A stretch of DNA of 64,000 nt from Rhizophagus irregularis (taxonomy: Eukaryota; Glomeromycota; Glomeromycetes; Glomerales; Glomeraceae), in the NCBI RefSeq assembly GCF_026210795.1, contig NC_089453.1:1552501-1616500 (forward strand). Direction: 5' to 3'. This document shows positions 1-64,000 of this stretch, in pieces. How positions within the stretch are numbered: the first letter of the stretch is position 1; every line of letters starts with the position of its first letter. The translations under genes and the position numbers were made by a program. Below the pieces are notes generated by a model. It made no database searches. It was not told the DNA's origin and worked only from the letters and a program-made list of their open reading frames with translations.

Positions 1-307
1 ATATAATTTGTATATCGATGCTCATACAGAAAGACAAATAATCAAATGTAAGTGATTGAACTAAAATTTTAATTCCTTTCTTTGTTAAGGATTCTTTAAT
101 ATCATTGGATAAATAAGAAGTAATAATAGAATATAAAGATTTTTTTTTATAATAATTAATAGCGTAGCGCCAGGGGTTCCTCCATAAAATTGGAACCACG
201 GTTTCACACCAAATTCTATTAACCATTAGGCATGAAAAGAGATTTTTTGAACTATTTTGTAGTTCCTCAAATACCAAAAAAAGAATATCTTTATTAAGTT
301 TGGACAT
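1..307 (-). CDS. F-box protein, 5' part only (copy A; cut by window edge)
   Basis: The minus strand reads open from an ATG at 305-307 to the window edge, giving about 102 N-terminal residues; the rest lies outside. It begins MSKLNKDILFLVFEELQ, followed by VNRIWCETVVPILWRNPW, the same F-box as the five complete copies in the window. The F-box is the Skp1-binding module of SCF ubiquitin ligases. Like its paralogs, the start codon is preceded by a long run of A on the coding strand. No stop or frameshift is seen in the visible part, so it may be intact. It is the first of three tandem copies that share a spacer. Confidence 0.85.
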   Translation of the reverse strand, partial: MSKLNKDILFLVFEELQNSSKNLFSCLMVNRIWCETVVPILWRNPWRYAINYYKKKSLYSIITSYLSNDIKESLTKKGIKILVQSLTFDYLSFCMSIDIQII

Positions 308-1267
308 TTTTTTTTTTTTGAATAAGAAATAAAATAAAAAGTAACGTTTTATATAAAATTCCGATGTATGACCATAAAACAGTTACACAGTTTAAAATCG
401 GTGGTTCAGTGTAGTTACTATTTTATAATTACGTAACATTTATCTCGTGCGTAAAAAAATCTAGTATATTCTTTGATTACGCTATTTTTCAGCCGGGGGT
501 TGTAATACAAATTTGACTAGTTGCTTTTTAGGCAATATCACCAATTTGTATAACATCGTAACCTTAAATGGCAAGTATATGTCAATCAACTTGTGAAAAT
601 GGCGCAAATTTATAAATTTATAATTCAATATTTTTCGAAACATTATTCTATGAAGAGCAAGAGACATGAAGATATATTGCAAACATTTAAAAAAAAAATT
701 CCTGGGCAAATTTCTATTTAAGGTTAATTAATTTGCAAAATAATTCCTCGAAATGTATTACTAGTAGTTTCACTGGTTTGGAGACGGCTCATGAATTAAT
801 AATTGATAATTACCATAATAATGTAAAATCATATAAGTTGCCTAAATTCGTTCATATTTTTGCTATATATCTAACATGATATTTTTGCATCTAAAGAGAT
901 TATATATAAGATTAGCAAAAAATTTTAATGTAATATTAATAAAATTAGTAAGGGTTATTATAAGATGAAGCAGAGACTTAAATTTATTAATATCATAGAA
1001 AAAATTTCATTGATAAACAGTAATCAAGAGAAATGGAAATTTATAATTTATAATAAATTAGATATTAAAAATATATTATTTGAAGTATTCATGTTTTACA
1101 AAAATCAAAAACTGAGATACTATTATTAAATCTTTAATAATTGCTCTCATAATTCATAAATCTTAATAATACATATGTATATAATTAATGTTTCTAAATT
1201 CAATACCGTGGTTAACAAACAGTAGTCTTTATTTAAAACGTGTAATTTAATAATGTAGTTGAATAAT
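308..1267. repeat. F-box-associated spacer, copy 1
   Basis: This 960-bp spacer separates F-box copies A and B and holds no convincing gene. Its segments recur beside other F-box genes: the stretch with CCGATGTATGACCAT near 361, the CAGCCGGGGGTTGTAATAC block near 491, and the AT-rich block near 890-1200. Matching blocks occur at 8540-9230, 11600-11900, 32430-33480, 35040-35400 and 42290-42530. The spacer was therefore duplicated together with the genes. It must contain the promoter of copy A at its left end and the 3' region of copy B at its right end. Confidence 0.7.
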
Positions 1268-2725
1268 CTACACGTTTATATTTTTAATTACCCCTTCAAT
1301 TTTATATTTATCGAATAGTTTCATATATGAATTATTGTTTCGATAAAAGCAAATATCTCCTAAATATATGGAAACTGCAGGTCGTCCTTTCCATTTTTCA
1401 AAGAATGTCTCTAAAGTTTTTAAAGAAAACTTAATGTCATAAGGAATTCCAATTTCTCTTAGATTTGTTGATGCTTCCCTAATTAACACATTTGACAAGT
1501 AATCGCCAAATTCTAACTCTTTCCCTTTTTCATAATATCTTTCTTTAAAATTTAATGATCGTAATTTTTGACATTTTTTAAGTAATTTTTCAAATTCAAT
1601 AAAGTGAGTCTCCAATAATGGAAATACAGGAATTGTTAAATATTCAATTGAATAACAATTTTCACAAATTGTACGAATAAAATTAAGAGAGCCATCATTA
1701 AAATTATCATTATCGTAAAAATCAGCGATCCGTAATTCTCTAAGATACAAGCTATTTTTTATTATGTAAGTAGCTTGGTAAATATTTATATAATCTATCT
1801 CTAGGATCTCAAGGTCACGATAAGTCGCCACTTCCAATTTTTTATTCAAATCGGCATTATCCAAAAATAGAGAAGAATATATTGCTAATATTTTTAAATT
1901 TTGAAGTTCTAGGAGTGTATACAGTAGAAATGTATAATCATAATTATAATCAACCAGAAAGCTTATTTCAAAATGATTAAGAGTATTTGCATGTTTTTCT
2001 AATATGTTGAAAATTTCTGTATAAGGATCTTCTAATTGTTCCCAATCAAAATAATCATAATCTTCTACAAAATCATCTACCCATTTAAAATATTTTAAAT
2101 TTTTTTGAAATTCAATTAACTTAGCAGTTCCATGATTAGCTTTTAAGTTTTTATTAATAATGATAATTCTTTGTATTTGTTGACAGATATGTGCTAGTCT
2201 GTAAAAGTACCTAGAATCAATCAATGTGTCACATGTTAATTCACAAAGAGACTCAAGACGGACCTTTGCTTCCGGAAGGTATACTATCTCATAGGTATCA
2301 CATATATTTAAATATTTTATTTCTGGACATTTCTTTATCAAGAAACTATAAATTTCCTCTTGTAAAAGAAATCGATTATATTCTGATGATGATCCCATGG
2401 AAATTATATCATCTATAATTTTTATATTGATACTTCTACAGAAAGACAAATAATCAAATGCAAGTGATTGACCTGAAATTTTAATTTTAATTCCTTTCTT
2501 TGATAAGAATTCTTTAATATAATTGGATAAATAGACAGTAATAATAGTATATAAAGAATTTTTTTTACTATAATTAATAGCATAGCGCCAGGGGTTCCTC
2601 CATAAAATTGGAATCACGGTTTCAGACCAAATTCTATTAACCATTAGGCATGAAAAGAGATATTTTGAATTATCCTGTAATTCCTCAAATATCAAGAAAA
2701 GAATATCTTTATTAAGTTTGGACAT
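1268..2725 (-). CDS. F-box/leucine-rich protein, 485 aa (copy B)
   Basis: An intronless gene for a probable SCF substrate adaptor. Residues about 3-47 form the F-box (LNKDILFLIFEELQ, VNRIW, ILWRNPW), the Skp1-binding part. The rest is leucine-rich with recurring patterns such as NLKILAIYS, DLEILEID and LRELRI, compatible with a degenerate LRR solenoid for target binding. The C-terminal WKGRPAVSIYLGD to KNINV block is shared by all copies. The protein is about 10 residues shorter than its paralogs because the acidic/tyrosine-rich segment before YTFL is reduced. The start is chosen by alignment with the paralogs; a run of A precedes it. Target unknown. Its 5' spacer is interrupted by a TIR element only about 50 bp upstream, which could affect expression. 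Confidence 0.9.
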   Translation of the reverse strand: MSKLNKDILFLIFEELQDNSKYLFSCLMVNRIWSETVIPILWRNPWRYAINYSKKNSLYTIITVYLSNYIKEFLSKKGIKIKISGQSLAFDYLSFCRSINIKIIDDIISMGSSSEYNRFLLQEEIYSFLIKKCPEIKYLNICDTYEIVYLPEAKVRLESLCELTCDTLIDSRYFYRLAHICQQIQRIIIINKNLKANHGTAKLIEFQKNLKYFKWVDDFVEDYDYFDWEQLEDPYTEIFNILEKHANTLNHFEISFLVDYNYDYTFLLYTLLELQNLKILAIYSSLFLDNADLNKKLEVATYRDLEILEIDYINIYQATYIIKNSLYLRELRIADFYDNDNFNDGSLNFIRTICENCYSIEYLTIPVFPLLETHFIEFEKLLKKCQKLRSLNFKERYYEKGKELEFGDYLSNVLIREASTNLREIGIPYDIKFSLKTLETFFEKWKGRPAVSIYLGDICFYRNNNSYMKLFDKYKIEGVIKNINV

Positions 2726-2776
2726 TTTTTTTTTGAATAAATAAAATGAAATAAAATAAAATAATAAGGATTTTAT

Positions 2777-3210
2777 AATTTTCCGCTATAGCGGAGTTCC
2801 GCTAGTGTCACGTGACGCGAAGATCATTTCCTTTATAGGAAATTAGTATAACCAATTTGCTCCATTTTTCGTCAGAAGTAAATTTTCCTTTTTAGGAAAT
2901 TTGTGTAACATTATATGATTGGACTGGAATTACGGAACTTGGCCGGAATTAACCATGTGACGAATAAGGTGACAAATATGATTTTTTCATTAAAAAAATT
3001 CTAAGTTCAAATAATACTTAGTAATTTTTGAAAGCTTGAGGGTGTGATACAGGGTGATGGTTTAAACGGTACACAAAATTCCAAAAAAGGAAATTTTACT
3101 TCTGACGAAAAACGAAAATTATTTATGCAAATGAGTTACACAAATTTCCAAAAAAGAAAATGATATTCATGTCACGTGACACTAGCGGAACTCCGCTATA
3201 GCGGAAAATT
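2777..3210. mobile_element. TIR element (MITE) of about 434 bp
   Basis: The two ends are perfect 40-bp inverted repeats: 2777-2816 and 3171-3210. Each end contains the palindromes CCGCTATAGCGG and GTCACGTGAC. The similarity continues inward, imperfectly, for about another 90 bp (blocks around TTTTTCGTCAGAAGTAAA on both arms), so most of the element could fold back on itself. No ORF is present, so it is non-autonomous. It sits in the 5' spacer of F-box copy B, between segments that are contiguous in other copies. I could not define a clean target-site duplication, so the superfamily is undecided. Confidence 0.85.
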
Positions 3211-3474
3211 TTAATTTTCAAATAATAAATAATGAAGTACGTTTTATATAAAACTCCGATGTATGACCATAAATGTAATTAAATGTTTCATTGGAATATA
3301 TATGGTAATAAATGTAGGGTCATGAAAAACAGTTACACAGTTTAAAATTGGAAATTTAAATAATGTAGATCAATCAGTAATTCGGTTGACGTTAATTGCT
3401 GATCCGACTATAATTGGAAGTAAAAGTAAAGATCAATGAAATCTATTTTATAAATCGTGTAACATTATCACTTT

Positions 3475-4690
3475 CTGCGCACGCAGTTGTTCAGGTTTTT
3501 ACCGACTGCGTTCAGCTTATTGACAAATGGTCACAATTTGTGGATTTGCCGTTCAATCCTAGTCTCCTAGAATACTTAAAGAAACCAACCATTTAATATG
3601 GGTATCCCTTCGTGCTTTAAATGTTTCGAAGAATTTATCTATCTCTTTTACCAAGGTCCCTGCACACGCCGATGACCTCCATAATAATCAAGTGGATATG
3701 CTCGCCAAGTCTGCACGATATAACGACTTACCAGCGGGACCTCCAACTTTCTTTCTTACAGCTCCTTGTGCCTTAAATTTTAACGCATTACTTTTGGATG
3801 TTAACTTACGATATATCTACAAAGAAATTTTCAAAGCTCGTCAACTTGCTTTTCTCTGTACCTTGACGCGTTTCTCTGACCTTGGTCCCGTCTCTTTATT
3901 CGATTGGGCTTTAACTTGGTCTTGCCTTTCTATGGATCATGGTCCTTTCGCTCGTTCGAATGGTCGTGCTAGCTTTCTTGCCTTCCGCATCAAATTATTG
4001 CTGAATATGCTACCAACCATGACCACACTACAACAACGCCTTCCATCGGTTTATCCTCCTGAATGGCTTTGTCTCTTGTGTGACTCCTTGCCTGAAGACT
4101 TGCCGCATTTGTGGTCTTGTACCTGCACTCTCGCGGATTATACGCCTCGCTCGACCCACCGCAATTTATTACTAGCTCTTCGTTCCTCCCTTTTAGAAGG
4201 GTTCACGCTTGCTGCGCTGGACAACACGCTTTCACCTGCCTTCAGTTCTCCTCGGCTTTTATGGCTCTGGATTGTTGGTCTTCTTCGCATTGGCTCACGC
4301 GAGGCCTTATACCTACCGAGTTGGTAGCTCTTTTGAGACCCTACCTTTCTCATGCAAAAATATTGTGTTTTTGCTCCTGCTCTGAAAGACTTCCATTTTA
4401 AATTGTATGTGGAAATTTGGATTTGTCGCTCAGTTTTATTTCAAGTCTGGGAACGTTCCCGGGGTATCACCTGCTCAATGAAATAATATGGTTCCTCTCG
4501 TAACTCCTCCTCTCCGTCTCCTCGTACTTCAATTACTACTCTCTCCTCTTCTATGGCGTCAGTCCTTCAGGATCCTTGGATTTTTTGGATTTCCTCTTCT
4601 ATAGTCCAAGGTGGACATTGGTTCTCACACTTGGATTTTCTGCGCCGCTTAACAGTTCAGCCTCTTCGTCTTAGGATTTCTCTCTGGTGA
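3475..4690 (+). pseudogene. Retroelement RNase H / C-terminal region, frameshifted
   Basis: Remains of the C-terminal part of a non-LTR retrotransposon polyprotein. Near the start, VFTDCVQLIDKW resembles the middle of an RNase H fold; further on, AHADDLHNNQVDMLAKSA matches the RNase H C-terminal signature (H..N..AD.LAK). A Cys-containing region follows (WLCLLCDSLPEDLPHLWSC), as in post-RT zinc-binding segments, then a Trp-rich tail. The frame changes near 3590 and near 4310-4380, and there is an in-frame stop near 4484, so no intact protein can be made. Codon usage is more GC-rich than in the host genes, typical of these elements. The upstream reverse transcriptase is absent because of 5' truncation. 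Confidence 0.8.
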
Positions 4691-4718
4691 CGGTTAGGCT
4701 CTTAGGATATGCTGGATA

Positions 4719-7305
4719 CATCAGGAGTTATATTCTATATGGATTTATATGAAAAAATGTATGTAAAATCTACATACACTATTCTATGTAGTTTTGGAAT
4801 TTATGTGGGTCTGATTTTATGTGTAAAATAGATTTATATGGAGTCTATATAAATTTTTTGCATTAATTTCAAATAAATTTTATGTATTTTTTGAATAGAT
4901 AATATAATATTTAATAATGTAAATTATAAATTGCAAATTTATTATTGTTTACTTTTAATATTGTACAATAAATTACAAATTTCTTTAGTTATCAACTAAA
5001 ATTAATTGTAAAACATTTAAACGATGCAAAGTCTTCAACCAACAGGTTTCCGTTACTATCCATGTTGACAAAGCATCCAATCCGAAGCTGATCCTACAAA
5101 AAAATGAAAAATGGTTAAAAATCATTTCTTAAATAAAAGAAAGAAGTTTCAAAATTGAGTAAATTTCGAAACTCACCTTTCACATAACTATATTCACTCC
5201 TCCAAAGTGCGAAACCTACAAATAATTAAAGAAGCAGTTAGTAGTAAACTGTTAACTTTAATTAATTAAAAAAAAAGAAAATTTTAAAGTTTTAAAGTTT
5301 CAAAACTTACATATTCATTCGTCCTACAGACAGATTTTTATCTGAATCCCACGACAGGTTAGAGGCTTAGAGCTAAGTCCTATAAAAAAAATCATTAAAA
5401 AAAAACACTATTAAATTATTTTTAAAATTTTTCGAAAATTCATCTAAAATTCGCAATCAATTCAAAAATTGGATGTCGAATTTCTACAAAAAATAAAAAA
5501 AATGTTAAAGTTCTTAAAAATATGAATATACTCAAAGATTTAAAAAGGAAATTTGCATTTTTGTTAAAAGAGTGATTTGAAGCTTACCTCACCCTAGGAA
5601 TTTGAAATCAGAAAAAAACCTACAAAAAGAAAGAAATATTTTTAAAGAACATTTTTAAAGGTGGTTGAGCAGTTTTCTATAAGGTAGAAAGAAAGAAGTT
5701 ACAAATTGACTTTTGTTTTAAAAAAAGTAATGTTTTCAAAATGAAAACTTGCTCAGGAGTCGCCTAAAGAAAGAAAAAAAAACTGAAAACTATTTGCTGA
5801 AATACATAAATTAATAAAGAAAAAAGTGATAGTACACGTCCAAAGATATCCAAAAGAACCAGAAGAAAGAATAGAACTGCAAGTACAGTTCATTAAAATA
5901 AATAAATTTTAAAGAAAATAAATACAATAACTGAAATACCAAAATTTCACGTGTATATCTAAAAAGTAAAAAATCAAAAAAAAATTTCACTGGGGTCTTG
6001 CGAATTACTACGCATCCAAAGACCCAAAAAGATAACTGTTTAAAAGAAAGAAAGAAATATAAATCATTGTATAAAAATTAAATGATTTAATGAAACCCTA
6101 ACTGAAATTCTGCACGTTCATAGACCTAAAATTTCAGCCACTTAAAGAAAAGAAAAAAGAGCCGTTTAGAGCTGTTCATTAAATAAGAACAAATAAAGAA
6201 AAAAAAATGAAAACTTACAGAAATATCGTATTCAGAAGACTAAAAAAATCCAAAAAAGAAAAAATTTTAGTTATAAAATATTTTTAACGAGAAAGGGGAA
6301 AGAACAAAGGAGAGGTAATGGAAAAATGAGAAAAGGAAAAGGGAAGAAAGGAAAGGAAAAAAATGAGAAGGAAAAGAGGAAGAATGAGAGGGAAAGATAA
6401 TGACAAAAGAGGAAAGAAGACTTTGAAAAAAAAAGTTTAAAAAAAAAATTATTAACTGTTAAACTGCGAGTAAATACATTATATCACGTGATACACATGA
6501 TGCTAGTTTACCTTTTTTGAAGTAGTTCATTATTTCTGTTCGTTCTTACATAATTGATTGTACACCACAAAGTCACAAACCAAAATTAGTAAGTAGGAAT
6601 ATCAAAAAAGGACCGTGGAAAAAGTTGTAAAGCTATTGAAAACGTGAAGATGAAAAGGAAGAGAAAAAAATTGATAACAAGAAAGAAGATAGTTGAGAAA
6701 ATATTAGAGTTTATAGAAGAAGAATGAAAAAAGAAAAAAAAAAGTGATAATTTCACGATTAAGCCTAAAAAAAATTTAGGTCGTATCATACAAAATCATG
6801 TAATGTAACGAAATAGTTTATAGTATAACTGTATAACTCTGTACGACCAAACTATAATAGTTATTTTGAATGAATTTTACAAATGAGATTTGAGACTAAC
6901 TATTAAAAATTAACTTATATAATCCATATAGATTTATATGAAAATTTTAAATAAAACGTATATTTGAATTTTATATGTATATAATCAGTATATAAAATGT
7001 TTGTATAATATTTATTTAATTTTGGATTTATATTTAAATAGTTCTGTATTTGTATAATTTTATTTAAAATATTTGCATCATATTTATTTGGCTATAAATT
7101 ACACATGAATTTATATTTAAATAATTTTATATTTATATGCATATTACATAAATTTTTATAAATCTGTAATATATATAAATAATCTACTTATTTTTTATAT
7201 AAATGTAAAAATATTATAAATATTCTATATAAAAAATTTATATTGGATATATATAGAGTTATAGATATTACATGATAGAATCTATAAAAAATACAACTCC
7301 TGATG
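4719..7305. mobile_element. 2.6-kb TIR element with TA target duplication
   Basis: The left end CATCAGGAGTTATATT (4719 on) and the right end, whose reverse complement is CATCAGGAGTTGTATT (to 7305), are inverted repeats. TA lies immediately outside both (4717-4718 and 7306-7307), as in Tc1/mariner-type insertions. Removing the interval joins two GC-richer pieces of the retroelement tail, which supports the boundaries. Both subterminal regions are AT-rich and carry motifs such as GGATTTATATGAAAA. No transposase ORF is recognisable. The middle is filled by the exon-like array listed separately, so the element is either non-autonomous or encodes something I cannot read. Confidence 0.7.
5040..6262 (-). 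other. Array of exon-like blocks with splice-site-like borders (array 1)
   Basis: Read on the minus strand, short non-AT blocks are repeatedly bounded by TTTTTGTAG/TTTTTTTAG upstream and GTAAG or GTGAG downstream. Examples are blocks at about 5176-5213, 5290-5384 and 5585-5624, and the block at about 6219-6243 followed by GTAAGTTTTC. The material between blocks is A-rich on the plus strand, hence pyrimidine-rich on the minus strand, like introns. No continuous reading frame with a recognisable domain emerges when I join the blocks by eye. It lies wholly inside the TA-flanked TIR element. It may be a multi-exon cargo gene, a non-coding transcript or a splice-mimicking repeat. Confidence 0.45.
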
Positions 7306-7385
7306 TAGTTGACTCACACTGGCTTTCGTGCAAAGTTGGGGTATGCGATTCTGTTGATATTTTAGTTACTTTATTTTAAGGGTAA

Positions 7386-8395
7386 TTTTAACGCTCACCC
7401 CAGGTGAAAATCACCTGGTCATATGATTTTTAAAATTTATACATGTAAAGTAAAACTGATTTTTTAATAAATTATAAATTAAAAATTTTCCTCTTTACTT
7501 TATTAAAGCATTATAAAATTTGATAGCTAAAATGTTGACCAAAATGGTGAAATTATATTCTTAGCAAGAAAAATTCGAAAATTAGTACCATTATGAAAAA
7601 TACGGATATCTTTGCAAACATAATACCTACACTCATGAAAATTAAAATGTAAGTGTTTTCCACCTTTCTGAACAATTTTCACTTAATAAAGAAAGTCAAT
7701 TTCATTTGAGTAAAGTAGTGAAATTACGCTCTGAATTTAATAAACAAAAAATGAAAAATTCGAAAATTATTGCCATTACGTAAACGTGAATATCTCTACA
7801 AGTATTATACCTACGCTCATGAAATTTAAGATATAAGTAGTTTCGACATCGGTGAACAACATTTACATAATAAAGGAAGTCGATTTCATTTGAATAAAGT
7901 AGTGAAATTACGCTCTGAAATTAACAAACGGAAAATGAAAAATTCAAAAATTATTGTTATTATAAAAAACATGAATATTTCCACAAGTATTATACCTACG
8001 CTTATGATATTCAAGATATAAGTAGTTTCGACATAGTTGAACAACTTTCACTTAATAAAGAAAGTTGATTTCATTTGACTAAAGTGACGAAATTACGCTC
8101 TGAAGTTAGAAAATATAATACGAAAGAAATTTAGAAATAAATATACTATGAATTGTATAAAATACCTGTATCTTCACAAGATATAAGTAACAAAACTGAG
8201 TCAAAGTGTTTAATATGTGTTAATAACAAAGCTTTTAAAATTTTTTTTAGAAAAGAAATTTTTTTTTTTATAATCATAACGTGATAAATAAATAAATAAA
8301 TAATTGTGAAATGTAACACAAATCAAGGGGGTGAATTTCACCTAAGGTGATTAAAATTAAAAAATAACCTAGGGTGAATTTTAAATTAATTCTTT
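7386..8395. repeat. Satellite-bearing inverted-repeat element (about 185-bp units)
   Basis: Three tandem units start near 7572, 7757 and 7941, so the period is about 185 bp. Each has an AATTC(G/A)AAAATTA start, TATACCTAC..TCATGA in the middle and GAAATTACGCTCTGAA near the end; a fourth, degraded unit reaches about 8160. The array is framed by related inverted motifs: CACCCCAGGTGAAAATCACC near 7398 and its counterpart, in reverse, near 8327-8360. This suggests a foldback or TIR element with an internal satellite. The exact ends and any TSD are not clear. No gene is seen in it. Confidence 0.55.
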
Positions 8396-8485
8396 GTTTT
8401 ATATATTTTTCTAATTTTCGATCTTTAAATTTTATAAAAGATAAAGTCACATGACTGTTTGCACATAAATTGTGTAACATTTATC

Positions 8486-9230
8486 TTGTTTATGAAAAAA
8501 ATAATAAAGTACAAAATACAAGGTTAATTTATATATACTAAATTTCTTCCTTTTTCTGATTGATCGAAAATCTTATTAATATTCTGATTGGCTAGCTATT
8601 GACCGCATCACATGATTATATTGTATGTCACCCAACGTCAAGTTATACATTTAAACGACGAACCTCAATTTTAAGCTATTGATTACACTATTTTTCAGCC
8701 GGGGTTGTAATACAAATTTGTTCACCAATTTGTTAAAGTCGTAACCAGTATATATTTTAATATGTGACGCAAGTTTATAATTCAAATATACTTCGGAAAA
8801 AAAATTCGGGGCAAATTAGCTCATTTAAGGGTTTATTAATTTGCAAAAATAATTTCCCAAAACGTATTAGTAGTTTCACTGGTACGAAGACGGATCACGA
8901 ATGACGAATTAATAATTAATAGCCCTGTTCAAAATCGTTCGGTTACATTTTTCGATCAGTCAGGAACAAAGCAATCTTATTGGTAGAAAAAGTTCGATCC
9001 AAAAAAACCTAAAAAAATATTGATCTAAAAGATCGGTTGTACAAACAAATTATGCAAGCAGGTCCGGCCAATCAAATTAAACCACAACCGACCAAAAAAT
9101 GCGACCGAACGATTTTGAACAGGGCTAATAATTACCGCAAAATCATTTCAATTGCTAAATTCTTTCATATTTTATTTTGCTATTTAACATCATATTTGAA
9201 TTAATTATTGTATCTAAAGAGATTATAAAT
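8486..9230. repeat. F-box-associated spacer, continuation after the insertion
   Basis: After the retroelement the F-box spacer resumes, with TTTCTTCCTTTTT..TGATTG near 8543 and CAGCCGGGGTTGTAATAC near 8697. The block with GAAGACGGATCACGAAT near 8886 follows, matching 480-900 and 32640-33100 in the same orientation. It shows that the left part of this spacer (2726-3470) and this part were once adjacent. It is interrupted by a small MITE at 8931-9126 and ends where the long-TIR element begins. No gene is present. Confidence 0.7.
8931..9126. mobile_element. 196-bp MITE (AGCCCTGTTC family)
   Basis: The ends are perfect inverted repeats over at least 20 bp: AGCCCTGTTCAAAATCGTTC at 8931 and its reverse complement ending at 9126. 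The same spacer copy at about 33000 lacks the insert. The flanking duplication is short (AAT on both sides, within a TAA-rich target), which would fit a PIF/Harbinger-type MITE. A related element, with the same ACCGACCAAAAAATGCGACC block before its right end, is found at 47152-47293. Confidence 0.8.
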
Positions 9231-9639
9231 ATGGCAAGCGGTAGTGGTCAAAAGTGTGTAGCAAAACATAACGTGTACACGCTATGTTTTGTAGCGTGTA
9301 CACGTTATATTTCACGGCGGGTTAACCCATGTTCTGTGGGTTAACCTGTCAATTTCAGGGGTAACCCGCCATAAAAAGCAACGCTATACGCTACATAATT
9401 TAACATGTATTCACTTTATATTATAACGGTTTATTAATTTATTTTGGACCAAATTTTAAATTATTAAGGGATCGAATACCCGCCGTTTCAGTACTCGCCG
9501 TTCTACATATCAGGTACCTGCCGCTTCACATATCGGGTACGCGCCATTTAATTTTTTTTTAAAAAAAAATTATTATTTTTTTTTATTGGCTTTTTTTTTA
9601 TAAACAAATTTTGTAGAGAATTTTTATTTTTTAATATAG

Positions 9640-10480
9640 GCAAAGGCTTTGTTTGATAGAATTTCATTAGGAATTTTTTTAATAAGATTTTTTGATAAAA
9701 AATTTCGTTAGAAAATTTTTTTCATTGATAGGGACATTTCTGAGTTTTTTTTTTAGATGGATAATTTCGTTAAAAACTTTTATTTGATAGAAATTTCATC
9801 GGAGAATTTTTTTTTAATAAGATTTTTTTTCTTTTTGACATATACTTAATTTGTTGGAGCAATTTTTTTAACAGGAGAGATTTTTTTGATAGAGAATTAT
9901 TTGAGATTTTTTTTTTTGTAGAAAATTATTTGAAGAATTTTTTTAATAGAGAAGATTTTTTTTGATAGATAATTTCGTTAGAAAATTTTTTAACAAGTGA
10001 AATTTTTTTTTGATAGAGAATTTCGTTACGAATTTTTTTTTAATAGGAGGGAGTTTTCCTTGATAAAGAATTTCTTTTGGGAATTTTTTTAATAGGGGAG
10101 ATTTTTTTTTTGATAGAGAATTTCGGTAAAGATTTTTTTTTTTAATAAGAGAGGAGTTTTTTTTTTTGATATAGAAATTCTTTTGAGAATTTTTTTTAAT
10201 AGGAAGAATCTTTGAATTTTTCTTTAATCGGGATATTTTTTTGATTGAGAATTTCATTAGAGAATTGTTTGTTGAAAAATTTTTTTATTTTTTGATGGAG
10301 AATTTTGTTTAGAAATCTTAATAGAAAATTTATTGAAAATAGTTTTTTTTTAATAAGTGTATCGAGAATTTTGGCTTGAAAATTTTTTTTAATAAAGAAT
10401 TTCATTAGAGATCTTTTTTTTTTATAAAAAATTGATTGAAAATTTATTGGAAAATTTTTTTATTAAATTTACAATTTTAA
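9640..10480. repeat. Degenerate T-rich tandem repeat, about 60-bp units
   Basis: About a dozen units of the type GATAGAGAATTTCGTTAG, then AATTTTTTTTAATAGG, with variable T runs. The apparent minus-strand ORFs (Lys-rich, such as repeated IKKK and KKNS) are translations of this repeat and show no domain. It forms the left half of the core of the long-TIR element. Confidence 0.7.
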
Positions 10481-10489
10481 TAAATTTTT

Positions 10490-11115
10490 ACTCCTCTTCA
10501 TCTTCCCATCACTTCTTTTCATCTCCATCGCTCCTTTTCGTCTCCCATCACTCCTTTTCGTCTCCCATCGCTTCTTTTCGTCTCCCATCACTTCTTTCAT
10601 CTCCCATCGCTTCTTTTCGTCTCCCATCACTTCTTTCATCTCCCATCACTTCTTTTCGTCTCCCATCATTCCTCTTCATCTTCTTTTTGTCTCCCATCAC
10701 TTCTTTTTATCTTTCATCACTCCACTTCGTCTCCCATCACTTCTTTTCGTCTCCCATCACTCCTTTTATCTTCCATCACTCCTCTTCGTCTCCCATCACT
10801 TCTTTTTGTCTCCCATCACTCCTTTTCATCTCTCATTATGTCCTATTTCTCCTTTTTGTTTTCTATCACTTCTCATTACTCTTTTTTACTCCCTTTCATC
10901 TTCTATTATTTTTCATCACGCCATTGTTATTTCATTTTTTTATTAGCATCTTTCTCCTTGATTATTGTAATTTACTTATCTTTTTTATTTATTGTTATTG
11001 TTTCTTTTATTTGTACACTTCAATAAAAATAAATATGGTGATTTTTTTCTTTAAAATCGTAAATGTGTGACTTAAACTTTAATATTTGCAAATAAAATTT
11101 CATTAAATAAATAAT
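10490..11115. repeat. CT-rich minisatellite plus conserved flank (dispersed family)
   Basis: From about 10490 to 10850 a 20-21 bp unit, roughly CTCCCATCACTTCTTTTCGT, repeats about 17 times and then decays to about 10990. The right flank (GGTGATTTTTTTCTTT, then AAAATCGTAAATGTGTGA) recurs in reverse at 57795-57840, next to a GGGAGACGAAAAGAAGTGAT array, so both loci belong to one dispersed repeat family. The Ser/His/Phe-rich ORF of 212 codons here is a translation of the minisatellite, not a supported gene. Confidence 0.75.
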
Positions 11116-11192
11116 TATCATTATTGATTTTTATCAAAAGTTAGTAATATGCTGACCGCCAGTTCTTATAACGGTACCCGCCGTTTCTTATA

Positions 11193-11338
11193 GGCAAAAA
11201 TTACCTTCTTAACCCGTATAACCATATCATCACCTCTCTGCATAATATAAATAAATATTTTATAGTAAGGAAGTCAGTAGAACGCGATGATATATGCAGT
11301 GTTGATTAGGTGAGGCGGGTCAAGAAGGTAATTTTTGC
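11193..11338. mobile_element. 146-bp nested MITE with 8-bp TSD
   Basis: The inverted ends are GGCAAAAATTACCTTCTT (11193 on) and, reversed, GCAAAAATTACCTTCTT (to 11338). The 8-bp sequence TTCTTATA precedes the left end (11185-11192) and follows the right end (11339-11346). An 8-bp duplication points to a hAT-type MITE, although TTCTTATA is also part of the local subterminal repeat, so chance agreement is possible. No coding capacity. Confidence 0.65.
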
Positions 11339-11577
11339 TTCTTATAGCGGGTACCTGACGTTTCTTATAACAGGTACCCGTCATAACATATAACATATAT
11401 AACGTTATGAAATATAGCGTATTAAACGCTATTTTTTGCAACAGGTTACCCCTGAAATTGCATGTTAACAGACAGAACAGGGGCAACCCGCCGTGAAATA
11501 TAACGTGTACACGCTACAAAACATAGGATGTACACGCTATGTTTTGCTACGCACTTTTGACCATGGCGGCTTTCCAT

Positions 11578-11919
11578 ATATAAAAGGGTAATATAATAAT
11601 CATTCTTAAGGTAATAGATGTTTTCTGAAGATGAAGCAGAACTTTAAATTAATTTATATTATACTCGAAAAAATTTCATTGTTGAACAGTAGTTAAGAGA
11701 AATAGAAATTTAAAATTATAATAAGTTAGATATTAAAAATATATCATTTTATTAGATAGAAGTATTCATGTTTTACAAAAATTAGAAACTGAGATATTAT
11801 TTTAACTGCTCTCGCTCATAATTCATATGTATATAACTAATGTTTTTAAATTCCATACCGTGGTTATCAAACAGTAATCTTTACTCAAAACGTGTAATTT
11901 AATAATATAATTGAATAAT
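11578..11919. repeat. F-box-associated spacer, 3' side of copy C
   Basis: AT-rich sequence matching the right part of spacer copy 1 (910-1267) and 33100-33527. Shared marks include GAAAAAATTTCATTG, TTCATGTTTTACAAAAAT and CTGCTCTCGCTCATAATTC. No gene is seen. It presumably contains the 3' untranslated region of F-box copy C. Confidence 0.6.
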
Positions 11920-13404
11920 CTACACGTTTATATTTTTAATTACTCCTTCAATTTTATATTGATCAAACAGTTTCATATATGAATTATTTTCTCGATAAAA
12001 ATAAGCCTCTTCTAAATACATGGAAACTGCAGGTCGTCCTTTCCACTTTTCAAGGAATGTTTCTAAAGTTTTTAAAGAAAACTTAATGTTATAAGGAATT
12101 CTAATTTCTCTTAGATTTGTTGATGCTTCCCTAATTAACACATTTGACAAGTAATCTCCAAATTCTAACTCTTTCCCTTCTTCATAATATGTTTCTTTAA
12201 AATTTAATGATCGTAATTTTTGACATTTTTTAAGTAATTTTTCAAATTCAATAAAGTGTTTCTCCAATGATGGAAATACAGGAATTGTTAAATATTCAAT
12301 TAAAAGACAATATTCACAAATTGTACGAATAAAATTAAGAGAGTCATTATAAAAATTATCATAATTCCAGTGAAAAGCATTAATCCTTAATTCTCTAAGA
12401 CATAAGCTATTTTTAACCATGCAATTAATTTGATAACAATCTATAAAATCTATCTTTAGGATCTCAAGGTTACGATAAGCCACCATTTCCAACTTTTTAT
12501 TGAAATCATCATTATTTAAAAATATAGGAGAATTAATTTCTAATGTTTCTAAATTATGAAGTTCTAGAAGTGCATATTGTAGAAATGTATAATTACATTC
12601 ATCGTAAATATCGTAATAATCCGAATAATCGTCATACTCATAACGAAGGTTTATATCAAAATGATTAAGAGTATTTGCGTGTTTTTTTAACATGTTAAAA
12701 ACTTCTGTATAAGGATCTTCCAATCGTTCCCAATAATCATCATCATCATCATCAAATTCATCTATCCATCTAAAATATTTTAAATTTTTTTGAAGTTCAA
12801 TTAATTTAGTAGTTCCATCATTGGCTTTTAAGTTTCTATTAATAATGATAATTCTTTGTATTTGTTGACAGATATGTGCTAACCTGTAAAAGTACCTAGA
12901 ATCAATCATTGTATCACATGTTAATTCACAAAGTGATTCAAGACGGACCCTTGCTTCCGGAAGGTATACTATCTCATAGGTATCACATATATTTAAATAC
13001 TTTATTTCTGGACATTTTTTTATCAAGAAACTGTAAATTTCCTCTTGTAAAAGAAATTGATTATATTCTGATGATGATCCAATAGAAATTATATCATCTA
13101 TAGTTTTTATATTGATACTCTTACAGAAAGACAAATAATCAAATACAAGTGATTGACCAGTAATTTTAACTCCTTTCTTTGTTAAGGACTCTTTAATATC
13201 ATTGGATAAATAAGAAGTAATAATGGAGTATAAAGAATTTTTTTTATAATAATTAATAGCATAGCGCCAAGGGTTCCTCCATAAAATTGGAACCACTGTT
13301 TCACACCAAATTCTATTAACCATTAGGCATGAAAAGAGGAATTTTGAATTATCTTGTAATTCCTCAAATATTAAGAAAAGAATATCTTTATTAAGTTTGG
13401 ACAT
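11920..13404 (-). CDS. F-box/leucine-rich protein, 494 aa (copy C)
   Basis: Complete and intronless, from MSKLNKDILFLIFEELQ to GVIKNINV. The F-box (about residues 3-47) is nearly identical to copy B. A leucine-rich region follows (NLETLEINS, NLEILKID, LRELRI, LIEYLTIP). Relative to B it has two expanded acidic/aromatic segments: an Asp run after RWIDEF just before YWERLEDPY, and a Tyr/Asp-rich insert after HFDINLRYEY. Both lie between conserved blocks, so they look like fast-changing loops. The likely role is recruiting an unknown substrate to an SCF complex. The start is set by the paralogs; an A-rich stretch on the coding strand lies directly upstream. Confidence 0.9.
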   Translation of the reverse strand: MSKLNKDILFLIFEELQDNSKFLFSCLMVNRIWCETVVPILWRNPWRYAINYYKKNSLYSIITSYLSNDIKESLTKKGVKITGQSLVFDYLSFCKSINIKTIDDIISIGSSSEYNQFLLQEEIYSFLIKKCPEIKYLNICDTYEIVYLPEARVRLESLCELTCDTMIDSRYFYRLAHICQQIQRIIIINRNLKANDGTTKLIELQKNLKYFRWIDEFDDDDDDYWERLEDPYTEVFNMLKKHANTLNHFDINLRYEYDDYSDYYDIYDECNYTFLQYALLELHNLETLEINSPIFLNNDDFNKKLEMVAYRNLEILKIDFIDCYQINCMVKNSLCLRELRINAFHWNYDNFYNDSLNFIRTICEYCLLIEYLTIPVFPSLEKHFIEFEKLLKKCQKLRSLNFKETYYEEGKELEFGDYLSNVLIREASTNLREIRIPYNIKFSLKTLETFLEKWKGRPAVSMYLEEAYFYRENNSYMKLFDQYKIEGVIKNINV

Positions 13405-14875
13405 TTTTTTTTCGAAAAAAAAAAATAAAAAATATTAATTAGGATAAAAATAATAGTACATATTATATAAAACTCCGATGTACGACACTTGTACGACAAT
13501 AATGCTGATCGATAATGTTTCACTGGAATATACATGGTAAATATAGTTTCTTTGGTACACAATCTATAATTGGTAGTTTAAATAGTGCATGTAGATCACA
13601 AAATTAATTGATGAAAAATAATTCGGTTGATATCTATTTTTTTTCATTAAATGTTAAAAGGTTCAAAAGTAATGCAAAAGCAAATGAAATCTATAAGAAT
13701 TTAAAGCGATTTTTATTTTCAGAATCAAATCAAATTTATAATTGTTCCCATTTTAGATTTACCAAAATTGAAGTCTTTTCCAAACAAATTTTATTTTTAT
13801 CATACATTAATATTTGATATAGTAATTAATGGCAATTGAATTCAAGTTTTGATGAATTTTCAGTAATTAACAATCTTTTAAAATCTTTGGAATGTTCGTT
13901 TTATGATGAAAATGAAAATAATTGTTGAACTAATTGACAAATAGGAATGCATGACCACATTATTGCTTAATATTTGTAAAATTATGCTTTAATAGTATTT
14001 CCTTGAATGATAGATATCTTAATCATGTAAGTGGATACATAGTACATACTGTATATTAGCCTTAATACATATTGTAGTAAATGGCTGAAAAACAAACTAT
14101 GACAATGAGACGGAATATTACTTTCTTTAATAGAAGATTTCAGGTACATAGAGATTATATATGTTAATGTAGCAATCTCAATTTATTTTTATAATTTACA
14201 TCACGCGATTGATTTCTCTAATTTTATTATTACTTTTCTAGAAAATTAAAGAATTAGAATAAATCAAATGTAAGTTGCTATAAAGGTAAGACTTTTTTCA
14301 AAAAAAAGATTTTTCCTTTGTCCTGGTATTGTACTAGGTGCAAATTTATAATATTAGAAATTAAGCTTAATTTTAAAGTCATATTAATTAAATAAACGAA
14401 TACAATTTTTCATCTTATTTCCTGAAATTATTATTATTATTATTATTGTTGTTATAAAGGAAGGAAGGAGTGGAAAGAGGTGATAGAAAAAAGTGAGATC
14501 AAATTAATTCATTGTAATTATTCTTAGATCAGACAAAGTTGTAAAAAGGATAATTTATGATTTTCAATTAATGATAAACAATCATTGAATTAAATTTTTA
14601 ATTTCTAATTTTCAGAAAATAAAAATAAGTTCTTTATATTTTAATTCAAACTTTTATCTGATTAGTATTTCGTTCTGATTATCCTCTGATCGCCACGATA
14701 TTTGATCACATCCGGATTCCGGAAATGAGTATATTCGCATAAATAATGGGAGGAAATAAATAGTTTATTCTGAGCCTAATAAGCTAATCATTTACTGTAT
14801 GCAAAATTGCGATGATATAATTGAAAATAAATTATCCTTTTTTACTAATGTAATACTTGTAGTAGTACTATTATA
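13405..14875. other. Intergenic, AT-rich, no supported gene
   Basis: The first 200 bp resemble the F-box 5' spacer (ACTCCGATGTACGACA, TGTTTCACTGGAATATAC). A 69-codon ORF at 13608-13817 (plus) is Phe/Asn/Lys-rich and matches nothing I recognise, and a short (TTA)n microsatellite lies near 14430. I see no other structure. Confidence 0.4.
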
Positions 14876-15650
14876 AGTATTTGTATTTACATAAAATTTA
14901 TTCTTTATCATTATTTATATAGCTTTTAATTGCATACTGTATAATGTAATTAATTTTGCTTTAGTTGTTCGTCTATGATGATGTACTTTTCAACTGCTTT
15001 TTCAAATAACAAATGAATGATGAATGATTAATTGTTCCGTATTCACTTAATTGTAATTTAGCAAATAAATTTTATCAATTACACGTTATCATAATTTAAT
15101 CTATAGTATTTTAGTTTACATTTTACACCAATAAAGAAATTTGGTTCAAATAGAAATTTAAACAAAACCAATTCTTCATTGATATTTAAGAGACTAAATT
15201 GTGAACAAGAATGATAGTTCAATTTGCGAATTAGAACTGGTTATTGTCCGGTAAAATACTCTGATTGACCAGTTTTTAACCGGTTTCTTTTTTCAAACCC
15301 CTGGGTTATCTTGGTCACTTGTGCCTTAAATGATATCTCCCACAGCGTAACCACCAAAAAACTTGGATAGGTATCCCATAAGATCATGATGCCAATAATT
15401 TTGCTCGTATCCGGCACGTTACGTCGTTACGTTGGGATGTACCATTAATTAATTAAATCAAAACATATGTAAAGTATCATATGAAAGTTTATTATTAGAG
15501 ATTTTTTGAAATGGTTTAATTTATGCCGGTTATGAATTGAATACCGGGTATTAGATTCATTCGGATTTTTTAACTTTATTTTATAAATTACATATCGGAA
15601 AGTAATTTATCGGCGCCACTTTGAAATAGAAGCCATTAAAATTTCCAGTA
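14876..15650. repeat. Segmental duplication, copy 1 (partner 38260-39433)
   Basis: Long stretches are shared with 38260-39433 in the same order and orientation. Examples are AGTATTTGTATTTACATAAA at the start, AAGAAATTTGGTTCAAATAG and CACTTGTGCCTTAAATGATA. Further shared marks are AGATTTTTTGAAATGGTTTA and GAATTGAATACCGGGTATT near the end. The partner carries roughly 520 extra bases at about 38726-39245. No ORF of note lies in either copy. Confidence 0.75.
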
Positions 15651-16360
15651 CTACGGTAATGGTTTTGTATTTACCTTCCGTTTAATTATTTCACTAATTA
15701 TTTTTTTTGGTCCAGATCAGATTCAACGAGTTATTATGATACTATGGTAAATGTAAAGTTTCATATTTACCTTAGTTTTCATCATTTTTTTATTTAATTA
15801 TTTTTCACTGATTATTTTTTCATCTTTTTAGTTCAGGTTGGGTTCAAGTTTCTGTGTTACAACAGTAAGAACTGATTTTCATATTTGCTTTTCATTTGTA
15901 ACTTATTTTCTTTTTACTAATTTTTGTTTTGTCTTTTGGAAACTTACAGATCAGGAGATGTGCTTACCGTTTATTACTATGGTATGCACCAATTTTGTAT
16001 TTTTTTTTTTTTTTTCACTTCAAAATGTTTTTATTATCCTATCTACTAATTTTTTTTCCTATTTTTTCTTTTCGTCTTTTAGGATTAGAACTCATGAATC
16101 AGGAAACGCACTTATTGCTGCAGTACTACAGTTTCATACATTTAAATTTTGAAAAATTTTTTTCGTATGCATCATTTTTTTTGGATCTAGACCGAGTTTG
16201 GCGAGGCATTGCATTACCATAGTAAGCACCATTTAGGATTTCTTTTTTATTTCGAGACTTTAATCTTATTATTTTTCCTTTTTGTCTTTTAGAATCGGGA
16301 ACTCTCAGATCTGGTGATGTGCACAGATCATTTGTAACTTGGCAAATAACCATGGTAAGT
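15640..16360 (+). other. Array of exon-like blocks, about 116-bp period (array 2)
   Basis: Six short blocks on the plus strand are each preceded by a pyrimidine-rich tract ending in AG and followed by GTAA/GTAT or GTTT: 15716-15746, 15833-15865, 15950-15981, 16083-16130, 16191-16221 and 16293-16354. Starts are 117, 117, 133, 108 and 102 bp apart. Several blocks share wording: an ATCAG or TTCAGG start and a CTATG, CCATA or CCATG end just before GTAAG. Lengths of 31, 33, 32, 48, 31 and 62 nt do not keep one reading frame. It looks like a tandemly duplicated intron/micro-exon unit. Whether it is transcribed or spliced is unknown. It begins just where the segmental duplication ends. Confidence 0.5.
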
Positions 16361-19300
16361 CAGAAGCTTCCTGTTTTGTTAATTATTAAATTATTAATAA
16401 CTAAATTAAAATTTGGTATAGACCCCGATACAATCGTTACATGAGACAATTGAGACATGCTTTTAATAATAATGCCGATCTAGTTAATTTTTATGACTAT
16501 TTTTTCAATAGTAAAATAAAGCATATTTATAAAAGGAAATTTGATTTTTTATTTTATGGTTGGAAAAAAAAATATTTAGTTTTAGTTTTTTTTTTTATAA
16601 AATAAATGTAAAGAGAAATTTGATACTCATTGTTTGGATCATGCATGATTTTCCCTTTTGATTTAAAAAATTTTTCGATAAAAAAGGTAATTTTTTATAG
16701 CTGTTTATTACGCCCTATATACTTTTCCAAAACCCACCTTTTGTAATATACAGTATATTCAATATCATAAAATATATTGTAAGGTATTCATTCTAATACT
16801 TTATAACGACCGATTGTTGATAGTTGAGTTTCTTGAATAAATTTGTCAATATTATCGTTACCACTATTCCAATTTTTAAAATTTTATTGAAATGTTTTGC
16901 ATTACATGTTTTATACCATTTATAATCAGTGGTTTCTTGTTTACATTCTTCACACCCATAAGTAATTCATAATTCAATAGATAAATTTAGAGAACTTTAC
17001 TAAATAGTTAATAAAAATGTTTCTACTCAAATAGCAGAAAAGCTGAATGTTGAAAAAAATTTTTTTTTTTCAGTGACTTAATTGATTATTTAATATAGAT
17101 ATAGCTAGTTTTTATTATATTATTGTATTATATTGCTGTATTATATTTTATTGGGTAGTTCTTGCTGTATTATTTTAGTTAGAAATTTATAGACTGATTA
17201 TATTATTGTTAGCCGATTGATGATTGGGTAAGTCTAATGGGCGCAACAAATTGTTCGTTGCACAAGTTGATTGATGATTAATCGAATGTTCCATTGGAAT
17301 TTTATGTTAATAAATATTCTCAGGATTGGGGGGAGAAGGGTTAAGTTTATTGGAGTTTTCCAGGTTCCTTTGAATTTTAACAAATTTTTCTTACGGGAAA
17401 AATTTGATTGAGATTTTTTTTTTAGTGCTTTCGATTCACTACAGGATGCTGGGTGAGGCAGTAGCAAAAATCATGTTGCACCCATAATAAAATTATTGCT
17501 CATCAATTTTTAAGATTTGCCTCAAAACTTTAACGTACAGTACAGTAATACTTTAGAACCTGAAATTATCTAGTGAAATTATTAATTTTGGGGCAGTATT
17601 ATATATAGTTTGAGCGTATAAAAAGTTGTAGTGTCTTTAAATGTACTGCATCCACGATAACGTTAACTAATTGAAATGATTATTAATAGGTCTATGGGAC
17701 ATAAAAATGGCAATTGATCTTTATTAATGGAGATATTCATAGAATAATTGTTTCAATTAATTAATTAGAAATTACATTTTAAAGAAAAATCAAGTGCAAT
17801 TTCAAAGATTGTATTGTATTGTATTACTTAAAGAAATCTTGGAATATTTTGCAATAAATAACTGAAGAATCATTATTTAATAGATTATTTTGACGATACC
17901 AACTGAAATTCATAATTAATTATTTTGACAATTAATAAAAAATTCTCTTGTAATCTCATAAATAAAACTTGATAAACTCTTTTATTATAACAAAATCAAT
18001 AAAATTTAATTATATTTTATCCTACATTCTTCAAGAGTAATTGGTGAATATTAACGATTAGTATTATTTCTTATCCTGAAGAAATTATTTCTGACATATA
18101 TTAAAACGTATTGAGTTTTAATAATAATATGATATCAATTTATTTATTAGAGGTCTCTCAGATTCATGTCCGTATGAAATTATAATGATAATACAAGTAC
18201 AAATATTCTCACATTTATACGCGTCAGACAGATGGTTAATCTTTTCAAAAAGAAAATTATCAAACATTCTCAAATTCTTTAAGAATTCTTGAACTTTTTA
18301 ATTGTATTCATTTGTCAACTTCAAATTTTATAATTTTTATTAATTTAACAGAATTAAAAATGTGTTTTCGTAGTTTTGATTACTATAATAAAGTTGGCGT
18401 TAATGATGATAATTTGATGCAACATTGTTATTACGAAATATTTAAAAAATGTTTTCATTATTGTCGATCAAATTATATCTTCACACCTTTGTTTAAATCT
18501 TTTTCAAAAATTAAAAAAATTATTATTCATGCCACAAATCATAAAAATTTTACATTTATTGGCCCATAAAATCAGTTGTCCCTTTTTTAATTTATAAATT
18601 GGTGAATGAACATTTTTCTAATCTATATAACTAAAGTTATTCATTTCTGCCGTTTAGAATAGTCTCCAATTAAATAATTTAAATTGTGTAACATGAAAAC
18701 CCGTGCCATAATATGAAAACCCGTGATATACTTTGCGCCTGATCTATTCCTTATTTATTATTACGCTTAATCGTTACGTAATCATTTCTTTCATTCAATT
18801 CAAACTTTTTTTTTTATTAAACCATATATTTTTATTTAAACCTGACCTATATTTGCGATCGTTACATCTTAAAAAAAATAATTATTATAATTCTACAGAA
18901 ATTCTTCTCTTAGATATGACTTTTTTAGTAGAAATAATAAATTGAATGGTTTCTTATAATCTTTCATATTCATTATTCGCCACGTTGTTTATTTAAAATA
19001 AATTCAATTGAAAATAACTAAATTGACTTTTCATCAATCAAGTTTATATTGATTTTTTAAATAAGATTTAAAAATAATAAATAATAACAAATTAATAATT
19101 TTGTTTATCAAATTATTTGAATATTAATCAATAATCAAGGATATTATCTATTCATTAAGTATGACAATCAAATTTGTTAAACACAAATTGTATTCGCTGA
19201 AAAAAAATAAAAAAAATAAAAAAAAGTAAATTTTACTATACTAGTACGATAACAGATAATAAATGATAGTAATATTTTTTCTTTTTTTGGTTATGAGGCG

Positions 19301-19428
19301 TAAAATATTACGCCTCAAGGTCACAAAATTTATGTGGGCACAACATGAAGTTTTGATCAACAATTTGCATTTTACTAATTTATCTCGGAGTAACGAACTT
19401 AAAAATAATTATTTCTTTCTTTATCATT
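16361..19428. other. Intergenic, AT-rich, little structure
   Basis: No gene is supported. Short ORFs (for example 18312-18569 plus, 85 codons, Phe/Asn/Lys-rich) have no recognisable domain. A possible small inverted-repeat element is listed at 17235-17487. The 200 bases before 19429 should contain the kinase promoter; there is a small palindromic pair GAGGCGTAAAATATTACGCC near 19294 and otherwise only A/T-rich runs. Confidence 0.35.
17235..17487. mobile_element. Possible 253-bp MITE
   Basis: TAATGGGCGCAACA at 17235-17248 is matched in inverted form by TGTTGCACCCATAA at 17474-17487 (12 of 14 positions). No convincing target duplication is visible and the repeat is short, so this is a weak call. 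Confidence 0.35.
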
Positions 19429-21856
19429 ATGTCCACTCTTCGATATGAGTTAATTTATGCAACAAACAATAGAGCATTAACATTAACAGATACTAATATT
19501 TACGATGATATACACAAACAATTTGAATTTAAAAAACAAACAGTCCTTGCTGATAAAATTCTTACAAATGATGAAAAAACTGAAGCAATAAGAGAGTTAA
19601 CTATAGATTATGATCGAGATAAAGTTATAAAAAATGATGGTACAAGAAGAATTTGTGAAGATTGTAACCAAGAATGTTTAGCCACATTATATTGTGAATA
19701 TTGTGTTCGAAATTATTTAAAAGAAAATTTTCCAAATTGGACATCCGGGAATGATGATATTGATAATTTAATACAGAAATGTCAAATGGAATCACTCATG
19801 CCGAGTAAAATAGTTGAATGGATCCCATATAGTAATTTTGAAAATATTAAATATTTAACAAAAGGTGGATTCTCAGAAATTTATACAGCAGATTGGATTA
19901 ATGGAGATTATGTAGAATGGGATTCTGAAAAAAAACAATTAAAAAGATTTGGATATGGCGAAGTAATATTAAAAAAATTAGAAAATGTTGAAAGTGCAAA
20001 TCAAAGTTGGTTTGAAGAGGTTTGTATTATAGTATTCCATATTTCATAAAATTGTTGTAATTTTTTGTATTAGCACTAGTATTTTTACAAATTATTGTCC
20101 TTTAGGCTAAATCACATTTAACTATAAGTAATAAATGGCCAGTTGTTGTTCGATGTTATGGTTTAACACAAAATCCATCAAATGGAAATTATATGCTTGT
20201 AATGATCAAAGAGGATACGGATTTAAGAAAATATTTACAACAAAATCATAATCAACTTACATGGAAAAAGAGAATTAATATTACTTATGAAATAATTCGT
20301 GCACTTTATTTTATTCGTAAAGAGAAAGCAATTCATAGAGATTTACATTCCGGAAATATATTATATTCTCAACTTAATAATTCTTGGCATGTTAGTGATC
20401 TTGGATTTTGTGGACCTGCTGATAAATCTTCAACAAGTATATATGGAAATCTTCCTTACATAGCACCCGAAGTTATTGTTGGAAGAGAATATACTTTTGC
20501 ATCTGATATTTATAGTATTGCAATTCTTATGTGGGAAATTTCATCTGGACAACCACCATTTATAAATTATGAACATGAAAATGATATTGTAATGAATATT
20601 ATTAACGGTATAAGACCAAAAATTGTGCCAGGAACTCCATTTGAATATAAAAATTTAATGAAAGAATGTTGGGATGTTGATCCATTAAAAAGACCTGACG
20701 TTTATGCACTTGAGAGAAAAATGAGAAGAATTAATTTAGATTATCAAAATATGTCAGATGAATTATTCAAATCAGAAATAGTAGATAATTTAGAAATGAA
20801 TAAAGCAGAAGAAAATTATACGAGTAGCAGATTATTTACAAGTAAAATCCACAACTTTGGAAATCTACCTGAACCAAGAAATGCAACAGAAGGTATAAGT
20901 GTATAATATTTATTAATGAATGTATTTATTTTAAAATATATTATTAATATTATCTATTTTTGAATTTATATTATAATAGAAGAACAAGAAGGTATAACCG
21001 TATAAATAATAATTTCTACAATTTTTTATAATAATTCAGTTTTTAAAATATTTAATACTTTAATTTACTACTAATAGTGTTTCATAGTAAATTGTATGAT
21101 TTTAACATTCCTAAAAATAGTAAGTACTGTATTTAATGTTATAGCGTTGAAGTATTATATATTGATGTTTAACAATTAATATTTGTTTTAGTTAACGATT
21201 TTAATGGATCAAATAAGCAGTATAGTAAGAAATTATCAATAAATAATTTAAAGATGATTTGTTTGAAATAAAGATTTTAAAAATATTAAAATCTATTTCT
21301 ATGTTTTTAATTTTAGGTGATAGTGAAAAATTACCCAAAGAATTTATAAATTTGCAGATAAATTCAAATAGTAAGTAAATAAGCGAAATAATAATATTCA
21401 TTGTATCAGTTTTATTTATTAAATAACGTGACTTTTATTTTAAAAAATAATATGACGAAAAAGAAATAATTCAACAACAATTGAAAAGGAAAGATATTGA
21501 TATTGATGGTAAGCAAAAAAAAAATAAAAATTATTTTGTCAATATATTTTATTTAATGTAGCTTTAATTTAAAAATTTAGATGATGAAAAAGAAATAATT
21601 CAACAAAGAACGAAAAGACAAAATATTGGTGATATTGATGGTATGCTAATTTTTAATTTAATTTTTATATTATTTTTTAATTTAATTATTTATTTCTTAT
21701 AGATGAAGACGAAGTATATAATAATCCAAATCTTCATTCAGAAGAACAAGATGAACTGGAAATTCCTGATGGTAAGTTCTTAAATAAATTAAATTTCTTT
21801 TTAAAGCAAATAATTAATTTATAATTTGTTATTTTTTAACTTTAGATGGATTTTGA
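19429..21856 (+). CDS. Protein kinase, TKL-like, multi-exon
   Basis: Exon 1 is 19429-20019 and exon 2 is 20106-20892, joined by an 86-nt phase-0 intron. Short exons follow at 20980-20991, 21317-21370, possibly 21452-21508, then 21581-21640, 21703-21771 and 21846-21856 (TGA). From exon 2 on every junction is phase 1. The product is 527 aa, or 546 with the doubtful exon. An N-terminal Cys-rich stretch (ICEDC..C....LYCEYC) precedes the kinase domain: Gly-rich loop near residue 146 (KGGFSEIY), Lys about 182, HRDLHSGN at 274-281, DLG at 295-297 in place of DFG, then YIAPEV. DLG is usual in the expanded kinase family of these fungi as I know it. The key Lys, Asp and Asn are present, so it is probably active. 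The acidic tail has repeated DDEKEIIQQ exons. Substrate unknown. Confidence 0.88.
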
Positions 21857-23643
21857 ATCATTTAACAATGTTTTTTTATATTTTAAATTATGTTTATTTA
21901 TTTTTTTATCTTGGATTATTTAAACACTAAGACTAGAGTAGTAAACAAATGTTTTACAAAATTCTTAGTTTGTAATTTAAATAATTTTAAATAAATTTAT
22001 TCAAATTATTAAATATATTTACTACCGTATATTGATTTAGGCGAAAATTACGTAAATTTATGTCATAAACATAAGATTATTACAGATGACTCTATTCGTT
22101 ATGTATGAATTTATTAAAACAAGTTGAAAGAATAATCTTGTTTATATCAACTTCATGAAAGTATAACAAGATATTGCGTACACGTTAAGGATGGTCAGTC
22201 GGTCTTTCGGTCCTGGACGGTCCTGCCCGGTCTTTGGGAAAGTTATAAGGAATGCACCCTTGAATTTTTAAGGCGCAGCAAGTATGGCTAAAGACCAATA
22301 AATGTCAAAATTTGGCCTTTATACTTCTTTTTTTAAGACCAGCAGAGGCGAAATTGGAAAAAGACCGAAAAAAGCAAAAAATACTGGTTTTGGCAAAATA
22401 AAAACCTGCCTAGCTCTAAATTGGGTGATTAGATCGAGACCAAAATTTACCACTTTTTGGTCTTTAATCAGTTCTGTTGTGCTACAAAAAATTGGAAGCA
22501 CAGCCTTATTACTTTTCCAAAAATTTCCTAAAGACCGATCAGGACCGATCAAAGACCGCAGGACCGACTGACCATCTCTAGTACACGTTCTATCTATGTT
22601 AATAAATTTGTTTTTATTTATAATAAATAGTTTAAATGGTCATTTTTTTTACAAAAACCTCTTGTTAATTCCATAAAAATTTATTATGTATTTACACGAT
22701 AAAAAATTTTTATTGTAAATTATTTGGTGCATCAAAATTCTTTTTCTATAACATAAAAGTAGGAATTTCAATTTGCTTAAGCAGCTTCAATTTAAGCTTA
22801 AGGTTGCGCTGTTTCAAGAAAAAGAACTTAAATGTACTAGTATAAATCTCCTATTACTCTTTATAGTAAATAAATTCTACGTACATTTATTCGATTAGAA
22901 TCAGTTTAAGCATGAGAAAATTAACATTCCCAGCAACAAAGTGCGATTGTTTACATCAGAATCTTTATTTTACAAACACATCATAAATTGAAAATAACAA
23001 CTTTTAGTATAAAATTTTCAATTTAAAAACTTTTAAGCCATTTCTTTTAAGAAGTTGTCATTTGAAATCGTGCAATTAAATAAGGTTGTTGAGCAAATGA
23101 AATTACATACAGATTAAATTCTGAAAAATTCTTCGCTCTTTGTAAGATTATCGTTATTGTAAATATAATTTAGATTGAATTCACAAGAAACTAGTTTATT
23201 TGAGTTTCTTAATAGGGTTATTTTTAAATCAAATGTAAATCATAAAGAAAATGATTAATAAGATACATTATAGATAAGAAATCTTTTTTATACAATGAAT
23301 TATATTTACATAGAGAATTTAAAAACAAATTTAAAGTAAAACCATTAATATGATTCATATTTCATTGCAATGCATCGGTCATAATTCATCAAAGAATTAT
23401 CGTAAAGATAATATATTAAAATATTATTCCAGCAAGATGTTTATAGTATTCATGACAATACAGTAACAAATTATGTTAATTAGTATGTTAAATAAAATTC
23501 TTAATTCGTTCTAGAGTTACAATAATTAACATGTTTATTTATATACTGTACATGTAAAATAATACAGTAGTTATTGATGGATTACGGGGAAACCGATATT
23601 TTTACCTCCATAATTTATTAATAATAAAATTATTGATAAGATA
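21857..23643. other. Intergenic between kinase and BTB gene
   Basis: AT-rich with no supported gene; both neighbours have their 3' ends here, so it is a convergent 3'-3' spacer. It contains one clear transposable element (22187-22580). The short ORFs on both strands near 22300-22570 lie inside that element and are not genes. Confidence 0.5.
22187..22580. mobile_element. 394-bp MITE with 9-bp TSD (Mutator-like)
   Basis: GTACACGTT occurs on both sides (22178-22186 and 22581-22589), a perfect 9-bp target duplication. The ends are inverted: GATGGTCAGTCGGTC near 22190 and its reverse complement near 22576. Both arms continue with several GGTCTTT/GGTCCTG words (GGACGGTCCTG, GACCGATCAGGACCGATC), so the arms are internally repetitive. 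A 9-bp TSD is typical of Mutator-like elements. No transposase is encoded. Confidence 0.8.
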
Positions 23644-25176
23644 TTAAGATATGTTAAAGCTTTCAATTTCTTCAATAATATAAACTGTATCAGTCTTTAA
23701 ATTATTTTCATAATTATTGCTATTATTATTAGCATGTAAAATTACATTTCCCATAGATAATGAACCCCAACCAAAATTGAATCCATTATAATCACTATCC
23801 AATATGGCTTGAGATTTATCTACTACCCGACTTATTTTCATATGTTGAGTATCTTCACTATCTTCAAATGAGAAAATAAAATTATCTGATGAATTGTAAA
23901 ATCGATACCCATCTTTAAAAATATAATCATCTCCTAATGAACAAAACCCGATAGAACTATATCCACCAAAAACTTTATTTGAATCTTTAACTTTAATTAA
24001 AACTAAACTTTTTACTCGTCCATTACATTTTTTTCTAAATGACTCATTACTAATTCCATCATGACTACCACGATAAATAAGTTTAAACTTATACGATTGA
24101 TCATTTCTACTAGTACGAATATAATTGGTATCTTTTTTATCAATCCAATTAATTATTATTTTTGCAAGTTTTGGTTTGATGATATTTGACTCAAACTTTC
24201 CTATTCCAAATGAATAACCAGTTCTAGGTGGTAAAATTGTGGTTTTAGTTAAGACATCTTTATAATAATATTCTTCAATTTCTTCATAAATATGATTAGG
24301 AATAATAGTTCTATAAGGACGGACTTTATCAAAAAAATCCGCACGAGAAATTTCCGTAAATCGAATGAGAGGAATAAATTGATTTAAAGTTTTCTTCAAT
24401 TCTTCATAATCCTTATTATTCCATTTCGCTCTATCACTATTCTCATTCTCAAGACCAAAAGTTTGTTCAATACCCCATTTAATTAAATAATCCCAAATGA
24501 TAACTTCTTTAATTTGTAAGTCGTCTCTTTCAAGCAAGTTAAAAAGTATTTCCTTATTTATTGAAGGAAAGATTTTTGAAGAAAAAAATGGTAAAGGATT
24601 TTCGCAAATAGATTCAAGACAATAATCTTGTAATTTCTTGCAATTATCAAGTCTAAACACAGTATTAAGAACAAGAACAAAATTTTCTTGAACCCATTTG
24701 GTTCGTTTTTCTATTAAATAATCTCGAACATTTTTAAATAATTCTTCAAGAAGTAATTCATCAGATGCAACTATCAAACCAAGAATATTTTCACCTGATT
24801 GTTTAGTTAAATCAAGTTCACCAGTGTAAATATATCTAATTAAAAATCATATATTTAAAATAAATTAATAAATTTAAATTTCAAATTTATAAATAAAAAA
24901 AAAATAAATAAATAATCCTCACTTCAAAATCATATGAAAAACAGTTGGAGTAATATTTGGTTTGTTAAATATAATCATATTATCCTTCTTTTTAATCCAA
25001 TTTGTAGAAAGAGCACTTTTAAAATAAGGAGAACGAGCACGTAAAATAACTGAATGTGCACGAAATTCCTTTGTATTTTGGTTTTCACCAACTTGAATAA
25101 TGACATTATAATCATCTGCATCATCTAATATTATGGAAAGGTCTTCTGAAAGACGAAAGTGAAAATTTGAAGCCAT
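23644..25176 (-). CDS. BTB-BACK-TLDc domain protein, 481 aa
   Basis: Two exons on the minus strand, 24923-25176 and 23644-24835, with an 87-nt intron (GTGAGG..TTAG, phase 2). The joined frame runs ..HMILK then YIYTGELDL.., restoring the end of the BTB fold. BTB covers about residues 20-125 (VIIQVGE, FRAHSVILRARSPYFK, YIYTG). A helical BACK region follows (about 130-235, with VLNTVFRLDNCKKLQDYC). A C-terminal TLDc domain covers about 300-480 (FKLIYRGSHDGIS, FRKKCNGRVKSLVLIKV, FGGYSSIGF, FIFSFED). BTB-BACK proteins usually act as Cullin-3 adaptors, and TLDc domains are linked to oxidative stress and V-ATPase regulation; the role here is inference. The start MASNFHFRLS follows an A-rich leader. 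The gene looks intact. Confidence 0.9.
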
Positions 25177-28010
25177 TTTTTTTATTTCTTTAAAAAAAAA
25201 GAAAGAAAAAAAAAAGGGGGAAACATATTTTTATTAGGTTCATTTTATGGAAATAACCATGTGATTGTTGCACGATCTGCTAATAGTATGAGGAACTTAA
25301 ACGTCTAAATTGAATATCATTCAAACTCTGAAAATGTTAGTGTATAATTAGGATATCAAACTAAAATTGGTAAGTTAAATTCTTAATTAGATAGATATTA
25401 AAGTAATATTAGCGAAGACAAAACAAATTAAAAATTATAAAATACAATATATAAGAAATACGAAATGGAATTTTTTTTTTAAAGAAAAAAAATATTTGGT
25501 AATAGCATTAGATCATTCATAGACAATTTGAATTATTATTCGTATTTAGGGACCGTATATAACGACTTTTAGCGCAAATCATAACAGATAGAGAATATAT
25601 GTAATTTATATATTCAATTTATGTATATCTTTTTTTTTTTCAAATTAAATAAAAAATCAGTACAATATTTACAATCCTATCTTAAGGAATAAATCGGAAT
25701 AAAAATAAATCTAAAAAAATTTAATCATTTATAATAAAATAAAAAAAACAAGTTTAAAAATTTTATTAAAGGTAATATAATATTATTTGATTTATTTAAT
25801 TTATATCATACAACAATGCTGAATTATACACACGATTTTGGTATTACCATTTTGAACACGAATTTTTTTTAAAAAAATCATTTTTTTATTTTTACTTTTA
25901 TTTACTTTTTTTTTATACAAAAAAAAGGAAAACATTTATTACCACATTATTAATTAAAAGTGGCACTGTTCGTTCCGATTGTGGCGCAATGTAAAAAAAA
26001 GTGGCAAAAATACTCTCGTAACGTCTCTTTTACTTCGCCCTCATTAATAAAACAGATGATTGCGGCTCAAAATCAAAATCTCGCATTCTCACATTATTAA
26101 TTTAAAGTGGCTCTGCTACTTCAATTGTGGATTTTTAATATGCCAAAATGTAGAAAAACGTGGTTTACATCGTAATAATATGAAACGATGTAATCATGAA
26201 ATAATTTGAAATACGTGTTACTGTAGAAATTTTCTTACGTAAACACTTTGAAGAAGAAGAGAGAAAATTTTCTATAAAAAAAATTATCAAACAACAAATA
26301 GAAAAATTTTTATTTTTTATATCATATAATAAAATCAAATATGTAATTAAGATACTTTTTATTGATTTTTATTTTTACTATTATTTCAGCGGGTAACTAA
26401 TAAGCAATTATTTATGTTAAAGTTTTTCTTCTTTTTTATTAATTTTAATATTAACTATTAAAATTGGCAGACACAGAAGCATTCAAAAAACGGAATGAGC
26501 ATAAACGTGTTGCAGAACCACAATATAACTTATGGTAAAAAATATCAGGGTATTCCTGAATATATCCGGAATATGTGCGTCTTTTGACCTAAAAAATGAC
26601 CAAATTTTTTATATCCGGAATTGTTCTGAAAGAATTTTTTTAATACTGAATATGTCCAATTTTTTATGGATAATGTTGAAAGAATTTTTAACAACTGAAA
26701 TCGACTGAAATATAACAAATTTCGGACAATATATATAGTTCTGAACTAACACGATAATACAATATAGCAATAATAGCAATAATAACAATAATAACACCGA
26801 CATAGTATAAGCTTTAATAAATTGATTTTATTTTATAATTAATTTTTTATAAAGAAAAAATAATTCTTTTAAGTATTTTAATAATCAAAATATTTCAAAA
26901 GTATATTTTATTAATACCAATACAATAATTATATATAATCCGATTATAATATTTAGTTATAGTTTATACATTGCAAAATTATTTGCAAGATTTCTCACGG
27001 TTGGTGTTTATTGGTAAAAAGCCTATCGATATTGGAATAAAAAGTCTATCATTATTAGACGAATTTAAATTAAATGATCTTTTTTGCTTAAAAATCGAGC
27101 CTCAGCCACAATAATTTAACAATAAGAAATTTATATAGAGGAAATTGATTTTCAAGTTTTTTCTGGTAATTTTATAAAGAATAGGCTTATAAAATTTTTT
27201 TTTTTTTGAATTATATCAAATTAATCCAAATACTAATAATAGTTCTTGACAATTAATTAATACAAAAATTTAATAAGAAATACATTATACTTTGGTTGAA
27301 TATTTGATTGTTATAATAATATAGCGCAGTACCATTAAAAAATTCTGCTATTCGAACCTTTTTTTAATTTCTTTTTTTAGATATTCTTCACCATGTTGCC
27401 GTATTATTATGTTTTGATATTCGTGTATTGTTAATAAGCCGATGTAAAATATAATTTAATTCGAGTCTCGGGCTCTCGGCCATGTGCACAAATTATTTTG
27501 TTTATACTTTCTATTTGAATAATAATTTTAACAATATAATAAATCAACGTAATTAATGAAAAAAATTATAAGTTCGCATAATCACGCGTAAAATAGACGC
27601 AGTGAAATTAATCTTGTCACATGCAACGGCACAGCAAAAATCTGGCGCAGTATCTCAAGCATTTTCACGTGCCGAATTCATAAAATTTTGCGCAGTATTG
27701 TTCCAGCGATATGTTAAAAAGTTTTTATAAAATTGTTTTTTTGAGATATTTGATGACTCACCTGTTTTTCAATTCATTTCTGCTTTTCTTCTAATACATA
27801 TTATTTCCGTATGCTTTTAGGAGTTTTGCCACTTTGGCAGGTTTAGTGGTAGAAAATTTACTGCAGAAAGCACGTGTACATTGGAAGAAATTTCTGAATT
27901 GTCAGTTAGATTCTAGATCAAAATCGTCATAATAGAAACCAAAAAAAAAATTTAATAAAAAACGTTTTATAAATAGTTTTCAAATCTCGAATCGAAAACT
28001 AACTTAAAGC
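25177..28010. other. Intergenic, AT-rich, no supported gene
   Basis: The left end should contain the BTB gene promoter; a long purine/A run lies just upstream of its start. Two related blocks near 25938 and 26088 (CACATTATTAATT then AAGTGGC, about 150 bp apart) form a small duplicated unit. A short (AAT)n tract is at 26755-26790. Otherwise I see only A/T-rich sequence with short, domain-free ORFs. Confidence 0.4.
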
Positions 28011-28680
28011 CAAGTCGTAGAAAGAGTCCTACAAAATAAAAAAAATGGTAGTACACCATTTTCTTAAAAGTGTTTTTGAAAGTTTTCCAAAAACTTACCC
28101 AGGTTCTAAATCTATAAGATCTTAAAGGAACCTTTAATACCCAACACCTTTGACTTAATAATCATGTATTATGGTCTATCTTCCGGGATTTAACAATCTT
28201 CAAATCCGTACAATATTTAAAAGTCAAAACTCATGATCATGATGACATGGTCCTTTGAATAACCGTGCGGATGGCTTAGCAAATCATCACCTTGATGATA
28301 CCGGATTCCTACAAAATAAGAAAAAAAAACTTTCTTAAAAAAAAAAAATTTTTTTTCTTAGAATCTCCGCCCATCTCAGAGCTAGATTTCTATAAAATGA
28401 AAAAAATATATGAATAAAAATAAGTTTTTGAAACGAAACCTTGCTTAGGACTTTAGTAGGGTTTGTGGTGCTGTCATAATGTCATTGCTAATCAAAATAA
28501 TCAATGGATCAAATTATTCGTTATTTTCATGCAACTATCAACCTTCGAAGCGGTGCCCTACAAACAAAAAATTAAATAAATAAAATAAAATGAGTCTAAA
28601 AAAAAACAAGAAAATGAAACGTTAGTGAACGTTTCGTAAAAGAAATAACAAAAAAACTACTCACTGATGAGATTCAAAAT
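28010..28680 (-). other. Array of exon-like blocks (array 3)
   Basis: On the minus strand, blocks begin after TTTTGTAG or TTTATAG at about 28311, 28410 and 28561. They end before GTAAG-like words, as at about 28097 (CCTGGGTAAGTTTT). The gaps are pyrimidine-rich on that strand. The gap near 28617 contains GAAACGTTAGTGAACGTTTC, a hairpin nearly the same as the one repeated in array 4 at 59 kb, so the two loci are related. No continuous coding frame with a recognisable domain was found. It may be part of a longer spliced transcript including the small ORF at 28699-28950. Confidence 0.4.
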
Positions 28681-28698
28681 ATACGTCCGTCGATTCAA

Positions 28699-28950
28699 TC
28701 ATAAATCGCTTAACACGCACGAACAGTATGGTTTCTTCCCACCGAAATATCTTCTAAAACAATAAGATTCTATGAAATGAATATCGACCATGATAGCCTC
28801 AGTTTCAAACCTGCTGGTACAACAAGAAAAAAGATCACCTGTTCTCGTAAATTTTTTCAGTTCATCTGAAAGAGTGTACTGGGATTCACCAATATGAATA
28901 AGATAATTTCGATTCTTTAGTGAACATTTACAACAAATTAATATACTCAA
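28699..28950 (-). CDS. Small Cys-rich hypothetical protein, 83 aa
   Basis: An ORF starting MSILICCKCSLKN and ending YCSCVLSDL, with several Cys residues (CC.C, CC, CSC) and more balanced composition than the noise ORFs around it. No domain or signal peptide is recognised. It could be one exon of the spliced transcript suggested by array 3, with which it shares strand, or chance. No paralog was noticed in the window. Confidence 0.3.
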   Translation of the reverse strand: MSILICCKCSLKNRNYLIHIGESQYTLSDELKKFTRTGDLFSCCTSRFETEAIMVDIHFIESYCFRRYFGGKKPYCSCVLSDL

Positions 28951-29199
28951 TTATGACGGTCATGTATCACCATATTTTCCAGTACGATTAATCATTACAA
29001 TTTTTTATCAATCTAGCTTATATGGTATTTATAAATGAAATATCCATTTGAAGACAACTAACTATATACAGTATATAATAAGGTTAAATATTTTAATATA
29101 AGTATGTTTAAGAACCCTCGAAGAAACAAACAATACAATAATAGATAATCCATAAATTACAGCTTCACGTGCAATTGCAGATCAGAAATGAAATAACTC

Positions 29200-30410
29200 G
29201 TATTTTATGACTAAAATATTTAATTCTTTTTTTGCAAATATTTCACTAAAACCTCCGACTAAAAACATTGCTGAACAACGTACGGCGTTCTTGTTTATTT
29301 GTTGGGATACGTATCAAATTAATGATTCTATCAATTACTGGATCAAACATAGATTTTATGCCGTTATAGTTAATCTTAATCACCCATTCTCCCATCCATT
29401 CTCTGCCTGATTCACTAACATATTGCAATAAACTTGGAGAAATATTTCTAACATCTAGTTCATAATTAAATTCTCTATTATCTCCTGTGAAAGGTTCTTT
29501 TAGTTTTTACGGAATTTGAACCAGACATTGAAATTCATCATTTATTTCATTTCATCATAATTATTTTTAACTAATAGATCCATGGCACAACATCTATGTA
29601 AAAGCGATAAATTCTTTATCTACAAATGCACTTCCACAGAAGTCTCCACTACGTTCAGTAACCTCACTTAATTGTAATGGATTATTTCCAACTAACTTGC
29701 GAGTAGTTAAATCTAAAGTACCGCCACCACAGTTAACAACCACAAAAGTCGCTAAATATTTAAAAATCAATCAAATCAATAGAATAATTCCTTTTAATTA
29801 ACGTTCATTATAATAACTTACTTCCTATGCTTGATAAATTACGCAATAAACTGCTGCAGCTTCCGCTGTAAACAAAAATTAGTTCATCCATTAATTAAAA
29901 CTAGAGATTCAAGTTCTTCTCTTGTTACTTACGTGTCGAGATAAATCGAATATTTATTGATGAGATTTGCATTATATGCTCATTCTCTCATAATAGCATT
30001 ATCTTTTTCAGAATATTCTGCAGGAACGGTAAGAACTAATAAAACATTTTCAAAGAAATTAATACTCCAGAGATTACGATTGTATCTTTAATGACCTTAA
30101 AATTTCATTCAAATAAGATTAATAAAAATATATAAAATATATTATTTGAAATACAGTATCAATAATTTAATTAATACCTTTTCAATTTCTTTAAGACAAT
30201 CAGTAATACTAGCCTTTTTATAATCGACTGGAAATTTTGGTCTTAGAGTTTTACATAGGTCACCCAAAAATAAAAATAATTCAACCGGTCTATTTCTTTC
30301 ATTATTTTGATTATTTTGTGACGTTTTGGTTTTTTAGCTAAAGCTGGAGCACCCAAAGTAGCACATTATTATACTCATCATCATACCGAAGAATTGTATA
30401 TATTGATCTT
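29200..30410 (-). pseudogene. Hsp70-like ATPase, degenerate
   Basis: Reading down the minus strand gives the nucleotide-binding region of an Hsp70/actin-type ATPase in order: VLLWGAPALAKKPKR near 30365 (one base missing), RPVELFLFLGDL, FENVLLVLTVPAEYSEKD near 30050, AEAAAVYC near 29855, VVVNCGGGTLDLTTRKL near 29730 and GDFCGSAFVDKEF near 29610. SMFDPVIDRIINLIRI follows near 29330. The GGGT phosphate motif and the ERSGDFCGS block match the expanded Hsp70-like family of Rhizophagus as I know it. Introns with GTAAGT..TTACAG still separate blocks. Internal stops occur near 29970 (TGA where Cys is usual), 29580 and 29500, with at least one frameshift. The N-terminus and the substrate-binding domain are missing. 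It is therefore a dead, truncated copy. Confidence 0.85.
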
Positions 30411-30908
30411 TAACTAATTCATTACATATTTATGCAAACAAACATATTATTACATCTAAAGTGATTAAATATAAAAATTTACAAACTTTAATGTAATATT
30501 AAGTAAATTAATAAATTTTATTAAAATAATCGTGCTAAAAGTAGATGTTTCTGAACCAACATCAAATTCAAAGTTCAAGATAAATTAAATAAATAAAGCG
30601 CAAGATGAAAATCTTAAATTAATTTATATCATACTCTGAAAGAATTTAATTGTTAATCAGTAGTAATTAAAAGATATAGAAATTTAAATTTATAATATAA
30701 ATAAGAAATTAAAAATATATTATCCATGTTAGGTGGAAGTATTTGTGTTTAAAAAAAAAATCAGAAACTACGGTTATAGATAAAAATCTTTTATTATATT
30801 GCTCTTATAATTCATAATATATGAATATATAATTACTATTTCTAATTTTCAGTTATACCGTAAATAAAATTTGTAGTCATAAATAATTTCAGTATGTAAT
30901 TGAATTAT
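30411..30908. repeat. F-box-associated spacer, 3' side of copy D
   Basis: AT-rich sequence without a gene. It matches 42290-42536 (for example TTTAATTGTTAATCAGTA and AATATATTATCCATGTTAG) and more loosely the other 3' spacers. Downstream of F-box copies D and F this version of the spacer is shared, which suggests that D and F are a closer pair for this side. Confidence 0.55.
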
Positions 30909-32396
30909 TTACACGTTTATATATTTAATAACTTTTTCAATTTTATATTTATCGAACAGTTTCTTAAATGAATTATCTTTTCGATAAAAATAGGTGTTAT
31001 CAAAATATAAGGAAACTGCAGGTCGTCCTTTCCACTTTTCAAGGAATGTTTCTAAAGTTTTTAAAGAAAACTTAATGCCATAAGTAATTCTAATTTCTCT
31101 TAGATTTGCTGATGCTTCCCTAATTAACACATTTAACAAGTTATCTCCAAATTCTAACTCTTTCTCTGCTTCATAATATATTTCTTTAAAATTTAATGAT
31201 CGTAATTTTTGACATTTTTTAAGTAATTTTTCAAATTCAATAAAGTGTTCCTCCAATGATGGAAATGCAGGAATTGTTAAATATTCAATTAAAAGACAAT
31301 TTTTACAAATTGTACGAATAAAATTAAGAGAGTCATTATAAAAATTATCATCATTCCAGTGAAAATCATTAATCCTTAATTCTCTAAGACATAAGCTATT
31401 TTTAACCATGCAATTGATTTGATAAATATCTATAAAATCTATCTCTAGGATCTCAAGGTTACGATAAGCCACCATTTCCAACTTTTTATTGAAATCATCA
31501 TCATTTAAAAATATAGGAGAATCAATTTCTAATATTTTTAAATTATGAAGTTCTAGAAGTGCATATTGTAGAAATGTATAATTATATTCATTGTAAATAT
31601 CGTAAAAATCCAAATAGTAATCGTTATACTCATAACGAAGGTTTATATCAAAATGATTAAGAGTATTTGCATGTTTTTTTAATATGTTAAAAATTTCTGT
31701 GTATGGGTCTTCTAATACATCCCAATAATAAATGCCATCTTCTACTTCAATTTCATCTACCCATTTAAAATATTTTAAATTTTTTTGAAATTCGATTAAC
31801 TTAATAGTTCCCTGATTAGCTTTTAAGTTTTTGTTAATAATGATAATTCTTTGTATTTGTTGACAAATATGCGCTAATCTGTAAAAGTACCTAGAATCAA
31901 TCAATGTGTCACATGTTAATTCACAAAGTGATTCAAGACGAACCTTTGCTTCTGGAAGATATACTATCTCATAGGTACCACATATATTTAAGTACTTTAT
32001 TTCTGGAAATTTCTTTACCAATGAACTGTAAATTTCCTCTTGTAAAAGAAATCGATTATATTCTAATGATGATCCAATGGAAATTATATCATCTATAACT
32101 TTTATATTGATATTCTTACAGAAAGACAAATAATCAAATGCAAGTGATTGGCCTAAAATTAGAATCCCTCTCTTTGTTAATAATTCTTTAATATCATCGA
32201 ATAAATAAGAAGTAATAATGAAGTATAAAGAAATTTTTTTATAATTAATAGAATAGCGCCAAGGATTCCTCCATAAGATTGGAATCACGGTTTCACACCA
32301 TATTCTATTAACCATTAGGCATGAAAAGAGATATTTTGAATTATTTTGTAATTCCTCAATTATCAAGAAAAGTATATCTTTATTAAGTTTGGACAT
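30909..32396 (-). CDS. F-box/leucine-rich protein, 495 aa (copy D)
   Basis: Complete and intronless. The frame is open for ten more codons upstream (MFHFIYSKKN), but I place the start at 32394-32396, because all paralogs begin MSKLNKDILFLI there and the upstream codons are just the A-run leader read in frame. Here the A-run is broken by a T, which is what keeps it open. F-box about residues 3-47; leucine-rich repeats follow (NLKILEIDS, NLEILEIDF, LRELRI). The loop before LEDPY is different from all other copies (EIEVEDGIYYWDV). The C-terminus ends KVIKYINV. SCF adaptor role inferred from the F-box. Confidence 0.9.
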   Translation of the reverse strand: MSKLNKDILFLIIEELQNNSKYLFSCLMVNRIWCETVIPILWRNPWRYSINYKKISLYFIITSYLFDDIKELLTKRGILILGQSLAFDYLSFCKNINIKVIDDIISIGSSLEYNRFLLQEEIYSSLVKKFPEIKYLNICGTYEIVYLPEAKVRLESLCELTCDTLIDSRYFYRLAHICQQIQRIIIINKNLKANQGTIKLIEFQKNLKYFKWVDEIEVEDGIYYWDVLEDPYTEIFNILKKHANTLNHFDINLRYEYNDYYLDFYDIYNEYNYTFLQYALLELHNLKILEIDSPIFLNDDDFNKKLEMVAYRNLEILEIDFIDIYQINCMVKNSLCLRELRINDFHWNDDNFYNDSLNFIRTICKNCLLIEYLTIPAFPSLEEHFIEFEKLLKKCQKLRSLNFKEIYYEAEKELEFGDNLLNVLIREASANLREIRITYGIKFSLKTLETFLEKWKGRPAVSLYFDNTYFYRKDNSFKKLFDKYKIEKVIKYINV

Positions 32397-33527
32397 ATTT
32401 TTTTTTGAATAAATAAAATGAAACAAAATAAAAATAATAAATAATGAAGTACGTTTTATATAAAACTCCGATGTGTGACCATTAAATGTTTCATCGGAAT
32501 ATATATGGTAATAAATGTGGGGGTTAAAAAAACAGTTACACAGTTTAAAATTGGAAGTTTAAATAATGTAGATCAATCTGTAATTCGGTTGACGTTAATT
32601 GCTGATCCGCCAAGTAAAATGAAATCTATAATTGTGTAACATCTCGTTTAAAAAAAAACAAAAATATAAGGTTATTTTATATATACTGAATTTCTTCCTT
32701 TTTTGATTGGTCGACAATCTTATTAGTATTTTGATTGGCCCATTGGTTACATATTTTTCAGCCGGGATTGTAATACAAATTTGTTCACCAATTTGTATAA
32801 CATCGTAACCTTAAATAGAAAGTATATTTTTCAATATATGACGCAAGTTTATAATTCAAATATACTTCGGAAAAAAAAAATTCGTGGCAAATTAGCTCAA
32901 AAACCATTTAAGAGGTTATTAATTTGCAAAAATAATTTCCCAAAACGTATTAGTAGTTCATTGGTACGGAGACGGATCACGAATGATGAATTAATAATTA
33001 ATAATTACCGCAAAATCATTTTAATTGCTAAATTCTTTCATATTTTATTTGCTATTTAACATCATATTTAAATTAATTATTGTATCTAAAGAGATTATAA
33101 AGGATAATATAATAATTATGTTTAAGGTACTAGATGTTTTCTGAGGATGATGCAGAACTTTAAATTAATTTTATTATACTCGAAAAATTTCATTGTTGAA
33201 CAGTGGTTACTAAGAGAAATAGAAATTTAAAATTATAATAAAGAAAAAAAAAATTTTTTTAAAAAAAGAGATGTGAAACTAAAATAAATTAATTTCCGGG
33301 AATTATTGAGTAACAAAAAAAAAATGATGTAAGTTAGATATTAAAAATATATTATTTTATTAGATAAAAGTATTCATGTTTTACAAAAATTAGAAACTAA
33401 GATATCAATTATTTTAAATCTTTATTAACTGCTCTCGCTCATAATTCATAAATCATATAATTCATAAATCATAATACATAAGTATATTAATGTTTCTAAA
33501 TTCCATATCGTGGTTATCAAGAATAAT
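32397..33527. repeat. F-box-associated spacer, most complete copy
   Basis: About 1.1 kb between copies D and E, without transposon insertions, so it is the reference for the others. It has ACTCCGATGTGTGACCAT near 32463, GTAGATCAATCTGTAATTCG near 32567 and CAGCCGGGATTGTAATAC near 32759. The ACGGAGACGGATCACGAATG block follows near 32975, then the 3' region of copy E. A 92-codon plus-strand ORF (32781-33059) crosses these repeat blocks and is not conserved in the other copies, so I do not call it. Confidence 0.7.
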
Positions 33528-35012
33528 CTACACGTTTATTTTTTTAATTACTCCTTCAATTTTATATTTATCAAACAGTTTCATATATGAATTATTTTTT
33601 CGATAAAAAAAAGTCTCTTCTAAAAACATGGAAACTGCAGGTCGTCCTTTCCACTTTTCAAGGAATGTTTCTAAAGTTTTTAAAGAAAACTTAATGCCAT
33701 AAGAAATTCTAATTTCTTTTAGATTTGTTGATGCTTCCCTAATTAACACATTTAACAAGTTATCTCCAAATTCTAACTCTCCCCCTGCTTCATAATATGT
33801 TTCTTTAAAATTTAATGATTGTAATTTTTGACATTTTTTAAGTAATTTTTCAAATTCAATAAAGTGTTTCTCCAATGATGGAAATGCAGGAATTGTTAAA
33901 TATTCAATTAAAAGACAATATTCGCAAATTGTACGAATAAAATTAAGAGAGTCATTATAAAAATTATCATAATTCCAGTGAAAATCATTAATCCTTAATT
34001 CTCTAAGACATAAGCTATTTTTAACCATGCAATTAATTTGATAACAATCTATAAAATCTATCTCTAGGATCTCAAGGTTACGATAAGCCACCATTTCCAA
34101 CTTTTTATTGAAATCATCATTATTTAAAAATATAGGAGAATCAATTTCTAATATTTTTAAATTATGAATTTCTAGAAGTGAATTTTGTAGAAATGTATAA
34201 TTAAATTCATTGTAAATATCGTAAAAATCCGAATGATCGTAATAATTATAACGAAGGTTTATATTAAAATGATTAAGAGTATTTGCATGTTTTTTTAATA
34301 TGCTAAAAATTTCTGTATAAGGATCTTCCAATCGTTCCCAATAATAATAATAATCATCATCAAACTCATCTACCCATTTAAAATATTTTAAATTTTTTTG
34401 AAATTCGATTAACTTAATAGTTCCCTGATTAACTTTTACTAAGTTTTTATTAATAACGATTATTCTTTGCATTTGTTGACAAATATTCGCTAATCTGTAA
34501 AAGTACCTAGAATCAATCAATGTATCACATGTTAATTCACAAAGTGATTCAAGACGAACCTTTGCTTCTGGATGATATACTATCTCATAGGTACCACATA
34601 TATTTAAGTACTTTATTTCTGGACATTTCTTTACCAATAAACTGTAAATTTCCTCTTGTAAAAGAAATCGATTATATTCTAATGATGATCCAATGGAAAT
34701 TATATCATCTATAACTTTTATATTGATATTCTTACAGAAAGACAAATAATCAAATGCAAGTGATTGGCCTAAAATTAGAATCCCTCTCTTTGTTAATAAT
34801 TCTTTAATATCATCGAATAAATAAGAAGTAATAATGGAGTATAAGGAAATTTTTTTATAATTAATAGAATAGCGCCAAGGATTCCTCCATAAGATTGGAA
34901 TCACGGTTTCACACCATATTCTATTAACCATTAGGCATGAAAAGAGGAATTTTGAATTATTTTGTAATTCCTCAAATATCAAGAAAAGTATATCTTTATT
35001 AAGTTTGGACAT
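33528..35012 (-). CDS. F-box/leucine-rich protein, 494 aa (copy E)
   Basis: Complete and intronless, MSKLNKDILFLIFEELQNN to VIKKINV. It is closest to copy D over the first third (shared FDDIKELLTKRGILILGQSL) but resembles copy C in the loop YWERLEDPY and in the C-terminal EETFFYRKNNSYMKLF, which suggests mosaic ancestry or gene conversion. The loop before YWERLEDPY has a run of Tyr after Asp (FDDDYYYY), a codon-repeat difference from C. F-box at about 3-47, leucine-rich region after. It probably recruits an unknown target to SCF. Confidence 0.9.
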   Translation of the reverse strand: MSKLNKDILFLIFEELQNNSKFLFSCLMVNRIWCETVIPILWRNPWRYSINYKKISLYSIITSYLFDDIKELLTKRGILILGQSLAFDYLSFCKNINIKVIDDIISIGSSLEYNRFLLQEEIYSLLVKKCPEIKYLNICGTYEIVYHPEAKVRLESLCELTCDTLIDSRYFYRLANICQQMQRIIVINKNLVKVNQGTIKLIEFQKNLKYFKWVDEFDDDYYYYWERLEDPYTEIFSILKKHANTLNHFNINLRYNYYDHSDFYDIYNEFNYTFLQNSLLEIHNLKILEIDSPIFLNNDDFNKKLEMVAYRNLEILEIDFIDCYQINCMVKNSLCLRELRINDFHWNYDNFYNDSLNFIRTICEYCLLIEYLTIPAFPSLEKHFIEFEKLLKKCQKLQSLNFKETYYEAGGELEFGDNLLNVLIREASTNLKEIRISYGIKFSLKTLETFLEKWKGRPAVSMFLEETFFYRKNNSYMKLFDKYKIEGVIKKINV

Positions 35013-35401
35013 TTTTTTTTTTGAATAAATAAAATGAAAATAATAAATAATGAAGTACGTTTTATATAAAACTCCGATGTGTGACCATTAAATGTTTCAT
35101 CGGAATATATATGGTAATAAATGTGGTTATACAGTTTAAAATTGGAAGTTTAAATAATGTAGATCAATCAGTAATTCGGTGACGTTAATTACTGATCCGC
35201 CTATAATTGGAAGTAAAAGTGAAGATCAAATGAAAGCTATATCTGTGTTACTATTTTATAATTGTGTAACATTTATCTCGTTTATATAATCAAGTACAAA
35301 ATACAAGGTTATTTTATATTATTAATATTCTGATTGACCCATTCAGTTGGTTACATTGTTTTTTAGCAGGGATCGTAATACAAATTTGTTCACCAATATC
35401 G
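35013..35401. repeat. F-box-associated spacer upstream of copy E
   Basis: Matches 32430-32790, with small deletions. It ends in TTTGTTCACCAATATCG, where the retroelement at 35402 interrupts it. The A-run leader and presumed core promoter of copy E lie at its left end. No ORF. Confidence 0.65.
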
Positions 35402-36166
35402 TTTATTTATTTTATTTATTTTATGTGAAGTTGGCAAGGTACATAAAAAGATATGAACGATCAAAGAAAGTTGCTAATTTAACATAGAACCTGTCATCCG
35501 TCAAGGCCATAGCCAGGGCAAACCCTTACTTCTAATTAAATGAAGAACCAGTCCAGTTCCTACCACTACCGATAAGGAACAGTGAGCACCTGGAATAAAA
35601 AGAAAGAAAAATAAATTGAACTAAATTAATTAAATTATATATATCTATAGTAAAAATTTAGAAGATGTAGGATAATACACATTGTAAATAAAACAATCAT
35701 CTATACAAATAGGAGAATTGGATGTGACAGTTTCATTTGACTCTAAATGGTCATAAAAGGGTCCGCTAGTATGTAAAAAATTAGGAAATCATTATGTAAT
35801 CTGAAATTCCTAAAATCATTATAGGGGATGACATATTTTTGATCATGATGGGTTGTTCGTATTAGTTCTAGTATTGTTGTTCAAAATAACTTCTTGATTT
35901 CTTCTTTGGTCGGTAAAATTTTTAGGATAATTCGCGAAACTTTTTTTCGATAGACCTAGATCGGAACGTCGAGTTTTCCATTTTTCATTGCGAATTTTCC
36001 AAAGGTTTTTAATTAATTTTGTACTAACACCATGTACAAAAGGAAGAAGGAAATTTAATATAGTCTTTGTTTTGTTAAAATGATTTCTAAAAATTCCCAC
36101 AAAATCGTTAGTAATATAAGACCGTAAAAAAAGGATGCATTGGTTCAGTTCTATATGCCCAACGAT
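35402..36166 (-). mobile_element. 5'-truncated non-LTR retroelement, 14-bp TSD
   Basis: GTTCACCAATATCG at 35388-35401 and GTTCACCAACATCG at 36167-36180 flank the insert, one mismatch in 14. The left end is (TTTA)n, which on the minus strand is an A-rich tail, so the element runs on the minus strand and is truncated at its 5' end (right side). It splits a spacer that is continuous in other copies. It encodes a short C-terminal fragment (listed separately) followed by about 440 bp of 3' untranslated sequence. Confidence 0.8.
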
Positions 36167-36178
36167 GTTCACCAACAT
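35843..36178 (-). pseudogene. Retroelement C-terminal fragment, 111 codons
   Basis: The open frame includes a basic helical stretch LIKNLWKIRNEKWKTRR, like the W.....R...W tail seen after the reverse transcriptase in fungal non-LTR elements. Its apparent ATG at 36176-36178 comes from the target-site duplication, not from the element, so this is not a real start. No enzyme motif remains. It is most likely the 3' end of an ORF2-type gene left by 5' truncation. Confidence 0.5.
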
Positions 36179-36238
36179 CGTAACCTTGTATATTTTTCAA
36201 TATATGACGCAATAAAGTCGTCATGTGATTGGACATTT

Positions 36239-36852
36239 AAATTTTACTGCGCCATTCGGAAAAAAAATATTTTAGCAAAATGAAAATTTAAAAATAATGC
36301 AAATAAATAATTACTCTTATGAAATTTATATTAATGGAATCAAACATTAATTTTTATTTTGTAAGTAGTTACATTTTTATAAGTGGATGCATCATTATTC
36401 TTTAAAAAGACAGAATATTATTCACTTTAATTTCTATTTAGTTGACAACTCTCCTGGTTGAATTAAAAAGGACAGTCAATTAATCTTGTGCCTTTGTCTT
36501 TTACGTGTTTATTCAGTGAGACCAAAAGAGTTATTGTAAACACCACCTCGATCACAACGAAGGTAATGTTTTTCAGTTCATCATGACGATCCTTATATAT
36601 GAGTTCTCTTTTTTACTAATGCATACCCTTGAGAATTTGAAAATGTTTGAGCAAAATTCATCTGCACCATTGTATATGGCAGGAGATGGGGAAGAATCTT
36701 AATAATTAAAGATAACAATTGTTTTTTAAGATAATTGTTAAGATAAAGCACAATAAAATGTAAAAAAAATCTATATTTGTTGTGGCTTGGCCTCGCAATA
36801 ATTTATGAGATCATTATTTCGTATATTTTTTCCGAATGGCGCAGTAAAATTT
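36239..36852. mobile_element. 614-bp TIR element
   Basis: AAATTTTACTGCGCCATTCG at 36239 is repeated in inverted form at the right end (CGAATGGCGCAGTAAAATTT, ending 36852), and the match runs a further few bases inward. No transposase is seen. The surrounding ATTT/ATTTA words are too simple to define a TSD. A related word, ACTGCGCCATAAAATG, recurs near 37000. It lies directly after the remnant of the F-box spacer. Confidence 0.7.
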
Positions 36853-38259
36853 ATTTTGTTTGTTCTGCCACCTCTTTTTCTAATTCAAGCTTCTTTTCTT
36901 CCCATTAACGTGATGTCTGCTCATTGCTGCGCGGAAGGGAGGAATTGTTGAGCTTCTTGAGAAAATCGCTAAAAACTTTTCTAAGTTTGTGGCCCACTAT
37001 ACTGCGCCATAAAATGTGCTACCGTTACCGGTTATGACGGTAAATAAGAGTCGGATAACTAGCGATATTATATCGTATAAACACTCGATTACCAACGGGA
37101 TTCTTACTCAATACTACCTATCCTGGTATTCCGGTATTGTTCGTTAAGAATCGTCAAGGTAAACAACTACAAATTATGATAAATAATAATACGCAGTGGT
37201 TATAATAACAAATGTTATATGGCTGTTAGAAACAACGTGTAATATTGACCAAATGTAAAATGATTTTATTAATAGATGTAAATTTCGGGTCTTTACAACA
37301 AGTGATAAAAGTGATAAGAAGGAATAGGAAATACATCTTAAAGATATTTAGCTACAAGACAACTACGGAAAAATAACTATGAGGGTAACTATTCTATCAA
37401 AGAGTTGGCAGAAGGTATATTTATATCTGATTTTTATCTAACTGTCATCTCTTTTTTCTGTCATCAAGGCAAAATCTAATCTATAGATGTCTTAGATGTC
37501 TATTGATGGGTTATTAATTTTCTATTGTCAAGGTTTCATCGTGATATATCGTAATATATCAATACGATTGTAAGCCACTTTAATAAAGTACAAATGATAA
37601 TTTTGGACGGTTAATTACTATTGAGCTAATTTCCCTACAATAACTTCTAATAAAATCTTATACATATAAACAATACAAATAAAGAAAATAAATAATATAA
37701 ACAATAATAATATGAATAAATGTAATAATACTACTTATATAAATATAATAAAATAAAATCAATATCTTTTATTAGGTTAATCTATTGTACGCAAATCAAC
37801 AGTAATATATCGATATAAATCGACACGTAATATCAGAAATTGACATGCACACAAATGTACTGTATTCATATCAGATCGTCATATATCATCGGAAATCATG
37901 TGAGCAAGATTTTGTGTAATACTACCCAGTCGGTCTCAGTGCGTTAATCCTCTCACTGTAAGTTAACAAATTTATGAAGTGTATTTTATCCGTATTTTGT
38001 GTCGCTTCTGTTAAAACCTTATAAAATTCCTGTGGCGTGTCAGCCCTATAAATTTTGTGTAGTAAAGTCTCGTTTAACTTGTAAAAACCCTTATAACACT
38101 CCTTCATGATCTTTGTTACTTCCTCCGCCGTTGTAGAAACTATATTTTCTGACATTTTTGTATATAGTTTAGCAGTTTTTATATAAAAAATTTGATATAT
38201 TTCTTACGTTAAAATTTTGGTCTGAAAGATCGGTGGAAAGAGTTCCGTTAATTATGTTT
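36853..38259. other. Intergenic, mostly without structure
   Basis: AT-rich except for a slightly GC-richer stretch at 36850-37150 with no open frame. One small ORF at 37922-38155 is listed separately. I see no other gene, RNA or repeat that I can name. Confidence 0.4.
37922..38155 (-). CDS. Hypothetical small protein, 77 aa
   Basis: MSENIVSTTAEEVTKIMKEC to ERINALRPTG. Its composition is balanced and amphipathic helical, with mixed codons (several G/C third positions), unlike the noise ORFs around it, which makes real coding plausible. No family is recognised. A GTGAGAGG word near its end could be a splice donor, so it may be a first exon. No upstream or downstream partner exon could be identified. 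Confidence 0.35.
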   Translation of the reverse strand: MSENIVSTTAEEVTKIMKECYKGFYKLNETLLHKIYRADTPQEFYKVLTEATQNTDKIHFINLLTYSERINALRPTG

Positions 38260-39433
38260 AGTATTTGTATTTACATAAATTTTATTCTTTATCATTATTT
38301 ATATGATAGCTTTTAATTGTCAACTGCTTTTCAAATAAAAATGAATGATGAATGATATTATTTGTTCCGTATTTACTTAATGGTAATTTAACAGATAAAT
38401 TTTATCAATTACACGTTACCATAATTTAACCTATAGTGTTTTAGTTTACTGTACATTTGTTACATCAATAAAGAAATTTGGTTCAAATAGAAATTTAAGC
38501 AAAACTGATATTTTAGAGACTCAATATAGGAACAAATTATGAACAAAAGTAATAGTTCAATTTGCGAATTATAAATGGTTATTTGTCCGGTAAAATACTC
38601 TGATTAACCAGTTTTTAACCGGTTGCTTTTTCCAACCCCTGGTTTGTTATCATGGTCACTTGTGCCTTAAATGATAGCGTAACCACCAAAAAAATTTGGG
38701 TAAGTATCCCATAAGATTATGATGTTATCGTCCAATTAGCCCAATTAGATTTACAAGCATTACCCCAAAAAAGTACTGGTCACATGACCATATAAAAATC
38801 ATCACATCTGTTACACCCTTAGTGTTTTTATTATTTATAGTTAGAGGTTATAACAGTTATTAGAAATTTATTAGAAATTGAACATTTGCGAATATTTCAT
38901 AGGCTAGCAAACTTGGTTCTAACCCATACAATCTCAATCTTTATTGAAGATGTAAAAAATTGACTATATATATTAATTTCTAAGGATATCCAGACTCTCA
39001 GTCGTCCATAGCCCTATGAAAAAGGAATTCCAAAATTTATCCTAATTGTAAAGCTCTCATTAGAAGCGTCAAATCTTTTAACCTCTTGTAACTAAAAATT
39101 GCACATGATTCTATTTTTATGATTTGTTGGCAAACCTGCTTATTGGGGTCCACTTGAAAAAATATTATCTTCTTCTGATAATAGAATAATAAAAATTAAA
39201 AATTAAAAAATAGATGATGTATTTATATTACTCCTGCCATCAGTGATTGCAATAATTTTGCTCGTATCCAGTACATTACGTTGGGGTGTACCATTAATCA
39301 AAACATATGTAAAGTAATCATATAGAGTTTATTATTAGAGATTTTTTGAAATGGTTTAATTTATGCTAGTTATGAATTGAATACCGGGTATTTTAGATTC
39401 ATTTGGATTTTTAGAAATAGATACCATTAAAAT
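38260..39433. repeat. Segmental duplication, copy 2 (partner 14876-15650)
   Basis: The left part (38260-38725) and the right part (about 39246-39433) match copy 1 in order. Between them is an extra segment of about 520 bp starting TTATCGTCCAATTAGCCC and ending near CTGCCATCAGTGATTG, absent from copy 1. It ends A-rich (AAAAATTAAAAATTAAAAAA), so it may be a short retroposed insert, but no target duplication is clear. After 39433 the two copies diverge; copy 1 goes on into array 2, which is absent here. Confidence 0.7.
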
Positions 39434-40977
39434 TTTCTATAATTTTAAAAATTCGATAAACCATCCATTATTAGTCTTTGTGCAATAATGAAAGATTAGA
39501 CAAATACCAATACACAAGAGCACAAAGAATAACGCTTTTTTGAAAATACTAAAGAAAATTATTTTTTTTTGTTGAGAAATATTTAAAGAAGCTAAAAGGC
39601 TTGAATTATTATTATTATTATTATTTTTGAAAAGGGAGGTATCATATGAAGAAACAACTGTCTCACAGAATTTGGAAAATAAACTTTTATATGATACTTT
39701 ACATAGTAAGTTTTAATTTAATTGATCCAACGTTACACCATTTATTGTCAGAAAGATGTGACATACTACCGTCATACCGAATATGTGCAATATTGGTTAA
39801 TCATGTAAGATTACCCTAATAAGCATTTATTTTGCTAAAAATTTTCTGGGATATATTGTATCTTCAAATTTAAATGACAAAATTTTTTAATTAAATTAAA
39901 AATCATAATAGTAGTTTGAATATTCTATTTCCTACCAGTATAGTTTAGTTCGAAGAGTGAGGCCCTATAAAAAATTTTATCTGTTATTTCTGTAAAAACT
40001 CTGTAAAAATGAGCCTTTCACAGATCCATTCACGGAAAATGCCAATAATTCGATAAATTCCGCGATATAAAGTTATTAATTCCGGAAATATGAGTCTTTT
40101 ACAGAAAAAAAGATGGAATATAAAAAACGGATTGACTTTTTTTACAGGAAGGTCTTGCATAACTGCTTAGTCTACTTTGTGGGATTAGATTCGCAATTCT
40201 AATAACCTGAATAGTCCCTGTATTCCTTTATGTATACTGTTAATGTTATAGATACTGATAACTACTCTTCTAAAAATAAAATAAAATAAAATAAATTTAA
40301 ATATTCTAGAACTTTCTGCATGATTATCATTATGACTTATTATGCATATTATTTATTCATAGTTGAGTTCACAGTCAATAAATTACTTTGAACTGAAATA
40401 TCATGACTAAATAATAAACAGACTTTTGATTTGATTTAAGATTATTCATATCAATGTGATATTTGCATTAACGTATCACTCTTACAATTACTAATTAAAT
40501 GTAATTATTCATATATATTGGTGTGTCAGTTTAAGTCATACTTTTTACAATTAGTCTTTTATTATATATATAAGATACCCTTTCTTTATTCCTTTCCTTT
40601 TAAATAAAAATAAAAATATTAAAATAAAAATAAATATTGTTAGCACTAGAAATAATTGATCAATATAAAAATAAAAATATTAAAATAAAAATAAATACTT
40701 AGCTATCAGTGCCTATTTTTTTGATTACCATATAATAATCCTGTAATGTATATTTTGTAATAATTGACAATATAATTCTATTATAATAATTTAATATATA
40801 TTAAAATACCATATTACAATGAAATGTAAAAAAATAATAATTTTGTAATATATGACAATTATCCTTTTATATTAATTACAATAATAATATTAAATATCAT
40901 ACTTGTTAATAGACTTATTAATATATATGTTATATTATAAATATTATTAAATTATATTCTGCATTTATTTATGTATT
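39434..40977. other. Intergenic, AT-rich, no supported gene
   Basis: No ORF of interest. There are (TTA)n near 39605 and a duplicated AAATAAAAATATTAAAATAA block near 40605 and 40667. I see nothing else I can support. Confidence 0.4.
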
Positions 40978-40985
40978 AATTATAC

Positions 40986-41966
40986 TAATGTTCCGGGCTA
41001 AACCATTTTACGATTGGCAAAACATTTCGTCTTGTAGGGTAAACTTCCGAAACTATGCCCAAACTTCCGTAACATGCCCAAACCTCCGTAATTTCCGAAA
41101 CATTTATTTTTAAATTACTTATATCTGGAATTTCCGAAACTTATTTATTGTGATTAAATGTAAAATAAAAAATAAAGTAAATTGAAGTTTAAAATTTATT
41201 GTTTGTTTATTGAATTCTTTATTATTATTAGCAAACAAACTTTACATATCATCAATTATTTTATCAGCTTCTATATCAGGGTCCCATTCTATACTACTTT
41301 CATTTTCTGATATAACTATATCTTGTATATTTTCCTCCTCCATATCTATATTGTCGCAATCTTCAATAATTTCGTCCAAATCTTTTATAAATGCATTTGC
41401 GTCCAAATTTAACTCTCTGCTAATTATAAAATCATCCTCCTCATCAAATATTCTTGCTTCTATATCATCACTTTCATAATCAACATCAATAACTTCAATA
41501 AGATCGTCACCTGGATTCAAACCAAAATATTACGAATTTCCTCATTTGTTTTTCCTATACCATAATATGACAATTCTTTGCATGCAAGTGGCCTCATAGT
41601 GACCGTCTGATACTTGTTCACCCTGTTTAGCGTAAGTTCCCCATACAAGTGACTTAGGCCTACCACCTAAATTTTTCGTTTTTTTATTTTCTTCACGTTG
41701 TAGTAAATCATCATCTGGTAAAAACTCTTGATATTCTAGTTTGCGAGTCTGCATCAAAATTTAAAGCTGCAGTTTCTGCAGTTTCTGCATGTTAGATAGG
41801 ACGATCATTTTCCTTTTTTAGGTTTCGGAGGTTATGAAAGTTATGGAAGTTTCGTCACATTTTGGAGGTTTCGGCAGTTTCGGATTTTCAACCAATGGCG
41901 AAACTAGTTTCATCAAGTTTCGGCGGTTTCGCCTGCAAATAGGTTTCAGTTTCGCCCAGAACATTA
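40986..41966 (-). mobile_element. hAT transposon, internally deleted, perfect 8-bp TSD
   Basis: AATTATAC flanks both ends (40978-40985 and 41967-41974), an exact 8-bp target duplication as made by hAT transposases. The terminal inverted repeats are TAATGTTCCGGGCTAAAC and, reversed, TAATGTTCTGGGCGAAAC (16 of 18). Subterminal GTTTCGG(A/C)(A/G)GTTT words repeat many times on the right arm and in inverse on the left (AACTTCCGAAAC, AACTTCCGTAAC), as expected for transposase binding sites. Only the two ends of the transposase gene remain, so it is a non-autonomous derivative. Confidence 0.85.
41242..41757 (-). pseudogene. hAT transposase remnant (BED finger start and acidic tail)
   Basis: Two ORFs on the minus strand. 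The first (41542-41757) has GGRPKSLVWGTYAKQGEQ and DGHYEATC, the start of a BED-type zinc finger as found at the N-terminus of hAT transposases. A frameshift then moves to SYYGIGKTNEEIRNIL. The second (41242-41520) is very acidic (ESDDIEARIFDEEDDF, EDCDNIDMEEEN) and looks like a C-terminal tail. The catalytic domain and the dimerisation region are absent, so it cannot be an active transposase. This fits an internal deletion derivative within the 8-bp TSD element. Confidence 0.65.
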
Positions 41967-41974
41967 AATTATAC

Positions 41975-42536
41975 CAACTAGTATCCATTGTTATTTCATC
42001 AACAGATCTCCATAATTCGATGAAAACCAATTTCTAATATAACCAATCTCTTTAACTTATTAGGATTTGATTTTGATATTTTAACATGTTCAACAAACGC
42101 TCCTAAGCTAGAATAATTCATAGCTCTTCCTTTTGATATTGTTTTCATATATAAACTTAATTAATTCATGCCATTATTTAGTATTTCACATAGGTTGATC
42201 AATGATCAGAAATCAGTAATAGCCTTTTTTATGGAAGTTTTGGTGGTCGATTTTCTGAACAAAAAAAACAGTGTTTGAACAATATTTTTATAGGGAGAAT
42301 TTAATTGTTAATCAGTAATTAAAATTTAAAATTTATAATATAAATAAGAAATTAAAAATATATTATCCATATTAGGAAGTATTTGTGTTTAAAAAAAATT
42401 AAGAAACTGAGATTTATTCGGTTATAGATAAAAATCTTTTATTATACTTTACTTCTCTTATAATTCACAATACATGAATATATAATTGATATTTCTATAT
42501 TTTATACTTCATAATTTCAGTATGTAATTGAATTAT
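41975..42536. other. Intergenic, 3' side of F-box copy F
   Basis: AT-rich; the right half (from about 42290) matches the spacer downstream of copy D at 30640-30900. No gene. Confidence 0.5.
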
Positions 42537-44018
42537 CTAAACGTTTATATCTTTAATAACTTTTTCAATTTTATATTTATCAAACAGTTTCATATATGAA
42601 TTATCTTTTTGATAAAAATAAGTGTTATTAAAATATAAGGAAACTGCAGGTCGTCCTTTCCACTTTTCAAGGAATGTTTCTAAAGTTTTTAAAGATAACA
42701 TAATGTCATAAGGAATTCTAATTTCTCTTAGATTTGCTGATGCTTCCCTAATTAACACATTTAACAAGTAATCTTCAAATTCTAAGTCTCTCCCTGCTTC
42801 ATAATATGCTTCTTTAAAATTTAATGATCGTAATTTTTGACATTTTTTAAGTAATTTTTCAAATTCAATAAAGTGATTCTCCGATGATGGAAATACAGGA
42901 ATTGTTAAATATTCAATTAAATAACAATTTTCACAAATTGTACGAATAAAATTAAGAGAGTCATTATAAAAATTATCATCATCATCATTCCAGTGAAATT
43001 CATTGATCCTTAATTCTCTAAGACATAAGCTATTTTTAACCATGCAATTAACTTGATAAATATCTATAAAATCTATCTTTAGGATCTCAAGGTTACGATA
43101 AGCCACCATTTCCAATTTTTTATTGAAGTTATCATTATTTAGAAATATAGGAGAATTAATTTCTAATATTTTTAAATTATGAAATTCTAGGAGTGCATAT
43201 TGTAAAAATGTATAATCAAAATCATCGTAAATATCGTAATAATCAGTAATGGAATACTCATAATGAAGGTTTATATCAAAATGATTAAGAGTATTTGTAT
43301 GTTTTTTTAATACGTTAAAAATTTCTGTATAAGGATCTTCCAATAATTCCCAATAATAATCTTCTTTAAATTCATCTACCCATTTAAAATATTTTAAATT
43401 TTTTTGAAATTCGATTAACTTAGTAGTTCCATGATTAACTTTTACTAAGTTTTTATTAATAATGATAATTCTTTGTATTTGTTGACAAATTTGCGCTAAT
43501 CTGTAAAAGTACCTAGTATCAATCAATGTGTCGCATGTTAATTCACAAAGTGATTCAAGACGAACCTTTGCTTCTGGAGGATATACTATCTCATAGGTAC
43601 CACATATATTTAAGTACTTTATCTCTGGACATTTCTTTATCAATAAACTGTAAATTTCCTCTTGTAAAAGAAATCGATTATATACTAATGATGATCCAAT
43701 GGAAATTATATCATCTATAACTTTTATATCGATATTTCTACAGAAAGACAAATAATCAAATGTAAGTGATTGGTTTAAAATTAGAATCCCTTTCTTTGTT
43801 AAGAATTCTTTAATATCATTGGATAAATAAGAAATAATAATGGAGTATAAAGAAATTTTTTTATAATTAATAGAATAGCGCCAAGGATTCCTCCATAAGA
43901 TTGGAATAACGGTTTCACACCATTTTCTATTAACCATTAGGCATGAAAAGAGGAATTTTGAATTATCTTGTAATTCTTCAAATAACAAAAAAAGAATATC
44001 TTTATTAAGTTTGGACAT
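42537..44018 (-). CDS. F-box/leucine-rich protein, 493 aa (copy F)
   Basis: Complete and intronless, MSKLNKDILFLLFEELQ to KVIKDINV. F-box at about residues 3-47 (VNRKWCETVIPILWRNPW), then the leucine-rich region (NLKILEINS, NLEILKIDF, LRELRI). The C-terminal half is nearest copy D (SLYFNNTYFYQKDNSYMKLF, KVIK), which agrees with the shared 3' spacer. The loop before LEDPY is short (FKEDYYWEL), and there is an extra Asp pair in EFHWNDDDDNFYND. The start follows an uninterrupted A-run. It is separated from copy E by about 7.5 kb of repeats. Predicted SCF adaptor, target unknown. Confidence 0.9.
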   Translation of the reverse strand: MSKLNKDILFLLFEELQDNSKFLFSCLMVNRKWCETVIPILWRNPWRYSINYKKISLYSIIISYLSNDIKEFLTKKGILILNQSLTFDYLSFCRNIDIKVIDDIISIGSSLVYNRFLLQEEIYSLLIKKCPEIKYLNICGTYEIVYPPEAKVRLESLCELTCDTLIDTRYFYRLAQICQQIQRIIIINKNLVKVNHGTTKLIEFQKNLKYFKWVDEFKEDYYWELLEDPYTEIFNVLKKHTNTLNHFDINLHYEYSITDYYDIYDDFDYTFLQYALLEFHNLKILEINSPIFLNNDNFNKKLEMVAYRNLEILKIDFIDIYQVNCMVKNSLCLRELRINEFHWNDDDDNFYNDSLNFIRTICENCYLIEYLTIPVFPSSENHFIEFEKLLKKCQKLRSLNFKEAYYEAGRDLEFEDYLLNVLIREASANLREIRIPYDIMLSLKTLETFLEKWKGRPAVSLYFNNTYFYQKDNSYMKLFDKYKIEKVIKDINV

Positions 44019-44300
44019 TTTTTTTTTTTTGAATAAACAAAAAAAATAATAATAATGATACTAATAAATAATGAAGTACATTTTATATAAAACTCCGATG
44101 TATGACCATTAAATGTTTCATCGGAATATATATGGTAAATGTAGAGTCAATAGAAAACCGGTTACAGGTTAAAATTAGTAATTTTAAATAATGTAGATCA
44201 CTATGGCTGATTTACCTATAATGGGAAGCAATAGTGAAGATCTACTGGGTAATGTTTGTTCACGCCAATAATAATGTCTGGCTATTTATAGTGATCAATC
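44019..44300. repeat. F-box-associated spacer upstream of copy F, truncated
   Basis: Matches the start of the other spacers (ATGAAGTACATTTTATATAA, ACTCCGATGTATGACCAT, TGTTTCATCGGAATATAT) but loses similarity by about 44210-44250. The rest of the module is absent; the sequence then leads to the acyltransferase pseudogene. Confidence 0.6.
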
Positions 44301-44621
44301 AAGGTACATGTACACACGTCATCGAACACAATCAAATCAAATAGGAACTCTCGTAATTTTTGGTCCACATCATATTTTTAATACTCCGAGAAAATAAGTA
44401 TATATAGAACGATGAAATTCAAAAAAAAATTTTTCAACAAGCGATTAAAAAAATAGATTTATATAAAATTTTAAATTCTCAATATACACATTATCTTTAT
44501 AGATATTTTGCATTTTTGTCATTTTTTTCGTAAATATAACATACAGAACATCATAGAGCATATCGGCATATTTCAACACTTCATTAAGTTATAGACTACA
44601 CACGTAGACACTACACCCAAA

Positions 44622-46024
44622 ATGTCATCAACTTCTCAATTTAAAATTTTCGCAAAATCAAATCTGGTTTATGTATCATTATCGATAACTATTGCTCGTA
44701 CATTAAATTTTATCGTCAATTCACCTTTATCAATATGGCAAAAATTCCCCCCTGAACTACTCAATTCAGTTTATTCTTCAATATTTTTTACTCCAATGTT
44801 ATTATTCATATCACTTACATTTTAACCAATTCGAACAAAGAAACGTTTTTACGTATTATTATCTCTTGCACTTTTATTTGTATCAATTCCATTAATTTAT
44901 TGTGGGAATAAACTTCCACTTCACAATAAATCTGTAATTATTGCTTCAAATTATGGAATAAAATGTTCTTATTCTTAAAATTTCATAGGACATACAAAAA
45001 TCCAAAGAATTTAAAAGAATTTAAATCGTACCTTTGGTCATTATTTAATTAGCGGTTGATTCTCATATAATTCCTCCAAATTTGGAAAATTCAAATGAAA
45101 AAGAGAAATCCTTAAGTATTAAATCACCCACAGCCTCACAAATTAACAAAAAATTATTCAAATGCTTCATAATCATCATCGCGAAATGGTTAATATTGGA
45201 ATTTACATCTTCTACTTACATAATTTCAACCAAATGGGCAATAGAAATTCCGGAAAAAGTTTATCAAGTTCGTTTATTAAAATTTTTTACAAAAAGAATT
45301 ATTCCTATTACAATACCTTCAATTTTACGCATTTTTTTGCAAACGTGTATTTATGACTTCAATAAAATATTATGTCTTTGTTTTCATTATTGCAATCATC
45401 TTTCGTTTATTTTTCATTCCACTTCAGAAAAAAATCAATACAAGCCCATTTTAATTCAACATGGTCTTCTCACCCTTACAGAATATGTTTCTTTAAAAGA
45501 ATGGATGATGACTTTTATATTCAATACAAAATCTTTATTTAATCAACCATGGATGGCATCAAGTCCTCGTGATTTTTGGTCTACTCGTTGGATATATATA
45601 TATATATATGGCAATTATTCCTTAATGAAACTTTTAAGGAACTTGCCTTTTACCAGTTAGGAATTTATTAACTACATTTGTTCCAAGAAAAATTGCAAAT
45701 ATGATGGGAGTATTGGGTGCTTTTGCTATTAGTTCTTTATTACATGAATATATTATTATTGGAAATTATAATATTTGGGCAGGTGAACAAACATTTTTCT
45801 TTATGATTCATGGTGTAATATTTATATTATGGGAAGCTATATTTGGTTATGAAAAGAAGAATGAGATTACAACAGTTAAAAGATTTTTTAAAATGGGGTT
45901 TATTATTAATTATAAATTTATTAGTTTTTCCTGCATTTATTGAACCTTCATTAAGAAATTATAAACTTTCCTCGATTCCAACTTTTACAACAGTTTATGT
46001 TCAACGTTTTATTAACAATTTATA
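44622..46024 (+). pseudogene. Wax synthase/MBOAT-type acyltransferase, disrupted
   Basis: Pieces of one membrane protein lie in order but in different frames: MSSTSQFKIFAKSNLVYV from 44622; FYVLLSLALLFVSIPLIYCG near 44850; helices and ASSPRDFWSTRW (45082-45590); MMGVLGAFAISSLLHEYII (45701); and a tail with LINLLVFPAFIEPSLRNYKL near 45910. The PRDFW..RW motif and the His of LLHEY are hallmarks of the wax-synthase-like membrane-bound O-acyltransferase family (acyl-CoA:alcohol or sterol acyl transfer in the ER). Frames break near 44820, 44980, 45590-45650 and 45890. Just after ASSPRDFWSTRW a (TA)n run replaces the expected sequence. It is clearly a pseudogene; the start ATG is kept. Confidence 0.85.
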
Positions 46025-46539
46025 AAGTTACAAGATAATTATAGATTTAGATTTATTAATTGAAAATTTGAAATAATATTACGCGTGTGTATTGCTGTAT
46101 TATCATTTTATAACGTTTCAAATAAATAAATATATGACGTGCGATTACGTGCGACTTAGGCACTTTCGTATACAATTATTTATGTGCGTTTACTAACAAA
46201 TAAATAAATAAATAAAGTAAAAAAAAAATGCGTTTTTTATAATAAATATAATAAAAAAAATTATCTCGAATAAATTTGACAGAACTTAACCAGTCGATCC
46301 TTTTTTTTCTTAATACATAATAAAAATAAATAATTTTATAATTAAAACTTTTTAATAACAAATAGACGTTAAATATGGCGGGTAATATTGATTACTGATT
46401 AGTCATCATAAACGTTTGAAATTAATCAGTGCTTACCATAGTGCCCAGCATCATGCTAAACCTAATGAATTGACACTGATCCCAAATCTTCTGCTTAAAG
46501 AAGAACACAATAAATAAATAAATAAATAAATAAATAAAA

Positions 46540-47040
46540 GTCTGGTTCCGAAGTACCAGATAAAAAATAAAAAAAAAAGAAAAGGACGTTTTGAAAAATA
46601 AAAATGAATATTTTTAAGATAATAAAAATAAAAAAAAAGAATCTAAAAAAATAATTCAGTTAACAAAACTGAAAAGATAATAAAAATTTGTAAAAAAAAT
46701 AATTAAAATTTAAATAAAAATTAATAATTCCGGTACAATAAAAAAATTTGTTTTTTAAAAAAACTATTTTGATTCAAAAGAACCGAAAAGAAAGAAATAA
46801 ATTTTTTCAAAAAAAATTCTGACTCAAAAAAAAACCAAAAGGAAATAAATAAATCTATTAAAAAAAACTTTTGATAAGCTAAAAGAAATAAATGTTTGAA
46901 AAAATCTTTTTGTTTCAATAACTGAAAAAAATAGTTTTAAATAAATGAATAATAGAAATTGTAAAGAAATAAAATCCCAGTTCCGAAAAAATTTTCCGGT
47001 CTTAGGAAACCAGAAGGCAACGTAATTGTAAAGCATTCGG
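46540..47040. repeat. A-rich array with small palindromes
   Basis: A-rich runs are separated by short self-complementary words such as CTGGTTCCGAAGTACCAG, TTCAGTTAACAAAACTGAA and TCAAAAGAACCGAAAAG. It is the reverse-strand counterpart in style of the T-rich array at 59860-60640. The minus-strand ORFs here (Phe/Leu/Lys-rich) are translations of the repeat. Confidence 0.5.
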
Positions 47041-47151
47041 TGCAGTTTTGTACAGTTATTGTACAGCTCGCATAATAATAATTATAATAATAAAAAAAAA
47101 CTTAATTTTCTTCTATCATAACGTTTTTAATTGACACTTCACTGAAATTTT

Positions 47152-47293
47152 AACCCTTTTCAATTCCGGTAGGTTGCATTTTCGGTCATACGCAATATGG
47201 GTAAAAAGGTCGGATATTTCATGTTTTACACAAATCAGACAAATCAAACAAAACCCGACCAAAAAATGCGACCGACCGGAATTGAACAGGGCT
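47152..47293. mobile_element. 142-bp MITE, relative of 8931-9126
   Basis: The right end CCGACCGGAATTGAACAGGG has an imperfect inverted counterpart at the left (ACCCTTTTCAATTCCGGTAG). The block ACCCGACCAAAAAATGCGAC near the right end is shared with the MITE at 8931-9126, which places it in the same family; the ends have diverged. No clear TSD. The ORFs across it (47174-47394) are not genes. Confidence 0.6.
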
Positions 47294-49470
47294 ATTACAC
47301 GTACTATTCTTACTGTAAATCTTGGCTTTGCTCAAAAGTTTGTATTTACACGCACTACGAACACTGGAATCCGCTGCCTGATTTAACCCAATAAAGCTAG
47401 GAAGCAAATCTAAGGAAAACAAACAGAAAAAAAAAGGAAAAGAAAGAATAATATTAATAATAGGAAAAAAAAAAATCGGCAAAGTATTATTCTACAAAAA
47501 TAATAAGACCACTGTTAATTTGTAAAGTTTTCCTGTCCCATATTTTTCAGCAAAAAGAAAATATCATATAAATATTGCAGTTTGATTAGAATCTCTGACG
47601 AGAAAAAAGAATAAACATTCAAAATTAATTTGTCGTCATTTTTAAAGGCGGTTGAAATATGTGAAAAATTGGACCAAACTATACCAGAGCCTCAAAATGG
47701 GCCTTCTCCAAAAGTTAATCAAGAAAGTTCTTATATTGAATTCAAGACGTTAATTTGTAGAAAGTAGGATTTGTTGATGATTTTTTAAAATAAATGGCTT
47801 GTAATCTTTAATTGATTTAATAAATAATTTAATTAGGAATACTCTTGCTTTTAAAGTGAACCTGGGAATACTAGTTTTATCAATAAAGTAGGAGATCAAG
47901 GTGACTAAAGTATGCGTTTTTTCTTGCATTCAATAATTGTTATATCTTTCTTTAAGTGATAAATAATTTAGTGAAACAGACGTTAATGAATATTTGCAGT
48001 CCCGTCATAACAATAATCATTTAATTATCCACAGAAGACAAAAATACTACAACTTCAGCGATTTTGATAAATCATGATGCAATGATAAAGAAACCAAATT
48101 TTTTTTGCAACTTTAGTTCAAAACGTCTTTACATCTGCTTATTATGTCTTGTTTTTTAAAGAGACATGTTGCAGATCGTCATTTGGAATCTTTTATGGAT
48201 ATGTGGTTAAGCTAAAAGTTAGAAAAGCTGTCTTAAGTATTTCAGATTACTAATAACGACTTTATACATACCTTTTTTTTTTATTTTGATACCTTTTTTT
48301 AAGGCTGATTGAATTCTTAATTTGCTCTAAATTTACTCTAATTGTTAAGTATGTGGAAATGAATTATCAAAGAAATTACTAAAATTTAATATGACAAGCA
48401 TATCGATGGAAAAATATCATTACATATTCCATTGCATAAAGCAATGGAAGAATTATGAACAAAGGCAAGTCTTCCTAAAGGCATTCACAAATCGCAACTT
48501 AAGCACTAAAATAGAAATTCAACGAGTTGGAAGATGATCATCAAAAGGTAAGTATTAATTACTGGCTGTAATATTATCAACTTTTAGTAAAAAAAAAATT
48601 AATTTCTCATTTAACTTTATTTTACTATTAATTACTAGTCAGTCTTAGAGCAACATATAAATCATCAGGAGGACAAAATAAACATAGATCTACAAAATAA
48701 TACACGTGAAAAAACTACGCACTCGTGACGATATATGAGTGATGAAAAATTTAGAGAAATTTTCAATAGTATAGAATAGTGTTTTATTAAAAATGACATA
48801 GTTTTTTTAATAGTAAAAAACAATGTAATTAACAGTAAAATTAATAAAATTTTTCTCTTTATTTTTTTCCTACCTATTCTTTACTCGTATATTTTTCTGA
48901 TATTTTTCTACATTATTGTTTTTTTTACTTATACTAAGAGTCTAAGAGTACCTCACTATTAATTACTTTTATTTATTTGTTTTTTTACTTACATTAAGAA
49001 TCGAACTGAATACCTTAGTAATAACCACAATAACATTTCTTAGTTCTTCTGATAATTCAAGCTTAACAAGAAGTTTAATTGTTTGTAATTGACTGAAAAA
49101 ATTATTCTATATTTGTCAATTTTATTTTCACATCCCTACAAAAAAGTTTTTATGCTAAATTTATATCAAATGGGCTCATTTGCTTGAAATTAGCCCAAAT
49201 TTAAGCTAATCTAGAGCCAATTATATATGGATTTGGGTATAAATTTAGTATGGACACTTTTTATAAGACATAAAATTAATAACATTAAATTATCAAATAA
49301 AAAAAATTATTGATATCATATTTAATATAAAAAAGCAAGTTGAAAATTAATAACTTACTAGAAAATTTAAATAAATTTATTCAATATATATTAATTGATT
49401 ACAAACTGGTCTATTTAATAATACATTATTCAATAATTCCAGTGATCAAATTTATAAAACTAACATAATA

Positions 49471-52400
49471 TTAATCTCTATCTTGTAAGATTTTTCTAAT
49501 GTTTCCAACTTCGTTATCTAATTTCTCTAATTTCTCATCTAGTTTTTCTAATGCTGATAATTTCTCCAATATTACCTTATTGTCAATAGGATTATGTTTA
49601 ATTTGAAGTTTTTCTAGTAATTTTTCTTGCATCTTTATGAATTCCTTATTATCCCATTCACCCTCTTTAATCAATCTTTCAATTTCTATTCGAGTCTTAT
49701 CAGCATCAGCGTAATAATGTCTTGAAAAATAAATTTGAATAATTAATAAAATCATTGACATTATATATATTTTTTTTTTAAAAAAAAAGTAAAATTACAT
49801 ACATTACTTCAGGAAACCATGTTTGCCAACGTTTCTGATGTGGTAATAGGTAAAATATCTCAATCTCAGCCAATATCTTTAAAAAATAAAAAATTGAGAA
49901 ATATTAGTATATTTATAAAAAATAGAATAATTAATATTAATATTATTTACTTCTGCCTTCTGTATCAAATATGAGACTCTATTATTATCTTCTTCAATTG
50001 CAATATTGAGCAATCCAATTAACAAGTTCATAAGATATACAACAACCAAGAGGGAAAATAAAACAATCAATATTGCAATTGATGGATTATCTGCATATGA
50101 CCAATTGGATAACGCACTTGAATCGCCTATTAATAAGAAAGAAAAATTACTTAAAATATTAAGAATATTAGAAAAATACTTATATGTAGTTAAGATTTAA
50201 ATATACTGTACCTGCTAAAAATAAATATATAGCAAAAAGAGAAGTTCTAATATCTATAAACATGTTTGTATTTTTATCAGGTGTTTGAATCATAGTAAAT
50301 GGATTGGAGTTTATATTTCCATCATTATTAGTTACTTGGCTATAACTAGAAGCTAAATTCCAAGGATTATTCGGATCATCATTATTTGTATATTGATCAA
50401 GTAAAAATTCAGATTTTGGTGATAATAAAATAAAAAATGCATGTGCAAAACTTATTATAATGATGAATATGACTATTAAAAAGGAAAAAATCTTTTTCCC
50501 AACACTAATAATAATTGCAAAATATACACCAAAATATTCAAATGCTCTAAAAAATAACAAAAACTTTATATCCAAAAATAAGCATGAAAAAGAAAGTAAT
50601 TGAATTAGATAATTATTATTGTTCTTATCATTTGTTTGAAGCCAATAAATAGAAGTGTAAATTGAAAGTACATAAGCAATTATATCTGAAATATTAAAAT
50701 ATTATATGATTAATTTCATTTTCTTAAAATATTGTAAATTTAATAAATTAAACATTTATATTTACCAAAAATATTCCAAAAATTATAGAACCACTTAGTA
50801 ATATTATAAATAAATTGACGAAATTCAAAAATCAGATGAATAAATCCAAGTACAATTGAAGCAATAAAAAGTTGTTGTCTAACTTCTTCATTGATATATT
50901 GCTGAGGAATTGTTGCAGCAGCAGTAAAGCATCCAAGTAAAGCCATAAATAAAATCCAAATCATTGCATAATAATATCTTCCATAAGCATTCCATTTAAA
51001 ATTAATTAACGCTTCACCATTCCATGTTTTATAAATATTTCTATTTATTGATTTAGTAAATGGACTAGATTGAGGTTTAATTAATTCTGTGAACCAATTA
51101 TAATCCTTTGAATAATTAACAAAATTAATATAAGGAATCATAAAAGTAATTGTTGGTGTTGTTGTTGTTATACCTTTTTGAAAGCGTTTAAATCCTCCAA
51201 CAGCAATAAGATAAACATAAGAAAATCCATCTAACATATAAATCCTATTGATAAAATTGTATTTTGATAAAATATAAATTGTAGCCAAATAAAGGGGTAA
51301 AGTTAAAAGTATTATTAAAACTTGAATAATATCATATATAACTAACAAAATAAATACTAATGAATTTTTATTATCCAATGTGCAACGAATATTATGAAGG
51401 TATTTTGTCCATAAAATAGATTTTGATAAATTAGTTATTTGAGGAGGGTGAAAAGAATAATAAAGATGTAAATTTTTATTTTGATGCTCTATACTATAAA
51501 AAGAAGAATCTATTATCATATTCGTTTCTAATGAATATTTTAGAATATATTCTGGATAACATTCATCTAGTAATGGCATTGCAGAAGTGATAATGCTTAA
51601 AAATGACTTATTGTTCATTGGATCCTCTTTAAAATAAGTCATACATTTTTTATAAATATCATCAATTAATTCTAACTTATGTTCTTTAATTGTAAAAGTT
51701 AATAATTCAACTCCATATTTCAAAAGGCTTAACTTATTATTTATTACAACTGAAACCCATTCATTTAATCTAAAACTGTCATAATTTGGTAATGGGAAAG
51801 TAGATTTTGAAAATATTCTTTCATTATGTTGAAGTATTTTCAGATATGCTTTGTTTTTGATACCGGAATAATATCTATGAGAATCGAAACCCATAAAATA
51901 AAAATAGATTAAATGAATAGATTTGTTATTTTCACTAAAATTATAAACAAGAATACCAAATGTTGTCAATATAACAATATCATTATTAAATAATGAGCTC
52001 ACAATTAAATTATGATATTCACCATACTTAGATCTATAAGGATAAATTTCAATTCTCGTGCTAATTAATTCCCATTTAGTATTAATTTTTTTGAAAACTT
52101 CTAGTTTAATTTTATCATCTTCAGCATATATTTCCCATTTAATCAAATTTTTAATTGATTCAGTTATTAATTTTTTTCCACTTTCGCATTTGGCATTTTG
52201 AAATAATGTAGATACAGTATCCATATATAGATGGACATTTGAGAGTTTGTAAGTTATCTTGTCATCATCATCACATTCAATAACTTTATTTTCGTAAAAT
52301 TTAGATTTCCAAACACGTTCATTTAGAATTCCAAACACAAACTTTGCTTGCTCATCAGTTGGTTTATCAGTTTGTTCATCAGTTGGTTCATCATCAGTTG

Positions 52401-53599
52401 GTTCTTCGAGTAAAGTTTGATTAAGAATATTTTTGTATTTACTATTCCAGCAATATTTGATTTCTTTATCTGGTGTATAATAGAATAAAGAAGGTAAAAG
52501 AAATAAACCACTATGATTCATAAAATTATAAAGTTGAGTATCTAAAAAAAAAAAAAATAGTGATTTAATATGAGTAAATAATTAAAGTATAAAATAAATA
52601 AAATTTATTAAAAATGGTTACCATTATTTATATCCAAAGTAGCAATAGGAATTTCCAATTCGATTGAATAAACGATGATTTTATCATTGACTTTTAAAAA
52701 AATAAACTTTTCATCATTATTGAATATCCCGATATTTTTTGTTTCAAACTATAAAAAAATAAAAAATATTTAATATATTTAATTATAATTTGACATCAAT
52801 TAGTTTGATAATAATTTTATAATATTTATTACCTTATTCTTATCCTTATTATTAACAAATATTTTTACACTTTTTTCAGTATTAATATTCCATTCACAAA
52901 TGTAATCATTTGAAAACAGATAAACTTTATCATATTTTGATATACTTATTAATTCATAATCTTTAGGTATCTCGTAAAATCTCTTAAGTTCCCATTTGTT
53001 ATTTTTAGTTTGTGTGGAATAAATCCAAATAATTTTAGTATTTCCAAAAGTAGTTCTAACTACACTATATAAAATAAATTCACCTTTTAAATTAAAGGTA
53101 CAATACATTGATTCAACCCTTTTATAAAAACTTAATGCAATTTTATCTTTATTATTCATATCGATTACATCGATGTTACCGTCTACAAAAAAAGAAAAAA
53201 AAAATATTAAAATAAGTATCAATTATCACATGTTTATAATACATAATATTACTTACCATGATGATAATCAGATATGTTATAAATTCTACATAGTTTCTTA
53301 TCATCAGAAACACATAAACTTTCGGTTTCATATTTATTATCTTCATCAATTTTAACAGTTTTATCAAATTTAAGTTGAACCTTATCAATATCTTCAACAT
53401 TCCAACCGACAATTGAACGATCTTCTTCACTATAAGTAATAAGGTAGTTTTCATTTGGTGATGTTTCTATAATAGTAATAGGTTTACCATTATGTGATTT
53501 ATCATCGACATCATCGAAGGTAAATATTTTATCAACATCATTTTTATCAACGTCATTTTTATCAATATCATCAACTTCAATTTCGATTACTTCACTCAT
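49471..53599 (-). CDS. Beta-propeller plus ion-channel protein, 1189 aa, 8 exons
   Basis: All exons are resolved on the minus strand: 53257-53599, 52833-53182, 52622-52748, 50766-52541, 50212-50685, 49951-50126, 49803-49876 and 49471-49720. All seven introns are GT..AG, and the joined frame is open for 1189 codons. The N-terminus is acidic (repeated DKNDVDKNDVDK). WD40-like strands follow (SPNENYLITYSEEDRSIVGW, IGIFNNDEKFIFLKV). From about residue 660 a membrane part begins, with hydrophobic helices (LVFILLVIYDIIQVLIILL, FLIVIFIIIISFAHAFFILL) and a pore-like FLAGDSSALSNW. The last helix is LVVVYLMNLLIGLLNIAI; the MNLLIGLLN words resemble the S6 end of TRP/polycystin-type cation channels. The last exon is a coiled coil (EKLSALEKLDEKLEKLDNEV). 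Probably a membrane cation channel with a cytosolic propeller; ion and trigger unknown. It looks intact. Confidence 0.9.
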
Positions 53600-54844
53600 T
53601 TTGTAATTGCTTATAAATATATTTCCAAAGAAATTATTTTATTTTTTTTTTATATATTTTTTTTTTCGTCCATTTGCTTTTTATTATTTGAAACACGTGT
53701 ATAAATAAAAGAATTTGAGCTACACATTAGTATACTTAAAAAGTAAATTGGGCGATCAAAATCCTGTATTTCTTTTTTTGTATAAATATATAAAATATTT
53801 ATTTTGAATAGAAATTAAGAAATTCATTTTACGTATGGCTGTGCATAAAATTCCAGACTCTTGCAGAAAAAAAAAAATTTCTTATTGTGAGTTTTTCTTA
53901 TTTTGAAACACAAATATACATGGAAATACTACAAAAAAAAAAAATATTTTATTATGTAAAGTTTTAAATATTTTTTTTGTACATAGTGGTATATATAAGG
54001 AAATCTATATATTGTAAACGGAATTGCCTAATAAATCTATTAGTTTAAGTATATAAAAATTATAGAATATTATTTTATGTAATGTTACAAATGTTACATC
54101 CGTAACGATGTAAAACTATTCTTGTGTCCGACATATTTATTTTTAGATGGAACTAAGTTCGGGTATTACTATAATAAGAAAAGGAATTGGAGATCAATTT
54201 TTACAAATTTTTCAAAGCTAATATTTATGAAAAGCGGAAACCAACGTTTTTCAAAAGGTATTCATTAAAAGAAAATGTCTACTAATAGCAAAATTTATCA
54301 GAACAAAAATTGGGAGTCGTTAAAAAGGGTAAACCAAAAATCATTTTATGAACTTGGAATTTATTTTGATGAATATCATCTATTATCTATTATCTATTAT
54401 CTATTGTCTATTATCTATATAACTAAAAAAATACATGAAAAAATCGTAACGTTTAGACTAGCATGTATAAATAGTTTTGAATTGTGTAATATATTTATTG
54501 CTTGCGCCTAATCTATTCCATGTTAGCGTAAGTTTTTTTTTGGTCTTTATTTTCTAGATTATTTAGGTTAATATCGGTAAGTTCAAGGTATGAATTCCAA
54601 AATTAGATCATTTGTTATCGTAGTATAGAAAACAAGTCATCGTTTTTCCCTATTTTAATTATTTGTACCTTGTAATATAATTAAAGTAAATAGTTATTTA
54701 TTTTTATATTTTTTATATATGTACTCCGTGAAGTTCCCATACAATTCCCGTACAAAGATCTTCAAAACACTTGCAATAAATACCCTTTTTTGGTCATGAT
54801 CTACCATTACGTTTAAGGAAATACTTTGGGTGAAATTTTAAATA
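53600..54844. other. Intergenic, upstream of the channel gene
   Basis: AT-rich. The first 100 bp (T-rich on the plus strand) are the presumed leader and promoter of the channel gene. A short CTATTATCTATT repeat lies near 54380-54420. No gene is supported; the 78-codon ORF at 54275-54511 spans this simple repeat. Confidence 0.4.
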
Positions 54845-54980
54845 ATCATTAATTAATCATTAATCATTAATCATTATTCATTACTCATTACTCATTACTC
54901 ATTATTCATTACTCATTACTCATTACTCATTATTCATTACTCATTAATCATTACTCATTAATCATTAATCATTAATCATT
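54845..54980. repeat. Heptanucleotide microsatellite (ATTACTC/ATTAATC)n
   Basis: About 19 tandem 7-bp units mixing ATTACTC, ATTATTC and ATTAATC. The unit order is patchy, with blocks of the same variant, as expected from slippage. It is followed directly by a short GC-richer stretch (GTAGCGCCCCACCTCCCACC). No coding relation. Confidence 0.85.
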
Positions 54981-56130
54981 ATCGAGTAGTAGAGTAGCGC
55001 CCCACCTCCCACCTGGCGAACTTGGATTTTATTTATAAAAAAAAAATTATTTTAATTAAATCCGAAAAGAGGTAATCAATAAGCCCCTGACTACTAATTT
55101 AATTAAATCCCAGCCACGTTAAAATTGTTTATTTTTAGGAAATATTGACAATTAATAATATACGTTTATGGAAAAATTTGACGAAAATCCTAATTGACAA
55201 TAAATAAATAAAATTTAATAATAAATAAAATAATTAATTGTCATTATAATAAATAAATAATTGTGAAAAAAAAATATTATTTCTTTTTTTTCGAAAATGA
55301 ATTTATTACGTGTTTACATGTTAGACAATTACGTGTTCAAAATAAAAAAAAAGAAGGTTAATTGATTTAATCTAATTAAAGATCGATAAGCCTCCAATGA
55401 CTATTTTAGTAACCGCAATATAATTGATTATTACCTTCTTAGAAAATATTGAGGTATAATATCAAATAAAATAATTCAAAAAAAATAAAAAAAATTTTTT
55501 GTGATCTTCTAATTGTGAAAAAAAAAATAAAAAAAATTTTTTTTTAATCGATTGTGAAAAAAAAAATTTTTTTCGATCTACTTAGAATAATTTGGTGGTA
55601 AAAAAAAAAATAAAATAAATTTTTTTTTACACGAATAATTGATAAGCCCCCATTAATTAATTTCACTGACATTTTAATTTTTTTTTGCATTCTTAGGAAA
55701 TATTGAGGCTTAATCACCTCCTTAAACCGCAGTTACTATTCATTGAAATGACGTAATGAATATAAATGATTTTTTTTTTATTTTATTTACTTTTATTTCA
55801 AAATGATATACATGATGTTATAAATATGGAAATACAACAAAAAAAAATTTTTTCTTCCCACATGAAAACACTATATTTTTTCATGGAGCCTTTGCCTTTT
55901 TTTTTAATGTTAAGGTTCTTCCCACATAAAGTGAAACGAAAAAAAATTTTCAAAAGTTAAATTAAATAAACAAATTATTAAGCCTCTGGCTTTTTGTTTA
56001 ATGTTGACCATTGGGTATTGAAAAATTGGGAAGTTGGCTGTGAAAATATTAAAGTTTTAAAATATATATATGTATGGCTTGAGTACATTAGTGAAAAATA
56101 AAAATTTATTCTTAATTATTCTTAAATTAA
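54981..56130. other. Intergenic, A/T-run-rich, no supported gene
   Basis: Long A and T runs alternate with short words that recur three to four times, such as GATAAGCCNC and TTAGGAAATATTGA (near 55137, 55440 and 55695), at intervals of about 250-300 bp. This suggests an old tandem duplication of roughly 270 bp. No gene is seen. Confidence 0.4.
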
Positions 56131-56149
56131 AATAAAAAAGAATATGCCC

Positions 56150-56423
56150 GCAAAAATCTCAGTGTTACATTCACGAATTCACTGAACAGCTTACTCAGGA
56201 GTTTACAGTGAAGGAAATTACAGCCGTTGCAAGATTGAGTGATGAAGATCTGACAAAAATTGTATATTTGAGAGTAAAAGCCTTCATTCCGGTAGATCAA
56301 AATATTCCTTGCCAGATCGAAGATTTTACTAAAAGGCAAGTGATTTTCTTAAAAGGAAAGTTTGTTGCTTGTGCCAGTTGGTATAGTGTATGTATTGTTT
56401 TGCATGTGTCCTTTTGTAGTTAA
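56150..56423 (+). CDS. Protein fragment, probably one exon of a decayed gene or element
   Basis: The frame is open from about 56135 and reads EFTEQLTQEFTVKEITAVAR, YLRVKAFIPVDQ and RQVIFLKGKFVACASWYS. Composition and codon use are normal for a protein and unlike the AT noise around it. The beta-strand-rich pattern ending in GKFVACASWYS resembles an OB-fold-like segment of element-encoded proteins in this group, but that is a weak recollection. A GTATGT donor follows WYS, so the reading may stop at about 56388. No neighbouring exon was found on either side. Possibly a relic. Confidence 0.35.
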
Positions 56424-57537
56424 TAAAAAATTTGATCTTTTTTCCTGAATGTCTAATTTTAACGTATACACACATGTTTCATATACTTTTAATTTTCAAT
56501 TTTTATAATTTTTACATTAATTTATGTTTGTTTTCTTTCGTTGATTTTGATTATTAAATTTATTGATTATAAATGGCAATCATTTGTTAAACATATAAAA
56601 TTTTTCACATTAATTTTTAATTTATTGTATTTTTTTTTTAAATAATAATAAAATTAAAACAATACATAAATGAAACAATTTATTTTTCTTCGTTATTCTA
56701 ATGATGATTTACAACATTTTATGATAATCTCGTATAAACAAATGCATCCTTACATTTCTAAAATTTAGAACTTTAATTATTTTAATATTAAAATTCAAAT
56801 ATAAATAATATGCTCCGATCCCCGATTGTTGATCCCGTGATGCTATTAATTAATACGCCCAAATTTGTTCCCATCAATCCCGTGTTCTGTGGTGGGTACT
56901 GGAACAAAAAAAAAATACTGGCTAGTTGATTATAATTAATTGAGAATCATCGATCCTAAGAAGGTCGGATCGGTTATGTTGCGAAATTATTGTTAATCTA
57001 ATGATGATTCTTATTTTTTAAAATCATCTAATCTGGTAGTACAAGATTGCCAGATAACACAATTCTCAATTATCAATTGACGTTTTAAATGATTTTTGTG
57101 CTACGATTATAGAGTATATTTTTTTTACATAATTTTTTTTATAATATAAATATTTTTTCCCATGACTTTTTTTTTATTTTTTTTTATTTAATTTTTTTTT
57201 ATAACAATTTTTTTTGTTATTTGATTTTTTTTTATAATACTTTTTGACTTTTTTCGATTATAACAAATATTTGATAAACTTTATTATTTTTTGTAATAAA
57301 AATATTTTTTTTGTTTTTTTTTTACATAAATTTTTTTTATAAAATAATGAGAAATAATTATAAAATTTATTAATTAATTAATAAAAATATTTGTAGTATT
57401 TTCACAATATTAAAGTTTTTTCGAAAATACTTCTAAAAAGTTAATCAATTTTTATTTTTTCACAATTCCTTAATTAATACAAATTTCATTCTACACTTAA
57501 ACGTCAAATCTTTAATATAAATAACTACATTATTGTA
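56424..57537. other. Intergenic, AT-rich, no supported gene
   Basis: A/T-rich with long T runs at 57115-57330. A slightly GC-richer patch at 56815-56900 and an imperfect inverted pair around AATTGAGAATCATC (56939) and ACACAATTCTCAATT (57058) may be remains of a small element. No gene. Confidence 0.4.
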
Positions 57538-58800
57538 AATATAATTGGGAATTGCTAAACGTCGCCTGGGCGATTGTTACCTGGTTTTTTTTTAAATATG
57601 TCACATGATGTACAATATATAAAGAGAGAATTTATTAATCGGCTGACGGCTGATTTTTTCAAACTTAGCTAATTTTTGATTGGCTAAACTTAAAAATTTT
57701 ATCGCAAAGATCTATTTTAAAAAAAATATTTTATTGCAAGCATATTTATCCAAAATAATCTTATCTAATAAAATTTTATTTGTAAATATTAAAATTTAAA
57801 TCACACATTTACGATTTTAAAGAAAAAAATCACTGTATTTATTTTTAATGAAGTGATACAAATAAAAGAAAAGATAAGTAAATGCTAATAAAAAATGAAA
57901 TATCAATGGAGTAATGAGAAGTAATAGAAGATGAAAGGGAGTAAAAGAGAGTAATGAGAAGTGATAGGAAGAAAAAAGGAGAAATAGGACATGATGGAAG
58001 ATGAAGAGGAGTAATAGGAAGATGAAGAGGAGTGATGGGAGACGAAAAGAAGTGATGGGAAGATGAAGAGGAATAATGAGAAGGTGAAGAGGAGTGATGG
58101 GAGACAAAAAGGAGCGATGGGAGACAAAAAGAAGTGATGGGAAGACGAAGAGGAGAGAAAAAGAAATAATGGAAAATGAAAAGATGTAATAGAAAATAAT
58201 GGGAGACGAAAAGAATGGAATAATAAGAAGTAATAGGAGGTGAAAATGATGAGAGATAAAAAATAAAAAAATGATCATGATAGGATGATGGGTAGCAAAA
58301 GATAATGATAGGAAACCAAGTAAAAAATAAACCATAAAGTAAAAAAAATATAGTTAGTAAGAAACGAATTATAAGATAGACAAAATAAATAAAATAAATA
58401 AAAAATAAATAACATACCTTTATTAATTGTAGAACCGAAAGAACTAAAGGTCTAAAAAAACTGAAATAAAATTAGTGAAAAACGAAATATGAAACAGAAA
58501 CGAAATAAAAAAATAAAAATAAGAAACGAAATGTAAAGTGAAAAACAACTGAACCTTAATTGCAGAACCGGAAGGGCTAAAAGACCTAAAAATAATGAAA
58601 TAGAGTTAGTAAGAAACAAAGTGTAAAGATATAAGTTAGAAATAAAAATAAAAAGGAAAAAAGAAAAATACCTCAAGACCGAAATAACTGAGAAAATGAA
58701 CCTTGAACCTATAATGAAAACGAGATTCGATAAACAAATAAATATGACAAATCTGCTGCATGATCGAAGACCCAGGCGATGTTTACCAATTCCAATATAA
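57538..58800. mobile_element. 1.26-kb TIR element carrying a GA-rich minisatellite
   Basis: The left end (ATAATTGGGAATTGCTAAAC, then GTCGCCTGGG) and the right end in reverse (ATATTGGAATTGGTAAACAT, then CGCCTGGG) are inverted repeats over about 28 bp with a few differences. The core holds the GA-rich array and its flank, shared with 10490-11115, then exon-like blocks that lead into array 4. No transposase. The TSD is unclear in AT-rich flanks. Confidence 0.55.
57720..58270. repeat. GA-rich minisatellite, reverse counterpart of 10490-11115
   Basis: Units such as GGGAGACGAAAAGAAGTGAT and GATGAAGAGGAGTGATGGGA repeat about 15 times. The left flank TCACACATTTACGATTTTAA matches, inverted, the right flank of the CT array at 11050. 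The two loci have different TIRs but the same core, so this is a module shared by two element families. The minus-strand Ser/Phe/His ORFs (57817-58335) are translations of the repeat. Confidence 0.75.
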
Positions 58801-59720
58801 TTTATATCATTCTAATATTACTAGGAAACGGAAACTGTTGTACGTCCGGAGCGAAAAATTTTGTACAAAAATTTTTATTTATTTATTTTTTTTTTAAACA
58901 CTATCTTTTGTACTTTTCAAGATTAGCCAAACAAGATAAAAAATGATTAAGTTTAAATTATGTTCCTACGAAAAAAATAAAGTTAAAACATTAGGAACAT
59001 CTCTTTAAAGTTGAAAATTCAAAAAAAAACATTTATTTAAAAAACCCTATCGAAAAAGTATCAAACAAATAAAAAATCTGCTCTTCCCAATTTACCTTTA
59101 AAAGTCCAGTGTGTACAAAATCCTGGCGTCCCTAGAAAAAAAACAAGAAATGAAACGTTAGAAACGTTTCTTTAAACTCAAACAAATAAGAAAAGTCCCT
59201 CTTCCTTATTTACCTTTAAAAGTCCGGCATGTACAAAAATCCCAGCATCTCTAGAAAACAAAAATAAAAACGAAACGTTAGAAACGTTTCTTTAAAGTCA
59301 ACCAAATAAAAAAAACCCTTCTCTTCCCGATTTACCTTTAAAGTACGTATATACAAAAAATCTGGAAACCCTAGAAAAGAAATAGGAAATGAAACGTTAG
59401 AAACGTTTCTTTAAAGTCAAAACCCTCTTCTCTATTTTACCTTTAAAGTCTGGCGTGTACAAAAAACCCAGTGTCCCTAGAAAAAAAAATAAAAAATGAA
59501 ACGTTAGAAACGTTTCTTTAAAGTCAAACAAATAAAAAAACCCACCTCTTTCTAATTTACCTTTAAAGTCCGGTATGTACAAGAAATCCAAAAACCTTAG
59601 AAAAAAAAAATAAGAAATAATCCGTCAGAAATATCTGATATTTCTTTGAAACCAAATAAGAAAAAATATATACTCACTATTCCAGTCCGCCGAAACCTAA
59701 AAAAAGAATCAAAAAAAAAA
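58400..59720 (-). other. Array of exon-like blocks with hairpins, about 116-bp period (array 4)
   Basis: The clearest part is five tandem units on the minus strand. Their exon-like blocks are 59561-59595, 59441-59476, 59336-59370, 59214-59250 and 59096-59131 (35, 36, 35, 37 and 36 nt). Each is preceded by T-rich sequence ending CTAG or CTAAG and followed by GTAAAT or GTAAAA. Block starts are 105-122 bp apart. Each block ends GGACTTTAAAG or similar. The intervening intron-like part carries GAAACGTTAGAAACGTTTC, a perfect 8-bp-stem hairpin, in four of five units. Older, more degraded units reach down to about 58430, some with an ACCGAAAGAACTAAAGG or ACCGGAAGGGCTAAAAG motif. Unit lengths do not preserve one frame. 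Confidence 0.5.
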
Positions 59721-59859
59721 GATATCTAGTCTATAACTAAAAAAATACAATGTGTAACCGTAACGCTGCATAAATTAATTTTGAATTGCTGATCCGTATT
59801 CTTTATAGCTAAGACCCGCAAGTATTGTTGTATATCAATTCCGGTTAATGAAATTTTAA

Positions 59860-60640
59860 TCAGAATTTTTTTTTTTTTTTGATTATTAGATTACCGATTT
59901 ATTTTTTTTTTTCAAATATTTATTTTTTTCATTTTTTTTTTAAACCTATTTTTAAAATTTTTTCCTTTTCTTTCGAACCGATTTAAATTCTTTCAGTTCC
60001 CCTTTTTTTTAATTTTCTCTTTTTTTTCTTGAATCGATCTTTTACTTTCGGTTCTTCTTTTTCGAACCACCTTTTTCCTTTTCTTTTCCATTTTTTTTTC
60101 CTTTTTTTAAAAAATTTTCGTCTCTTTCTTTTTCGGTTTGGTTTTTTTTTTCAACCCGAGAATTTTTTTGGTTTTTTTTCATTCTTTCCCCATTTAGGTT
60201 TGGTTTTTTTCCCAAACTGAAATTTTTTTTTTTTAAATAATCCTATTGTTTGGTCTTTTAAGAGGTCTTTTAAGACCGATTTTTTTTATATTATTATTTT
60301 TTTCGGTCTTTTTTTAGACCATATTATTAATTTTTTTTTTCAGTCTTTTTGGACCGGATTATTGTCCTTTTTTTTTCAGAATTTTTTTCGGTACTTATTT
60401 TTTTTACGGATTCCTTTTTTTTCCGATTTCTTTCTTTATCCTTTTTCTTTTCCCCCAAATTTTTTTTTCATTTTTTTTTCATTTTTTTCTTTCGAATTTT
60501 TTGTTATTTTTTCTTTCTTTTTCCTTTTCAGTTTCTTTTTCAAATTTTTTATTTTTTTTATTTTTCGGTTTGGCTTTTTTTTCAAACCGAATTTTTTTTC
60601 CCAAATAGTACTACATTCTTTCACCATTTAGGTTTGGGTC
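59860..60640. repeat. T-rich tract with repeated small palindromes
   Basis: T runs of 8-14 are separated by short pyrimidine words and inverted pairs: CGGTTTGG..CAAACCGA near 60565, GGTCTTTTAAGACC-type near 60255, CGGTCTTTTTTTAGACC near 60303 and CAGTCTTTTTGGACCGG near 60342. On a transcript, each would form a stem with a U-rich loop. The Phe-rich ORFs here are translations of the tract and not genes. Confidence 0.6.
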
Positions 60641-63000
60641 GATGCTGCGGCGCCACGGCGATTACCTTTTTTTATAATTAAGTTTTAATAATTTTAGTGT
60701 CAGAACAGTAATAATTTACAACAAAAACTTTTTTACAATTCCCGATTCTTATTATTTATAATAATCAAGCTCAATAATAGACTAACATAATTACTTACTT
60801 ATTTATTTTTTGTAACAAGAGATCGTTATAATTAATATTTCTGGAGAATTTTTTTTTTCATATTAATTAGTGAGATAATTTTTTTTCTATAACAATAAAC
60901 TGCTATAATGAATTTCTTTGAGATATAATAACAATATATATGTATTTTTTTCAGCAGAGGATGTAATTTTTTTTAATGCTACAATGAAATTTTTTTCAGA
61001 TAAAAAAAAATGATTTTTTTGTAACAATGTAACAATAAACTACTTATACAAAATTATCTTTGTAAATGTATAAATAAATCATAAATTTCACAGTACTGCA
61101 ACATTTGTTCCGTGTTAAATAAAATTTTCATTTAATAATAATATTTCATATACTGTATAACACTTGCACACAATTCATTGTTATTTGTATAAATCATATA
61201 AAGTGTGTAATTTATTATATTTATTTCCTACTAATACCATCATAATAATAGTAAAAACTAGACCTATTCACACTGTATGGCAAATAAAATATAAGTGTGT
61301 TAATTACTCTTTTCCCGGCGTAACATGACTAGTTTTGTTATAAAAGGCAGTATTGATCAGCTTGAAAAAAGGGGATTTTTAGGAATTATTCAAGATTTAT
61401 AATTATAATTTTAGAATTTAATTATTAGGAAATATTATTAAACCAAGTATTATATTATTTTGTATTAATCAATGTGCGTAATTTTATATTTAATAAAACG
61501 TTATTTTTGTTAAGACTGCGGTGGCAACGTATTTTATTACGGGCGTAGGCTTTTAAATTATGTATTTTTTTACCCAGATCTCACACCAGTGGTAATCTGG
61601 GAGTCCAAGAGCTTGTCGTATGAAATTAGACAATAATTCTTTTGACATTGATAGTTGTATATAAAAATTAACTACATTTATGGGAGACAGACAAATGGAT
61701 AATGATAGTGATGAGCACTTGGAATTGAATTGGGAAGCTGTGGGAGATTACAAATCGAATACCGACAAGTGACTTTATGTGAGTAAATTGGTGATATCTA
61801 AGACGACTCAATAAAAATAAAATATCGAACAATTTGTTATTTGTATAGGTTACGTGATGACATTCCTCGAATAAAGATAAAAATTCCTTAAAAGAACCTG
61901 AACAGGTAGACAGTCATGATTTAAGGAAAGCTTTTCTATTTTTATAACAACTTTATTTAATATTATTATTTCAATATTTAAAAGAAAAGGACATCGAAAG
62001 GCAGGAAAATGAGACGACAAGAAATGTTAAAATAGTTTCTGACATTTTAAGAGAAAGACAGCCGATAAATTTCTTTGGTGGAAAAAATTCTTTGTTTGAG
62101 TGAAATTACTCAGTATACTTACTAAGCACTGGTTGTACAGAATCATCAACTATGTTTACCATCACGTATCAAAAATGATAAATAAAATAGATTCTCGACA
62201 ATTTGACTAAATGATTCAGGGTTAATGATAAATTCAAAGACACCAATAGGAAAACTATAACTTTTATTATAAAAACATGTTATCTATCTAGGATTTTTTT
62301 CCGATGCAGAAATTGTAATAATCCCCAGCATTCACATGTCTGAAAATAGATGGAGATGTGATATAAACATTTATCCGAAATCAATAAAACTCATCGAAAT
62401 GACGTGATACCACATGATACAAAATAAACGATAAACCGACCAACGTATCAATACTCTGAGGGTGATTCATAACAACCGTCTAGGTGTGAGCTATACCATG
62501 GTTTTATGCCGTTATAGATCTGGCCCACCAGATGAAGCTTTAATTGCTGCTCGTGCAGCTGGAAAAAAATCAAAAACTTCGCCTTCTTTTACAAACAATA
62601 TAAATGTCTCAAATTTGACGTGGAAATGTAGAATGTCCAAAACAGCAAATGAAGAGGTGGAATTATGTAATACGTGCACAGGTCTCACCTTTAAATCCAG
62701 ATGTTATTGTCAACGATCGAAGCAGATCTCATATCCCTTTTGAAAATGAATCGATAATCAAACATGTCCAACATTTACCAGTGAAATTCAGTTTTCCATT
62801 ACCACCCTTTCAGATGAAATGAAATTCCGTCTCAAAAAAAAATCGGAATTATAAGAAAAACAAGAAGAAACGTCTAAAGAAATTGAGAGAACGTTTCGTT
62901 GCTGTGGCTTAACGAGTGTCACAATCAGCTACCACAGTAACATACCTACTGTAGAGAGGATGCATTTCTACGATTGTAGAAGACCTAACTCATACCATTA
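60641..63000. other. Intergenic, mostly AT-rich; one doubtful ORF
   Basis: From 60641 to 61550 it is A/T-rich with short T runs and no gene. From about 61560 to 62960 composition is more balanced and could contain decayed coding sequence: one ORF is listed at 62462-62743, and a second frame from about 62690 reads NPDVIVNDRSRSHIPFENES. I could not identify a family. Confidence 0.4.
62462..62743 (+). CDS. Doubtful ORF, Cys-containing, 93 codons
   Basis: The middle part reads VLCRYRSGPPDEALIAARAA and the end WKCRMSKTANEEVELCNTC. Cys spacing (C..., C..C, C.C) hints at a metal site but matches no family I know. A +1 frame becomes the better reading from about 62690 and continues to about 62820, so this is more likely a frameshifted relic than an intact gene. 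Confidence 0.25.
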   Translation: MIHNNRLGVSYTMVLCRYRSGPPDEALIAARAAGKKSKTSPSFTNNINVSNLTWKCRMSKTANEEVELCNTCTGLTFKSRCYCQRSKQISYPF

Positions 63001-63490
63001 ATCCCAATTTTAAATATAGCTAATCTGAAAAAACAGACGCGTTCCTAGACCAACTGGACGTGTTCTTACGTCAATCCAAATCACCACTGCTCCACCAACT
63101 CGCAAACCCTGAAATAATGCAAGACGTCGTATGTTCCTCCAACTCCTCCTTCTATCTAAAAAACGATACCTATACTTACGCTAAATCATTTCATGCCTGA
63201 AAGGTACCTTTGGGTAAAGACCAATACGGCTAGTGGGGACTTTCGTTTTGTTTGTTTTTTTCCCTAGTGTCGTGAGTTATCTCAGCGGCGTAGTTTCACT
63301 GACGACAGCTCTTTTTTTTTTTTCTCTTTCCTCACGAAGGGTGATCCCTTTACACGGGAAACACGTCTGTTAACTTTAGTTAGTTTTTCTTTACTATGCA
63401 CCTCTAGTAGTTTTTCTACACAAAGTTAGTCCAGATTTCACCTTTAAAGAATAAAATAAAATAAAAATCAAATCAAATCAAATCATCCAA
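63000..63490 (+). mobile_element. Retroelement 3' end with A-rich tail
   Basis: Balanced-composition sequence, ending with a run AATAAAATAAAATAAAAATC followed by (AAATC)n at about 63450-63486, as at the 3' end of a non-LTR element. An in-frame stretch near 63050 (DQLDVFLRQSKSPLLHQLAN) may be the end of its coding part. The GGGGACTTTCGTTTTGTTTG block near 63236 and the following GTGATCCCTTTACACGGGAA near 63350 resemble untranslated tails that I associate with repeated elements of these fungi. Its 5' limit is not defined, and no target duplication was found. Confidence 0.5.
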
Positions 63491-64000
63491 AAATATCTAT
63501 TCTATGTTAAATAAAATAGTATAAAAATCATATAAAATCTTTTAATCCAAAATAACTTGAAATTTTAAATAAAAAAACTTTTAACATTTGGTCTTTTTTA
63601 TTATTAATGTTACAGAATTTTTTTAAAGTTGCCAATTAGCATAATTTTAGTATAATTTGTGAAAAAATTTCTCACTTTTTTTTTCGTCTAATAAAAGTCT
63701 TAGCAAGAGGCTTATAGATTTATATAAAAACACTGTTAAATATGTAACTATTATTTGTTTTTTTAAAAAAAAATAGTTTAAAACCGTTGAGTATTCTATA
63801 AGTTTGAGATTTTTAAAGTTAATTCGTGAGATTAATACGTCAGTAATCTTTTTCTGATACCCAGTTCATTCCTTAAATGATGCTCTTTATGTGAACCCAT
63901 TCAACTCCAACATATTTTAATACATAATATTTATCCCAAAGTTTCAAATAATCTTTTTTTTTTTTAAAATAAATTTTTCACATAATTTTTCACTTTCATT
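63491..64000. other. Window end, no supported feature
   Basis: AT-rich sequence with T and A runs; I see no gene or named repeat. Confidence 0.4.

What the first reader, a model, noticed from the sequence alone, without database searches (positions are those of the whole stretch)
59090..59660. Second micro-exon-like array with a conserved hairpin in each intron-like gap
Five minus-strand units with exon-like blocks of 35-37 nt, CTAG|block|GTAAAT borders and a spacing of 105-122 bp. Four of the five gaps contain GAAACGTTAGAAACGTTTC (8-bp stem, 3-nt loop). The period is close to that of the unrelated-looking array at 15.6 kb. A hairpin retained within otherwise drifting gaps suggests a structural or processing role.
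Basis: partly seen in the sequence, partly recalled or inferred. Interest (0 to 1): 0.7.

Follow-up and report, generated by a model that had tools for sequence, protein, structure and literature searches.

The report
Tandem micro-exon cassettes with branch-point hairpins
A short stretch of what is probably a symbiotic-fungus genome carries one tiny exon-like block plus its intron-like gap copied five times in a row, and the hairpin that caught the eye is the part of the gap where splicing would branch; the array is real, but whether it is transcribed is unknown.

Summary
The array is real: five minus-strand blocks (59595-59096) of 35/36/35/37/36 nt, starts 106-120 nt apart, between splice-like borders. 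The 'conserved hairpin' is not a separate element; it spans a branch-point-like CTAAC, whose A lies 26-27 nt before the gap's last base in I1-I4. The diverged flanking gaps I0 and I5 keep CTGAC and CTAAT at 29 and 25 nt. My reading: a tandemly amplified spliceosomal micro-exon/intron cassette, perhaps part of an orphan gene. The hairpin block is invariant in I1-I4 (19 of 19 columns); exons E1-E4 are less so (21 of 36). New: the same 16 stem bases, with another loop, surround CTAAC in a second intron-like stretch at 28664-28596, beside sequence that does not match the array exons, which hints at a dispersed, introner-like intron. Whether the stem acts as RNA is open: no pair changes on both sides, I0 lacks this stem, unit folds are ordinary, and I5 keeps pairing only through four G-U pairs. 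Coding is possible but weakly supported. No transcript data and no host genome were available.

The parts
59561..59595 (-). E1, exon-like block, 35 nt (CTAAG | block | GTAAAT)
59441..59476 (-). E2, exon-like block, 36 nt (CTAG | block | GTAAAA)
59336..59370 (-). E3, exon-like block, 35 nt
59214..59250 (-). E4, exon-like block, 37 nt
59096..59131 (-). E5, exon-like block, 36 nt
59498..59516 (-). hairpin with CTAAC in intron-like gap I1 (59560-59477)
59391..59409 (-). hairpin with CTAAC in gap I2 (59440-59371)
59272..59290 (-). hairpin with CTAAC in gap I3 (59335-59251)
59152..59170 (-). hairpin with CTAAC in gap I4 (59213-59132)
59596..59677 (-). I0, diverged upstream gap: GTGAGT donor, CTGAC 29 nt from its end, CTAAG; a different predicted local hairpin
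58966..59095 (-). I5, diverged downstream gap, 130 nt, CTAAT 25 nt from its end; stem kept only with four G-U pairs
59678..59696 (-). E0, possible 19-nt exon upstream of the array (low confidence; breaks the open frame)
59749..59771 (-). possible first coding exon with ATG; TATAAAG lies at 59807-59801 (low confidence)
58850..58965 (-). possible last exon; in-frame stop right after E5; AT-rich stretch with AATAAA motifs inside (low confidence)
28596..28664 (-). J, second intron-like stretch with the same 8-bp stem, loop CACT, CTAAC 26 nt from its end, GTGAGT and TTTTAG borders

Best explanation
A tandemly amplified micro-exon plus intron cassette of spliceosomal (U2-type) design, probably the repeat part of a short lineage-specific gene on the minus strand. 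Each unit of about 119 nt carries a ~36-nt exon, a GTAAAT donor, a CTAAC branch point inside GAAACGTT-TCT-AACGTTTC, a T-rich tract and CTAG. Shown by sequence: the units, the order of the signals, and slower drift of the branch-point core than of exons and other gap parts. Inferred: that the array is transcribed and spliced; that the core is kept because it holds the branch point; that copies arose by unequal crossing-over or slippage of whole units, since exon and gap repeat together. If coding, each exon adds about 12 residues to a repeat protein. If the stem forms, it would pair the branch adenosine and could slow or regulate each intron; possible, not shown.
For: Donor, branch-point-like motif, T-rich tract and AG in order in I1-I4, with the branch A 26-27 nt from the gap end, and in the diverged I0 and I5 at 29 and 25 nt. 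Hairpin block invariant in 19 of 19 columns of I1-I4 against 21 of 36 exon columns in E1-E4 (Fisher p 0.0009, columns not independent); longest invariant run 25 of 121 columns, reached in 0 of 20,000 permutations. Chain of 4 micro-exons against at most 1 in 100 shuffles. Gap lengths 70-85 nt lie among those of 8 gene introns that I inferred from ORF breaks (74-87 nt). One frame is open through E1-E5.
Against: No transcript was available. The open frame is weak: 473 of 5,000 shuffled exon sets have at least one. 3 of 5 exon lengths are not multiples of three. The possible E0 breaks the frame. No protein family: one Pfam match below its cut-off. Invariance may reflect recent homogenisation. The gene introns used as controls mostly lack a strict CTRAY motif (2 of 8 have one by the rule), so a strong branch point is not the norm here.
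Confidence: 0.6

Rival explanations
1. A plain minisatellite whose unit happens to hold splice-like and branch-point-like words; it is not spliced. The hairpin follows from a 9-nt direct repeat (AACGTTTCT AACGTTTC) of a near-palindromic word and does nothing.
For: Tandem repeats are common in the window (63 TRF rows, overlapping rows included). The repeat structure alone makes every copy carry every motif. Unit folds are ordinary (z +0.14 to -1.65). Upstream sequence is low-complexity and the exon lengths do not keep frame singly.
Against: Both diverged flanking gaps keep acceptor and branch-point-like motifs, and motif columns drift less than the rest. An HMM of I1-I4 finds an intron-like stretch elsewhere with matching order of signals.
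Confidence: 0.25
2. Introner-like spread: the intron (not the exon) is a dispersed element, present as J at 28664-28596 and at the array, where it was later amplified together with a micro-exon.
For: J aligns with I1 over about 60 nt within the gap, BLAST E 2.6e-7 for a 43-nt piece against the array, HMM E 8e-4, while sequence beside J does not match the array exons; J's GTGAGTA start resembles I0.
Against: One dispersed copy only. Much of the alignment is T-rich. Within the array exon and gap repeat together, so the array itself did not arise by intron insertion. A diverged gene copy would look alike.
Confidence: 0.2
3. The stem works as RNA: it masks the branch point and so regulates splicing of each unit (compatible with the best explanation).
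For: 16 of 16 stem bases are the same at two loci while the loop differs. I5's four stem changes all keep a pair. Local 40-nt energy at the branch point is -7.4 to -9.7 in I0-I4 and J, against 0 to -1.3 in 12 scored control introns. A scan for branch points inside stems of 5 bp or more finds 5 sites, all 8 bp; 83 of 100 shuffles have none, 16 one, 1 two. Folded with 30-nt flanks, the branch A is paired with probability 0.81-0.97 in I0-I4 and J.
Against: No pair with changes on both sides. I0 has lost this stem; I5's is worth -1.2 kcal/mol and its branch A is paired at 0.38 with flanks. Folded without flanks, pairing of the branch A is no more likely than in shuffles with the branch point fixed (15-69% of shuffles reach it; I0 0.63, I3 0.46), and only I0, I1 and J have local energies below 5% of shuffles (I2-I4 8.5-13.5%, I5 67%). 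J was found through its hairpin.
Confidence: 0.25

Closest known systems
Tandem duplication of genomic segments with splice sites (PMC3443670, passages)
   Same: Repeated copies of a segment bring repeated splice-like borders.
   Different: The reviewed mechanism makes new introns from exon duplication at AGGT; here whole exon-plus-gap units repeat and the exons are about 36 nt.
Micro-exon genes of schistosomes (PMC4350168, passages)
   Same: Runs of very small exons that could be mixed by alternative splicing.
   Different: Those exons are symmetrical, the products have signal peptides and the paper reports them as apparently restricted to platyhelminths; here 3 of 5 lengths break the frame and no homology is known.
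Introner-like elements of fungi (PMC3443670, passages)
   Same: Similar intron sequence at two places; predicted secondary structure.
   Different: Only two loci seen here, both diverged, and the array's exons repeat along with the gaps.
Structured introns of S. cerevisiae: zipper stems and downstream stems (PMC12350175, passages)
   Same: Short stems within introns near the splicing signals.
   Different: Those stems lie between donor and branch point or between branch point and acceptor; here the stem contains the branch point itself.
SP7-like effectors of Glomeromycotina (PMC11333574, passages)
   Same: Imperfect short peptide repeats in a probably related fungus.
   Different: Those repeats are hydrophilic, with a conserved intron before the first repeat; here the repeat is aromatic-rich and each repeat would be its own exon.

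Membership tests
U2-type spliceosomal intron | GT donor, branch point, pyrimidine tract and AG in order at normal distances | tested here: met
   I0-I5 and J, branch A 25-29 nt from the end
U2-type spliceosomal intron | removed from a transcript | not testable with these tools
   no RNA data
Schistosome-type micro-exon gene | small symmetrical exons | tested here: not met
   lengths 35, 36, 35, 37, 36; 3 of 5 not multiples of three
Schistosome-type micro-exon gene | signal peptide | not tested
   start of the gene is uncertain
Introner-like element | similar introns in unrelated genes | tested here: inconclusive
   one further stretch, J, with non-matching neighbours
Introner-like element | intron repeats without the exon | tested here: inconclusive
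   not so within the array (exons 76% alike); so for J
SP7-like effector | hydrophilic imperfect repeats in one exon after a conserved intron | tested here: not met
   translated repeat aromatic-rich, one exon per repeat; that the SP7 repeats share one exon is my inference from the passages
Conserved structural RNA hairpin | compensatory changes on both sides of pairs | tested here: inconclusive
   0 of 8 pairs changed on both sides; 4 changed on one side, all still paired; 3 distinct rows; I0 left out of this count
Rfam 15 families | match at or above gathering score | tested here: not met
   0 matches in the window

The most novel reading that the evidence does not exclude
The genome holds a dispersed family of introns in which a fixed 8-bp stem (GAAACGTT/AACGTTTC) carries the branch point in its loop and 3' arm. 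The stem is kept as a splicing switch, and at 59 kb one such intron has been amplified with a micro-exon into an array whose exons could be included one by one.
Probability: 0.14. Interest if true: 0.78.

Novelty: new variant of a known kind. Interest (0 to 1): 0.45.

Why it matters
If spliced, it is a compact natural series for asking how very small tandem exons are chosen and whether masking a branch point in a hairpin tunes splicing. If the stem-loop intron proves to be dispersed, it would bear on how new introns spread in early-diverging fungi. Both can be tested with one RNA-seq set and one genome search.

Tried and rejected
ARAGORN (0 genes), Rfam (0 matches) and Pfam with the joined peptide (one match, E 0.089, below its cut-off) gave no identity. 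An own-genome search was not possible. The 22-base exact word in genome contigs gave one hit, in a contig of 47.5-60.4% GC per kb labelled Verrucomicrobia, without a T-run and CTAG beside it: taken as chance. The same word in viral contigs: none. The looser stem pattern in viral contigs: 3 hits, none followed by a T-run and acceptor in the 151 nt that I read of each: taken as chance. CpG decay as the cause of exon drift: four exon dinucleotide positions show CG/TG/CA mixtures, and CG methylation is reported for R. irregularis (PMC8647823, passages), but the window's CpG ratio is 1.04, so I do not lean on it. Sequence homology of the two arrays: not supported. The first script placed the start of I0/E0 and of the last exon one base off; searches use corrected places.

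Full report
What is there. On the minus strand between 59700 and 58960 lies a tandem array with a period near 119 nt. Five blocks of 35-37 nt alternate with gaps of 84, 70, 85 and 82 nt; a diverged gap lies on either side (I0, 82 nt; I5, 130 nt). The window has 25.8% GC. Among its ORFs are a protein kinase, a BACK/TLDc protein, a weak ion-transport match below Pfam's cut-off and five similar ORFs of 504-549 aa. From recall such a set fits Glomeromycotina; I could not test that.

What the hairpin is. The 19-mer GAAACGTTTCTAACGTTTC (minus strand) contains CTAAC, a fungal branch-point consensus (recalled). Its A lies 26-27 nt before the end of I1-I4, ahead of a T-rich tract and CTAG. I0 has CTGAC at 29 nt and I5 CTAAT at 25 nt. 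In the 15.6-kb array the five gaps that I took carry CTAAT, CTGAT, CTAAT, CTAAT and TTAAT at 18-33 nt. Of 8 gene introns that I inferred from ORF breaks, 2 carry CTAAT, 5 only looser TTAAT/TTAAA words and 1 (kinase) none by the rule used. None of these 12 scored controls has a local fold below -1.3 kcal/mol. So a branch-point-like motif is shared with the other array, while the stem is special to this array and to one further place.

Conservation. In I1-I4 pairwise identity is 100% in the donor (3 gap cells aside) and the hairpin, 92% in the 12 nt before the hairpin, 71% between donor and core and 74% after the hairpin. Exons E1-E5 have 76% pairwise identity and the 35-nt core of I1-I4 96%; with I5 the core falls to 86%. 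The longest invariant run is 25 of 121 columns; 0 of 20,000 permutations reach that. Columns of related copies are not independent, and local homogenisation could imitate constraint.

Second locus. The stem occurs once more, at 28616-28635, in a 69-nt intron-like stretch (28664-28596) with GTGAGT, loop CACT, CTAAC, T-run and TAG. It aligns to I1 over about 60 nt, with BLAST E 2.6e-7 for a 43-nt piece, and reaches E 8e-4 against an HMM of I1-I4 (I5 scores alike, 9e-4, and I0 only 0.13). Its neighbours do not match the array exons. The loop differs while stem and CTAAC are the same. This fits a dispersed intron or a diverged gene copy. It was found through the hairpin, so its hairpin is no independent confirmation.

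Does the stem matter as RNA? For: the stem is the same at two loci; I5 has four changes and none breaks a pair; the branch-point-in-stem scan gives 5 sites against 0-2 in 100 shuffles; local energies are far below the 12 scored controls. Against: no two-sided change; I0 has lost this stem and is predicted to form another hairpin; I5's stem is worth -1.2 kcal/mol; six segments fold with z from +0.14 to -1.65 and the whole array with z -0.84; without flanks, pairing of the branch A is no more likely than in shuffles, and local energies beat 95% of shuffles only in I0, I1 and J. The window also holds four other 8-bp stems of the kind counted, against 0-2 in 10 shuffles, so short perfect stems are not rare in it. 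The stem can be read as a by-product of a 9-nt direct repeat. I put a structural role at about one in four.

Does it code? One of three frames is open through E1-E5 (59 codons), but 473 of 5,000 shuffled exon sets have at least one open frame. A possible ATG exon (59771-59749) joined directly to E1 keeps this frame and reads 69 residues to a stop just after E5; including E0 brings a stop at the end of E1. Leaving out E2 or E5 keeps the frame; leaving out E1, E3 or E4 changes it. A decayed or non-coding spliced locus remains about as likely.

How it most likely works. A small intron-bearing segment was amplified in tandem; each unit brings its own set of splice signals, so a transcript would be spliced micro-exon by micro-exon, and copies could be skipped or lost. 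Shown: anatomy and unequal conservation. Inferred: transcription, splicing, origin by unit duplication. Unknown: the product.

Literature. I saw passages of PMC11333574, PMC8786786 (also outline and abstract), PMC12350175, PMC8647823, PMC6142364, PMC4350168 and PMC3443670; a term search in PMC4457414 had no hit. The searches that bear on whether such arrays or introners are in print for these fungi were made; I saw no such report in the listings shown (up to 20 papers each; some searches matched far more). One search gave one paper, where the words occur in the reference list. The library holds open-licence papers only.

Noticed in passing
15427-15570 and 39276-39412: The stretch just upstream of the 15.6-kb array has an 88% identical copy at 39.3 kb, so that array may belong to a repeated family.
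   Followed up: partly
10490-10873 and 57992-58155: Two minisatellites of about 20 bp that look, by eye, like reverse complements of each other.
   Followed up: no
1268-2785, 11920-13434, 30909-32558, 33528-35087, 42537-44060 (all minus): Five similar ORFs of 504-549 aa sharing MSKLNKDILFL; F-box-like from recall, while Pfam gave the one scanned no match above its cut-off.
   Followed up: partly
7568-8108: A 185-bp tandem repeat, 2.9 copies, 82% matches.
   Followed up: no
59336-59595 (minus): The palindromic word CTTTAAAG stands at the end of exons E1-E3 and again just before the hairpin in I1-I3 (and in I5), so exon end and intron could pair or be relics of a small duplication.
   Followed up: no
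3563-4327 (+): ORF with a weak RNase H match below Pfam's cut-off (E 0.0036), perhaps a retroelement remnant.
   Followed up: no
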